Origin: Pseudomonadota bacterium
GTDB taxonomy: Bacteria > Pseudomonadota > Alphaproteobacteria > Micropepsales > Micropepsaceae
NCBI GenBank assembly: GCA_021804785.1
Contig: JAJZGY010000011.1
Location: 1 to 49,694 of the forward strand
Direction: 5' to 3'
DNA length: 49,694 nt
The notes beneath the pieces are model-generated. The model did not search any database. It saw nothing but the letters and a program-made list of their open reading frames with translations, and had not been told where the DNA came from. The translations under genes were made by a program, and so were the position numbers. Shown piece after piece: positions 1 through 49,694 of this stretch; within the stretch, counting starts at the first letter, position 1, and each line of letters opens with the position of its first letter.

Positions 1-1
1 G

Positions 2-262
2 ACCTATGAAGCCAAGGCACCACACTGCGGTGACTGGAACAATATCAGCCACACGGGTTCCAACTTGCCCATGGAAAACTTCGGCTGTGCAACACAGCAC
101 AATCTCGCGGTCATGGTCGCCGACCCGAAAGATCTTATCGCTCCGCGCAGGCTTGGGGCCAGCGATGCCACAGAGCGCACGCAGATGATACAAAAATATG
201 AAGACGGAAAGCTCACGACGTCCGCACAGCCTCCCCAGGGTGTAGCGCGGATTGGCTATTAG
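2..262 (+). CDS. cpaD: Pilus assembly protein CpaD, 3' end only
   Basis: This is the last 86 codons of a gene that begins before the window, read in the frame starting at base 2. CpaD is a periplasmic or outer-membrane lipoprotein of the Flp/Tad pilus machine, thought to help the CpaC secretin. The visible part has the CpaD C-terminal pattern: a Cys-Gly-Asp-Trp segment, then NFGCATQHNLAVMVADP, then a charged tail ending in ARIGY. The stop is 15 bases before cpaE, so it belongs to the same operon. The assignment rests on this motif plus the downstream cpaE-cpaF-tadB-tadC order. The N-terminal lipobox is outside the window. Confidence 0.85.
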   Translation, partial: TYEAKAPHCGDWNNISHTGSNLPMENFGCATQHNLAVMVADPKDLIAPRRLGASDATERTQMIQKYEDGKLTTSAQPPQGVARIGY

Positions 263-277
263 GTTGAGGAGAGTGAC

Positions 278-1537
278 ATGGCCAAGCCCATGGACAGAGG
301 TGATCGGGAGTTTTCTGGTACGGCGCCGCACGAACGTCCAGTGCCGGGCATTTCGATGCATGCATTTTGCGTGTCAGGCGAGAGCCAGTCGGCGCTCCAG
401 CTCGCGGCCGAGGATCGCCGTTTGGCCAAGGCAAGCATGAAGATTGAGCTTGGGGGAATCCAGGGTGCCGTACAGCACTACACCGGGCAGATTACACCCA
501 ATCTTCTCATCGTCGAAACGGATCTGCACGGAGGGGAGGCGCTCGCAGCGGTCGATCGATTGGCTGAGGTATGCGATCCAACGACCAAGGTCATAGTTGT
601 GGGACACGCAAATGACGTCCATCTTTACCGTGAGCTGATGCGACGAGGTGTAAGTGAATATCTTGTTGGTCCGGTGAAGCCACTGCACCTGATTGAGACG
701 GTTTCAGGATTGTATCTTGATCCGGACGCGGCCCCCATAGGCCGGGTTATCAGCTTTATTGCCGCTCGCGGTGGCGCTGGTGCGTCAACACTTTCGCACA
801 ACGTCGCCTGGTATATCGCCGAAGAGCTGGCGATCAATACGGTTCTCGTGGATCTGGACCTGCCATTCGGTACCGCGAGCCTCAATTTTGATGAGGAACC
901 CGGGCAGGGTGTTGCCGATGCACTTGCTGCGCCGGAACGGCTCGACGAGGTTCTGCTCGAGCGGGTTTTGCAGAAAGTTGGCGAGCGGTTGTCCTTATTC
1001 AGTGCGCCAGCGATTCTGGAGCGCGAATATGAAACAGATCCTGAGGCATTCACCGCGGTCATAGATGCGGTTCGCGCTACTGCTCCATGTGTTATTCTTG
1101 ATCTCCCTCATGCGTGGTCGCCCTGGGTTCGCGAAACCCTCCTGCGCTCAGACGATATCGTGATTGTTGCCACGCCTGATCTGCCTGCTCTGCGTAATAC
1201 CAGGGCGATATGCGAACTTCTGCGACAGAGCCGCCGTAACGACTCGCCGCCCAAGCTTGTTCTTAATCAGGATGGGATTCCAAAACGTCCCCAGATCCCG
1301 GCCAGGGACTTCGGACAGACTTTGGAGCTCAGTCCGTCACTTGTGTTGCCGTTCGAGCCCGCTCTATTCGGGACCGCATCCAATAACGGCCAGATGGTGT
1401 TCGAATGTCAGCCGCGCGCATCTGTCAGCCTTGCCCTCGCGCAGTTTGCCGGGCTGTTGACCGGACGTGCTGGAACCGCGCCGACCAAGGCGGACAATCC
1501 GCTATTGTCCCTGCTGAAAGGGCGCAAACGGGCCTGA
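278..1537 (+). CDS. cpaE: Pilus assembly protein CpaE (TadZ-like ATPase)
   Basis: This 419-residue protein is a MinD/ParA-like ATPase that helps position the Tad pilus machine at a cell pole. It has two parts: a receiver-like N-terminal domain (about residues 25-145, with a VSEYLVGPV segment) and a P-loop ATPase domain from about residue 155. The Walker A loop is deviant, reading ARGGAGAST near residues 163-171, with Arg for the signature Lys and no GKT lysine. Degenerate loops of this type are usual in CpaE/TadZ. The stop is 3 bases before the cpaF start, suggesting translational coupling. The ATG at 278 follows a GAGGAGAG ribosome binding site. Confidence 0.9.
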   Translation: MAKPMDRGDREFSGTAPHERPVPGISMHAFCVSGESQSALQLAAEDRRLAKASMKIELGGIQGAVQHYTGQITPNLLIVETDLHGGEALAAVDRLAEVCDPTTKVIVVGHANDVHLYRELMRRGVSEYLVGPVKPLHLIETVSGLYLDPDAAPIGRVISFIAARGGAGASTLSHNVAWYIAEELAINTVLVDLDLPFGTASLNFDEEPGQGVADALAAPERLDEVLLERVLQKVGERLSLFSAPAILEREYETDPEAFTAVIDAVRATAPCVILDLPHAWSPWVRETLLRSDDIVIVATPDLPALRNTRAICELLRQSRRNDSPPKLVLNQDGIPKRPQIPARDFGQTLELSPSLVLPFEPALFGTASNNGQMVFECQPRASVSLALAQFAGLLTGRAGTAPTKADNPLLSLLKGRKRA

Positions 1538-1540
1538 TCC

Positions 1541-3013
1541 ATGTTTGGCAAGCGTTCAGCTGTCTCGGAATTGCCCGCCCGTCCCGCGGCAAGTGCGCGC
1601 GCGCCATCCCCGGCAACGGTGCCTGTACCAGGCCCTCCGGCTGCTTCTCGTCTGGCCACGAAAGCTGAACCCGCTGTTCCGCTGTCTGCACCTCCAACGA
1701 AGCCGCCGCTCTCGGACGTCCGTTCAGAGGACTATTACGCGGTCAAGACAACCATATTCAACGCACTAATCGACAGCATAGACTTGGCACAGTTGGCGCA
1801 ACTGGATGCGGCATCTGCGCGCGAAGAAATCCGCGACATTGTTAACGAGATCATTTCGATCAAGTCTGTGGTGATGTCGATCGCGGAGCAGGAACACCTG
1901 TTGCAGGATATCTGCAATGATGTTCTCGGCTACGGGCCGCTGGAGCCGTTGCTGGCCCGCGATGACATTTCCGATATCATGGTCAATGGTGCGGACCGTG
2001 TCTTTATCGAGGTTGGCGGAAAGGTCCAGCTGACAGACATAAGATTTCGTGACAACGCCCAGTTGATGAACATATGCCAGCGCATTGTCAGCCAGGTGGG
2101 CAGGCGTGTCGATGAGAGCTCGCCGATTTGCGACGCAAGACTACTTGATGGTTCGCGCGTCAATGTCATCGCTCCGCCGCTTTCTCTTGATGGACCGACG
2201 CTGACAATCCGCAAGTTTAAGAAGGACAAGCTCAAGCTTGAGGATCTCGTTCGCTTCGGGTCCATCAGCTCCGCGGGGGCCAACATTCTGAAAGTCGTCG
2301 GGCATTCGCGCTGCAATGTTCTGATCTCCGGGGGTACCGGCTCGGGAAAGACAACTCTGCTGAACTGTCTCACTGGATTCATCGAGCAGGATGAACGTGT
2401 TGTTACCTGTGAGGACGCCGCTGAACTGCAGTTACAACAGCCACATGTGGTGCGTCTTGAAACCAGGCCACCAAACCTTGAGGGGCAGGGCCAGATTACG
2501 ATGCGCGATCTGGTGCGAAACTGTCTGCGTATGCGTCCGGAGCGGATCATTGTCGGTGAAGTGCGCGGCCCCGAGGCTTTTGACCTGCTGCAGGCAATGA
2601 ACACGGGTCATGACGGGTCCATGGGCACTCTTCATGCCAACTCACCCCGCGAGGCACTTTCTCGTCTGGAATCGATGATCACCATGGGGGGTTTTCAACT
2701 ACCAACACGAACCATTCGCGAGATGATTGTCGCTTCTATAGACGTCATCATTCAGGCTGAACGGCTGCGCGATGGCTCACGTCGTATTACCCATGTCACA
2801 GAAGTGATCGGCATGGAGGGCGACGTCATCATTACGCAGGATCTTCTCAATTACGAAATCAACGGTGAGGACGAAGCGGGTCGAATCAAAGGAATTCATG
2901 TTGGAACCGGCATTGTACGTCCGGCATTTTGGGAGCGCGCGCGCTATTACGGGCTCGAGGCGGATCTCGCAGAAGCCCTCGATGACTTGCAATCGGCTGG
3001 CAGTTTGAGGTGA
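1541..3013 (+). CDS. cpaF: Tad pilus secretion ATPase CpaF/TadA
   Basis: This 490-residue protein is the hexameric type II/IV secretion ATPase that powers assembly of Flp pilin through the inner-membrane platform. The first 60 residues are rich in Ala and Pro and probably disordered. The N-terminal domain covers about 65-230 and the RecA-like domain about 230-460. The Walker A loop GGTGSGKTT is near residue 264, Walker B is in the segment RPERIIVGEVRGPEA, and the conserved HANSPREALSRLE histidine box follows. The length is normal for the family. It is tightly packed between cpaE (3 bases) and tadB (4 bases), so these genes should be co-transcribed. Confidence 0.95.
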   Translation: MFGKRSAVSELPARPAASARAPSPATVPVPGPPAASRLATKAEPAVPLSAPPTKPPLSDVRSEDYYAVKTTIFNALIDSIDLAQLAQLDAASAREEIRDIVNEIISIKSVVMSIAEQEHLLQDICNDVLGYGPLEPLLARDDISDIMVNGADRVFIEVGGKVQLTDIRFRDNAQLMNICQRIVSQVGRRVDESSPICDARLLDGSRVNVIAPPLSLDGPTLTIRKFKKDKLKLEDLVRFGSISSAGANILKVVGHSRCNVLISGGTGSGKTTLLNCLTGFIEQDERVVTCEDAAELQLQQPHVVRLETRPPNLEGQGQITMRDLVRNCLRMRPERIIVGEVRGPEAFDLLQAMNTGHDGSMGTLHANSPREALSRLESMITMGGFQLPTRTIREMIVASIDVIIQAERLRDGSRRITHVTEVIGMEGDVIITQDLLNYEINGEDEAGRIKGIHVGTGIVRPAFWERARYYGLEADLAEALDDLQSAGSLR

Positions 3014-3017
3014 TGTT

Positions 3018-3995
3018 GTGATGATGACGGTCGGCTTATTCGTACTCATGTTTGTGTCCGTTGGTGGCCTGGCGTATGTAGTCCTGAGCCCCGCCAGCGC
3101 CCGCACGCAAAAGCGTGTTGCGGCAGTTTCGCGTGTGCCTGCAGGCTCGGCAAGTCCGGCGGTACGAATAGCGGGTGAGAATCAGCAGCGGCGTAAAAGT
3201 GTGTCGGCATTGCTGAAGGATCTGGAAAAGCAACAAAAGGCAAACAAGATCCGGCCCAGCATGCGCAAGCGCATTGAGCAGGCCGGTCTAAAGATGGCTC
3301 CGCGTACATATTATGTGGCGTCGGGGTTCTCCGGGCTGACTGCGGCTGCGGCCTGCGAATTTTTCCACCTGTCGCTGCTTGCAACAGTCCTTGGAGCATT
3401 CGCAGCCGGTGTCGGATTGCCCCGCTGGCTTTTGCTTTTCCTGAAGGCAAGGCGCCAAAAGGCGTTTACAGCGGAGTTTGCTAATGCAATTGACATCATC
3501 GTGCGTAGCGTCAAGTCAGGTCTACCTACCAATGAGGCGCTGAAAATCGTTGCCCGGGAGATGCCTCAGCCGGTGTCGGGGGAGTTTGATAAGCTTGTCG
3601 AGGGCCTGAAGGTAGGCGTCACGCTAGATCAGGGTGTTCGGCGCATGTATGAGCGCATGCCGACGGCGGAAGTCAATTTCTTCGGTATCGTCATGACTAT
3701 CCAATCGCGAACGGGGGGAAATCTATCCGAAGCGCTGAGCAATCTGTCCGCGGTACTGCGTGACCGTAAGCGGTTGCAGGGAAAGATCCGGGCGATGAGT
3801 TCGGAAGCCAAGGCTTCTGCCATGATAATTGGCTCCCTTCCCCCGAGTGTAGCGCTTATGGTGTATATTTCGTCACCGAATTACATACTTCCGCTGTTCA
3901 CGACCCACGCAGGCAATCTGATGCTTGCGGCGTGTGTGCTGTGGATGAGCTGCGGGATATTTGTCATGCAACGCATGATCAGCTTCAAGCATTGA
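3018..3995 (+). CDS. tadB: Type II secretion F domain protein TadB
   Basis: This 325-residue polytopic inner-membrane protein is one of the two platform proteins of the Flp/Tad pilus and is the presumed partner of the CpaF ATPase. An N-terminal membrane segment is followed by a basic cytoplasmic linker with many Lys and Arg (about residues 30-95). Next come a paired hydrophobic segment (about 100-140), the T2SF domain (about 150-275) containing the GLPTNEALKIVAREM and QSRTGGNLSEALSNLS signatures, and a C-terminal hairpin of two hydrophobic stretches. The start is GTG at 3018, with ATG codons at 3021 and 3024 as alternatives. It sits 4 bases after cpaF. Confidence 0.92.
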   Translation: MMMTVGLFVLMFVSVGGLAYVVLSPASARTQKRVAAVSRVPAGSASPAVRIAGENQQRRKSVSALLKDLEKQQKANKIRPSMRKRIEQAGLKMAPRTYYVASGFSGLTAAAACEFFHLSLLATVLGAFAAGVGLPRWLLLFLKARRQKAFTAEFANAIDIIVRSVKSGLPTNEALKIVAREMPQPVSGEFDKLVEGLKVGVTLDQGVRRMYERMPTAEVNFFGIVMTIQSRTGGNLSEALSNLSAVLRDRKRLQGKIRAMSSEAKASAMIIGSLPPSVALMVYISSPNYILPLFTTHAGNLMLAACVLWMSCGIFVMQRMISFKH

Positions 3996-4004
3996 GGGGC
4001 ACTC

Positions 4005-4982
4005 GTGGACATACATCATCTCATTGATTTGATGTTCAATCTGCAGTTCTTGGTTACCGTTGTGGCTGCCGTACTTGCGTTCGCCACCATCGTGACGATC
4101 GGCATACCACTCATGGAACGCAATGTTCTGGCCGCACGCATGAAGTCCGTGGCCGAGCGGCGTGATGAGCTGCGGGCTCGTCATCATGCCGCTTTGAGGA
4201 AAGGCAAGCGTGGTTTGAGAAGCGAGCCGGTCAGCTTCATGAAAAGCACGGTTGAGCGTCTCAAGCTGTCACGGATCATGGAAAGCCACAGTACGCGTGA
4301 CAAGTTGATTCGAGCGGGCTATCGCGGGCAGGCGCCACTCATCGCGTTTATGTTTTTCCGCTTTGTTATGCCGTTTATTGTCTTCGCGGTGTCACTGCTC
4401 TATCTATTTGTTTTGCTGCACCTGTCTTGGTCGACGAGCGAAAAGCTTGTGGCGTCGTTTCTGGCGGCGGGGTTTGGCTACTACCTTCCAGATTTGTTCG
4501 TGACCAACAAGATCCAGCGGCGACAAGAGTCGATCATGCGGGCATTTCCGGATGCGCTGGATCTGCTGTTGATCTGCGTTGAGTCCGGTATGTCCATTGA
4601 GGCCGCGTTCAGCCGGGTTGCGGCCGAGATCGGATCGCAGTCGGCTGAATTGGCTGAGGAATTCGCACTGACGACTGCAGAGTTGTCCTATTTGCCCGAG
4701 CGGCGGCAGGCGTTTGAGAATCTGGCCAGGCGCTGCGGACACTCCGGGGTCAAGGCTGTGGCCGCGGCGCTCAACCAAGCCGAACGCTATGGAACGCCTC
4801 TGGGCCAGGCGCTGCGGGTAACCGCGCAGGAGAACCGCGAGATGCGGATGCAGGAGGCTGAGCGCAAGGCAGCTGCGTTGCCAGCGAAGCTGACCGTGCC
4901 GATGATTCTCTTTTTTCTGCCCAGTCTGTTCATCGTCATCCTTGGCCCGGCGGCGATGCGTGTCATGCACCTCATGCACTGA
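4005..4982 (+). CDS. tadC: Type II secretion F domain protein TadC
   Basis: This is the second platform protein of the Tad pilus, also 325 residues, and a partner of TadB in the inner membrane. It has an N-terminal membrane helix (about residues 10-40), a basic linker, two hydrophobic segments (about 105-165), the T2SF domain (about 175-290) with LDLLLICVESGMSIEAAF and QAERYGTPLGQALRV, and a last membrane helix. The start is GTG at 4005, preceded by GAGGGGC. It is the last gene of the visible tad operon. Its stop codon lies inside a perfect hairpin (see the entry at 4972). Confidence 0.92.
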   Translation: MDIHHLIDLMFNLQFLVTVVAAVLAFATIVTIGIPLMERNVLAARMKSVAERRDELRARHHAALRKGKRGLRSEPVSFMKSTVERLKLSRIMESHSTRDKLIRAGYRGQAPLIAFMFFRFVMPFIVFAVSLLYLFVLLHLSWSTSEKLVASFLAAGFGYYLPDLFVTNKIQRRQESIMRAFPDALDLLLICVESGMSIEAAFSRVAAEIGSQSAELAEEFALTTAELSYLPERRQAFENLARRCGHSGVKAVAAALNQAERYGTPLGQALRVTAQENREMRMQEAERKAAALPAKLTVPMILFFLPSLFIVILGPAAMRVMHLMH

Positions 4983-4990
4983 GTGCATGA
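4972..4990 (+). terminator. Perfect hairpin enclosing the tadC stop codon
   Basis: TCATGCAC (4972-4979) and GTGCATGA (4983-4990) are perfect reverse complements. The three-base loop is exactly the tadC stop codon TGA. There is no T run after it, so it is not a classical intrinsic terminator. It could protect the mRNA 3' end or help termination at the end of the tad operon. The role is inferred from position only. Confidence 0.35.
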
Positions 4991-5089
4991 AAGATGGGCT
5001 CCCCCGCGCCCGCCCTTGTGGCTGTTGCTGGACGCGGAGGATGCATGCGGTTGCTGTGACTTCGTGCGGCTGGAAGATCTACGGTGGAG

Positions 5090-5686
5090 TTAGCTCTTCA
5101 GTTTAGCGGCTACCTCGGCGACCCGCCGGCCCTGAGCCTTGGCAATGGCCAGTTCCTTGGTGCTCGGCTGACGTGAACCATCGCCACCAGCCATGGTGGC
5201 TGCGCCGTAAGGCGAGCCGCCGCGTACCTCTGAGATGTCGAGTAGTTCGCCGACGCTGTAAGGAACTCCGACGTAGATCATACCGTGGTGCAGCAAGGTG
5301 GGGATGACCGTCAGGATGGTCACCTCGTTGCCACCGCCCGTCGCCGTTGAGGTGAAAACCGAGCCAATCTTTCCGACAAGGGCGCCCTTCGTCCATAAGG
5401 GACCGGTCATATCCCAGAAATTGCGCATTTGTGCGGCCATATTGCCGAAGCGGGTCGGGGTGCCGACGATGATCGCATCATACTCTGTAAGCTCCTCCAC
5501 GCGCGCCAACTGAGCGTCCTGCTGCCACTTCATTCCCGCCCGACGGGCATTTTCCTCAGTCATCAGCTCCGGGACGCGCCGGATGGCAACCTCGGCGCCT
5601 GCTTCTGTGGCCCCTTCGGCGACAGCTTTGGCCATGCGCTCGATGTGGCCATAGCTCGAATGATAGAGAATTAGGACCTTGGTCAT
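5090..5686 (-). CDS. wrbA: NAD(P)H:quinone oxidoreductase WrbA
   Basis: This 198-residue flavodoxin-fold FMN enzyme reduces quinones with two electrons from NAD(P)H, avoiding semiquinones. The FMN phosphate loop [11 protein letters not shown] is at residues 9-19. The family signature [18 protein letters not shown] is at about 75-92, followed by [10 protein letters not shown] (114-123) and the C-terminal [18 protein letters not shown] block (158-175). The length matches the family. The start at 5686 is chosen because AGGAGG lies directly upstream; a longer reading frame to 5728 has no such site. It is divergent from the lysR gene, which suggests but does not prove control by that regulator. 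Confidence 0.95.
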
Positions 5687-5766
5687 ACGCCACCTCCTGG
5701 GTTGGAACGGCCCTGAAGATGGCGTCATTGGTCTATTCGTGCTAGGCGTCCGATTGGAACTCCCGT

Positions 5767-5783
5767 GTTCGAATTCGGCGAAC
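5767..5783 (+). promoter_or_regulatory. Candidate LysR-type operator
   Basis: GTTCG (5767-5771) and CGAAC (5779-5783) form a 17-bp dyad with the T-N11-A core typical of LysR-family sites. It lies between wrbA and lysR and ends one base before the lysR start codon, a position that would suit autorepression. It also takes the place of a ribosome binding site for lysR. Seen in the sequence; the function is inferred. Confidence 0.4.
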
Positions 5784-5784
5784 G

Positions 5785-6705
5785 ATGAAGCCCAGCCTCG
5801 ATGCCATTACCACTTTTATCGCGATCGTCGAGGGCGGTGGTGTGAGCTCCGCCGCAAGGCGGCTCGGAATTGCCAAATCGGTCGTTTCCAAGCGTCTGGC
5901 GGAGCTGGAAGAAAGCGCTGGTGCCGAGCTCATCCGTCGCTCTTCGCGTGCCAGCCAGCCTACCGATGCAGGAGAGGCCTTTTATCTCCGCGCCAAGCGC
6001 ATTGTCGCCGAGCTCGATGCAGCGCTGGAGGAAAGCGCCGCGGATAAGGGGCCGCTGCGCGGCCCTCTGCGGGTTGCCGCACCCTTGACCTTCACACGCC
6101 TCTATCTCAGCGACCTGTTTGTTCATTTTGCCGTGGAGCATCCAGGCGTCCTGCTCACCCTCGACTGTGACGACCGGCGCGTCGATATTCGTGGCGGTGG
6201 TTATGATCTGGCGATCCGCATCGGGCGGCTCTCAGATTCAGCTTTGATCGCGCGCAAGATTTGCGCAGCGACCATGGTGCTGGTGGCGAGCCCGGATTAC
6301 GTCGCGCGCAGCGGGGCGCCTCAAACGATCGAGGATCTTAGCCAGCACAAGGTTCTTGCCTATGGCAATGCGGCGATGCCTCATCAATGGCGATTCGATG
6401 GTGAAGCAGGCCCCGTGCGCAGCATCACCGTCGAACCGCGGCTCACAGTTAATAGCACCGATGTGATGCTGGATGCTGCTCGCGCTGGGCTCGGCGTGTC
6501 CCGCCTGCCGCTGTTTTGTGTTGCCGAGGCGCTGGCCCGGGGTGAACTGGTGCGCCTTTTGCCGGGGAGCAGCCTTGAAAACGGACCGATCAGCGCTGTC
6601 TGGCTGCCCGATCGCCCACCGTCGAGACGCCTGCGCACCCTGATCGAAATTCTTGCCGAAGCCATTCCGCGGCGGCTGCGCCAGGCTGGCGCCCTGCCTT
6701 CTTGA
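5785..6705 (+). CDS. LysR-family transcriptional regulator
   Basis: This 306-residue regulator has the usual LysR plan: a winged helix-turn-helix at residues 1-60 (helix-turn-helix [20 protein letters not shown], about 16-35) and a periplasmic-binding-protein-like effector domain from about 90 to 295. The residue before the ATG is part of a dyad operator and there is no Shine-Dalgarno sequence, but the N-terminus [18 protein letters not shown] fits the family so the start is probably right. It is divergent from wrbA with a 98-bp intergenic region. By family it would bind that region; control of wrbA is the likely role. The effector is unknown. Confidence 0.88.
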
Positions 6706-6717
6706 GTGAACTGCGGC

Positions 6718-7620
6718 TCAATAATTGTCTTCTGCCGTGCGCAAGGCCGGGATCGTAGAGGGCGCCGCTGCGGCATTGGCGGGCGCGGTCTGCGACTTGG
6801 AGGTGGCGACCTTTGTCGGACTGTGCGCGGATGAGGTGGTGTGAGCTGGCTCGCGGCTGCCCAGGGGAGATGGGAGCTTTTCCACCACCATCGCAGCCTT
6901 GCCGCGTGGGAGTGCTGGGGTTGCTGCGGACGTTGGGCCTGCAGCCGGCGTGGTCTTGCGCGCCGGGGAGGGAGCCACTTTCGTCGCGCTGTCCACAGCC
7001 TTGGTCGTGCTCGTGGCGAGGCGTGTCAACTCAGCCAGATTCTGGGCAATGCGCGGATCTCTGCCGCCGTGCGCGAGCGCAGCCTCGAATAGCGTCTTGG
7101 CCTGATCCTTATGGCCCTGCAGCATCTGATTGAGCGCGTAATTATTGAGGACGCTGGGCTGATCAGGGCTAATCGCCAAAGCGGCCCGATAGGATTGGGC
7201 TGCCGCTTTGGTAGCATGGAGCTGGTCCTGGGCAACGCCACGTGCAGAAAGAAATGACCAATTATGCGGCTGTAGTTCGATCGCACGGTCGAGGAACGCG
7301 AGTGCCTCCTTGGCACGACCGAGTTCCACGAGGTCCTTGCCATATTCGCCCACAACGTCTGGATTATCAGGCGATAGCAGCATTAGCTGTGCCAATGCTC
7401 GCAGCGCCTCTTTATAGTCGCCATGCCTGCGTAATTGGCGCGCGCGACTGATTTCCCCCGAAAGGTTTTGAGGGTATGCGCCTGTCCCGTCTTTCGTAGG
7501 GACTTCGCGCGGCACCACAGAAGCCGTGACAGCATGTGATGTCGCGGGGCTACCGGCGCAGCCACTTACTGCCAGGGCGGCCGCGCCAAGTACGGCGAAG
7601 CGAAGCTGATGCCGACGCAT
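6718..7620 (-). CDS. TPR-repeat lipoprotein, TadD-like
   Basis: This protein of about 300 residues starts with a short signal peptide ending in the lipobox AVSGC (the start at 7620 puts the Cys near residue 20), so it should be lipidated. Three or four tetratricopeptide repeats follow (about residues 55-190), for example DYKEALRALAQLMLLSPDNP and AKEALAFLDRAIELQPHN. The tail is low-complexity, rich in Ala, Pro, Thr and Ser. TadD, the pilotin-like TPR lipoprotein, normally follows tadC in this order of genes. Here it lies 1.7 kb beyond tadC on the other strand, so TadD is a reasonable but unproven call. A longer frame to 7662 would spoil the signal peptide. Confidence 0.7.
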   Translation of the reverse strand: MRRHQLRFAVLGAAALAVSGCAGSPATSHAVTASVVPREVPTKDGTGAYPQNLSGEISRARQLRRHGDYKEALRALAQLMLLSPDNPDVVGEYGKDLVELGRAKEALAFLDRAIELQPHNWSFLSARGVAQDQLHATKAAAQSYRAALAISPDQPSVLNNYALNQMLQGHKDQAKTLFEAALAHGGRDPRIAQNLAELTRLATSTTKAVDSATKVAPSPARKTTPAAGPTSAATPALPRGKAAMVVEKLPSPLGSREPAHTTSSAHSPTKVATSKSQTAPANAAAAPSTIPALRTAEDNY

Positions 7621-7862
7621 TGAGGGACCAGGGACACGATGTACCGTCCTCCACAATGCCAATGATGCCTCAATAAAAACTTAAGTGCGTCGCGAAAACT
7701 CCTCCGATAGGAACTGCGCACGGCAGGCACAGCCTGTTGGTCAGGCGGCTGCCACTGCAGGCCTCCGGCACGGTTTACCACGCCGTCCCACAACACCCAG
7801 GGCAGCTAGCGCTCGGTACCCCCACGACGAGCAGGCGGTGGTTGACCGCAGACCTACGCCAA

Positions 7863-8513
7863 TCAGGCGCCAAGTTCCTTGCGGGCCGCCTCTATCCAGT
7901 CCTGCATGGACGCCAGTGCCATGATGCGTTCGCTGTATTGGGCCAGACGTGGCGGTAAGCTGATATCATATGTGACAAATCGGCTGACCACTGGCGCGTA
8001 CATGCAATCCGCGATCGAGAACCTTCCAAACAGGAAGCCGCCATCCTTGTCGTGGTGAAGCAGCGCCTCTTCCCAGGCCGCGGTGACGCGGGCGATGTCC
8101 TGCCTGACCTCGTCACTGAGCTCCGGCGTTGGCAAGCGGCTCGCAATCTGCATCGGCAGGGTTTTACGCAAAGAGGCAAAGCCGGCATGCATTTCACAGG
8201 CATAGGCGCGAGCGCGGGCGCGAGCGAGGGGGGCATCCGGCCACAAACCAGCCTCTTTGTGCCGCTCGGCCAGGGTTTCGCAGATGGCCAGACTGTCAAA
8301 CACAGTCACGACTTCGCCGCCCTCCTCGATCTTGAGCGCAGGAACTTTGCCGGAGGGCGAGTGGCGCAGGATGTCACTGTGGGTTTGGGTGCGGTTGAGA
8401 GCGATGACGACTTCCTGGAATGCGGCACCGGTTGCCCGCATTGCCAGATAGGGGCGCAGGCTCCAGCTCGAGAGCTGCTTGCTGCCCACAACAAGTGTGT
8501 AGCGAAAGGTCAT
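7863..8513 (-). CDS. Glutathione S-transferase family protein
   Basis: This 216-residue protein has the two-domain GST plan. The N-terminal thioredoxin-like domain (1-80) has KQLSSWSLRPYLAMRATG near the active-site Ser and the cis-proline segment GKVPALKIEEGG, followed by VFDSLAICETLAERH, the glutathione gamma-glutamyl binding segment. The C-terminal domain is all-helical (90-210), with FGRFSIADCMYAPVVSRF as the N-capping box region. Substrates cannot be read from sequence. It is divergent from the aminopeptidase gene with about 70 bases between the start codons. Confidence 0.88.
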   Translation of the reverse strand: MTFRYTLVVGSKQLSSWSLRPYLAMRATGAAFQEVVIALNRTQTHSDILRHSPSGKVPALKIEEGGEVVTVFDSLAICETLAERHKEAGLWPDAPLARARARAYACEMHAGFASLRKTLPMQIASRLPTPELSDEVRQDIARVTAAWEEALLHHDKDGGFLFGRFSIADCMYAPVVSRFVTYDISLPPRLAQYSERIMALASMQDWIEAARKELGA

Positions 8514-8583
8514 GGTACGCTTTCATTTGCGATCGTCGACAGTGCTACTTAAGGTCAGGCGCCGCCAAACGCAAAGGGTCTTC

Positions 8584-9987
8584 ATGCACAGCTGCCTTGT
8601 AAAAAGCGCAAAATCCGCGATCCCGCTCTATGCGGTCCGCGCAGCGACGCGTGAGGCGACGCTGCGTGCTCTGGGTCGTCATGTCGAGCAATGGACGCAG
8701 AGTGCTGACTTTCAGGCCAGAAGCGGGGAACTACTGCTTGTGCCCGGCGACGACGGACGGGTGGCCGCAATCCTGTTCGGTTTGGGCAGGAATGACGATG
8801 CACTGGCTCTTGCCGCTGCTGCAGAGAAACTTCCGGCGGGAACCTACCGGCTCGCATCCGCGTCATCAGGCACGGATTTGGAGCCCCTCGGCTGGCTGCT
8901 CGGTACCTACAGCTATACGCGCTACCGCTCATTGCCAGCGCGCGCGCTACCAAAGCTGGTGCTGCCGGAGGGGTGCGATGGGGAAAATATCAGCCGCATC
9001 GCCGCCGGACTGTTCTGGGGCCGTGATCTGGTAGCAACCCCGGCCAATGACATGGGGCCTCAGGACCTTGCAGCTGCGGCCCGCAGCCTGGCCAAGCGCC
9101 ATCGTGCCAAATGCCGTATCATTGCGGGGAAGGCCCTTGCCGAGGGCTATCCGATGATTGAGGCGGTGGGCGGAGGATCGGCGCGTCCGCCCTGTCTCAT
9201 CGACCTCACCTGGGGAAATCGGGGCGCACCCAAACTCACCCTGGTCGGCAAGGGGGTTTGCTTTGACAGCGGCGGCCTTGATCTCAAATCCGCTGCCGGC
9301 ATGCTGACCATGAAGAAGGACATGGGCGGAGCTGCAGCAGTGCTCGCCCTTGGTCACATGATCATGGATGCGAGACTCGACGTGCGCTTGCGCATTCTCG
9401 TTCCCGCGGTCGAAAATGCCGTTTCCGGCACTGCCTATCGGCCCGGTGACGTTTTGAGGAGCCGCAAGGGGCTGACCGTCGAAATTGGCAATACCGATGC
9501 TGAAGGCCGACTGGTGCTCGCGGACGCCCTCAGTTTGGCCGATGAAGAGGAGCCTGATCTGCTCATCGATATTGCCACGCTGACCGGTGCGGCACGCGCG
9601 GCGACGGGTATGGAATTGCCGCCCTTCTTTACCGATGACGAAGCTCTGGCTAAGGCGCTTGAGCAATATGGGCATGACGTGGCCGACCCCTTGTGGCGTC
9701 TGCCACTGTGGCGCGGCTATGAGAATACACTCGACAGTTCCATTGCCGACCTCAACAATGCACCGGCCTATGCACTGGCGGGTGCGATTACCGCTGCGCT
9801 GTTCCTCAACCGCTTCGTGACGAAAACCTCGCGCTGGATGCATCTGGACATCCCGGCCTGGAATGATCGGCCGCGGCCTGGGCGAAAGGTGGGGCCCGAT
9901 CTTAACGGAGTGCGCGCTCTCTTTGCCTTGCTTTCAGCCCGCTATGCGCGCACGCGGCTCCGTCGCCCTTCGGCAGATCGAGGATGA
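8584..9987 (+). CDS. Leucyl aminopeptidase, M17 family
   Basis: This 467-residue cytosolic metalloexopeptidase removes N-terminal residues using two divalent metal ions. The metal and catalytic residues are in place: GKGVCFDSGGLDLK (from residue 222, with the first metal Lys and Asp), MKKDMGGAAA (about 243-252, with catalytic Lys and metal Asp) and the M17 hallmark NTDAEGRL (303-310). The N-terminal macro-like domain occupies about 1-150. The start at 8584 is preferred because upstream residues are not family-like and AAAGGG precedes it; a longer frame begins at 8512. The next gene, cysQ, follows after 6 bases. Confidence 0.9.
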   Translation: MHSCLVKSAKSAIPLYAVRAATREATLRALGRHVEQWTQSADFQARSGELLLVPGDDGRVAAILFGLGRNDDALALAAAAEKLPAGTYRLASASSGTDLEPLGWLLGTYSYTRYRSLPARALPKLVLPEGCDGENISRIAAGLFWGRDLVATPANDMGPQDLAAAARSLAKRHRAKCRIIAGKALAEGYPMIEAVGGGSARPPCLIDLTWGNRGAPKLTLVGKGVCFDSGGLDLKSAAGMLTMKKDMGGAAAVLALGHMIMDARLDVRLRILVPAVENAVSGTAYRPGDVLRSRKGLTVEIGNTDAEGRLVLADALSLADEEEPDLLIDIATLTGAARAATGMELPPFFTDDEALAKALEQYGHDVADPLWRLPLWRGYENTLDSSIADLNNAPAYALAGAITAALFLNRFVTKTSRWMHLDIPAWNDRPRPGRKVGPDLNGVRALFALLSARYARTRLRRPSADRG

Positions 9988-9993
9988 TCGCAT

Positions 9994-10773
9994 ATGCTAA
10001 GTAGCCAAGCCCACATACTTGCCGATATTGCCTGGGAAGCCGGAACCGTGATTCTTGGTCACTATGGCGGGACTTTTGAGACGCGTCGTAAGCACGATAG
10101 CTCGCCGGTCACCGTCGCCGATGAAGAGGCGGAAATCCTGATCCTGTCCCGATTGCGCGCGCACTGGCCCGAAATTCCCGTGATTGCCGAGGAGGAAGTT
10201 GCCCGTGGCCACCGCATCATGGCCGGCAGCCACTTCTTTCTGGTCGACCCACTCGACGGTACGAAGGAGTTCATCAACCGCAATGGTGAATTCACGGTCA
10301 ATATCGCGGAGATCAGTAATCAGGAGCCGGTACGCGGCGTCGTTTATGCGCCAGCGCAGGGACAAATGTGGATTGGTGACGGTACAAACGGTGCGGTAAG
10401 TTTGAGAGTAAATCCGGAGCTCAAACCAGATTTCTCATCGGCCAGGCCGATCAGAGCGCGACGCGCGCCTTCAGATGGCATGATTGCCGTCGCCAGTCGC
10501 TCCCATCGCGACAGCAAAACTGAGGAATACCTCGCCCATTACCGGATCAAGGACTTTATTGCTGCTGGATCAAGCCTCAAGTTCTGTCTCGTTGCAGCAG
10601 GCACGGCTGACATCTATCCGCGTCATGGCAGGACCATGGAGTGGGATACTGCGGCGGGTCATGCTGTGCTGGCCGCCGCAGGCGGTACGGTGACACTTCT
10701 TGACGGTGGCCCGTTGCTCTATGGCAAGCCTAATTATGAGAATCCCTATTTTGTGGCCCGCGGTCCCAGATGA
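9994..10773 (+). CDS. cysQ: 3'(2'),5'-bisphosphate nucleotidase CysQ
   Basis: This 259-residue member of the inositol monophosphatase superfamily hydrolyses 3'-phosphoadenosine 5'-phosphate to AMP, clearing a by-product of sulfate assimilation. The metal-binding residues are visible: EEEVARG near residue 65, DPLDGTKEFINRNGEFTVNI from residue 86, and the C-terminal MEWDTAAGHAVLAAAGG. The KEFI after DPLDGT is typical of CysQ rather than of inositol phosphatases. It sits 6 bases after the aminopeptidase gene and is probably co-transcribed with it, though no functional link is obvious. Confidence 0.92.
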   Translation: MLSSQAHILADIAWEAGTVILGHYGGTFETRRKHDSSPVTVADEEAEILILSRLRAHWPEIPVIAEEEVARGHRIMAGSHFFLVDPLDGTKEFINRNGEFTVNIAEISNQEPVRGVVYAPAQGQMWIGDGTNGAVSLRVNPELKPDFSSARPIRARRAPSDGMIAVASRSHRDSKTEEYLAHYRIKDFIAAGSSLKFCLVAAGTADIYPRHGRTMEWDTAAGHAVLAAAGGTVTLLDGGPLLYGKPNYENPYFVARGPR

Positions 10774-10781
10774 CGTGCGGT

Positions 10782-10851
10782 GAGGGGCGGATTGATCATG
10801 CGGACCTGGTGGGATCCCCTGGCTGATACGCCACGACATATGCCGCCCCTC
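10782..10851. repeat. 9-bp inverted repeat downstream of cysQ
   Basis: GAGGGGCGG (10782-10790) and CCGCCCCTC (10843-10851) are exact reverse complements with 52 bases between them. It lies in the convergent gap between cysQ and a small membrane protein gene. A long-loop hairpin could form in transcripts from either strand. There is no T run. The role is unknown. Confidence 0.3.
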
Positions 10852-10906
10852 CTTGGGTGGGGCGCGGTGGCTGGATCCGCTGCATGGCAGCCGACGAGAA
10901 CGTGGC

Positions 10907-11158
10907 TCAACGGTCGTAGTTATGTCGGCTCGAATAAAACAGGAGTGCCATCAGGCCGCCACCCACGGCCAGCGTGACGACGGCGCCGAGGCCCATAAAC
11001 AGCCAGCCGAGCGGGCTCATGGCTACGCCGCTCAGTGACGTCCAGGTGCGCAGGGCAATCCACGCCGCCCAAACCAGAAATCCGAGCAGCACGATGATGG
11101 CAAACCACCCGGCTCGGCCCAAAGGGACACGCTTTTGTGGCGATGGGAGCTTGGTCAT
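10907..11158 (-). CDS. Small two-helix membrane protein
   Basis: This is a small protein of about 83 residues (97 if the ATG at 11200 is used). It has a short basic N-terminus, then two hydrophobic helices: one around AGWFAIIVLLGFLVWAAWIAL and one around GWLFMGLGAVVTLAVGGGLMALLFY. It ends in the polar tail SSRHNYDR. It follows the DUF1499 gene in the same direction with no gap worth a promoter, so the two are likely one transcript. I do not recognise a named family. The start is uncertain: neither ATG has a strong ribosome binding site. Confidence 0.6.
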   Translation of the reverse strand: MTKLPSPQKRVPLGRAGWFAIIVLLGFLVWAAWIALRTWTSLSGVAMSPLGWLFMGLGAVVTLAVGGGLMALLFYSSRHNYDR

Positions 11159-11203
11159 CGCAAAGCTGACCGACGCGACCACGAGGGCCGGATCATGCAT
11201 CCG

Positions 11204-11968
11204 TCAATTATGCTTGACGATTTGGATAAAGCTGCGAATGGCATCGGCATTGCGGCCTCCATCATTGCGTCCGACGCGACTTTCCGAGCGTATGTCGACT
11301 TTGGCGCCGGCGCCCGAGGGACGCACCCTGATAACAATATCGTCGACGAGGCCAAATAGGAAGCTGGTATCGGTTGCCTCGATGCGGCCTTCTTCCGGAC
11401 TTTGGGCGACGATATCCCATCCCCTCTGCTGTGCCGCTTTGAGCGCGCGTGCATATAATTGGGCCGGGCTCATGAGCAAACGCAGTGTATAGATGTCCGT
11501 ATAGTATTTGCGTTGCCACTGCGCCACGGTTCGGGTTTTGCCGTGCCAGGTAACCGGCGAATTGCCATCATATCGGGCGCTGTTGGGCGAACCCTTGCGC
11601 AGTGCCAGGAGCGCGCGAAAATGCGGGGGGTTGGCGATGTCCGTAGTGATGTCATGGATCGGCGGTGAGTTCTGGATGCTGTAGTAATCGTAGATCGGAA
11701 GCGCCAGCACCACTGCTGCGCCAAATACCCCGATCAGACCATAAGCGGTTGCGCCGTTACCTTTGCCGAACCAGGCCAGCAGTCCCCAAACGAGGCCGAT
11801 GGCGAGGGCGGCGAAGGCGACATAGACACACCAAGGCAGCAGCACGTCGAGCCCCATATGGTAAGTCCAAAAGCCCAGACGGGTGCCAAAGCCCGCTGTC
11901 AGTCCCAATAGCGCCGACAGTACAAAGCCCGTGAAGGCCAGTTTGCCCAGTGTCGGTACGATGCGCAT
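11204..11968 (-). CDS. DUF1499 family membrane protein
   Basis: This protein of 254 residues has three or four hydrophobic segments in its first 110 residues. The C-terminal DUF1499 domain (about 115-250) ends in the family signature DIRSESRVGRNDGGRNADAIRSF. The function of the domain is unknown; it is common in proteobacteria. The start at 11968 (MRIVPTLGKLAF) is preferred to 11992, which would overlap the upstream acyl-CoA synthetase stop by 8 bases. It lies in a minus-strand run: acyl-CoA synthetase, DUF1499, small membrane protein. Confidence 0.82.
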   Translation of the reverse strand: MRIVPTLGKLAFTGFVLSALLGLTAGFGTRLGFWTYHMGLDVLLPWCVYVAFAALAIGLVWGLLAWFGKGNGATAYGLIGVFGAAVVLALPIYDYYSIQNSPPIHDITTDIANPPHFRALLALRKGSPNSARYDGNSPVTWHGKTRTVAQWQRKYYTDIYTLRLLMSPAQLYARALKAAQQRGWDIVAQSPEEGRIEATDTSFLFGLVDDIVIRVRPSGAGAKVDIRSESRVGRNDGGRNADAIRSFIQIVKHN

Positions 11969-11984
11969 GGCTGCTCTCCCAACC

Positions 11985-13616
11985 TCAGGCAACGCCCGGC
12001 AGGCGATAATCGGCGAAGGCTTTGCGCAGTTCCAGCTTCTGGATCTTACCCGTGGCGGTATGTGCGATGCTGTTAACGAAAACGACGTCGTCGGGTATCC
12101 ACCATTTGGCGATCTTGCCGGAAAGATGATTCAAAATGTCTTCGCGCGTTGCCGCCTTGCCCGGTTTCAGAACCGCGATAAGCAGCGGGCGTTCGTCCCA
12201 TTTGGGATGATGAACGCCGATCACCGCAGCTTCGGCGACCGCAGGATGGCTCACGGCCAGATTTTCGATTTCAATGGAGGAAATCCATTCTCCACCTGAC
12301 TTGATAACGTCCTTAGCACGATCCGTAATCGTCATGTAGCCATCTTCATCAAGCGTGGCCACGTCGCCGGTATCAAACCAGCCCTCCTCATCAAAGGCAC
12401 TGGCTCCCTCGCCACGAAAATACCCTTTGGCAATTGCAGGACCACGCACCTTGAGCCGGCCGAAGGTCTTGCCGTCGCGGGGCTGCTCCTGTCCGCCATC
12501 GCCCACAAGCTTGAGCTCGACACCGAACAAAGGCCGTCCCTGTTTGACCTTGTAGTCCAGCTGGCGGGGATAAGGCAGTTCCTCAAAACCGGGTTTGAGC
12601 GTGCCCAAAGTGCCCAGAGGGCTCATCTCGGTCATGCCCCAGGCATGAATGACTTCTACTCCATATTTGGTCTCGAAGGTTTCGATCATCGACCTCGGAG
12701 CGGCGGAGCCGCCGATCACAACTCGCTTCAGATGCGGTAATTTCTTTCCTGAGGCCTCGAGAAACTGCAGCAGGCCCAGCCAGACTGTGGGGACCGCTGC
12801 CGTCATCGTGACCCGCTCGGTCTCCAGCAGCTCACAGATCGAATTGCCGTCAAGTTTGGCTCCTGGCATGACGAGGTTGGCGCCCACCATTGGTGCCAGG
12901 AACGCCAGGCCCCAGGCATTGGCATGAAACATAGGGACAATCGGCAATACGGTATCGCGACCGGTTACACCAAGCGCATCGCCGCCGCTTGCCACCAGAC
13001 TGAGCAGCACATTGGAGCGGTGGCTGTAAAGAACACCTTTGGGATTACCGGTCGTTCCCGACGTGTAGCACAAGCCACAGGCCGCCCGCTCGTCGAGCTC
13101 GCGCCAGGCAAAATCACCGTCGCCAGCGGCTATAAAGTCTTCGTAGGCGACGAGGTTGGGCACCGAGATCTGTGGCAGGTGGGCACGATCGGTCAGTGCT
13201 ATGAAGAGCTTGATCGCAGGCAATTGGGCCGCGATCTGCTCGATCACGGCTGTGAAACTGGTATCAAAAAACAGCACGCGATCTTCGGCGTGGCTGGCAA
13301 TCCAGGCAATCTGCTCTGGAAACAGGCGTGGATTAATGGTGTGGTAGACCGCGCCCATACCGGCAATGCCGTACCAGGTTTCCAGATGTCGCGCCGTGTT
13401 CCAGGCCAAGGTGGCAACACGCTCACCTTCCTTGATGCCGAGCCGATCCAGCGCTTGGGCTACTTTGCGGGCGCGCAGGGCGAGTTCGCCATAGGTCGTA
13501 CGCGCCATTGGCCCCTCCACGGAGCGTGTCACGATTTCCCGCCGGGCATGGTAGAGCGCAGCATGATCAATGATTTTGTGGACCAGCAACGGCCAGTCCT
13601 GCATGAGACCGAACAT
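11985..13616 (-). CDS. Fatty-acyl-CoA synthetase (AMP-dependent ligase)
   Basis: This 543-residue ANL-superfamily enzyme activates a fatty acid through an acyl-adenylate to the CoA thioester. Motifs present are the phosphate loop [11 protein letters not shown] (184-194), the A5 region [12 protein letters not shown], the [16 protein letters not shown] hinge region (about 430), [11 protein letters not shown] (about 457) and the C-terminal catalytic lysine in [14 protein letters not shown] (about 525). The N-terminus [19 protein letters not shown] is typical of medium- or long-chain ligases of the AlkK and DmdB group. Substrate length cannot be settled. It supplies substrates for the beta-oxidation genes 5 kb downstream, but no shared operator was seen upstream. 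Confidence 0.9.
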
Positions 13617-13964
13617 CCAAATATCCCCGATAATGGCCGCATCATAACCGGCCCGGCGACGGGAGCAATCCGGCTTTGCCTTTTGAGTCCTTTATCTGAG
13701 GCATGAACGCGCCCAGAGACCTCCACCTCGACCTCCGGAGGGACGGGTGGGTGGGGCAGGGCTCCGGCAACATGGCGGGACAATGCTCACTTGGTCGCAG
13801 CCACGCCGGTCGGGCTCGTTTGCCAGGGGGAGGTGCCCTTTGAGGGGAGGCGGGCGCGGTTTTCGCCCGGGGTAGGTCAAGGGCCGCAAAATGGACCGTT
13901 GCGCCGGCACGACTTCCTGCTCATGCTTTTGCCGCCATCAACCAGAGGCGGTACCAGGGCTGCG
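13617..13964. other. 348-bp divergent intergenic region
   Basis: This region separates the divergent acyl-CoA synthetase and MFS genes. Reading frames inside it are not family-like. It contains a perfect 10-bp palindrome CCTCCGGAGG (13732-13741) and several G-rich runs (13740-13760 and 13820-13855). I could not recognise a promoter, a riboswitch or an RNA gene here. Confidence 0.5.
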
Positions 13965-15284
13965 ATGAGCTGCGAACTCACCAACTCGGCTGTGCGCCGG
14001 CATATCGCAGCCGTCACGCTCGGTAATGCTCTCGAATTCTACGATTTTCTCACTTATTCGTTTTTTGCCATTCAGATTGGGCACTGTTTCTTTCCGAGCA
14101 TGAGTGGGTACGGCAGTCTGATGGCGTCGCTTGCGACCTTCGGCGCAGGTTTTGTAACACGCCCGCTTGGTGCTCTGGTCATCGGTCAATATGCTGACAA
14201 GGTCGGACGCAAACCGGCGATGCTTCTCAGTTTCGTTCTGATTGGGATGTCAATCTTCGCCATGGCTCTCATTCCACCTTACCGCAGTATAGGCTTGGCC
14301 GCACCGGTACTTTTCGTTGCGTCGCGCATGATGCAGGGCTTTTCCCTGGGCGGCGAAATTGGTTCCAATACCGCCTTTCTGGTAGAAGCCTCCCCGCCGG
14401 CGACGCGCGGCTTCATCGTCTCATTTCAGGGCGCAAGTCAGATGGCGGCGATCCTCGCCGGCAGCCTGGTCGGTGCATTACTCTCCGAGGTGCTATCTGC
14501 TGGCGCGCTGACTGCCTATGGCTGGCGCATCGCTTTTGCGCTTGGTGGTCTCGTCGTGCCGCTGGGGTGGTGGCTGCGACGCAGTCTGCCTGAGACCTTG
14601 CATCTGCCGGATCCTGTCGCTGAGTCAGAAAGCAAGCCTGCGAACCTCGCCCGGGACCACTGGCGCGTAATGGTGTTGGGGCTCGTCATTCTTGGCATGG
14701 GCGCTATCGGCAGCTATGTGCAGATGTATATTGTCACCTACGCCCAGCACACCTTGGGTCTACCCGCGCGCGCCGGATTTCTTGCGTCTTGCGCCAACGC
14801 GGTTGCGGCCATACCGGCCTTGTTGCTGGGAGGCTGGTTGTCGGATCGCTTTGGCCGCTGGCCGGTTAATGTTCTGGCCAATGCACTCTTACTGCTACTG
14901 GTAGTGCCGCTTTTTGCCTGGACCGTGGAGCGTGGCTCCGCTGCTGTTCTCATTGCCAGCATGACCCTGCTTGGCTTTGTTTCCAATCTGACTTTTGGCG
15001 TGGTTTGTGCAGCCTTGGGCGAGGGTCTTCCGCAGACAATCCGTTCCCGCGCCTTTGGTACCGTCTATTCGCTGGCAATAGCGGCCTGTGGCGGCTCAAC
15101 GGAATTCATAGTGACCTGGTTGATTCATTCCACCGGTAGTGCGATGGCGCCGGCATGGTATGTTGCCGGCGCCACAGCGGTGGCACAGGTTGCGCTCATG
15201 ATGCTGCCGGAGACCGCGCCCCTGCGAGTTATGCATTCCACCGCACGAATAGAGCCAGAGGCCACGGCCGCAGAACACACCTAG
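13965..15284 (+). CDS. MFS transporter, metabolite:H+ symporter type
   Basis: This polytopic inner-membrane protein of about 439 residues belongs to the major facilitator superfamily, most like the metabolite:H+ symporter (MHS) group. It shows the NALEFYDFLTYSFFA first helix, the loop-2/3 motif GQYADKVGRKPAM, the SRMMQGFSLGGEIGSNTAF segment and a second half repeat of the motif, GWLSDRFGRWP. About twelve hydrophobic segments are visible. The start at 13965 is chosen because the frame upstream reads like non-coding sequence. The class III aminotransferase follows after 15 bases, so the substrate may be an amine or amino acid, which is an inference. Confidence 0.88.
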   Translation: MSCELTNSAVRRHIAAVTLGNALEFYDFLTYSFFAIQIGHCFFPSMSGYGSLMASLATFGAGFVTRPLGALVIGQYADKVGRKPAMLLSFVLIGMSIFAMALIPPYRSIGLAAPVLFVASRMMQGFSLGGEIGSNTAFLVEASPPATRGFIVSFQGASQMAAILAGSLVGALLSEVLSAGALTAYGWRIAFALGGLVVPLGWWLRRSLPETLHLPDPVAESESKPANLARDHWRVMVLGLVILGMGAIGSYVQMYIVTYAQHTLGLPARAGFLASCANAVAAIPALLLGGWLSDRFGRWPVNVLANALLLLLVVPLFAWTVERGSAAVLIASMTLLGFVSNLTFGVVCAALGEGLPQTIRSRAFGTVYSLAIAACGGSTEFIVTWLIHSTGSAMAPAWYVAGATAVAQVALMMLPETAPLRVMHSTARIEPEATAAEHT

Positions 15285-15299
15285 GTTCACTGCAACGTC

Positions 15300-16700
15300 A
15301 TGGATGGTCTACAGATGTCACTTACAAACGCTCAAACGCGCGATGTGGAAGCACTGCTTCATCCCTATACCGATCTCGTCCGACATCGCAGTGTTGGGCC
15401 TGTCATCTTCGAGCGTGCCCAGGGGATCCATATTTATGATGACAAGGGCAAAGATTACATTGAAGCGATGGCTGGCCTATGGTGCACAGCTCTGGGCTGG
15501 GGTGATGGCGAACTCGTCGAGGCGGCGAGTGAACAAATGCGCAAGCTTTCCTTTGGTCATCTTTTTGCCGGACGCAGCCATGAGCCGGCCATCGCATTAG
15601 CGGAAAAGCTCAAGGAAATTGCGCCCTTCAAGGTTTCCAAGGTGTTTTTCGCCAACTCCGGATCTGAAGCCAATGACACGCAGATCAAGCTTTACTGGTA
15701 TGCCAATAACGCGCTGGGTCGCCCCAACAGGAAAACCATCATCAGTCGCGAAAAGGCCTATCACGGAGTGACGCTGGCCTCCGCATCACTGACAATGCTG
15801 CCAGCCAATCATCGTAGTTTCGACCTTCCCTTTGACTTTGTGCGGTATGCCGAATGTCCCCATTATTATAAATCCGCCAGTGTGGGCGAAGACGAAGTCG
15901 CCTTTAGCGAGCGCATGGCAGCCAGGCTGGCTGAGTTGATTGAGCGAGATGGACCAGAGCACATCGCAGCGATGATCGCCGAACCGCTCCAGGGTGCTGG
16001 TGGAGTGATTTTGCCGCCGCGCGGATATTGGGAGCGCATCGGCAAGGTTCTCGAGCGCTATGGGATTCCGCTCATTGTTGATGAGGTCATCACCGGATTC
16101 GGTCGAACCGGGAAATGGTTTGGCAGCGAAACCTACGCGATGAAACCGGCCAGCATGACGATTGCCAAGGCATTGTCCTCCGCCTATTTGCCGATTTCGG
16201 CTGTATTGCTCGGTGATGAGCTTGCTGCCGCAGTTGAGGCTGAAAGTGGCCGGATCGGCACCTTCGGCCATGGCTTCACCTATGGTGGACATCCGGTGGC
16301 CTGCGCTGTCGCGCTGAAGACGATTGAACTGTATCAGACGCGTGACGTCATCGGGCACGCCGCACGCATGTCCCCGCACTTCCAGGACCGGCTCCACGCG
16401 CTCTGCGCTCATCCGCTGGTGGGAGAGGTGCAGGGTGTTGGTCTGATTGGTGCTCTTGAGCTTGTGGCCGACAAGCAAAGCCGCATGAACTTCAGTAGTC
16501 TGCACCAGGTAGCCGCGACGGCGGCCGGTTTTGCGCAGGATGAGGGCGTAATCGTTCGCCCGTTGATGGGGGACAGGCTTGCGGTCTGTCCGCCACTTGT
16601 GATCGTCGAAGCAGAAATCGACGAGCTCTTTGCACGCCTCCGCCGTGGTCTTGACCGTACACTTGAGTGGGTCCGCAAGGAGGGTTTGTTGGGCAATTGA
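15300..16700 (+). CDS. Class III PLP-dependent aminotransferase
   Basis: This 466-residue fold-type I enzyme is of the omega-aminotransferase kind, acting on an amine or omega-amino acid with a keto acid acceptor. The PLP phosphate site is in FFANSGSEANDTQIKL. The aspartate that binds the pyridine nitrogen is in LIVDEVITGFGRTGKW, and the Schiff-base lysine is K290 in MTIAKALSSAYLP. The AMAGLWCTALGWGD and SREKAYHGVTLASASLTMLP segments are those of the taurine/putrescine/beta-alanine group. The substrate is not determined. A second ATG at 15315 (MSLTNAQ) is also a possible start. It probably shares a transcript with the MHS transporter upstream. Confidence 0.9.
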   Translation: MDGLQMSLTNAQTRDVEALLHPYTDLVRHRSVGPVIFERAQGIHIYDDKGKDYIEAMAGLWCTALGWGDGELVEAASEQMRKLSFGHLFAGRSHEPAIALAEKLKEIAPFKVSKVFFANSGSEANDTQIKLYWYANNALGRPNRKTIISREKAYHGVTLASASLTMLPANHRSFDLPFDFVRYAECPHYYKSASVGEDEVAFSERMAARLAELIERDGPEHIAAMIAEPLQGAGGVILPPRGYWERIGKVLERYGIPLIVDEVITGFGRTGKWFGSETYAMKPASMTIAKALSSAYLPISAVLLGDELAAAVEAESGRIGTFGHGFTYGGHPVACAVALKTIELYQTRDVIGHAARMSPHFQDRLHALCAHPLVGEVQGVGLIGALELVADKQSRMNFSSLHQVAATAAGFAQDEGVIVRPLMGDRLAVCPPLVIVEAEIDELFARLRRGLDRTLEWVRKEGLLGN

Positions 16701-16811
16701 GGTGCTTGCCTGGAACACATTCGCGGTGCGATGCGTTAAAAATCTGAAGCCGGGGCGCCTGGATGCCCATCAGACGCAAACAGCCCCTGTGCCAAGGCGA
16801 GATGAAACCCT

Positions 16812-17024
16812 ATGTCTACCCCTGCAGAGGCGCGGACTGCGACCGTTCTTGCTGAAATCGCGAAGGAGCGTGCCGCTATTGCGGACAAGACCGAGCGCCT
16901 GCGTGCGTTACGTCTGGCGAAGGAAAGCGAAGAGCGCAGCCGTGCAGCGATTTCGGGCAGCGCGACGGCGCGGCGCAAGCGCAGAGCCGCTGTAAAAATG
17001 GTGCGCGTGAATGTGTCGGGATAG
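16812..17024 (+). CDS. Small basic hypothetical protein
   Basis: This 70-residue protein is rich in Ala, Arg, Lys and Glu. It has a predicted helical, possibly coiled-coil stretch (residues 8-45, around IAKERAAIADKTERLRALRLA) and a basic C-terminal tail. Codon use has the strong third-position GC of its neighbours. A weak AAGGCGAGA site precedes the ATG. I do not recognise a named family, and no function is claimed. It stands alone between the aminotransferase and the sodB gene. Confidence 0.6.
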   Translation: MSTPAEARTATVLAEIAKERAAIADKTERLRALRLAKESEERSRAAISGSATARRKRRAAVKMVRVNVSG

Positions 17025-17353
17025 TCGCGATCAACGGGTGGCGTGTCGTTGAAGCGGGTTCGTGGGCCATCGGCAATCGAAATTATCCAATATCATCAAC
17101 ATGTTTTGGTGTGATGACCGGACCAGGCTAGGGCGCATGGGAATGCCGGTTGGTCGCCACACCCCGGCACCGAGGGTGGCAGGCTGCTGGCCTCTGGCGC
17201 AGCCTTGCCTTGCGCAAAAAGCGGTAGCAGAGGCGGAACCAGCCATGCTCTAATTGGTTACCGGTTTGGCGGGACGATTAAAGCCTGCCGGAACCCTTGC
17301 TGCGAGCCTTGCCTCGCGAATTTGCACAAACGCACTTTAGGAGAAGTTTCGCT
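17025..17353. other. 329-bp intergenic region upstream of sodB
   Basis: No convincing reading frame is present. The self-complementary TTGCGCAA lies near 17212. The sodB ribosome binding site (TTTAGGAGAAG) lies at the right end. I could not recognise a clear promoter or iron-responsive operator, although sodB must have its promoter here. Confidence 0.5.
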
Positions 17354-17950
17354 ATGGCCGACCCGTTCACGTTGCCACCACTGCCCTATGACCAGAAGGC
17401 ACTTGAGCCTGTGATTTCGTCGAACACGCTCGGTTTTCATTATGGAAAGCATCATCAGGCCTACGTCACGAACCTCAACAAGCTGGTTCAGGGAAGCGAA
17501 TTTGAGAGCATGGGGCTCGAGGATGTCATCCGCAAAAGCCATGGCAAGAATGCTGGTATCTTCAACAACGCCGCTCAGATTTGGAACCATACATTCTACT
17601 GGCACAGCCTGAAGGCCGGAGGCAGCCAGCCCGGTGGCAAGCTCAAAGAGGCGATTGAGGCGTTCGGCGGGCTGGAGAAGCTGAAGGCTGATTTTGCCGA
17701 GGCCGCGAAGACCCAGTTCGGCTCGGGATGGGCCTGGATCGCCGCCCGCGGGGGTAAGCTCGAGGTCTTGAAGACCGGTAATGCCGAAACGCCGCTGGTC
17801 GGTGGCGCCACAGCCTTGTTGACCATCGATGTCTGGGAGCACGCCTATTACCTTGATTATCAGAACCGTCGCCCGGACTATGTGAGCGCCGTCATCGACA
17901 AGCTGCTCAATTGGGACTTCGCTGCAGAAAACCTGGCTAAGGCCAAATAG
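17354..17950 (+). CDS. sodB: Superoxide dismutase, Fe type
   Basis: This 198-residue cytosolic enzyme converts superoxide to oxygen and hydrogen peroxide. The metal ligands fit the Fe/Mn family: H29 in [13 protein letters not shown]79 in [11 protein letters not shown], and D159 and H163 in [12 protein letters not shown]. The Gln in NNAAQIWNH (Q75) is the residue position typical of Fe enzymes, so iron is the likely metal. The start at 17354 is supported by AGGAGAAG just upstream and by the conserved N-terminus [15 protein letters not shown]; the frame is open back to 17297. A strong terminator follows. Confidence 0.95.
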
Positions 17951-17974
17951 GAAGGTCGTTAGCGCAATTTTCGG

Positions 17975-18009
17975 AAAGGGGTGCGATGTTTTGCGCCCCT
18001 TTCATTTTT
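17975..18009 (+). terminator. Rho-independent terminator after sodB
   Basis: AAAGGGGTGC (17975-17984) pairs with GCGCCCCTTT (17993-18002), with one G-T wobble, and is followed by CATTTTT. It lies 24 bases after the sodB stop and before the merR promoter region, so it should separate the two units. Confidence 0.8.
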
Positions 18010-18016
18010 GTCTTGC

Positions 18017-18032
18017 TTTACGTTAACGTCAA
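18017..18032 (+). promoter_or_regulatory. LiuR/FadP-like MerR operator
   Basis: TTTACGTTAACGTCAA is a 16-bp near-perfect palindrome (one mismatch between the half sites TTTACGTT and TTGACGTT). It resembles, from memory, the sites described for LiuR-type MerR regulators of branched-chain and fatty acyl-CoA degradation. It lies 67 bases before the merR start, where an autoregulatory site would be. MerR-family sites usually fall in the promoter spacer. No second copy was noticed in front of the thiolase or hydratase genes. Confidence 0.6.
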
Positions 18033-18099
18033 CGGAATAGTGTTGCTGAGGGAGCGAAGAAAGGCCGCGCCACGGCAAAGACCTTGGGCGGAAAAGGAC

Positions 18100-18531
18100 A
18101 TGAGCCGCACTTATACTATCCGTGAACTCACCCGCGAATTTTCTGTCACCGCACGTACCTTGCGGTTCTACGAGCAGGAGGGGCTCCTGTCGCCCAGTCG
18201 CCGGGGGCAGGCGCGAATCTACTCAGGCCGGGATCGTGCCCGCCTGACCCTGATCCTGCGGGGACGCCGCGTTGGCTTCTCCCTGGCAGAAATGCGCGAA
18301 ATTCTCGATCTTTACACACCGGGTGATGGCGGCATGGCCCAGCTTGCACATTCCCGTGACAAGTTTGTGCAGCGCATTGACGCCCTCGAGCGCCAACGCC
18401 GCGATATTGATGAAAGCATCGCCGAGCTCAGACTGGGACTGGAAGCGATCGATCACCGCCTGGCCGAAGATCAGGATATGACCCGCCCTTCGCCTCGGGC
18501 GATTGGCTTTGGGATGATTCCGGCCGACTAG
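18100..18531 (+). CDS. MerR-family regulator, LiuR-like
   Basis: This 143-residue regulator has an N-terminal MerR helix-turn-helix (YTIRELTREFSVTARTLRFYEQEGLLSPSR, residues 4-33, in two halves) with the wing QARIYSGRDRARL. A dimerisation helix (about 75-125, a coiled coil) follows. It lacks a Cys cluster, so it is not a metal sensor. The gene precedes acetyl-CoA acyltransferase, FadJ-like and hydratase genes, and a LiuR-like operator lies upstream, so acyl-CoA-responsive control of this block is likely. The ATG at 18100 is chosen; a frame beginning at 17986 would run through the terminator and the operator. Confidence 0.85.
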   Translation: MSRTYTIRELTREFSVTARTLRFYEQEGLLSPSRRGQARIYSGRDRARLTLILRGRRVGFSLAEMREILDLYTPGDGGMAQLAHSRDKFVQRIDALERQRRDIDESIAELRLGLEAIDHRLAEDQDMTRPSPRAIGFGMIPAD

Positions 18532-18614
18532 AGTCGTTACCATGACTAGATCTGTTTCATGCGTGTCTGACCCGAGGCCGCGCCATCACCTAATTTTCCG
18601 AGCAGGAGAAGCAA

Positions 18615-19823
18615 ATGACGGAATGCTATATCTATGATGCGGTCCGCACGCCGCGTGGGCGGGGCAAGAAGGACGGCGCGTTACACGAAGTGACAGCGCT
18701 GGAGCTCGCGACCCAGGCGTTGCAAGCCATCCGTGACCGCAATCAGCTGGACACCCAGTGGGTCGACGACGTGGTCCTGGGCTGCGTGGATCCTGTGGGA
18801 GAACAGGGATCCGATATTGCCCGCATTGCCGTGCTGAACGCGGATTACTCTGAAAGCGTTGCCGGAGTGCAGATCAACCGCTTCTGTGCAAGTGGCCTTG
18901 AGGCGACCAACATGGCTGCTGCCCAGGTCATGAGCGGTCAGTCGGAAATGACAATTGGTGGCGGCGTGGAATCAATGAGCCGCGTCGGCATGGGCGCCAG
19001 TGGCGGGGCATGGTCGACAGACCCCTCTATTGCCATCAAGAGCTATTTTACCCCCCAGGGCATTGGCGCAGATCTGATCGCCACACTCGATGGCTTTTCC
19101 CGCGACGATGTCGATGCCTACGCCGTAGAGAGCCAACGGCGCGCAGCCAACGCCTGGGAAAAGGGATATTTCAGGAATTCGGTCATTCCGGTCAAAGACA
19201 TCATCGGGCAGACAATTCTGGACCGTGACGAACACCTGCGCCCTGATGCCACCATGCAGTCGCTTGCATCGCTTAGTCCGGCATTTGTGCAATTGGGCGC
19301 TTTTGCCGGGTTCGATGCAGTGGCACAGCAACGCTACCCCCAGGTTGAAGCCCTCAATCACGTTCACCACGCCGGCAACTCTTCTGGTATTGTTGATGGC
19401 GCGGCAGCCGTGCTGCTGGGTAGCAAGGAGGCGGGGAAGGCGAACGGCCTTAAGCCGCGCGCGCGGATTCGGGCCTTTGGATCAATCGGCTCCGAACCCT
19501 GCATCATGCTGACGGGGCCTGCACTCGTTACTGAAAAGGTCCTGAAGCGGGCAGGTATGACCCCTGCCGACATCGATCTCTTCGAGCTCAATGAGGCATT
19601 TGCCAGTGTCGTGCTGCGCTTCATGCGCGTGCTCGATATTGATCACGACAAGGTCAACGTGAATGGCGGCGCCATCGCCATGGGCCATCCCCTCGGTGCC
19701 ACTGGTGCGATGATCCTCGGGACCGTTCTTGACGAACTCGAGCGGCGCAATCTGACTACCGCACTGGTGACACTCTGTGTCGGCGCCGGCATGGGCACGG
19801 CAACCATCATCGAACGGATTTGA
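18615..19823 (+). CDS. Acetyl-CoA acyltransferase (thiolase)
   Basis: This 402-residue enzyme performs the last step of beta-oxidation, cleaving 3-ketoacyl-CoA with CoA to acetyl-CoA, or acetoacetyl-CoA synthesis in reverse. The nucleophilic Cys is C91 in [13 protein letters not shown]. The other catalytic groups are the His in [18 protein letters not shown] (about 350) and the Cys in [11 protein letters not shown] (about 390). The 402-residue length fits either FadA or AtoB types. AGCAGGAG precedes the ATG. It lies 83 bases after merR and 85 bases before the fadJ-like gene, so the three are probably one operon. Confidence 0.93.
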
Positions 19824-19908
19824 CACCGATTCCAACGGATCATGCCGACGGGAAGGGCCAGAGACTGGTCTAGACCAATGTCGGAAAACCACAACGAAGG
19901 CTGTTCTT

Positions 19909-22101
19909 ATGAGCTTCACCAATTTCAAAATCGAGCGTGACAGCGACGGCATTCTCACCGTGGTGTGGGATGTGCCCGGGCGCACCATGAATGTGCTGAC
20001 CAATTCGGCCATCGGCGAACTTGCACAAATCGCCCAGACTGCAGCGACGGACCCCCAGATAACCGGGATCATCATCACTAGCGGTAAACGCAACGGCTTT
20101 TGTGCCGGCGCCGCGCTGGATGAAATGCAGGATAATGCCGCAGCCGGCTCAGCGACCTCGTCGGACGCCGACGCTGCCAAGCGACGCTTCGATGGCGTGA
20201 TGGTCTTCCACAAGGCGCTGCGCCAGCTTGAAACCTGCGGCAAGCCGGTCCTGGCTGCAATCAATGGCCTTGCGCTGGGCGGCGGACTTGAGGTGGCTTT
20301 GGCCTGCCATTATCGCTTTGTTGCCGATGACCCGCGTATTACGCTTGGTCTGCCGGAAGCCAAAGTCGGTCTCTTGCCCGGTGGCGGTGGTACACAGCGC
20401 GTACCGCGCCTGATTGGTGCCATGCAGGCGCTGCCGATGCTACTGCAGGGCTCGAGCATTGATCCGCAAAAGGCTCTTGCGATGAAGCTCGTGCACAAGA
20501 TCGTGCCTGCACCACAACTGCTGACAGAAGCCAAGGCCTTCCTTCGTACCAAACCAGAGGCGGTGCAGCCGTGGGACAAAAAGGATTATAAGGTTCCTCA
20601 TGGTGGGCCCTATTCACCCGGCGGCGGCCAGGCGTTTACGATGGGTAGCTCGATGTTGCGCAAGGAAAGCTACGGCAATTATCCAGCGCAACGCTACATT
20701 CTGTCCTGCGTTTATGAGGGCCTCATTGTACCGATTGAGGCTGGCCTGCGTATTGAGGCCAGATATTTCACCAAGCTTTTGATGCAGCCGGAAAGCCGCA
20801 ATATGATCAGATCCTTATTCCTGTCGATGCAGGAACTGGGAAAAGGCGCGCGCCGTCCTCAGGGCGAACCCAAAAGCGAAGTCAAGACAGTTGGCGTGAT
20901 CGGTGCCGGGGTGATGGGCTTCGGCATCGCCTACGTGTCGGCACTCGCCGGTATCGAGGTCATCCTCATCGACTCCACCCAGGAGCGTGCAGCTGCCGGA
21001 AAGGAAAACTGCGCCCGTATTCTAGACAAGGCGATCTCACGTGGCAAATCTACGCCCGAAAAGAAGGCTGAAGTGCTGGGCCGGATTCAGGCGACCGCCG
21101 ATTATGCCGGACTTGCTCATGCTGATCTCGTCATCGAAGCCGTGTTCGAGGATCGTGCCGTCAAGGCAGAGGTGACGAAGAAGGCCGAAGCAGTGCTTCC
21201 ATCTTCGTGCATCTACGGCACAAATACCTCGACCCTTCCCATCAGCGGGCTTGCCGAAGCCAGCCAGAGACCGGAAAACGTGATCGGCATTCACTTCTTC
21301 TCGCCAGTGGACCGGATGGGATTGGTTGAAATCATCCTCGGGAAGAAGACCAGTACGCGCGCGCTGGCTGTTGCCATCGACTATGTTCAGAAGATCAAAA
21401 AAACACCAATCGTCGTCAATGATGCGCGTGGTTTCTACACGTCTCGCTGCTTTGGCACCTATACGCGCGAAGGTCTTGCGATGGTGGCAGAGGGCATACA
21501 CCCAGCCATGGTTGAAAATGTCGGACGCATGGCGGGTATGCCGATGGGAACGCTCGAAGTGCTCGACTCCGTTGGTCTTGATACGCCGCTTAAAGTGGTG
21601 CGGCAGACACGCAAGGACCTTGGAACCAATACGCCTGATGCCATGGAAGAGTTCCTGGCAGATATGGTGGAGACCAAGCACCGGCTGGGCCGCAAGAACG
21701 CCAAGGGATTTTATGACTATTCTGATGACGGCAAGCGGCTGCGGATCTGGCCGGAAATGATTTCCAGCCGAGCCTGGAAAGCGGATGCCGACGTCGAGGA
21801 AATGAAGCAGCGCTTTCTGACCATTCAGGCACTGGAGGCGGCGCGCTGCTTTGAAGAGAAGGTGATCACCGATCCGCGCGATGCTGACGTTGGCGCCATT
21901 CTCGGATGGGGCTTTGCGCCGTTTACCGGGGGTCCGATTTCCTACATCGACACACTCGGGACCAAGGCATTTGTCGAACGCTGCCGCAATTTCGAAAAGA
22001 AATTTGGTGAGCGCTTCAAACCCTGCGCGCTTCTTCTTGAGATGGCCCAGACCAATCAGAGTTTTTATTCCCGTTTCGCGCCGCAAAAGCAGGCGGCGTG
22101 A
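19909..22101 (+). CDS. fadJ: Bifunctional enoyl-CoA hydratase / 3-hydroxyacyl-CoA dehydrogenase
   Basis: This 730-residue multifunctional protein catalyses the middle two steps of beta-oxidation. The N-terminal crotonase domain (about 1-190) has the oxyanion-hole and catalytic segments NGFCAGAALDEM, GLALGGGLEVALACHYR and GLPEAKVGLLPGGGGTQR. The NAD-binding Rossmann fold begins at VIGAGVMGFG (about residue 330). The dehydrogenase histidine is in IGIHFFSPVDRMGLVEI, and two C-terminal 3HCDH domains end the protein. The domain order is that of FadB and FadJ. The start at 19909 is chosen for its family N-terminus MSFTNFKIERD; a frame back to 19777 would overlap the thiolase gene. Confidence 0.93.
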   Translation: MSFTNFKIERDSDGILTVVWDVPGRTMNVLTNSAIGELAQIAQTAATDPQITGIIITSGKRNGFCAGAALDEMQDNAAAGSATSSDADAAKRRFDGVMVFHKALRQLETCGKPVLAAINGLALGGGLEVALACHYRFVADDPRITLGLPEAKVGLLPGGGGTQRVPRLIGAMQALPMLLQGSSIDPQKALAMKLVHKIVPAPQLLTEAKAFLRTKPEAVQPWDKKDYKVPHGGPYSPGGGQAFTMGSSMLRKESYGNYPAQRYILSCVYEGLIVPIEAGLRIEARYFTKLLMQPESRNMIRSLFLSMQELGKGARRPQGEPKSEVKTVGVIGAGVMGFGIAYVSALAGIEVILIDSTQERAAAGKENCARILDKAISRGKSTPEKKAEVLGRIQATADYAGLAHADLVIEAVFEDRAVKAEVTKKAEAVLPSSCIYGTNTSTLPISGLAEASQRPENVIGIHFFSPVDRMGLVEIILGKKTSTRALAVAIDYVQKIKKTPIVVNDARGFYTSRCFGTYTREGLAMVAEGIHPAMVENVGRMAGMPMGTLEVLDSVGLDTPLKVVRQTRKDLGTNTPDAMEEFLADMVETKHRLGRKNAKGFYDYSDDGKRLRIWPEMISSRAWKADADVEEMKQRFLTIQALEAARCFEEKVITDPRDADVGAILGWGFAPFTGGPISYIDTLGTKAFVERCRNFEKKFGERFKPCALLLEMAQTNQSFYSRFAPQKQAA

Positions 22102-22287
22102 GCCGGGCGTGCAGTCGCCAGCCTCAAGCGGGGGGTCGGCTTGCCGGCCCCCGAACTTTATCCGGCACCACCCGACAACGCCGCCAGGATGGCTGGCTGC
22201 TCAATCTGGTCGGCACGCCTGCCGTCGGCTTGCTTCGGAAAAATTCTGCTTTAGAGTTTGATCGCCAGCAAAAGTGAGGAAACGACA

Positions 22288-23193
22288 ATGAATTATGGTC
22301 CCTATGAGGAGGTAGTGGTCGCTGTCCGTGATCGCATCCTCACTCTTACCCTCAACCGTCCGGAAAAACTCAACGCATTTACCGCGACGATGATGCGTGA
22401 AATGATCGATGTTTTCACGCGGGTGAATGAGGATGATGAAGTGCGGGCGGTGGTAGTAACCGGCGCAGGCCGGGGCTTTTGTGCCGGCGCGGATCTTTCT
22501 CAGGGTGCCGACACGTTTAATGCAACCAGGCGCGGTGACCGACCGGAACGCAACGCCGGGCCGGCAGACGCAGTTGACTTCTCGGACGAGCGGGTGCGTG
22601 ACGGCGGTGGGCGCGTCACGCTCGCCATTTTCGATTGTCTGAAGCCGGTCATCGCTGCGGTCAATGGCCCTGCAGTTGGCATTGGCGCAACGATGCAGCT
22701 GGCCATGGACATCCGCATTGCAAGCGAGCAAGCCCGCTTTGGCTTTGTGTTCTCCCGCCGCGGTATCGTTCCCGAAGCGTGCTCGAGCTGGTTTTTGCCC
22801 CGGATCGTTGGTATCGGGCAGGCGTTGGATTGGTGCATGTCGGGTCGGGTGTTCCCGGCCGCTGAGGCCCTCGCCGGCGGTCTTGTTAAGGAAGTCGTAT
22901 CGCCAGAACAGCTGCTCGCCCGTGCCTATGAGATCGCAGGGGAGATCCGTGACAACACCTCTGCCGTATCGGTAGCGCTGATCCGTCAGATGATGTGGCG
23001 CCTGTCGGCGCTGGATCATCCCATGGAAGCTCACAAGATAGACAGTCGGGGGATTTATGCCCGTGGCGCGTCGGCAGATGTCCGCGAGGGTGTCGTGAGT
23101 TTTCTCGAAAAGCGGCCTGCCAATTTTCCTGACAAGGTCTCGCGCGACATGCCGCGATATTATCCGTGGTGGCAGGAACGGATGTATTCCTGA
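22288..23193 (+). CDS. Enoyl-CoA hydratase/isomerase family protein
   Basis: This 301-residue crotonase-fold protein has RPEKLNAFTATM, the oxyanion-hole segment AGRGFCAGADLSQGAD, NGPAVGIGATMQLAMDIRIA and FVFSRRGIVPEACSSWFLP, where the Glu after Pro corresponds to a catalytic position. The long insert between the two halves (about 75-110) and the C-terminal SFLEKRPANFPDKVSRDMP are seen in hydratases assigned to fatty-acid degradation in proteobacteria. Specificity is not known. The start is at 22288, preceded by AAGTGAGGAAACGAC. It lies 186 bases after the fadJ-like gene and may have its own promoter. Confidence 0.88.
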   Translation: MNYGPYEEVVVAVRDRILTLTLNRPEKLNAFTATMMREMIDVFTRVNEDDEVRAVVVTGAGRGFCAGADLSQGADTFNATRRGDRPERNAGPADAVDFSDERVRDGGGRVTLAIFDCLKPVIAAVNGPAVGIGATMQLAMDIRIASEQARFGFVFSRRGIVPEACSSWFLPRIVGIGQALDWCMSGRVFPAAEALAGGLVKEVVSPEQLLARAYEIAGEIRDNTSAVSVALIRQMMWRLSALDHPMEAHKIDSRGIYARGASADVREGVVSFLEKRPANFPDKVSRDMPRYYPWWQERMYS

Positions 23194-23295
23194 CCTGGCG
23201 CAGCCGGGAAAGGACAACTGCCCACAGACCCTAGGTGGACGAAGCCGCTAGCTTTGTGCCGGAAGTGTTGATGGACTGGGCAGTGGCAGCGTGAC

Positions 23296-23317
23296 GTGCA
23301 CCCTTCGTCGGGTGCGC
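23296..23317 (+). terminator. Candidate hairpin after the enoyl-CoA hydratase gene
   Basis: GTGCACCC (23296-23303) pairs with GGGTGCGC (23310-23317), with one G-T wobble and a six-base loop. There is no T run. It lies in the convergent gap between the hydratase gene and a small lipoprotein gene and could help end either transcript. Confidence 0.25.
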
Positions 23318-23348
23318 GCCATGCCGCTTTGCGCGGGAGAGCTGAGGG

Positions 23349-23651
23349 CTAATGACCAGGCCCCGGTTGGCTCAAAATCGAGGGCTGGCCCGTGCCCAGG
23401 CCAGTCGGTGTCCGTCGGCAGCTCAGATAGCCAGAGTTCCATCCGGCGCGATAGGAGGGCACCGTCTGATAGGCGGAGTTGTTTCGCACAGGCGTATCTT
23501 TATAGGTCGCCGTTCCCGCACCGGTTGCCGCCGCGCAGCCATCTTCATAGCCTGCCCTATAGGGTTGGCTGTGCTGCGTGGCCGGATCGTCAAGTCCCAC
23601 GCATCCTGCGAGTGTGAGCGCACACAATAAGGGAAGGAAAAGTTTCATCAT
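23349..23651 (-). CDS. Small lipoprotein with duplicated YRAG motif
   Basis: This 100-residue protein has a signal peptide MMKLFLPLLCALTLAGC ending in a clear lipobox (Cys at residue 17), so it should be a lipoprotein. The mature part has two related segments, YRAGYEDGCAAA and YRAGWNSGYLSCR, each with a Tyr-Arg-Ala-Gly start. The tail is rich in Pro, Gly and Gln. Small alphaproteobacterial lipoproteins with YRxGxxDGC motifs exist, but I know of no assigned function. It stands alone on the minus strand, divergent from nothing and 103 bases downstream of the permease gene. Confidence 0.7.
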   Translation of the reverse strand: MMKLFLPLLCALTLAGCVGLDDPATQHSQPYRAGYEDGCAAATGAGTATYKDTPVRNNSAYQTVPSYRAGWNSGYLSCRRTPTGLGTGQPSILSQPGPGH

Positions 23652-23753
23652 CAGCCCTCATATCACGCTTGCGTGCGGCGGGCCATGAGAGTTCAAGATG
23701 TCGGCGAGTGCGTGGCCCCGGCAGTAGACCATCGTGAGCTTGCCGGAACTGGG

Positions 23754-25067
23754 CTAAAAATAGCGCCAGTTGAGATAAAGCTGAGAGAGGGCGATCGCGG
23801 CCAGCATCATTGGCAGTGCCGTTGCGGCAAAGCGCATAAAGGAAAAATGCACGCCGCTCTTCTCAGCCAGACCGGCGACAGTGAAATTGGCACTCGCCCC
23901 GATCAATGTGCCGTTGCCACCCAGGCATGCACCAAGGGACAGTGCCCACCACATCGGCGTTAGGTCATGTGCCCCGTGAAGTGCGCTTTCCAGGTGCTGA
24001 ATGAGGGGGATCATGGTGGTCACGAACGGAATGTTGTCGACAATAGCTGAGAGGATGGCGCTACCCCAAAGAATGGCCGTGGCTGTCCTGAAAGGATCAC
24101 CGTGGGTGGTTTGAATGAGAGCGTGCGCCAGCCAGTCGAGCACGCCGGCGTGTTCAATGCCACCAACGATCACGAACAACCCGACGAAAAAGAGCAGTGT
24201 ATTCCACTCGACCTGGGCGAAGGCCTGTGCAACCAGATCTGCGTGTTTGCGATGATGATGTGGAATGGTTTCCAGCAACATCAATGCACCGGCCCCCGTT
24301 AGAGCAACGGTGGCGACTTCCAGATGAAGCCACCGAGCCAGAACGAGGCCGGCGATGACACTCGTAATAACCGTCAGTGAGCAGGCGAGCAGCCAGTGGT
24401 CCTCGATCATCGCCGATGGACTCAGTCCCATCAGGCGTTCTCGCCGTTGCGGCGAAGCGCTCAGATGAATACCCCAGATGGCGTGATTGACGATGAGTTG
24501 CAGCGCAAGGAGTGCTACGACCAGCGGCCCAAGATTGACCAGAAAGGCATTGAATGAAAGGTGCGCAGCAGTTCCGATCAGGATGTTGGGTGGATCGCCA
24601 ATGAGAGTCGCGGTCCCGCCAATATTGCTCGCGAATATCTCAGTGACCAGAAAGGGGTAGACCGCCAGTTCCAACACCTCCGCAATCACGAACGTCACTG
24701 GTACGACCAGCAAAACCGTCGTGACATTATCAAGCAGTGCAGAAGACACCGCGGTCAAAAGTGAAAGTACTACCATCAGGCCGGCCGGCGACCCGCGTAC
24801 GAGCTTGGCTGCAAGGATGGCCACATACGCGAAGAGCCCGCTTTTGCGGGCTACACCCACGATCATCATCATTCCTGCAAGGAGGCCAAGCGCATTGAAG
24901 TTGACGGCTGTAACGGCCTGGTTCTGGGTCAGGACGCCCGCGATAACCATGATGCACGCGCCCAGAAGAGCGCTCAACGCGCGGTTGATGCGAGAACTGA
25001 GGATTACCACATAGGTGATGATGAGAATGCCGGTTGCTGTCCAGAACAGCGCCGTGCCCTCCGCCAT
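23754..25067 (-). CDS. SLC13/ArsB-type permease
   Basis: This 437-residue integral membrane protein has about ten to twelve hydrophobic segments arranged in two related halves, as in the ion transporter superfamily that includes SLC13, ArsB and NhaD. Family signatures are ASNIGGTATLIGDPPNILIG in the first half and GACLGGNGTLIGASANFTVAG in the second; these are the two re-entrant loop regions. The start MAEGTALFWTATGILI fits. The transported ion cannot be told from the sequence; anion or Na+/H+ exchange are both possible. It is 12 bases downstream of the CBS-domain gene and co-directional, so the pair probably works together. Confidence 0.85.
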   Translation of the reverse strand: MAEGTALFWTATGILIITYVVILSSRINRALSALLGACIMVIAGVLTQNQAVTAVNFNALGLLAGMMMIVGVARKSGLFAYVAILAAKLVRGSPAGLMVVLSLLTAVSSALLDNVTTVLLVVPVTFVIAEVLELAVYPFLVTEIFASNIGGTATLIGDPPNILIGTAAHLSFNAFLVNLGPLVVALLALQLIVNHAIWGIHLSASPQRRERLMGLSPSAMIEDHWLLACSLTVITSVIAGLVLARWLHLEVATVALTGAGALMLLETIPHHHRKHADLVAQAFAQVEWNTLLFFVGLFVIVGGIEHAGVLDWLAHALIQTTHGDPFRTATAILWGSAILSAIVDNIPFVTTMIPLIQHLESALHGAHDLTPMWWALSLGACLGGNGTLIGASANFTVAGLAEKSGVHFSFMRFAATALPMMLAAIALSQLYLNWRYF

Positions 25068-25079
25068 GATGGCCCCTGA

Positions 25080-25541
25080 TCAGGTTTTGTCCGGCCGGGA
25101 GCTTATGACACGGATTGCCGCGGACCGAGAGAGCAGACCCTGCAGTTTGCCATCGGCCGCCACCACAGGCAAAATGCTGTGGCCTCGGCAAAAAAGCTGC
25201 AATGCCTCGACTGCAGGGGTGTCGGGACGGACAAAGGCTGCCTGCCGATTGCACCACTCCTTGACCTGATGCGCAGCGATGGCCTGGAATCTGGCGCGTA
25301 GCTCGCTGAGGTCATCGGAAATGAAACGCAGATTGGCTTTCATGTCGCCGGCGACAGCGACCCGTGGCACAATGCGTGCCAGCAGCTCGTCGAGCCCGAA
25401 TACGCCAATATAGTCTCCTTCTGTGGTGACCACTGGCAGGCTTTGCACCGGCGCCCCTGTCAGAAGCTCAGCGGCCTCACCGAGCGTGCTGTCCGCACGG
25501 AGCGGCGCCGGACTGGCGTGGATGAGCGCACCACAGTTCAT
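25080..25541 (-). CDS. CBS-domain protein
   Basis: This protein of 153 residues has two CBS repeats: one at about 10-60 (ADSTLGEAAELLTGAPVQSLPVVTTEGDYIGVFGLDELL) in split form, the other at about 100-148 (PAVEALQLFCRGHSILPVVAADGKLQGLLSRSAAIRV). CBS pairs usually bind adenine nucleotides and regulate a partner. The adjacent permease (12 bases downstream) is the natural candidate. The start at 25541 is chosen because an AAGAGGAC site precedes it; an in-frame codon at 25559 is also possible. Confidence 0.85.
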   Translation of the reverse strand: MNCGALIHASPAPLRADSTLGEAAELLTGAPVQSLPVVTTEGDYIGVFGLDELLARIVPRVAVAGDMKANLRFISDDLSELRARFQAIAAHQVKEWCNRQAAFVRPDTPAVEALQLFCRGHSILPVVAADGKLQGLLSRSAAIRVISSRPDKT

Positions 25542-25717
25542 GAAGTCCTCTTTCAGCAAGCGCGGGCAGTGGTGCTCTAGCCCGGGCAGGAGGTCCCTTC
25601 AAGTCCGCGTCCCAAGGGGCCAGTGGAAATCTCGCGGTACGCGTGGCAGGGCGGCCTGCCGGGGCTCCACGCCCCTGGATGCCAGCCAGCAACGCCCGCC
25701 GTTGGCAGCTTGCCTCT

Positions 25718-27334
25718 TTATCCCGGGGGGAGACGGAGCGCTACAACAAAGCCCTTGCCCGGCTCCGAGGACAATGTCAGCTGACCGCCATGCTGTTCGG
25801 TTATGGCCTTAACCAGCGTCAGCCCCAGTCCGGCGCCACCATGATGTTCGCTGCCAGCGACGGAAACCTGGGTGAAGGGTTGAGTGAGTGACGGCAGTTT
25901 TTCTGGTGCGACGCCCGGGCCATTATCTTTGATCTGCAGACAGACCAGGCTGTCTTCACGCCAAGCCGTCAGCCGGATGTAACCACCGTTGTGGGTGAAG
26001 GAAACCGCATTGTTCAGGGTCTGCCCCAGTGCGTTCAGAAGCGCACTCTGATCTGCTGCGATGCACAAGTCTTCGGGGCACTCAACCTGAATATCGAGCG
26101 CTTTGGCGTGCACAGCGTCCCACACGCTTTCACAGGCCTGGTCAAAGACCGCACGGACGCGGAGTGTTTCGCGCTGAAGCAGAAAATTTCCGGACGCGAT
26201 TTTGGTGAGATCCAGAATCTGGTTGAGCATTGTCAGCAAATTGTGTCCGGCACCATGAATGAGGCCGGCGTATTCGGAGACCTGGGTCGAGCTAACCCGC
26301 CCGGCGCTGGCGCGCAAAAGATCGGAAAAGCCAATAATGGCGTTTAGCGGGGTTTTCAGCTCGTGGCCCATCGTACGCAGGAATGCCTGTTTGGCCTGGG
26401 TGGCGCCTCGCTCGGCATCGTCGAGGCGGCGTGCAAGGGCCGCCAGATACTCGTTCTGGCGTTCCAGCGTACGGTGCGCCTGTTCGAGCACCTGCCCCTG
26501 TTCGGCAAGAGCTGCCTCGGTCCGCGTCCGGTCGGTGATATCTGTGAAGACACTCGCCCGTCCCCCGTCCGGCATCGCGCGCTCACGAAGCAAGAACGCC
26601 TGACCGTTTTTTAGGCGCACGGTTATGACACCGGCAGGCGCATGATGAGTGTGCATCCGCCGGGCCATGAAACCGGCTCTGCTTTCATCAAGGGCAATGA
26701 GGTCGCGGTCCAGCGTTGCGGTGAGCAACTCCTCGTAATCCAGGCCTTGCAGGGTTCGCTCGCCGAAGTGGCCATGGATCGTAGCAAAGCCGGTATTGCA
26801 CATGACCAGCCGATCGCGACTGTCCCAAAACGCAAAGGCGTCAGTCGACATTTCAACGGCGTTCGTCAGACGACCGTAATTCTCGCGTGCACCTGTGACA
26901 TCGGCCCAAAGGGCAATGGCGCCGTTCGGGGTGCGGCGGATCTTGATTTCGATAATACGTCCATCGTCCAAGAATATGTCGCGCGGCGCGGAGTTGCCCT
27001 CGGCAAGCTGCAAGCGTCGTCTCGCGGTGTATGTCTCAAGACCACTAACCCCATCGGGCAGGCGAGTCGCGCCGGTCTCTACTTCCAGCCTTACGAGATC
27101 TTCATAGCTGCGACCGATGAGTTGGTCGTGCCCTGGAAATTTCCTGAAGAGATAAAAGTAGTGCCGGTTCGCATAGGTAAGCCGTTCACTGCTGTCATAA
27201 AGGGTGATCCCAATACGCAGACAGTCCAGAGCCTGGGGCAGAAAGGCTGCGCCAGCAGGAGGCCCGTCCAACGCGGCGAGCGGGTGTGCGGACTGCACCT
27301 GGTTCAAGATCTTGCCATCCCTATTGGCGTGCAC
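25718..27334 (-). CDS. PAS-domain sensor histidine kinase, cytosolic
   Basis: This 538-residue kinase has no membrane segment. A PAS-7-type domain (about 35-150, with LRIGITLYDSSERLTYANRHY) is followed by a second PAS (about 155-270), a coiled-coil (275-315), the HisKA domain with the phosphorylatable His324 (RTMGHELKTPLNAIIGFSDLL) and an HATPase_c domain (about 420-535) with the N box LGQTLNNAVSFTHNGG and the glycine boxes DNGPGVAPEK and HGGAGLGLTLVKAI. No response regulator is adjacent, so its partner is elsewhere. The start codon is GTG with no evident ribosome binding site and may be wrong. It is divergent from another PAS kinase gene. Confidence 0.88.
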   Translation of the reverse strand: MHANRDGKILNQVQSAHPLAALDGPPAGAAFLPQALDCLRIGITLYDSSERLTYANRHYFYLFRKFPGHDQLIGRSYEDLVRLEVETGATRLPDGVSGLETYTARRRLQLAEGNSAPRDIFLDDGRIIEIKIRRTPNGAIALWADVTGARENYGRLTNAVEMSTDAFAFWDSRDRLVMCNTGFATIHGHFGERTLQGLDYEELLTATLDRDLIALDESRAGFMARRMHTHHAPAGVITVRLKNGQAFLLRERAMPDGGRASVFTDITDRTRTEAALAEQGQVLEQAHRTLERQNEYLAALARRLDDAERGATQAKQAFLRTMGHELKTPLNAIIGFSDLLRASAGRVSSTQVSEYAGLIHGAGHNLLTMLNQILDLTKIASGNFLLQRETLRVRAVFDQACESVWDAVHAKALDIQVECPEDLCIAADQSALLNALGQTLNNAVSFTHNGGYIRLTAWREDSLVCLQIKDNGPGVAPEKLPSLTQPFTQVSVAGSEHHGGAGLGLTLVKAITEQHGGQLTLSSEPGKGFVVALRLPPG

Positions 27335-27366
27335 GGTGCCACAAACTATTTGCGCAAACCTTGCCG

Positions 27367-27390
27367 AAGCCTGCCTGAGGGCAGGCTTTT
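27367..27390 (+). terminator. Orphan intrinsic terminator between two kinase genes
   Basis: AAGCCTGCC (27367-27375) and GGCAGGCTT (27380-27388) pair perfectly over 9 bp around a 4-base loop, and the plus strand continues TT to make a TTTT end. It is orientated for a plus-strand transcript, but the gene to its left is on the minus strand. It could be an attenuator in the leader of the downstream kinase gene or the end of an unannotated small RNA. Confidence 0.55.
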
Positions 27391-27546
27391 GGCGGAAAGG
27401 CTTAACAAATGGTGATGAAGAAGTTTGGAAATTGCCAATCCCGGGCGGGGGGATTCAAGATTCGTTAATGATCTTGAGGAAAGTATTACCAGGGAGCGAC
27501 GCGCGTCGCGCTCGCCCGCTGAAGCGATCAAGGCAGGCTGTTACTC

Positions 27547-29274
27547 TTGGCCCAAAAGAGCACCCCAGCCCATCCAGACGAAGCCCCGGCGCGTCGTCGC
27601 TTTGTCATGCTTCAATCGATCAAAGCGTGCCTGGGATTGATCTTGGCGGCCTCCTACCTGGTATTTGTCGGGCCTCCCGACCTGCCCGTCTGGATCGTAT
27701 TTGGTGCGCTGGTGCTTCCGGGATGGTTTGCCCTGCTGGCCTATTCGGGTGTGCCACTTTCATTTTTGGAAAGTGCCAGCCTGGCAGGGTTTTCCGGGCT
27801 TATCGGGTATCTGGCGGCGTTGACCGGAGGGGTAAGCTCACCGCTCATCATCTGGCTGGTGCTAGTCCCGGCAGAAGCAGCTCTCGCCGGCGACAGGCCA
27901 ACTGTCATGCGCGCGGGCGTGTCTGCCGCGCTCGCGCTTGTCACTGTGGTGGCGGCTGAGGCCCTGGGCCTCCTGCCGGCATCTCGCCTGCATGTAGCGG
28001 CGCATTTGCCGGCCTGGCTCCTCTATGCAGTGCCGGCATTCGTTGCCATCGTCCAGGCGGCCTTTATTGCGGCAGCGGCCCAGGACCGCCAGCGTGAGGC
28101 TGACCTCGCAGCGGCCGAAGGCGCCGCGATGTATCGGTTTTTGGCTGACAATGCGATGGATCTCATCACCCGACACGCGGCAGATGGCCGTATCAGCTTC
28201 GCCAGCCCGGCAGCACGGAATCTTTTGGGTCGTGCGCCCGAGGCGCTGGTCGGCGAGGCAGCCACGGCGCTTGTCCATCCTGAGGATTTGAAGAGTCTAC
28301 AGGCCGCCTTTGTTGAACCCAGCTATTTCGGTCGAGCCGCGACGGCCGAGGTGCGCCAAAGACGTGCGGATGGCTCCTATTTGTGGACAGAAATACGCTG
28401 CCGGCCGGCGCCGCGGTCGGACGGTGAAGGTGTCGATATTGTCGCTGTCACACGTGATATTTCCGATCGCAAGGCCCATGAACGTGACCTCATCGATGCA
28501 CGCGATCTGGCCGAGCAGGCCAACCGGGCCAAGTCGGCCTTCCTCGCCAATATGAGCCATGAGCTGCGCACGCCGCTGAACGCGATTATCGGCTTCTCTG
28601 AAGTCATGACCCAGGAAATTTTCGGTCCGATCGGCGTCGCCCGCTACAGCGAATATGTTCGCCTGATCCATGAATCCGGTAATCACCTCCTGGAGCTCAT
28701 CAACGGCGTGCTCGATATGTCCAAGATCGAGGCTGGCAAGTTTGAACTCGCTGAGGAGGAATTTGCCCTGGATGACGTCGCCAGCCAGGCGCTTGCTTAC
28801 GTCAAGATCCAAGCTGATCGCAAAGGTGTGGCGCTGCGTATGGAGGTACCCGTGGCTTGCCAGCGGGTTTATGCGGATCGCCGTGCTGTGAAACAGATGC
28901 TGGTTAATCTGTTGAGCAATGGTGTCAAGTTCACACCGCGCGGTGGTTGCGTATCGCTCTATGCCAATCCCGTTTTGTCCGGGATCGAGCTTGCGGTGGT
29001 CGACACTGGAATTGGCATTGATACCGCAGATCTGGCGCGCCTGGGTCGTCCCTTCGAGCAGGCCGAAGGCACCCATGTGCGCACGCAGGAAGGCACGGGG
29101 CTCGGACTTGCGCTGGTCAAGGCGCTGGCAGCCATGCATGGCGGGCAGACCGTGATTGAATCCGAACTCGGAGTGGGAACGACGGTACGGCTAATTTTGC
29201 CACATGCCGATCCTGCGCCTGAAGGGGTCCAGCGGCTGCCCACCCGGCGCATGCGCAGGGGAGCGGCAGCCTGA
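27547..29274 (+). CDS. Multi-membrane PAS histidine kinase, DivJ-like
   Basis: This 575-residue kinase has five or six hydrophobic segments in residues 22-175, a PAS domain (about 193-310, LADNAMDLITRHAADG), HisKA with His338 (ANMSHELRTPLNAIIGFSEVM) and HATPase_c (about 440-560) with the N box MLVNLLSNGVKFTPRGG and DTGIGIDTADLARLG. The plan and the HELRTPLNAIIGFSEVM box are those of DivJ and PleC-type kinases that control the DivK phosphorelay in Caulobacter and rhizobia; the DivJ assignment is an inference. The start is uncertain: TTG at 27547 or ATG at 27607 (MLQSIKACLG). No response regulator lies next to it. Confidence 0.85.
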   Translation: MAQKSTPAHPDEAPARRRFVMLQSIKACLGLILAASYLVFVGPPDLPVWIVFGALVLPGWFALLAYSGVPLSFLESASLAGFSGLIGYLAALTGGVSSPLIIWLVLVPAEAALAGDRPTVMRAGVSAALALVTVVAAEALGLLPASRLHVAAHLPAWLLYAVPAFVAIVQAAFIAAAAQDRQREADLAAAEGAAMYRFLADNAMDLITRHAADGRISFASPAARNLLGRAPEALVGEAATALVHPEDLKSLQAAFVEPSYFGRAATAEVRQRRADGSYLWTEIRCRPAPRSDGEGVDIVAVTRDISDRKAHERDLIDARDLAEQANRAKSAFLANMSHELRTPLNAIIGFSEVMTQEIFGPIGVARYSEYVRLIHESGNHLLELINGVLDMSKIEAGKFELAEEEFALDDVASQALAYVKIQADRKGVALRMEVPVACQRVYADRRAVKQMLVNLLSNGVKFTPRGGCVSLYANPVLSGIELAVVDTGIGIDTADLARLGRPFEQAEGTHVRTQEGTGLGLALVKALAAMHGGQTVIESELGVGTTVRLILPHADPAPEGVQRLPTRRMRRGAAA

Positions 29275-29327
29275 GGTCGCCGCGTCGCCGGTAGCGCGAT
29301 GCAAGCACTTTGGATTAGGTTGTGTCC

Positions 29328-29882
29328 ATGAACCGGCTCCATGTGTGCGATGAAGCGGCGCGTCTTGGGCTGCATGGCCTTAATCGTCATCTGCTTGATT
29401 ATTGGCTAGCCCTTGCCGGTGATGGTTGCGTGCCGTCGCATTTGGCATTTGATCCCGTGCATGCCGGAAAAGCACTGCCCGGCTGCGCACGCTTTGAGGT
29501 CATCATTGGCAAGAAGGTGACGTGTCGCCTGGCGGGAACGGTTTTCCAGCTGGCGTTTGGTACCAATCTAGCAGGTGAAGACTGGCTCGGCAGAACCCTC
29601 ACAGCGCACCGACGTCAGCGGCTTATCAGGTTCAGTGCGGTTGCCCCGGGTGCGATCGGGGTCGCCAGACGAATGATACTTGGACGCGATCAAACGCGAC
29701 CGCAAGTCATAGAGGAGATACTTTTGCCGTTTGTACCCACTGATGGCGCAACCCCGGTCCTGGTGCATTCGAGCTGGCGGCCACAGGGGGAGGAATGGCC
29801 CGGCGTTGACGGTGCGGTCGGGCTCGCGCTGGCACGAGAGTTTCACCTGATCGAACTTGAAGTGCCATGCAACCGCGTCTGA
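29328..29882 (+). CDS. PAS_5-family protein
   Basis: This 184-residue protein matches the PAS_5 type common in alphaproteobacteria: HLLDYWLALAGDGCVPSHLAFDP at residues 21-43 (split), then LPGCARFEVI, the RLAGTVFQLAFGTNLAGEDWLG segment, and a closing PAS-like strand. No catalytic domain is attached. Such proteins may sense or adapt a partner, but the role is unknown. The start is ATG at 29328, with GTG at 29322 as an alternative. Its 3' end overlaps the DUF1491 gene by 16 bases, so translation is coupled. It follows the DivJ-like kinase gene after 53 bases. Confidence 0.75.
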   Translation: MNRLHVCDEAARLGLHGLNRHLLDYWLALAGDGCVPSHLAFDPVHAGKALPGCARFEVIIGKKVTCRLAGTVFQLAFGTNLAGEDWLGRTLTAHRRQRLIRFSAVAPGAIGVARRMILGRDQTRPQVIEEILLPFVPTDGATPVLVHSSWRPQGEEWPGVDGAVGLALAREFHLIELEVPCNRV

Positions 29883-30202
29883 AGCCCGGAATCTACGTAC
29901 GGGCGCTCATCCGCAGGGCGGAAGTCGCCGGGGCGGCGGGATATGTATTGCACAAGGGCTCTGAAGATGCCGGGGCAGTCATCATCAAGCTCTCGCCCCT
30001 GGATGGGACAACCACGCTTCTGGTTCAGGCACGGGCTGGTGCGGAAGGTGAGCTTGTCTGGATGCGCCCGCTCGGCGGACCTTGCGACGAGAAGACTGCA
30101 GCCGCCTTTGTCGAAAAACAGCGGCGGTTCGATCCGGACTTGTGGGTCGTCGAGATCGAGGACCGCCAGGGCCGAAGTTTTGTTGACGAAGCTATACTCT
30201 GA
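29867..30202 (+). CDS. DUF1491 family protein
   Basis: This 111-residue protein resembles the DUF1491 family by RLKPGIYVRALIRRAEVAG, the VLHKGSEDAGAVIIKL segment and the DLWVVEIEDRQGRSFVDEA ending. The function is unknown; the family is almost confined to alphaproteobacteria. It overlaps the PAS_5 gene by 16 bases. That overlap suggests they are expressed at a fixed ratio, though nothing in the sequence shows a physical interaction. Confidence 0.82.
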   Translation: MQPRLKPGIYVRALIRRAEVAGAAGYVLHKGSEDAGAVIIKLSPLDGTTTLLVQARAGAEGELVWMRPLGGPCDEKTAAAFVEKQRRFDPDLWVVEIEDRQGRSFVDEAIL

Positions 30203-30214
30203 CGGCCTGACCGC

Positions 30215-30400
30215 CTATAGGCCGCGTTGCAGTCTGGCTGCAGTCCGCCGTCCCACATGATCGGCAAACCTGCCGCTGTCGCGTATCACCTCCAGGCTCC
30301 AGTTGACGAGGTGTTGACTGTCGCCAAGACTGTAAGCCAACGCCAGAACTATAGTGATCCCGATCAAAAGCCCGCCAAAGGCGGCAGAGCGCTCGCCCAT
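30215..30400 (-). CDS. Small single-helix membrane protein
   Basis: This 61-residue protein has one hydrophobic helix (residues 9-27, GGLLIGITIVLALAYSLGD) with a short N-terminus and a basic C-terminal tail ending RRTAARLQRGL. A strong ribosome binding site, AAAAGGAGAAG, lies seven bases before the ATG at 30400, which supports this start over a longer frame to 30475. I do not recognise the family. It is convergent with the DUF1491 gene, 12 bases between the stops. Confidence 0.65.
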   Translation of the reverse strand: MGERSAAFGGLLIGITIVLALAYSLGDSQHLVNWSLEVIRDSGRFADHVGRRTAARLQRGL

Positions 30401-30668
30401 GTGATGCTTCTCCTTTTGCGCAAGGTCACGTGCGCCCCGCAAGCCTAGCGTCAATGTGTTAGCCGATTGCGCCAATCAGGTACGCAGCATGATTCAAATT
30501 TGATTTGGATGTGACGCAAGACGGGGAGGTGCCAGTGGCGGGCCCACGGAGTAGAGCCCAAGGTCCTGTGCCACTTGTGGCAGGCCAAGGAGGTTTCGGG
30601 GACCAGTTCACCTGACCGGATGCGCGGCAGTTGCTCTTCCGGCCTCTGCCTGCTAGAGGCACGCGTCT

Positions 30669-32255
30669 ATGAGCCAGCCCCCAGAGACCATTGCGACGCA
30701 GGCCGCGCGGCGGCGTACCTTCGCCATCATCTCGCACCCTGACGCGGGCAAGACCACCTTGACTGAGCATCTACTTTTGCTTGGTGGCGCGATCCACACG
30801 GCCGGCCAGGTCAAGGCACGCGGTGAAGCCAGACGGGCGCGTTCGGACTGGATGAAGATCGAACAAGAGCGCGGGATCTCGGTAACCAGTGCAGTGATGA
30901 CGTTCGAATATGGCGGGGCGATATTCAATCTGCTCGATACCCCTGGCCACGAGGATTTTTCAGAAGATACCTATCGTACGCTGACTGCAGCCGATTCCGC
31001 CGTGATGGTGATCGATGCGGCAAAGGGCATTGAGGCCCAGACCCGCAAGTTGTTTGAAGTCTGTCGTCTTCGTAACATTCCCATCATCACCTTCGTCAAT
31101 AAGATGGACAGGGAGGCGCGCGATACGATCGAACTGCTCGATGAAATCGCCGATCAGCTCCAACTTGACTGCGCGGCAATGAACTGGCCGGTGGGCATGG
31201 GACTCAACTTCCGTGGCATCTATGATATTGCAAGCGGAGAATTTGTTCCTTTTTCCAGTCGTGGCGATGAGCTGCCCCGTGTTGGCCACGATGCGGTCTC
31301 GTCAATGCTGACGGCAGAAGAGATCACACGCCTCAATGAGGACGTCGATCTGGTGCGCGGTGCCTCTGCCGAGTTTGATCTGGAGACCTATCTTGAGGGT
31401 CATCAGACCCCGGTCTTTTTCGGATCGGCATTGAAGAACTTTGGTGTGCGCGAACTGATCATGGCGCTCGCGCGCTATGCACCGCCACCAAGACCTCAGG
31501 CCACCAGCGCAAGCGAGATCGAACCTGGTCGGGATGAAGTGTCTGGTTTCGTATTCAAGGTCCAGGCAAACATGGATCCCAATCACCGCGACCGTGTAGC
31601 GTTTCTGCGCCTTGTCTCTGGCCGCTTTCGTCGTGGCATGAAGCTGCGTCAGTCGGGGAGTGGAAAGCAGATTGGCATCCATAACCCGATCCTGTTTTTT
31701 GCCAAGGAACGGGAAACCGTTGATGAGGCCTTTCCGGGCGACATCATTGGTATTCCCAATCATGGTGTACTGCGGGTTGGCGATACCCTGTCGGAAAGCG
31801 GCAAGATCCTTTTTACCGGCATCCCAAATTTCGCTCCGGAAATTCTACGGCGGGTGAGACTTTCCGATCCCATGAAGCAGAAACACCTGACCCGCGCGCT
31901 TGAAAGCCTGGCTGAAGAAGGCGTCACCCAGGTTTTTAAACCGATGCTTGGTGCACAGTGGGTGGTCGGTGTCGTCGGTGCTCTGCAGCTGGATGTGCTG
32001 CGCTCACGTCTGCGTGCGGAGTATGGGCTTGATGCCGAGCTCGAACCCTCTCCTTATGACACAGCACGCTGGATTACGGGTCCCGAGGAGGATCTGGAGA
32101 AGATCCTGTCAGCCTATCGAAATCAGATCGCGCAGGATCGTGACGGCGCGCTGGTCTTTCTCGCCAAAAGCGCTTGGGAAGTGGGCTATGTCGCCGACAA
32201 ATATAAGCGGATCGCATTTGCGCGGACGCGCGAACGCCATGAGATCCAGGCCTAG
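30669..32255 (+). CDS. prfC: Peptide chain release factor 3
   Basis: This 528-residue translational GTPase removes RF1 or RF2 from the ribosome after termination. The G motifs are all present: G1 ISHPDAGKTTLTE (from residue 21), G2 in ERGISVTSAVM, G3 DTPGHEDF and G4 NKMDRE. Domains II and III follow, with the FGSALKNFGVRELI, RDRVAFLRLVSGRFRRGMKL and PSPYDTARWI signatures of RF3 rather than EF-G. The length is normal. A 268-bp non-coding region precedes it, and its stop codon overlaps a perfect hairpin. Confidence 0.96.
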   Translation: MSQPPETIATQAARRRTFAIISHPDAGKTTLTEHLLLLGGAIHTAGQVKARGEARRARSDWMKIEQERGISVTSAVMTFEYGGAIFNLLDTPGHEDFSEDTYRTLTAADSAVMVIDAAKGIEAQTRKLFEVCRLRNIPIITFVNKMDREARDTIELLDEIADQLQLDCAAMNWPVGMGLNFRGIYDIASGEFVPFSSRGDELPRVGHDAVSSMLTAEEITRLNEDVDLVRGASAEFDLETYLEGHQTPVFFGSALKNFGVRELIMALARYAPPPRPQATSASEIEPGRDEVSGFVFKVQANMDPNHRDRVAFLRLVSGRFRRGMKLRQSGSGKQIGIHNPILFFAKERETVDEAFPGDIIGIPNHGVLRVGDTLSESGKILFTGIPNFAPEILRRVRLSDPMKQKHLTRALESLAEEGVTQVFKPMLGAQWVVGVVGALQLDVLRSRLRAEYGLDAELEPSPYDTARWITGPEEDLEKILSAYRNQIAQDRDGALVFLAKSAWEVGYVADKYKRIAFARTRERHEIQA

Positions 32256-32268
32256 GCTGGCAGCCTAG
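32252..32268 (+). terminator. Candidate hairpin at the prfC stop codon
   Basis: CTAGGCT (32252-32258) and AGCCTAG (32262-32268) are perfect reverse complements with a GGC loop, and include part of the prfC stop codon. No T run follows. It may end or stabilise the prfC transcript. Confidence 0.35.
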
Positions 32269-32357
32269 AGGCTTGAACAGGTCTGCTTTCAGGGACTGAT
32301 CAGTCGGCAGTTGCGCGCGTCGGCAGGCCACTCACCAACTGCAGGATCTGGGATGAC

Positions 32358-33524
32358 TTAGTTGCCGACAATGGCCCAGTGATCCGGGAAAAAGCCATTG
32401 AAGCTTGTTCGCACAGCCACCGAATAGGCACCAATGTTGTCAAACACGATGAAGTCGCCGGCCTTGATCGTCTGCGGCAGAGTGATCGGGCGCGGCAGCA
32501 CATCCAAGGTGTCGCAGGTGGGGCCATACACGCGAAACGCCGTACCTTGAGTGTCGCGCTCCCGCACCCGTCCCGCAGTATCGATGCTGAAGACACGCAC
32601 AGGATAATCTGCGCTCCACCCAGGCAGGGTCAATTCGTCAAAGGAGCCATAGGTTCCATCGTTTATGTATATCGTTTCACCTTTGCGCAAGATGACCTGA
32701 GTGATGAGAGATACACCTTCAGCCGTCAGTGCACGGCCTGGTTCACACAGCACCGGGATGGGCTGTGGCAGGGTAGCGAGCGCTTCGCGGATGGTGTCGA
32801 AGTACCAGTGATAGGGCGGCACATCATTGTTGCTGTAGGGACCCGGAAAGCCGCCGCCGATATCAAGGGCCTCGATTCTAATCCCTGCCAGGGTCGCGGT
32901 CCGACGCGCCATTTCGATGGCCTGGGCATAGGAAAACGGTGACAGGCATTGTGAGCCGACATGGAATGTGAGGGCGGGTCTTGCCCCGGCGTCGACAACG
33001 CGGCGGAGCAGGCGCGCGGACTCCTGCGGCGGTGTCCCGAATTTACTCGAAAGCTCCAGCACCGCCCCGCCCAGAGGTGTAGCGATACGTACGAAAATAC
33101 GCAGGCGTTTGGGATCTCCGGTTTCGGACAGGAGCTTGTCGAGTTCAAAATCGCAGTCGACGACATAATCCGTTACGCCAAAGCGATGAAAGGCATCTCT
33201 TGCCGCACCGGGCAGACGCACAGGAGCCATAAAATGACAATGAGCGTCAGGAAAGCGCGCTTTGATCAGCTCGACTTCACGCAGTGAGGCCGTATCGAAG
33301 TGGCGGATCCCTGCGGCCCAGACCAGGTCAAGAACCTGGGGGGCGGGGTTGGCCTTCACCGCATAAAGCGCGTCGCCAGGAAAACTGTCCAGGAAGCGCC
33401 GGGCCGCAATGCGGAACTTTTCCGGGTACAGCACATAGACTGGTTCAACCGGGGCCTGAGCAATGATATCCCTGATCGAGGCGAAGGCCAAGATCGGCTC
33501 GCCATGCACGGGCTGCACAGTCAT
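32358..33524 (-). CDS. Ornithine/lysine decarboxylase, type III fold
   Basis: This 388-residue PLP enzyme of the alanine-racemase fold makes putrescine from ornithine (or cadaverine from lysine). The PLP lysine is K57 in DALYAVKANPAP. HFDTASLREVELI and GGGFPGPYSNNDVPP bind phosphate and substrate, and the catalytic Cys is near residue 337 in GPTCDTLDVLP, the CDxxD motif of eukaryote-type decarboxylases. Specificity is not fixed from sequence. The start at 33524 has a GGAGGGG ribosome binding site, which lies in a hairpin (see next entry). It is divergent from ccmE. Confidence 0.92.
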   Translation of the reverse strand: MTVQPVHGEPILAFASIRDIIAQAPVEPVYVLYPEKFRIAARRFLDSFPGDALYAVKANPAPQVLDLVWAAGIRHFDTASLREVELIKARFPDAHCHFMAPVRLPGAARDAFHRFGVTDYVVDCDFELDKLLSETGDPKRLRIFVRIATPLGGAVLELSSKFGTPPQESARLLRRVVDAGARPALTFHVGSQCLSPFSYAQAIEMARRTATLAGIRIEALDIGGGFPGPYSNNDVPPYHWYFDTIREALATLPQPIPVLCEPGRALTAEGVSLITQVILRKGETIYINDGTYGSFDELTLPGWSADYPVRVFSIDTAGRVRERDTQGTAFRVYGPTCDTLDVLPRPITLPQTIKAGDFIVFDNIGAYSVAVRTSFNGFFPDHWAIVGN

Positions 33525-33581
33525 GCACGCCCCTCCTGAAGGGGAAATGTCCCGGCCCCACATAGGGGCGACAGGCCCGGG
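33525..33581 (-). promoter_or_regulatory. Hairpin-rich leader of the decarboxylase gene
   Basis: Between the start codon and 33581 the minus-strand RNA can form two hairpins. One has CCCCT and AGGGG arms (33530-33534 with 33540-33544) and includes the Shine-Dalgarno sequence. The other has GCCCC and GGGGC arms (33555-33559 with 33565-33569), with CCCGG and CCGGG (33551-33555 with 33577-33581) able to extend it. A structured leader before a polyamine gene would fit translational control, and a speF leader is known from alphaproteobacteria. I cannot confirm identity. Confidence 0.4.
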
Positions 33582-33643
33582 GGTCAAGACGCAAGTCCCC
33601 TGCCTCTTGTCATCTTGCGGTCATGACTGCGACCTTGGTCCGC

Positions 33644-33673
33644 TTGGAGAGCGGCGGTATTAGATCCTATACT
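33644..33673 (+). promoter_or_regulatory. Probable sigma-70 promoter of ccmE
   Basis: TTGGAG (33644-33649) and TATACT (33668-33673) are separated by 18 bases, with a good -10 and a partial -35. The start of transcription would fall near 33680, 30 bases before the ccmE start. It is the only good match in the divergent region. Confidence 0.45.
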
Positions 33674-33709
33674 TGCCAAGAGTTGCGTGGCCAGCGAGAG
33701 GTTCCGCTT

Positions 33710-34186
33710 ATGAATGTCAAAAAACGCCGTCGCCTGGCTTTCGCGGTGGCGCTTCTGGTCGCTGCCAGCGGTGGCACGTGGCTGGTTCTGAATGCCCTCG
33801 GTCCCAACGTGCTGTACTTTTACAGTCCGAGCGAAATCCAGAAGGAGCATGTGCGACCTGGCGTGGACTTTCGTATTGGCGGGCTTGTCGCCCGCGGCAG
33901 CGTCATCCACGGCAAGGGTGCAGCGGTCACGTTCAAGGTGACCGATGGCAAGGCGACGGTTCCGGTAAACTTTGATGGTGTGCTTCCGGATCTGTTCCGT
34001 CAGGGTCAGGGCATCGTCGCCATTGGCAAGCTCAATGACAGCGGTACCTTCATTGCCAGCCAGGTCCTGGCCAAACACGATGCACGTTATATGCCGCCAG
34101 AAGTGGAAGCCGCGCTGAAGAAGACCGGGCGCTGGCGCGCGTATGCCGATCCCAACGGTATGATCAAGGCAAAGGCTGGCTTATGA
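33710..34186 (+). CDS. ccmE: Cytochrome c maturation heme chaperone CcmE
   Basis: This 158-residue periplasmic protein receives heme and carries it to CcmF for attachment to apocytochrome c. A single N-terminal membrane anchor (residues 9-28) follows a run of Lys and Arg. An OB-fold domain follows, and the heme-binding histidine is H123, with Y127 of the HxxxY motif in LAKHDARYMPPEV. The start at 33710 has a GAGAGG ribosome binding site and is typical for the family. The stop overlaps the ccmF start by four bases. No ccmI precedes it. Confidence 0.95.
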   Translation: MNVKKRRRLAFAVALLVAASGGTWLVLNALGPNVLYFYSPSEIQKEHVRPGVDFRIGGLVARGSVIHGKGAAVTFKVTDGKATVPVNFDGVLPDLFRQGQGIVAIGKLNDSGTFIASQVLAKHDARYMPPEVEAALKKTGRWRAYADPNGMIKAKAGL

Positions 34187-36120
34187 CAGGTGAACTTGGA
34201 CAACTGGCGCTGACGCTCAGCATGGCGCTCGCACTGGTGCAGTCAATCTCTGGCCTTGTTGGGGCACGTCCCAATGCCGTGCGCGCTCGCGCGATGGCCT
34301 CGGGAGCGGCGCTGGGTTTCTTTGTTTTTATCGCGCTGGCTTTCGGCTGTCTGACTTACGCCGCCGTGACCAATGATTTTTCTCTCTTGAACATTGCGCA
34401 GAACTCGGCGGTGAATAAGCCGTTGCTCTACAAAATTACCGGTGTTTGGGGCGATCACGAAGGTTCCATGCTGCTGTGGCTGCTGGTCCTCGGCATTTTT
34501 ACTGCGGCCATGACCGTGCTGCAGCGTGGGGGAGAGCGGCTGACCAGTGCCGCTCTTGGCGTTCAGGGGCTGCTCGCTCTGGCGTTTGCCGTCTTCACCC
34601 TTTTCACCTCAAATCCCTTCCTTCGCCTTGATCCACCGCCGTTTCAGGGCAATGGCCTCAATCCCCTCCTGCAGGATCCCGGCCTCGCCCTGCATCCGCC
34701 CATGCTGTACATCGGCTATGTGGGCCTGTCGGCCACGTTTTCCTATGCGGCTGCAGCACTGATTACCAAGCTCGCGGACGCGGCTTGGGCAAGGGCGGCG
34801 CGGCCGTTCATGCTGGCCGCGTGGATTGCACTGACCCTGGGCATCACGTTGGGAAGCTGGTGGGCTTATTATGAACTGGGATGGGGTGGCTTCTGGTTCT
34901 GGGATCCGGTGGAAAATGCGGCCTTGATGCCGTGGCTCCTGGCTACTGCACTGCTGCATTCGGCGCTTGCCACCGAGCGCACCGGAGCTTTCAAGACCTG
35001 GACTTTGCTGCTGGCGATCGGAGGGTTTTCGCTCAGCCTGATCGGCACTTTCTTGGTACGTTCAGGAATCCTGTCCTCGGTTCATTCATTTGCCACCGAT
35101 CCGGAACGCGGTTCCTACATTCTCATGATGCTGGTGCTGGCAATCGGTGGGGCATTGGCTCTCTTTGCCTGGCGTGCGCCGCAAATGGAGGGTGGTGCGG
35201 AATTTGAAGCGGCAAGCCGGGACACCACGCTGCTCATCAACAATGTCTTCCTGGTCGCGGCAACTGCGACGGTATTCATTGGAACGCTCTACCCCCTGGC
35301 ATTGCAAGCCTACAATGGCGCCAAGATCAGTGTGGGGCCGCCTTATTACGCCATTACCTTTGCGCCCATCTTTGTGGCCATGATGGCATTGCTACCATTT
35401 GGTCCGCGTCTGGGCTGGCGCCGGGGCAATTTGCGTGAAGCTGTGCGTACCCTCTTGCCAGCGATGGCGATGGCCGGTGTTGCCTTTGTCGTAGTGCTGG
35501 TGATGGTGGCGCCGCGCTCGGTGGCGGCAGCGGGAGCTTTTGCGCTCGCCGTTTGGGTCATGTGCTCAAGTGTGCTGGATCTTGTGAAGGCCCGGCCTAT
35601 CCGCGCGCTGCCATTGGCGCGGTGGGCATCTGTTCTGGCACATTTTGGACTTGGCGTGACGCTGATCGGGATCACGGGGACCACGGTATGGCGGGTGAGC
35701 GCCCTTGAGGTGCTTGGTCCGGGCCAGTCGATGAAGGTCGGCGGATATACCTTGACGCTCAAACGTGTCGAGCGGGTCAGGGGAGACAATTTCGTGGCAG
35801 AGCGAGCGATTGTGGATGTTAGCAGGGGGGGGAGCCACATCGCGACGATGGGACCGGAACAGCGCAACTTTCCGCTTCAGAGGGTAGCAACCTCCGACAC
35901 CGCCATCAGAACCACGGGATTGTCGGACCTTTATCTCGCTCTTGGTGATCCGCGCAGCGGTGGGCGCTGGACTTTGCGGGCCTATGAAAATCCTCTGGCG
36001 CCGTGGATCTGGTTCGGTGGCGGTTTCATGGCATTGGGTGGACTTGCGAGCCTGGCTACGCGGCTGCGGAGGCGCGCGACGGTTGCGATGACCGAAGCCC
36101 AGGGAGTGCCGGCGGAATGA
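34183..36120 (+). CDS. ccmF: Heme lyase subunit CcmF
   Basis: This 645-residue polytopic inner-membrane protein forms the cytochrome c synthetase complex with CcmH (and CcmI). It has more than ten hydrophobic segments, the WWD-type heme-handling motif GWGGFWFWDPVENAALMPW (from about residue 232), and conserved periplasmic histidines such as that in LHPPMLYIGYVG (about 170). A C-terminal periplasmic domain (about 510-600) precedes the last helix. It overlaps ccmE and ccmH by four bases each, so the three are translationally coupled. Confidence 0.95.
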   Translation: MTGELGQLALTLSMALALVQSISGLVGARPNAVRARAMASGAALGFFVFIALAFGCLTYAAVTNDFSLLNIAQNSAVNKPLLYKITGVWGDHEGSMLLWLLVLGIFTAAMTVLQRGGERLTSAALGVQGLLALAFAVFTLFTSNPFLRLDPPPFQGNGLNPLLQDPGLALHPPMLYIGYVGLSATFSYAAAALITKLADAAWARAARPFMLAAWIALTLGITLGSWWAYYELGWGGFWFWDPVENAALMPWLLATALLHSALATERTGAFKTWTLLLAIGGFSLSLIGTFLVRSGILSSVHSFATDPERGSYILMMLVLAIGGALALFAWRAPQMEGGAEFEAASRDTTLLINNVFLVAATATVFIGTLYPLALQAYNGAKISVGPPYYAITFAPIFVAMMALLPFGPRLGWRRGNLREAVRTLLPAMAMAGVAFVVVLVMVAPRSVAAAGAFALAVWVMCSSVLDLVKARPIRALPLARWASVLAHFGLGVTLIGITGTTVWRVSALEVLGPGQSMKVGGYTLTLKRVERVRGDNFVAERAIVDVSRGGSHIATMGPEQRNFPLQRVATSDTAIRTTGLSDLYLALGDPRSGGRWTLRAYENPLAPWIWFGGGFMALGGLASLATRLRRRATVAMTEAQGVPAE

Positions 36121-36566
36121 GGCGATGGATCGCAGCGCTGGCGCTTGCCCTGTTTTCGGTGCTGGCCGCTCCGGCGCTGGCCAATCCCCATTTGCCGCCA
36201 CAAATCGAGGACCGCGATGGACCAGAACACCTGGCCAATCCCGTGCTCGAGGCCCGCGCGGTTGCCCTGCAAAAGCAGTTTCGCTGTGTGGTGTGCCAGG
36301 GTGAGAGCCTCAATGAATCCAATGCGCCTTTGGCGGCAGATTTGCGTCGGCTGATTCGCAAGCGAATCCTGGAAGGGCAATCGAACCGCCAGATCACGGC
36401 GTATCTTGTATCCCGCTACGGCGACTTCATTCTCATGAAGCCGCCGCTGATGCCTCAGACCTACGCTCTGTGGTTTGGGCCGGCCTTCATACTTCTGGTC
36501 GCTGCGGGGGTCGCCGGGGCTGTGGTCCTGAAAGCCCGCAGACGGGTACAGGGCGCCGCACCATAG
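36117..36566 (+). CDS. ccmH: Cytochrome c maturation protein CcmH/CycL
   Basis: This 149-residue protein has a signal peptide (residues 1-22), the redox motif CVVC (C57, C60) in FRCVVCQGESLNES, and a C-terminal membrane anchor (about 118-138) with a basic tail. It reduces the apocytochrome or mediates thiol exchange before heme attachment. The length is that of the short alphaproteobacterial form without the extended TPR half. In the known order the TPR half is a separate gene, ccmI/cycH, which is not in this cluster. Confidence 0.93.
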   Translation: MRRWIAALALALFSVLAAPALANPHLPPQIEDRDGPEHLANPVLEARAVALQKQFRCVVCQGESLNESNAPLAADLRRLIRKRILEGQSNRQITAYLVSRYGDFILMKPPLMPQTYALWFGPAFILLVAAGVAGAVVLKARRRVQGAAP

Positions 36567-36613
36567 GTGCCGCTGTTGGGAATGTGATTGGATCCTCCCG
36601 GCATTCGGTTGTA

Positions 36614-36637
36614 ATGTATACGTAATCTAACATACAT
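36614..36637. promoter_or_regulatory. Inverted repeat upstream of degP
   Basis: ATGTAT (36614-36619) and ATACAT (36632-36637) are separated by 12 bases in an AT-rich patch within the 154-bp ccmH-degP gap. The region stands out in a GC-rich window and could contain the degP promoter and a regulator site. FeuP is one candidate. This is a visual match only. Confidence 0.35.
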
Positions 36638-36720
36638 AATCAGTTAAGTTCATCGCGATATGGACAGGCTGGGATGTGATTGCAGCCTGCGGGCCAGATC
36701 AACTCCCGCAGGAGAGGTTG

Positions 36721-38331
36721 ATGATCAATCGTCAGGATGAGGCCCAGCGCGCGGCGCCGGAATGTGTGAAGGGCATGCTGGCCCAGCGGGCTACAGTATC
36801 TTTAGGGAATAGCTATCGCCTGAGTTCCGTTCTTGCGGGGCTGCTCTTCCTCTGCGTGGCGGCCGGGCTCACAGCCTTCGCTCCAAACGCATGGGCTGAC
36901 GTCAAACGGCTCCACAAGGGTAGTGACGCTCACCCCGCCAGCGCTCAGCAGCTCGCCGACAACATATCCAGACGGCCCCTGCCCCACTTTTGGGACGGAG
37001 GCGCACCCTTCAGTTTCGCGGATCTCGTTGAGCGCGTTGCGCCAAGCGTCGTGACGGTCACGGTCGACGAAAAGGTCAAATCCGAGCCTCAATTTTCAGC
37101 ACAGAGCCTGCCTGCCCCCTTGCGCAAGTTCTTCCGCAGCATGCCGCATCCGCAGCACCCCATTGCGATGGGCTCTGGCTTCATCATCGACTCGGCGGGT
37201 GACATCGTTACCAACAATCATGTGGTTGCCAACGCCCGCAAGATCACGGTTAAGCTCAAGGATGGTCGCAAATTTGTTGCCAAACTGCTCGGTACCGATC
37301 CGGCGACTGACATTGCGCTGCTCAAGATCAATGCGAGCAAGCCCCTGCCTGCCGTGCAGTTTGCCAATGATCGCAATGTGCGGGTGGGTGATTGGGTGAT
37401 CGCGGTGGGCGATCCCTTTGGTCTCTCTAACACCGTCACTGCGGGAATCGTTTCAAGCCTCGGGCGCACGATTGGCAGCGGTGAATACACCGATTACATC
37501 CAGATTGATGCTCCGATCAATCGCGGAAACTCCGGGGGGCCGGCCTTTGATATCGAGGGCAGGGTAATCGGCATGAATACGATGATTTACTCGCCTAGTG
37601 GAGGCAGCGTCGGCATAGGATTTGCAATTCCCTCCTCAACCATTCATGCCATCGTGGCGCAGCTAAAGGCACATGGCAAAGTCTCACGTGGCTGGCTTGG
37701 CGTCGAGATCCAGGACTTCACGCCCGAAATGGCCGCCAGCATCGGCAAGCCAAATCTCACCGGAGCGATTGTTGCCAGGGTACTGCCCCACAGCCCAGCG
37801 GAGCAGGCCGGATTTCGCCAGGGCGACGTGGTGCTGGCACTCAATGGCGCATCGCTACGTGACAGCCGCGACTTGACGCAGCAGATAGCGGACATTTCGG
37901 CCGGACAGCTTGCCCATTTCACCATTCTGCGAGGTGAACATGTCCAACGCCTCACGGCGCGCATTGCCTTACGCCAGCCCCAGGTCCTGGCGCGCTACAC
38001 GAAGCCGGATACCACGATAAAACCGACCCTGACAGCGATTGGACTTGGCCTTGCCGAGGTCACACCGCTACTGCGGCGCCATTTTAATCTGGATGCCAGG
38101 GCTGATGGCGTTGTCATCACCAAGGTCAATCCCAATGGTGATGCGGCGGACAAAGGGGTCGAGCCTGGAGACGTCATCGTCTCTATCGGTGAACACAAGG
38201 TACGCACGCCCACGCAGGTGCAGCAGGCAATCACCCACGCCAGAGAGCTTGGGCGCAAAAGCGTCCTGGCTTTACTGATGACGCGGGCAGGCGAACGCTT
38301 CGTCGCGCTCACTATCAACCAAAAGAGTTGA
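36721..38331 (+). CDS. degP: Periplasmic serine protease DegP/HtrA
   Basis: This 536-residue Do-type protease and chaperone removes misfolded envelope proteins. A signal or anchor segment (residues 34-60) precedes the trypsin-like domain, with the catalytic triad H167 (TNNHVV), D197 (TDIAL) and S271 (GNSGGPAFD). Two PDZ domains follow (about 330-420 and 440-530). The start at 36721 has a GGAGAGG ribosome binding site; an upstream in-frame start at 36676 is possible. The order ccmEFH-degP is that of rhizobia, where degP follows cycL. Confidence 0.93.
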   Translation: MINRQDEAQRAAPECVKGMLAQRATVSLGNSYRLSSVLAGLLFLCVAAGLTAFAPNAWADVKRLHKGSDAHPASAQQLADNISRRPLPHFWDGGAPFSFADLVERVAPSVVTVTVDEKVKSEPQFSAQSLPAPLRKFFRSMPHPQHPIAMGSGFIIDSAGDIVTNNHVVANARKITVKLKDGRKFVAKLLGTDPATDIALLKINASKPLPAVQFANDRNVRVGDWVIAVGDPFGLSNTVTAGIVSSLGRTIGSGEYTDYIQIDAPINRGNSGGPAFDIEGRVIGMNTMIYSPSGGSVGIGFAIPSSTIHAIVAQLKAHGKVSRGWLGVEIQDFTPEMAASIGKPNLTGAIVARVLPHSPAEQAGFRQGDVVLALNGASLRDSRDLTQQIADISAGQLAHFTILRGEHVQRLTARIALRQPQVLARYTKPDTTIKPTLTAIGLGLAEVTPLLRRHFNLDARADGVVITKVNPNGDAADKGVEPGDVIVSIGEHKVRTPTQVQQAITHARELGRKSVLALLMTRAGERFVALTINQKS

Positions 38332-38438
38332 GGGGTGGGCGTGGCGCAAGGGCATGAAATCGATCTGTGAAGTCGCTCAATCCCGGCGCTCCCGGGGAAA
38401 GTCGGAAATGCTAGTTTTCGAAAGAGGATGAGGTGGTC

Positions 38439-39116
38439 ATGCGTATTCTTGTAGTGGAAGACGATCTGGAAGCTCAGCGTTACCTTGTCAATGGCCTAAA
38501 GGAAGCGGGCCATGTCGTCGACGATGCGGCGGACGGTGAACTTGGTCTGACCTTGGCCCTTTCGCGGCCCTATGATGTTGCCATCATCGATCGCATGCTG
38601 CCCCGCATGGATGGTCTGAAGATGGTGGAAGAGTTGCGTGAACATTCCAACGTCACGCCGGTACTGTTCCTGTCTGCACTGTCGGATGTTGATGACCGTG
38701 TCAAGGGATTGAAGGCTGGTGGCGACGATTACCTCACCAAGCCTTACGCCTTTGTCGAGCTGCTGGCGCGAGTTGATGCCCTGATGCGCCGCCGTCAACC
38801 CGGGGCAGTCAAGACGCTGCTGCAGGTTGGGGATCTTGAACTCGATCTTCTGACCAGGACCGCGCGACGGGGCGATGTCGATATTGACCTGCAACCGCGC
38901 GAGTTTCGTCTCCTGGAATATCTCATGCGGCATGCTGGGCAAGTGGTGACGCGCACCATGCTGCTCGAGAGTGTGTGGGAATATCATTTTGATCCCCAGA
39001 CCAACGTCATAGACGTGCACATCTCCCGTCTGCGCGCCAAGATCGACAAGGGGTTTGACGTGCCTCTGCTGCACACCGTTCGTGGTGCCGGTTACATGAT
39101 CCGGGCGCGAGGCTGA
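38439..39116 (+). CDS. OmpR-family response regulator, FeuP-like
   Basis: This 225-residue regulator has a receiver domain (residues 1-115) with acidic pocket E7-D8-D9, phosphoacceptor D51 (AIIDRMLPRMDG) and the conserved lysine in DDYLTKPYAF. A winged helix C-terminal domain (about 130-222) follows, with LLEYLMRHAGQVVTRTMLLE and VDVHISRLRAKID. By position it matches the FeuP of rhizobia. In Sinorhizobium this pair has been linked to osmo-adaptation and cyclic glucan export. The start is ATG at 38439, with GTG at 38433 as alternative. The kinase follows after 9 bases. Confidence 0.88.
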   Translation: MRILVVEDDLEAQRYLVNGLKEAGHVVDDAADGELGLTLALSRPYDVAIIDRMLPRMDGLKMVEELREHSNVTPVLFLSALSDVDDRVKGLKAGGDDYLTKPYAFVELLARVDALMRRRQPGAVKTLLQVGDLELDLLTRTARRGDVDIDLQPREFRLLEYLMRHAGQVVTRTMLLESVWEYHFDPQTNVIDVHISRLRAKIDKGFDVPLLHTVRGAGYMIRARG

Positions 39117-39125
39117 GTTGCTGTC

Positions 39126-40562
39126 GTGGAGGAACGCTCGGGCAGCGCAGGGCGGGACGCAGATCATTCCTCCTACGAGGTGCAGACCCGTCCGCTGACA
39201 CGGCGCATCGGCCTCCTCCGCACGGTCGCCTTCCGCATCGTGCTGCTTTACGTCGCCCTCTTTGCCATCTCCACGACGGCAATCCTTGCATTTACCTACT
39301 GGAACACCAGGCGCGCCCTTAATTCGGAAACCGATTCCATCATTGCGGCAGAGCTCTCGGCTCTTGAGGGGCAATATCAGGAGCTGGGACTTGTTGGACT
39401 GATCAACGCGCTCAATGTGCGTTCGGTGCGTGGCGGTCAGATGCTTTATGTGCTGACCGATCATCGGTTCCGGAGAATCGCCGGAAATCTAGATGGTTGG
39501 CCGCGGATCGATCCACGCGAAGGCGATTATCAGAATTTCACCTATGACCGTGATGGAGTGACCCGCCATGCCCGGGGCTTTGTCTTCAATCTGACTGGCG
39601 GGCTGCATCTGTTGGTAGCTCGGGATATTCATGAGCAGTATGAAAGCGAGCGCCTTTTTACCACGGCATTGCCATGGTCGGTGGGGCTGCTACTGCTACT
39701 GGCCCTTGGAGGAGGTGTACTTCTTAGCAGTGACCTGCTGCGCCGTCTCGATGTGATCAACTCTACGAGCAAGGTGATCATGGCCGGAGATTTGACGCGG
39801 CGAGTTCCGGTGTCACGGGCGCACGATGAATTTGACCTTGTGGCGTCTAATCTGAATTCCATGCTCGATCGCATCGAACAGCTGATGAAGGGGATGCGTG
39901 AAGTAACGGACTCGGTTGCCCACGATCTGCGCTCGCCCCTGAATCGTTTGCGCAACCGCCTCGAGGCTGCAGCAACACGTCTGGATCCAGACACCCATAC
40001 AGCCGCGCAAATTGACGCAGCGATCGCAGAGACCGATCATCTTATCGCGACCTTCAATGCGCTTCTGCTCATCGCTCAGGCTGAAGCGGGTGTGGTACGC
40101 GAGGCCATGACGCTGGTTGATCTGTCCAGCGTGGTGGAGGGCGTCGCCGAACTCTATGCACCGGTGGCAGAGGAGAAGGGAATTGAACTTACCGTAGAAC
40201 TAGGTGAACCCCTGACATTGGAAGCGAACCGAACGCTGATCAGTCAGGCCCTCGCCAATCTGGTCGACAATGCGATCAAATATACTCCGGAAGGTGGCAA
40301 GATTGATGTCCACCTAGAAGACCGTAGCGGCGTGGTCGTACTTTCGGTTGCCGACAACGGTCCTGGCATTCCGGCCTCGGAACATAAGCGGGTTACTGAA
40401 CGCTTTGTACGGCTTGAGCAAAGCCGCAACTCGCCGGGTACGGGACTGGGATTGTCCCTGGTGGCGGCCGTCGCTCGCCTGCATGAGGCGCGTTTCGTGC
40501 TCGCCGATAACCGGCCAGGTCTTAAGGTCAGTCTTGAGTTTACCCGCCGTCCTCGCCGTTAG
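39126..40562 (+). CDS. Sensor histidine kinase, FeuQ-like
   Basis: This 478-residue inner-membrane kinase has two membrane helices (residues 36-60 and 182-202) around a periplasmic sensor of about 120 residues. A HAMP linker (about 205-255), HisKA with His266 (DSVAHDLRSPLNRLRNRL) and HATPase_c (about 365-475) with N box LANLVDNAIKYTPEGG and DNGPGIPASEHK follow. The start is GTG at 39126. It pairs with the response regulator upstream and continues the ccm-degP-TCS order. The signal it senses is not visible in the sequence. Confidence 0.88.
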   Translation: MEERSGSAGRDADHSSYEVQTRPLTRRIGLLRTVAFRIVLLYVALFAISTTAILAFTYWNTRRALNSETDSIIAAELSALEGQYQELGLVGLINALNVRSVRGGQMLYVLTDHRFRRIAGNLDGWPRIDPREGDYQNFTYDRDGVTRHARGFVFNLTGGLHLLVARDIHEQYESERLFTTALPWSVGLLLLLALGGGVLLSSDLLRRLDVINSTSKVIMAGDLTRRVPVSRAHDEFDLVASNLNSMLDRIEQLMKGMREVTDSVAHDLRSPLNRLRNRLEAAATRLDPDTHTAAQIDAAIAETDHLIATFNALLLIAQAEAGVVREAMTLVDLSSVVEGVAELYAPVAEEKGIELTVELGEPLTLEANRTLISQALANLVDNAIKYTPEGGKIDVHLEDRSGVVVLSVADNGPGIPASEHKRVTERFVRLEQSRNSPGTGLGLSLVAAVARLHEARFVLADNRPGLKVSLEFTRRPRR

Positions 40563-40632
40563 GGCTGAGACGGGATAATCTGGCCTGCGAGGCTCGCCGC
40601 TGCCGTCGCGCAGACATGGCAGAGCGCCTATC

Positions 40633-41829
40633 TCAGACAACGCCTGCGCTGCGAAGCTGGGAAATCTCGTCCTCCGTATAGCCAAGTTCTCCCAGCACCG
40701 CATCGCTATGTTCTCCCAGCATTGGCGGGCGTCCGCGCACTTGACCCGGGGTACCATGCAGCCGCACAGGGGTGTCTGCGACCACAGCTGGAGGCAGCCC
40801 CGGAAAATCGACCGGTCGGAAGAGTTCGCAGGCTCTGACGTGTGGATCTGCCAGTGCTTCGGCCATGGTGTAGACTGGGCCGGCAGGCACCCTGGCGCCC
40901 TCAAAGGCGGCGATGGCCTCGTCGCGGGTTTTGAGGGCACACCAGGAACTAATCCGTTCACTGATGATCTCACTATGTGCGCCGCGATCCGCATCGCTCG
41001 CAAAGCTCGGATCCGATAGCCATTCAATCGCACCGATTAGCTTGCACACCCTACGGAACAGGGGGTCACCGTTGACCGCGACGGTGAGCCAGCCATCCTT
41101 TGCCCGGTAGATGTCGGATGGTGCGGACGTCTGACTTCGATTGAGGGTCGGGGTCCGGCCACAATGAAGCGCATCTTCTTCGATCAGCATGGTGGAGAAG
41201 TAGGTCATCGCAGTACGCAGCAATGCACCCTCGACAAGCTGGCCCTCGCCGGTCTGCTCGCGCGCGCGCAAGGCCGCCATCACCCCAAAGGCCATCAAGG
41301 AGGCGGTACCAAAATCGACATAGGGTGCGGCGGCACGCACCGGTTGATCTGGCCAGCCTGCGTAATATGCGGCACCACTCATGGCTTGGGTTACCCCATC
41401 AAAGCCGACGCGCCGCGCATAGGGTCCATCCAGTCCGAAGGCGGAGGTGGCAGCGAGGATGGCGCGCGGATTGAGCGCATGCACTGTGGACCAGTCGAGG
41501 CCCATGGCGGTCAGGGTTTCGCCGGGAAGATTGGCTACGACAACGTCGGCACTGCGGATCAGGCGGCGCACGACCTCGCGACCACGCTCATGCATGGGAT
41601 CGAGCGTGAGACTCTTCTTGCCGCGATTCATCTGCAGAAACATGGCGCCTTCTCGCGGGCTGCCATCCTCATTGCGGGCGAGCGGTATGAGCGTGCGGTC
41701 CTCACGGCCGTCCTTCTTTTCCACGCGGATGACCTCGGCTCCGAAATCCGCGAGCAGGGCCGAACAATAGGGCCCGGCAATGTAGCGCCCGAAGTCGATG
41801 ACCCGGATGTCTTTCAGCAACGCCTCCAT
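40633..41829 (-). CDS. Class III CoA-transferase (CaiB/BaiF family)
   Basis: This 398-residue enzyme moves CoA between carboxylates through an aspartyl-CoA thioester. The N-terminal LKDIRVIDFGRYIAGPYCS and AEVIRVEKKDG segments are family hallmarks, and D172 in PYVDFGTASLMAFG is the catalytic aspartate. The fold is the interlocked dimer of two domains. Substrates vary widely across the family and cannot be read here. The start at 41829 is backed by an AAGGAGG site. It is divergent from a small hypothetical gene with 62 bases between the starts. Confidence 0.9.
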   Translation of the reverse strand: MEALLKDIRVIDFGRYIAGPYCSALLADFGAEVIRVEKKDGREDRTLIPLARNEDGSPREGAMFLQMNRGKKSLTLDPMHERGREVVRRLIRSADVVVANLPGETLTAMGLDWSTVHALNPRAILAATSAFGLDGPYARRVGFDGVTQAMSGAAYYAGWPDQPVRAAAPYVDFGTASLMAFGVMAALRAREQTGEGQLVEGALLRTAMTYFSTMLIEEDALHCGRTPTLNRSQTSAPSDIYRAKDGWLTVAVNGDPLFRRVCKLIGAIEWLSDPSFASDADRGAHSEIISERISSWCALKTRDEAIAAFEGARVPAGPVYTMAEALADPHVRACELFRPVDFPGLPPAVVADTPVRLHGTPGQVRGRPPMLGEHSDAVLGELGYTEDEISQLRSAGVV

Positions 41830-41891
41830 AAGGGGTGCCTCCTTGAAGTATGGCCGCATTGGCGACTATACGCATTGAACTGGAGAACGAT

Positions 41892-42236
41892 ATGCCGCCA
41901 CGCACCAATCCCCTCAAACTGAATCCTTTGCAGCTGCGCACACTGACCCTCCTGCAGGCGCTGGCCCGTCTTCCTCAGGCCGCACTGGCAGGGCCTGGAG
42001 ACGGAGAGGTGACCATCCATGTTTTTCCCGATGCCCATGGGGATCACTTTCACCTTGGCGATGCCACGGTTGCCGGGAAGGATGCGACAGGGCTGTTCAA
42101 CGAGAAAGTCTGGCATGCCCTGGAGCGTAAGGGCATGGCCCGGGCCGAGTGGCCGCGCCAGATTGTCCTGACCCCGGCCGGTCTTGCCTACGATACGGGG
42201 CTCAATGAGGCGATCCTGCATCACCATGCCCATTAA
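41892..42236 (+). CDS. Conserved hypothetical protein
   Basis: This 114-residue protein has no membrane segment. It begins MPPRTNPLKLNPLQLRTLTLLQALARLPQ in a leucine-rich helical section (given in parts: residues 1-20 and 21-30), followed by a compact beta-like part with the His-rich PDAHGDHFHLGDATV. It ends in a winged-helix-like segment and HHHAH. A similar pattern, with PRTNPLKLNPLQ and HGDHFHxG, occurs in hypothetical proteins of alphaproteobacteria. The His cluster could bind metal, but this is a guess. It is convergent with the small XRE gene, 6 bases between the stops. Confidence 0.65.
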   Translation: MPPRTNPLKLNPLQLRTLTLLQALARLPQAALAGPGDGEVTIHVFPDAHGDHFHLGDATVAGKDATGLFNEKVWHALERKGMARAEWPRQIVLTPAGLAYDTGLNEAILHHHAH

Positions 42237-42242
42237 CCCGAG

Positions 42243-42452
42243 CTAATCGCGCGGGCCGTGGTAGTCATAAATGCCTTGGGCGAGGGCGTAGCAGGCGAGA
42301 CGTACGGCCTTGGGAATCTCGACCGGTTCGCCGTCGCGTTCGCCCTTTTCATAATACTGGACCACCCGCCGTTTTAGCCCCAGGGCATCGGCGGCCTCCT
42401 GCTGGGACAGCTTTAAGTCCCTTCGCCAGCGTCTGAAGTCGCTTGGTCGCAC
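42243..42452 (-). CDS. Small XRE-family DNA-binding protein
   Basis: This protein of about 69 residues is almost all helix-turn-helix: RRWRRDLKLSQQEAADALGLK then RRVVQYYEKGERDGEPVEIP, ending in an alanine-rich helix. It is a Cro/CI-type fold. I place the start at GTG 42452, preceded by GGGGCAGGAC, because upstream residues look non-coding; TTG at 42518 is a longer option. It is divergent from the orphan 465-residue gene, so control of that gene is possible. Similar small regulators are common in alphaproteobacteria. Confidence 0.7.
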   Translation of the reverse strand: MRPSDFRRWRRDLKLSQQEAADALGLKRRVVQYYEKGERDGEPVEIPKAVRLACYALAQGIYDYHGPRD

Positions 42453-42629
42453 GTCCTGCCCCACGCTTGGCACATGCCCGGGCCTTGGGCCCGTCTTCAG
42501 GATAGACCAGCACTGCAATTGTGACCATGTCCACCCTGCTCAACGCCATGTTAACTGAAGCTAGGCTAACCAGTATGGGTGGCAGGGCCGCGGCCATGGG
42601 GGTCAGCGGGGCCATGGAAGACTGCAGTC

Positions 42630-44027
42630 ATGATGGCACCCCAAAAGGTGCAAAATCTCCAGCGGCTTCTGTCGACCCTGCCTGTGCCGGTGGCGCGGCG
42701 GCTGGCGAAGGCCGTCGAGGTCGACAGGCTCACAGGCGGACAGGCGCTGCCCCACGAGATAATCCTGCAGGGCCTGCGGCCACAACTGCGTGGCGCTCAG
42801 GGTGCGCGGGTTGCATCGCCTCGCCGGTTGTTCTGCAATCCCTTCGAGGATCTTTTTGTCAGCGGTCAGCGCAAGACAAAGAGACCGGGTGAGATCTCAC
42901 GTGAAAGCATTGTGCCGGTCTGGAACTGGCTTGAGCTGACATTGTTGCCTGAGGCGACTGCCGCCTATGTGCGCGACTGCCGGACCGCCCTCACGACACA
43001 TGATGAAGCCGGTGCTCTGACACGTGCGAGCGGGTTCTGGCTGGCGGCAGCTGCCGCCATGTCAACTGCACTTATCGATAACGCTGGTCGGGCGCGGGCC
43101 AGAGCCCAGCTCGGCGGGGAAGCCATTCTGGCCGATGTCGAGGAGATGGTTCGGTTGCTTTCCATCGGACCGGAAGCCATCGAACTGCAAAAGCTGATCC
43201 CACGCGGCTTGCCGAATCTGAGCGAGCCCATTCTGCTCGAACTGCGCGTTCTTTATGAGCGCGTTGTCGCCAGGGTGCCGGATGCCGCTCCCTATGTCGC
43301 GATCATTACCATGCATCGCCTTGCCCGACCCTGGGAAGCCTTGCGCCTGCCACGCTTTGTCGCGCGCCAACAGGGCGATACCCTGATCTCGGCGACTGAC
43401 ATGGGACTTGTCGGCGAGCTCCTGCTGGAAGAGATGGAAGACTATCTGTCGGTCATATGCAGCGCCCGCCATCCGCAATTTGACCCTGACGCACTCAGCA
43501 TAGCCATTGCCGGCTTTGCCGAGCTCTCGATAGGTTTGGTCAAGGAAGTTGAAGTGCGGCGCTATGGCAAATGGGGCCAGCGCCTCATCAAGGCGCGTGC
43601 CACGGCAGCCGAATGTCTTGATGCACTGATTGGGCGCAGCAGCCGCGAAATCCTTGGTGCCCTGCCCACTCACCGGGCAAGCTTCAATGGCGGTCCGCGG
43701 GTTCCGGACCTCGCCCGTCCGGCATCTGACGAAAAGCGGGAGCGCGCAATTCGCTATGCGGATCTGATTGTCGGCTGCCGCCCCTTTGCGGCAGCGGTCT
43801 CAGTCTCGGCGGTACTTGACGCCACGGAAGAGGAAACCATTCGCGAGCTGTGCACCTACAATGAGGAATTGCTGCGCGTTTTGCGCGGTGTGAGCCAGGA
43901 AGAGGGTCCTGGGGCCGAGGATGCACTGGAATTTGCTGCGCAGCTGACGAGCCGGATCCTGGGTGTCAACGAAGGGGAATATCTGCGGCGCCGCGGGCGG
44001 GCAGCTTTGTCGCCGGCTGCGGCCTAA
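42630..44027 (+). CDS. Orphan protein of 465 residues, unknown function
   Basis: I do not recognise a family. The protein is rich in Ala, Leu and Arg, has no signal peptide and no clear membrane segment, and looks mostly helical. It has a conserved-looking NPFEDLFVSGQRKTKRPGEI segment (about residues 73-92), repeated helical stretches with Leu/Glu spacing (about 170-200 and 270-330), and a C-terminal segment around LRVLRGVSQEEGPGAEDALE. No P-loop or obvious catalytic motif was found. Codon use matches the neighbours, so it is not a recent import. Paired ATG codons at 42630 and 42633 are possible starts; a longer frame runs to 42579. Confidence 0.75.
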   Translation: MMAPQKVQNLQRLLSTLPVPVARRLAKAVEVDRLTGGQALPHEIILQGLRPQLRGAQGARVASPRRLFCNPFEDLFVSGQRKTKRPGEISRESIVPVWNWLELTLLPEATAAYVRDCRTALTTHDEAGALTRASGFWLAAAAAMSTALIDNAGRARARAQLGGEAILADVEEMVRLLSIGPEAIELQKLIPRGLPNLSEPILLELRVLYERVVARVPDAAPYVAIITMHRLARPWEALRLPRFVARQQGDTLISATDMGLVGELLLEEMEDYLSVICSARHPQFDPDALSIAIAGFAELSIGLVKEVEVRRYGKWGQRLIKARATAAECLDALIGRSSREILGALPTHRASFNGGPRVPDLARPASDEKRERAIRYADLIVGCRPFAAAVSVSAVLDATEEETIRELCTYNEELLRVLRGVSQEEGPGAEDALEFAAQLTSRILGVNEGEYLRRRGRAALSPAAA

Positions 44028-44173
44028 TCCCGGCCGCGTGCGTCCACGTGGAGGCTCTGCGCGGCAAGGGATGGGGCGATCCTCGGGGGAACTCGCATAT
44101 AGGCCTATCAAGGGCGCTCCTTCGATCTGCGGCTGTTCATCAGCCATTCAGGCAGAGCCCGTTAGAAGGCATC

Positions 44174-44521
44174 ATGCGCCGGTCCACCATCCTTCTTTGC
44201 GTCCTGGTGTCGTTACCCGTTGCGACTTTGGCCCAGGGTCATGGCCCGGCGCCTGCCTCGGCGCCACGGCTCGACAAAATGCTGCAGGGGTTCCGCCAGG
44301 CACATCCGGGTACGTTTTATGACGCGGAGGGTCCGTACCGCGGCCAGGATGGACGCATGCACTACCGGCTCAAATGGATGACGCCGCAAGGCCACATGGT
44401 CTGGTACGATACCGACGCGCGCAGTGGGGCAGTCCTTGGTAGGGTCCGGGGCCCGCGCACCATGCCCCCGGGCGACCATCCCGGCCATGACCTGCGGCCA
44501 CAAAGCAGGCATCATCGCTGA
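44174..44521 (+). CDS. Secreted PepSY-like protein
   Basis: This 115-residue protein has a clear signal peptide (residues 1-21, MRRSTILLCVLVSLPVATLA) with a likely cut before QGHG. The mature part has a single beta-rich domain around HYRLKWMTPQGHMVWYDTDA, ending in AVLGRVRG, the pattern of a PepSY-like domain. A low-complexity His/Gly/Pro tail follows. Small periplasmic PepSY proteins are often found beside two-component pairs, and this one precedes a PhoP-like regulator by 18 bases. It may tune the sensor kinase. The start is at 44174 (AGAAGG upstream). Confidence 0.7.
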   Translation: MRRSTILLCVLVSLPVATLAQGHGPAPASAPRLDKMLQGFRQAHPGTFYDAEGPYRGQDGRMHYRLKWMTPQGHMVWYDTDARSGAVLGRVRGPRTMPPGDHPGHDLRPQSRHHR

Positions 44522-44539
44522 CCCCTACTGGAATAACCC

Positions 44540-45217
44540 ATGCGCATCTTGGTTGTGGAGGATGATCGTGATCTGCAGCGCCTTCTGGTGAAGGCGCTCG
44601 CAGATGCCGGCTATGCAGTCGACAGTGCCGCCGATGGCGAGGAGGCACATTTTCTTGGCGACACCGAACCCTATGACGCGGTGGTGCTCGATCTAGGGCT
44701 GCCGAAGATGGACGGTGTTACGGTCCTCGAAAAATGGCGCAAGGCCGGCCGCACGATGCCGGTCTTGATCCTGACCGCACGTGACCGCTGGAGCGACAAG
44801 GTCGCGGGCTTTGATGCCGGCGCGGATGATTATCTGGCCAAGCCCTTCCACACCGAGGAGCTGCTGGCGCGACTTCGGGCCGTGCTGCGCCGGTCGGCCG
44901 GGCATGCATCAGCCGAAATCGAAATCGGTAAGCTGCGCGTTGATACCCGCACCAGCAGGGTCAGCTATGATGGCACGGTGATCAAGCTGACAAGCCTGGA
45001 ATACCGGCTGCTGTCCTATTTGGCCCATCACAAGGGACGGGTCGTCAGCCGCAGCGAACTCATTGAACACCTCTATGATCAGGATTTTGACCGCGACTCG
45101 AATACCATCGAGGTTTTTGTTGGCCGGCTGCGCAAAAAGCTCGGGTCGGATACCATCCAAACCATACGCGGTCTGGGCTATTGTCTGGACGATCCGGGCG
45201 CGCCCCAGCCACAATGA
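44540..45217 (+). CDS. PhoP-like response regulator
   Basis: This 225-residue OmpR-family regulator has a receiver domain with D8-D9, phosphoacceptor D51 (VVLDLGLPKMDG) and KPFHTEELLARLR, followed by a winged helix (about 125-220) with KLTSLEYRLLSYLAHHKGRV (and V57-like spacing) and VFVGRLRKKLGSDTIQTIRG. By sequence and by the kinase that follows it resembles PhoP. It follows the PepSY-like gene by 18 bases and precedes the kinase by 51 bases. The regulon is not visible. Confidence 0.9.
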   Translation: MRILVVEDDRDLQRLLVKALADAGYAVDSAADGEEAHFLGDTEPYDAVVLDLGLPKMDGVTVLEKWRKAGRTMPVLILTARDRWSDKVAGFDAGADDYLAKPFHTEELLARLRAVLRRSAGHASAEIEIGKLRVDTRTSRVSYDGTVIKLTSLEYRLLSYLAHHKGRVVSRSELIEHLYDQDFDRDSNTIEVFVGRLRKKLGSDTIQTIRGLGYCLDDPGAPQPQ

Positions 45218-45268
45218 AAAGGCCTATGGATCATTCTTCCGACAGGACTTGCAGCCGCGGAGTAGGAC

Positions 45269-46729
45269 ATGACGGCGCCAGGCGGTAAAGAGTGCGTGCT
45301 CGGATCTCTGCGGAACAGCCTTAGCGGTCATGTCCTGCCGCGTCTGCAGTTCAATTCACTGGCCTCACGTCTCATTGCAGCTGCGGCAGTTTGGACAATT
45401 CTGGGCTTTGTAGTCGGAGGTCTGATCCTGTCAGGCGTGTTTCGGGCCGCAGTGCAGGACGAGTTTGATGAACGGCTCGCTGCCGATCTCGGGAGCATGA
45501 TCGCCGCAGCGGCGCTGACACCGAGCGGTCAGGTCACATTGCAGGGACGCTTCAACGATCCGCGCTTTGAGCGCATCTATTCCGGATCATATTGGGAGAT
45601 TGTACCAGACATCTCCGGGAGACTTGACCTTGGAAAAGCGCGGATCTCCCGTTCGCTGTTCGATCGCACCATAGAGCCCAGCGCGATGCCTGCCCACCGG
45701 CACAAGGCGGATGCGATCCTTTACGGCAACAGCATTGGTCCTTATGGCCGCGCCGTGCGCATCGCCGAGCAGCGTGTAATTTTTCCGGGGGAGACCATAA
45801 AGGAGCCGCCACGGGCATTCGTCTTCGTGGTCGCGGGTGATCTGGGGGACCTGGAAGGAGACATAACGCAATTCAATCGCATGATGTTTGAGGCATTTGC
45901 ACTTTTGGCCGCAGGCCTCATTGGCGCCGTCTTTATCCAGGTGCGCGTTGGTCTGAAGCCGCTCCGCAGGCTTTCCGTTGCCTTAGCACGTATCCGTGAC
46001 GGCAAGGCGCGGCGTCTGGAAGGGCGCTTTCCTGCCGAGCTGATGCCGCTGGCGGAGGAAATGAATGGGCTCATTGAGCATTCTGCCGAAGTGGTTGGCC
46101 GCGCCCGTACCCACGCCTCAAATCTTGCCCATGCCCTGAAGACCCCGCTCTCGGTCCTCACGAGTGAAGCTGCCGCCAATCCCGGCCAGCTTGCCGATGC
46201 CATGATGCGCCAGGTCGAGGTCATGCGCCGGCATATCGATCATCATCTGATGCGAGCGCGCGCCGCGGGAGCACAGGCAGTCCTCGGCGTATCTACACCG
46301 GTTGCCCCGGTTCTCGACGATCTGAGCCGGGTATTGCGGCGCATTCACGGTGACCACGGTATCCAGATTGCTGTCACTTGTCCGGCTGATCTGGGCTTTC
46401 GTGGTGAACGCCAGGACCTTGAGGAAATGGCCGGAAATCTCATGGATAATGCCTGCAAATGGGCTCGCAGTGAGGTCCGCGTGCGGGCGGTGATGCAGGG
46501 CAGCGGAAAACTCGTCATCGCAATCGGCGATGACGGGCCTGGCCTGACCGAAGAAGAGCGCATGCGGGTTGGCGAACGTGGCGAGCGCCTCGACGAAAGC
46601 GTCCCCGGCAGCGGCCTTGGGCTTGCCATAGTGCGTGACATTTCCCGGCTTTACGGCGGCAGCGTTGAACTGGCGACCAGCACCTTGGGCGGTCTTGAGG
46701 CGCGGCTCAATCTACCGGCGATGCGTTAG
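45269..46729 (+). CDS. PhoQ-like sensor histidine kinase
   Basis: This 486-residue kinase has two membrane helices (residues 37-58 and 207-226) around a periplasmic sensor of about 150 residues. The HAMP region is at about 228-280. The histidine is H288 in ASNLAHALKTPLSVLTSEAA, close to the PhoQ box (LxHxLKTPLxVL). The HATPase domain (about 375-485) has N box MAGNLMDNACKW and DDGPGLTEEERMRVG. Its 3' end overlaps the convergent MoaD-like gene by four bases. PhoQ itself senses Mg2+ and antimicrobial peptides; that is not shown for this protein. Confidence 0.88.
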   Translation: MTAPGGKECVLGSLRNSLSGHVLPRLQFNSLASRLIAAAAVWTILGFVVGGLILSGVFRAAVQDEFDERLAADLGSMIAAAALTPSGQVTLQGRFNDPRFERIYSGSYWEIVPDISGRLDLGKARISRSLFDRTIEPSAMPAHRHKADAILYGNSIGPYGRAVRIAEQRVIFPGETIKEPPRAFVFVVAGDLGDLEGDITQFNRMMFEAFALLAAGLIGAVFIQVRVGLKPLRRLSVALARIRDGKARRLEGRFPAELMPLAEEMNGLIEHSAEVVGRARTHASNLAHALKTPLSVLTSEAAANPGQLADAMMRQVEVMRRHIDHHLMRARAAGAQAVLGVSTPVAPVLDDLSRVLRRIHGDHGIQIAVTCPADLGFRGERQDLEEMAGNLMDNACKWARSEVRVRAVMQGSGKLVIAIGDDGPGLTEEERMRVGERGERLDESVPGSGLGLAIVRDISRLYGGSVELATSTLGGLEARLNLPAMR

Positions 46730-46983
46730 CCGCCGCTGAGTGCCTGGACAATATGGACTTCATCGTCTGGCCGCAGTGGATGAACGAGGTCGAAGACCTG
46801 CGCATCATTGACGAAGACGCGCAGATGCCGACGTATGCGATCCTGCTCATCGATCATGCGAAAGCGAATCCCTGGAAAGCGACGCTCGAGATCTTCGAGC
46901 AGCTCGGCGAGGTTTGAGCCATGGGCTTCAAGCGTGCTAGCGCCCGTGTAGGAGTGAAGCGGGCTGGCCATGCTGATTTTCAT
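46726..46983 (-). CDS. MoaD/ThiS-family sulfur-carrier-like protein
   Basis: This 85-residue protein has the ubiquitin-like fold of MoaD and ThiS and ends in the double glycine needed for activation. It has a beta-grasp core around LAELLEDLERRFPGIRFRM, the conserved DEQDRIRRHLRVFVNDAQ segment, and LRPDDEVHIVQALSGG at the end. A thiocarboxylated C-terminus would donate sulfur. It is co-directional with and 201 bases downstream of the BNR beta-propeller gene, a pairing I have seen in proteobacteria but cannot explain. The start at 46983 is chosen over the longer 47079 frame. Confidence 0.82.
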   Translation of the reverse strand: MKISMASPLHSYTGASTLEAHGSNLAELLEDLERRFPGIRFRMIDEQDRIRRHLRVFVNDAQVFDLVHPLRPDDEVHIVQALSGG

Positions 46984-47184
46984 TGCACCATCCTGAGGCT
47001 CTCTGCTGTTGAGCGGCGCTGTGGGCCATAGTGAGCGCGGCGCCCGAGGGCGAGGGCAAGACCATTGCCCGGTGACCATCGTGCTGACGTCAAGTGCCTG
47101 ACAGGTGGTCCGCTTTCCCGGATTTGCGCGACGTTCAAAACGACGATTTCCTTCGAAAGGAGCGGGTTTGTGTCGTCAAGGAGC

Positions 47185-48363
47185 TTAAGCCATCCTTGCA
47201 AACTCGACCGCATAAATTTCTGGCAGGTGCCGGGCCAGGTTCTGCCAATGCCCGCCTTCATCACGGCTCATCCAGAGCTCGCCGCCTGTGGTCCCAAAGT
47301 AAAGGCCCACAGGATCGGAATCGTCGCTGGTCATCGCCTGCCGCTTCACCGTCCACCAGCCTTGGGCCTCCGGCAGTCCCTCGGACTGCCGTCGCCATGT
47401 TCTGCCGGCGTTGGTGGTCATATAAACGGCGGGCTTTCCATCCGGGCTGGTACGCGGCCAAACGGAGGTGCCGTCCATGGGAAACACCCAGGCGGTCTTG
47501 TCATCATACGGATGCACCACAATCGGAAAGCCGATATCACCGATCTTCTTCGGCATGTTCCTGCCGATGCGTTCCCAACGCTTTCCTGGCCGGTCGAGAC
47601 GGTAGATCCCACAGTGATTTTGCTGATAGAGCCGGTCGGGGTTCGAGGGGCAGAGCCGTACGCAATGCGGGTCATGGAAGGCTATGTTTGCCACATCGAG
47701 GCCGTCGACGACCTCCATGCCCGCGAGCAGCGGCGTCCAGCTGCAGCCGCCATCAGTTGATTCATGCACACCACCGCTCGACATGCCGAAATAAAGATGC
47801 CGCGCATCGCGTGGATCAATGTTGATGGAGTGGATTGTTGGTCCGTCGGGTGTCCCCCCCTGGTCGTCACCCCAGATCGCCTGAAAATCCGGATTGTCAT
47901 TGACAGAGTGGAGAGGCTCCCAGGTGTCACCATGATCCTCGCTGCGGAACAGGCCCTGCGGTGAGGTGCCGGCGTACCAGACACCAGGCTCGCTGACGTG
48001 GCCAGCAGTAAGCCAGAACGTGTTTTTGACACTGCGGCCCGCTCGGTTTGGTGGATTGACGAAGGCTGGTGGCCGCCTGGCTTCCTTCCAGTGCCTGCCC
48101 AGATCGGTGGAACGAAATATAGTGGGCCCGAGATGCCCGGTCGAGGCGGCCGCGAGCATGGTGCCCCCTCCGCGTGGGTCCAGCACGAGGTGATTGATGA
48201 TATGGCCCAAGAAGTGCGGGCCATCCGTTCGCCACTTGCGCCGCGCCGCGTCGGCCTGAAAGAGCCAGGCGCCTTTGCGCGTCGCGACCAGCAGCAGTGT
48301 TTGGCCCTTGCCGCTCGTCCTTGTGGTACTGGGTTTTGTCTTTGATTTTGCGCTGCGCGCCAT
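47185..48363 (-). CDS. BNR-repeat beta-propeller protein
   Basis: This 392-residue protein is of the sialidase/sortilin beta-propeller type. It shows repeated BNR-like Asp boxes: STDLGRHWKE, SEDHGDTWEPL, STDGGCSWTPL, TTNAGRTWRR and SRDEGGHWQNL, each with the Ser/Thr-x-Asp-x-Gly-x-x-Trp form. There is no signal peptide, so it should be cytosolic. The sialidase catalytic residues are not evident, so it is better called a WD40/BNR-like propeller of unknown role. The ribosome binding site AGGAGG lies just before 48363. It is paired with a MoaD-like gene downstream. Confidence 0.82.
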   Translation of the reverse strand: MARSAKSKTKPSTTRTSGKGQTLLLVATRKGAWLFQADAARRKWRTDGPHFLGHIINHLVLDPRGGGTMLAAASTGHLGPTIFRSTDLGRHWKEARRPPAFVNPPNRAGRSVKNTFWLTAGHVSEPGVWYAGTSPQGLFRSEDHGDTWEPLHSVNDNPDFQAIWGDDQGGTPDGPTIHSINIDPRDARHLYFGMSSGGVHESTDGGCSWTPLLAGMEVVDGLDVANIAFHDPHCVRLCPSNPDRLYQQNHCGIYRLDRPGKRWERIGRNMPKKIGDIGFPIVVHPYDDKTAWVFPMDGTSVWPRTSPDGKPAVYMTTNAGRTWRRQSEGLPEAQGWWTVKRQAMTSDDSDPVGLYFGTTGGELWMSRDEGGHWQNLARHLPEIYAVEFARMA

Positions 48364-48441
48364 CTCAGCCTCCTGTCACAGCCGGTTGAAACACTGCATG
48401 AAGTGGCGGGTCCTGTGAGAGAATGTCATGAAGAAGAGGCT

Positions 48442-48882
48442 TCATGCGATGCTCCACAATGCTTCGCGCAATCTCCGGGGATCGCGGACGCCACGTTCGA
48501 TTTCCTCAAGCGTGCGCGCCCACACGGGGTATGCCTTGGCCAGGAGGACGCGTCCCGAATGGGTGATCATCACCCGTCGTCCCCGACGGTCGGTTTCGTC
48601 CACATGCACCTCGGCAAGCTTGCGTCGCACAAGCGGCTTCAGCATGGCCGTCAACGTGGTGCGGTCCATCGCGAGCAGGCTGGCTATGTCGCGCATCAGC
48701 GGAGGCTGCGGCCGGTTCAGCGCCATCAGAAGCGAGAATTGACCGTTCGTCAGATCAAACGGGGCGAATGCCGCATCGAACCTGCGTGCCAGCGCCCGCG
48801 CGGCACGCTGCGCTGCCAGACACAGGCAATGCTCCTTCACATGCAGAGTAGTTTCGAAGGGTAACGCGTCGTGACTGGTCAT
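48442..48882 (-). CDS. MarR-family transcriptional regulator
   Basis: This 146-residue winged helix protein has N-terminal dimerisation helices with Cys residues at 19 and 21 (HCLCLAAQRAAR), the recognition helix region MRDIASLLAMDRTTLTAMLKPL (about 62-83, in two parts) and the wing VDETDRRGRRVMITHSGR. A cysteine pair near the N-terminus could sense oxidants, as in OhrR, which is an inference. It is divergent from the YCII gene, and a perfect 12-bp palindrome lies in the shared promoter region. The start codon has no clear ribosome binding site. Confidence 0.88.
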   Translation of the reverse strand: MTSHDALPFETTLHVKEHCLCLAAQRAARALARRFDAAFAPFDLTNGQFSLLMALNRPQPPLMRDIASLLAMDRTTLTAMLKPLVRRKLAEVHVDETDRRGRRVMITHSGRVLLAKAYPVWARTLEEIERGVRDPRRLREALWSIA

Positions 48883-48917
48883 ATATTCTTTGTCGCACGA
48901 GATTCATGCATCCGGCT

Positions 48918-48958
48918 TTGACTCTGTCATAATATGTTGATATCAACCTTATTGTCAA
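48918..48958. promoter_or_regulatory. Overlapping divergent promoters with a MarR-type palindrome
   Basis: GTTGATATCAAC (48936-48947) is a perfect 12-bp palindrome. On the plus strand, TTGACT (48918-48923), 17 bases, TATCAA (48941-48946) would serve the YCII gene. On the minus strand, TTGACA (48953-48958), 18 bases, TATTAT (48929-48934) is near consensus for marR. The palindrome overlaps the first -10 element and lies within the spacer of the second, so a MarR dimer there could block both promoters. Confidence 0.65.
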
Positions 48959-48979
48959 GTCGCAGGAGGTGAAGAATGC

Positions 48980-49330
48980 ATGCGCTACCTCTCACTCCTC
49001 TGCTCTGCCAGTGGTCTGAAGGCTCCGGGCGATTCCGCGCAGGTGACGCAGATGCAGAGGCTTGCTGAACGCGAAACCAAGGCAGGGCGACTTCTCATGA
49101 CCGGTGCATCGCTGCCAGCCTCGCAGGGCAAGCGCGTACGCAGAACCGATGGCAAGGTTTCGGTTGCCGAGGATGCTGCACTTCCGGCTTTCGCCGAGGG
49201 CTGTGGCTTTACCACTCTTCGGGTTAGGGACGCGGCCGATCAGCAGGCATAGATCGAGGACTTCCTTGCGATCGCGGGTGACAGCAAGTGTATCATCTTG
49301 CCGCTGCTGGGTGTGCCTGGCTCAGATTGA
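48980..49330 (+). pseudogene. YCII-family gene with an in-frame amber codon
   Basis: The open part encodes 90 residues (MRYLSLLCSASG, then a central GRLLMTGASLPASQGKRVRR that matches YCII proteins). A TAG at 49250-49252 interrupts it. In the same frame the sequence continues IEDFLAIAGDSKCIILPL and ends at TGA 49328-49330, which matches the family's conserved C-terminal FLxxAGDGxCEI region. The DGPF motif normally found near residue 68 is missing: the sequence reads AEDAALPAFAEGC there. So the gene is decayed, or it makes a truncated protein. AGGAGG precedes it. The two ATG codons at 48976 and 48980 are in different frames; 48980 is the family one. Confidence 0.8.
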
Positions 49331-49362
49331 CCGCACACCACACTTAGGAAGGATTTTTTGTA

Positions 49363-49570
49363 ATCCCGGCTATCACTCCCTTCCTTTGGTTTGATAATCA
49401 GGCTGAAGAAGCCGCCGAGTTCTATGTCTCGCTATTCCCGAACTCGAAAATCATCGAACGTGTGCGAAGAACCGACGTTACCCCGCCCGATGCCGGTGAT
49501 CTGCTCACTGTGGCCTTTGAACTCGACGGCAAACGCTTTACCGCACTCAATGGCGGGTAACACTTTACCT
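49363..49570 (+). pseudogene. VOC/PhnB-family gene, broken at both ends
   Basis: The sequence reads ITPFLWFDNQAEEAAEFYVS then LFPNSKIIERVRRTDVTPP and TVAFELDGKRFTALNGG, the N-terminal half of a PhnB-type (glyoxalase-fold) protein. No start codon is in frame: the site expected for ATG reads GTA, although a stop and an AGGAAGG ribosome binding site lie just upstream. A TAA at 49558-49560 replaces the usual Pro codon of NGGPHF, and the family match then continues CACTTTACC (HFT) to about 49570, where an insertion sequence begins. The gene follows the YCII gene by 32 bases. It is inactive. Confidence 0.75.
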
Positions 49571-49694
49571 AAGGAGCTGTCGATAAATTTCTGAATCGGA
49601 AGTTGGCGGTTGGGGGATTCCCTTTGGGGGCGAACCTTTGTAGATCTGAGTCGTGATCGATGTGGCTGCCATCAAGCTTCGCTACGAAGCGCTA
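49571..49694 (+). mobile_element. Left part of an insertion sequence, probably ISAzo13-like
   Basis: After about 49570 the sequence loses all VOC-family coding signal and is non-coding for 80 bases, as an IS terminus would be. A reading frame then starts near the window edge. The frame's first 14 residues resemble the N-terminus of ISAzo13-family transposases. The left inverted repeat and target duplication cannot be tested, because the right end lies outside the window. The exact boundary may be off by a few bases. Confidence 0.5.
49653..49694 (+). CDS. Transposase, 5' end only
   Basis: A GTG at 49653 opens the frame MIDVAAIKLRYEAL, which runs off the window end. Many ISAzo13-family transposases begin with a very similar (M)IDVAAIRxRYxAL segment. 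Fourteen residues are too few for certainty. It is the reason for calling the adjacent element an insertion sequence. Confidence 0.45.
   Translation, partial: MIDVAAIKLRYEAL

Follow-up and report, generated by a model that had tools for sequence, protein, structure and literature searches.

The closest described system is MosR (Rv1049), an oxidation-sensing MarR repressor of Mycobacterium tuberculosis that has been assigned the PDB entries 4fx0 and 4fx4; according to PMC5823404, its disulphide joins Cys10 and Cys12 in helix 1 of one chain and its target is a secreted oxidoreductase, and PMC9506551 gives gtgtanntacac as its consensus operator. The marR locus described here was compared with MosR, with a genus set of 69 genomes (the genome under study, G000, among them) and with 94 marR loci, made up of 14 from genomes (whole-protein search) and 80 from named relatives, the best-scoring of at least 578. 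The MarR profile has 4fx0/4fx4 as its nearest solved protein (E = 2.7e-25; next, 3.4e-12). A Cys-x-Cys motif at the N terminus, which aligns with the CxC of 4fx0, is present in 94/94 loci. CxC is part of one of the two scan patterns; the other pattern is present as well in 67 of the 80 named loci, and the 14 genome loci were recovered with the whole protein as query and not by the CxC pattern. The protein and MosR are thus alike in sequence profile and cysteine motif, but they differ in operator (GTTGATATCAAC here, as opposed to the gtgtanntacac given in PMC9506551) and in targets (a VOC/GST/YCII-like cassette here, as opposed to the secreted oxidoreductase named in PMC5823404). As the conserved site differs from the reported MosR operator, we refer to the window protein as MosR-like, not as MosR. 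OsbR was considered as an analogue and left aside, owing to its cysteines at positions 55 and 133 (PMC8567585).

The window, the whole stretch of DNA that was analysed, is the entire 49,694-base contig C115, and its right edge at 49694 is the contig end. The parent assembly is a draft of 171 contigs totalling 3,294,946 bases, with 96.29% completeness and 0.12% contamination. The features of the locus are:

46726 to 46983, minus strand: intact gene for a MoaD/ThiS-like small protein (Pfam ThiS, 36.4 bits)
47185 to 48363, minus strand: intact WD40/BNR-repeat-like gene, downstream of marR (Pfam Sortilin-Vps10, 45.2 bits)
48442 to 48882, minus strand: intact marR, encoding the MosR-like regulator with Cys19-x-Cys21 (Pfam MarR_2 PF12802, 34.4 bits, cut-off 27)
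48918 to 48923, plus strand: possible −35 hexamer TTGACT of a divergent cassette promoter, a weak candidate left unscored by the promoter scan
48929 to 48958, minus strand: promoter-like TTGACA-18-TATTAT of marR, agreeing with the consensus at 11 of 12 positions, whose spacer contains the operator
48936 to 48947, no strand: predicted operator GTTGATATCAAC, a perfect palindrome, proposed as a binding site from sequence conservation
48980 to 49330, plus strand: YCII-like pseudogene, with an amber codon (TAG, 49250 to 49252) after 90 codons of the frame
49363 to 49568, plus strand: 5′ part of a PhnB-type VOC pseudogene (PF06983), with no start codon and with TAA at 49558
49569 to 49694, plus strand: left end and transposase frame start of an ISAzo13-family insertion sequence (IS), from DNA identity and terminal repeat, cut by the contig end

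On the marR side, marR, the operator and the WD40 and MoaD genes are intact, and the genes exhibit low pN/pS ratios. Relative to G020, the nearest genome among those searched (82% identity for marR, 84% for WD40 and 93% for the nitroreductase, the kinship being judged from these identities and not from a tree), the ratios are 0.23 for marR and 0.17 for the WD40 gene; the MoaD-like gene has 88% identity in G020 and a ratio of 0.13. The WD40 gene comes after marR in G000, G020, G005 and G029. The WD40/BNR-repeat-like and MoaD/ThiS-like genes travel as a pair beside MarR, on either side, and in three of the loci (L087, L116 and L120) both are matched on marR's divergent side.

The opposite arm is broken. 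The preliminary description had marR facing a YCII gene with an amber codon, followed by a broken PhnB-type VOC gene, and the reading frames confirm this arrangement; it had also counted three lesions, and here the decay stands, with the count rising to four (amber, start, stop and IS) within ~320 bases. Past the amber codon the YCII-like sequence stays in frame up to a TGA at 49328, and the pseudogene has 55% identity to the intact gene of G005. In the PhnB frame, a non-start codon occupies 49363, which is the start position in G005 and G029, and an in-frame TAG at 49345 prevents a longer start. The fragment nevertheless scores 69 bits against PF06983 (cut-off 24) and has 81% amino acid identity to the G005 protein over 69 codons. 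A TAA at 49570 was rejected as a PhnB lesion, as it falls within the IS end. The loss of module function, with marR and its operator left intact, is supported by G005 as an intact reference, in which the order is nitroreductase, PhnB, YCII-like, marR, WD40. The comparison with relatives agrees with this: no stop is present in the YCII-like matches of six other genomes (of the 69), and no IS is present at the locus in G005, G020 or G029.

At the DNA level, the IS left end is 72% identical to elements annotated on two plasmids of Mesorhizobium huakuii. Its terminal repeat, CTAAGGA, begins at 49569 (± two or three bases), and the common stretch of the two M. huakuii copies begins at the same point, within two or three bases. 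Judged by terminal repeat and transposase homology, on the left end alone, the element is a member of the ISAzo13 family. It shares with other members the left end, the CTAAGGA repeat and the transposase start, but differs in that contig C115 carries only 126 bases of it, with the right end and target duplication beyond the contig. An IS end of 79% similarity occurs in G005, on a different contig, and G031 has a 21-base match. Partial ISAzo13 transposase pieces at C107, C149 and C124 of the same assembly indicate that the family has other copies there; those at C149:1-1645 and C107:13284-14924 are partial transposase ends of largely similar sequence, located at contig ends, and C149 seems to carry just a piece of an element. 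A right end belonging to the PhnB insertion was not identified among these ISAzo13 pieces, and the stretches fetched around all three gave no convincing PhnB match.

The two broken genes differ in how firmly they can be named. Pfam YCII (PF03795) gave no match from the window pieces or from the intact G005 protein; it matches at E ≤ 1 in three of six aligned members of the YCII-like family, with a best score of 20.0 bits (cut-off 24), and the YCII-like gene of G067, at 19.7 bits, also lies below the cut-off. A single-sequence structure model (mean pLDDT 46.8) was too poor for a fold search, and 'YCII' is used here as a weak name for the cassette gene, suggested by these profile matches. The PhnB homologue of G005 resembles the PF06983 3-demethylubiquinone-9 3-methyltransferase-like VOC family throughout, scoring 150 bits across the whole model (cut-off 24) and matching 1u69 (E = 3.3e-30) and 3oms, 'PhnB protein' (E = 5.5e-15); the window copy differs from that family in being a broken 5′ fragment. 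With the G005 proteins as queries, the YCII-like protein was matched in 7/69 and PhnB in 49/69 genus genomes.

The cassette was also larger than first thought: it had been described as a two-enzyme module, whereas contig C100 of G000 and the relatives show three or four enzymes. Contig C100, found with the G020 flank as query (86% identity), begins inside a further (second) VOC gene, open over 117 residues and scoring 54.5 bits with the NCBIfam YjdN model (under the cut-off of 122), and then runs into the nitroreductase gene. The proposed join between C115 and C100 was made by synteny, not from reads. A direct IS bridge between the two contigs was rejected, as the start of C100 falls within the second VOC gene and shows no IS end, and the 3′ part of PhnB was not found in the assembly with the G005 protein as query. 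In G067, marR and the operator lie beside the full cassette (YCII-like, GST, PhnB and VOC), and in G029, where no YCII-like match occurs, marR faces PhnB, with GST and a pair of VOC genes beyond it. G020 keeps marR, WD40, MoaD and the nitroreductase, with 560 bases separating nitroreductase from marR. This gap contains two remnants, whose E-values refer to a 1.5 kb target: a YCII-like piece of 15 residues (E = 0.006, weak alone) and a piece of the second VOC gene that carries a frameshift and is 69% identical in DNA across 127 bases (E = 4.6e-10). PhnB gave no match in the 560 bases. Across the wider set, the divergent frame next to marR was taken in 93 cases (94 were found, and that of G020 was omitted) and matched DUF899 in 21, glyoxalase PF00903 in 16, PF06983 in eight and GST_N in seven at E ≤ 1e-4, where the frame is a mechanical pick (the longest starting within 450 bases), so that some are wrong, and families can overlap in one protein.

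The preliminary description explained the tolerance of these losses by an intact relative elsewhere in the genome. We consider it improbable that intact paralogues took over in this way: the intact YCII-like and PhnB proteins of G005, used as queries, found neither a spare match nor a close duplicate in the G000 assembly. One intact YCII-family gene does occur at C146:10887-11144 (73.2 bits in a Pfam YCII search), but it belongs to another branch, for which profile comparison with the YCII-like family detected no relation (probability 0.7%), and its type is matched in 40/69 genus genomes, including G020 and the module-keeping G005. On the VOC side, a PF06983 search of G000 returned only the window fragment and the C100 gene, which survives in at least its 3′ part and could be read in favour of a substitute, at 23.4 bits (just below the cut-off of 24).

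The position of the lesions, which are confined to the final 445 bases of C115 in a 171-contig draft, would be in keeping with an assembly or sequencing artefact at the contig end, or with mixed strains in the assembly. Against this, the lesions differ in kind, the frames are otherwise kept, the IS end fits a known family down to its terminal repeat, and the other flank is present on C100; we regard an artefact as no likelier than substitution by paralogues. Slightly less likely again is that the shortened YCII-like protein of 90 residues is still produced and functional, with PhnB alone dead. Its frame retains a start codon, has no frameshift ahead of the amber codon and still has a −35-like hexamer, but the amber codon deletes a well-conserved near-C-terminal block of the family, FLxVAGDGEC, and identity to the G005 protein is no better before the amber codon (49/90) than after it (13/23, with the stop column counted). 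Departures from the family consensus also point towards lost function, with nine in G000 and two in G005, a difference that is not significant (p = 0.065). Rather than any of these, we consider it quite probable, with its working deduced from sequence, that we are looking at a divergent unit for the oxidant/electrophile response, of which one side is decaying.

The substitution pattern bears on when the arm was lost. Relative to G005, pN/pS is 0.12 (0.06–0.21) for PhnB over 69 codons, so that PhnB is under no weaker constraint than its neighbours, which have 0.19 for marR, 0.23 for WD40 and 0.22 for the nitroreductase. With G029 as outgroup, the PhnB changes divide into seven nonsynonymous (lesions counted) and 18 synonymous on the G000 branch, and five and eight on the G005 branch. 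By a rough estimate that assumes 75% nonsynonymous sites and half the pairwise dS of four genes, a PhnB neutral since the G020 split would show 37–70 nonsynonymous changes, as opposed to the ~12 seen across the entire G000–G005 pair. This low nonsynonymous count suggests that PhnB died late, separately from the loss in G020, which is further advanced; joint inheritance of the inactivation with G020 is rejected for PhnB by the same pattern. It is thus supported, from substitution counts, that PhnB remained under selection until long after the G020 split and that its losses in G000 and G020 are separate. The pN/pS of the YCII-like gene to G005 is 0.38 (0.28–0.52). Its nine departures from the family consensus, with two in G005, are a hint, not significant, that this gene may have been relaxed earlier.

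The operator extends far beyond this locus. In 87/94 loci, the TTGATATCAA core lies upstream of marR at a distance of no more than 300 bases (it is missing in L095, L115, L110, L139, L027, L030 and L035). L029 and L109 appear to be one contig; when the MarR proteins are clustered at 80% identity, 51 of the 57 clusters have the operator. The core occurs 90 times in 1,006,060 bases of loci, compared with two occurrences in total for 19 palindromes of the same composition. A marR-strand TTGAC begins 12–13 bases ahead of the core in 69 of 88 core-bearing loci (window counted). A divergent TTGAC lies 14 or 15 bases from the core in 15 of 88 rows in all, with the window, G005 and G029 among them; many rows were truncated where marR starts and do not reach that far. 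The divergent hexamer is absent in G020, as expected if selection there holds only the marR side. Operator-bearing members of the MarR family come from Pseudomonadota and Acidobacteriota (L091 and L162, by record title; L095 is without the operator).

In the genus set, the exact operator has 28 sites in 22/69 genomes, and a reversed control has one site in one genome; in the 3.29 Mb G000 assembly, exact GTTGATATCAAC is present as a single copy. Stretches around 18 of the 28 sites were fetched, the remaining 10 being within loci already compared, and searched with seven queries: six contain marR (the G061 site does not precede its start), one, in G002, has PhnB without marR, and 11 have neither. 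The G002 site (position 2012 of C2:800500-805000, L180) lies ~60 bases ahead of PhnB, with no marR in 4.5 kb, and the marR gene of G002 has its own operator site on contig C8; the C2 PhnB is likely a target in trans. The 11 sites without marR or cassette genes by the seven queries (L184, L185, L187 and L189–L196) suggest that, in relatives, similar sites act on other genes as well, the exact site occurring once in G000.

No report of a MarR family under GTTGATATCAAC was found in the open literature, in which TTGATATCAA together with MarR matched only papers that are, by title, unrelated. Likewise, searches of the open literature found no MarR with a YCII/glyoxalase operator, with DUF899/glyoxalase or with a divergent 3-demethylubiquinone-9 gene, and no alphaproteobacterial MosR homolog. 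We lean towards the view that these proteins form a large MosR-like family with one strictly kept operator, GTTGATATCAAC, in the spacer of its own promoter, controlling exchangeable detoxification cassettes (DUF899, glyoxalase, 3-dmu-9_3-mt, GST and YCII-like) that come and go as the switch stays.

How the unit would work can be outlined from these comparisons. A MarR dimer would bind GTTGATATCAAC in the marR promoter spacer, near the divergent promoter, and repress both sides; by analogy with MosR, oxidation of the N-terminal CxC would release it from the DNA. The cassette so released (YCII-like, PhnB, the further VOC and, in some relatives, GST) would clear reactive electrophiles, and the opposite arm would yield MarR, the WD40-repeat-like protein and the MoaD-like protein. 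With the cassette arm broken by the amber codon, the lost start, the in-frame stop and the ISAzo13-family insertion, marR and the operator may have been retained because the marR-WD40-MoaD arm is still under their control. Since the operator is part of the marR promoter, loss of the cassette need not touch the regulator, and marR was probably kept because its operator lies in its own promoter, reading marR-WD40-MoaD. The cassette, whose content varies among relatives, would also be cheap to lose.

The decay itself is ordinary genome erosion, and it is the operator family, more than the pseudogenes, that is worth following. G000 and G020 appear to have separately lost the same divergent arm and kept the regulator, the likely reason being that the operator sits inside the regulator's own promoter. 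The rule that this would provide is that a single 12-base sequence, matched exactly, identifies the switch, and perhaps also other targets of the switch, in many genomes.
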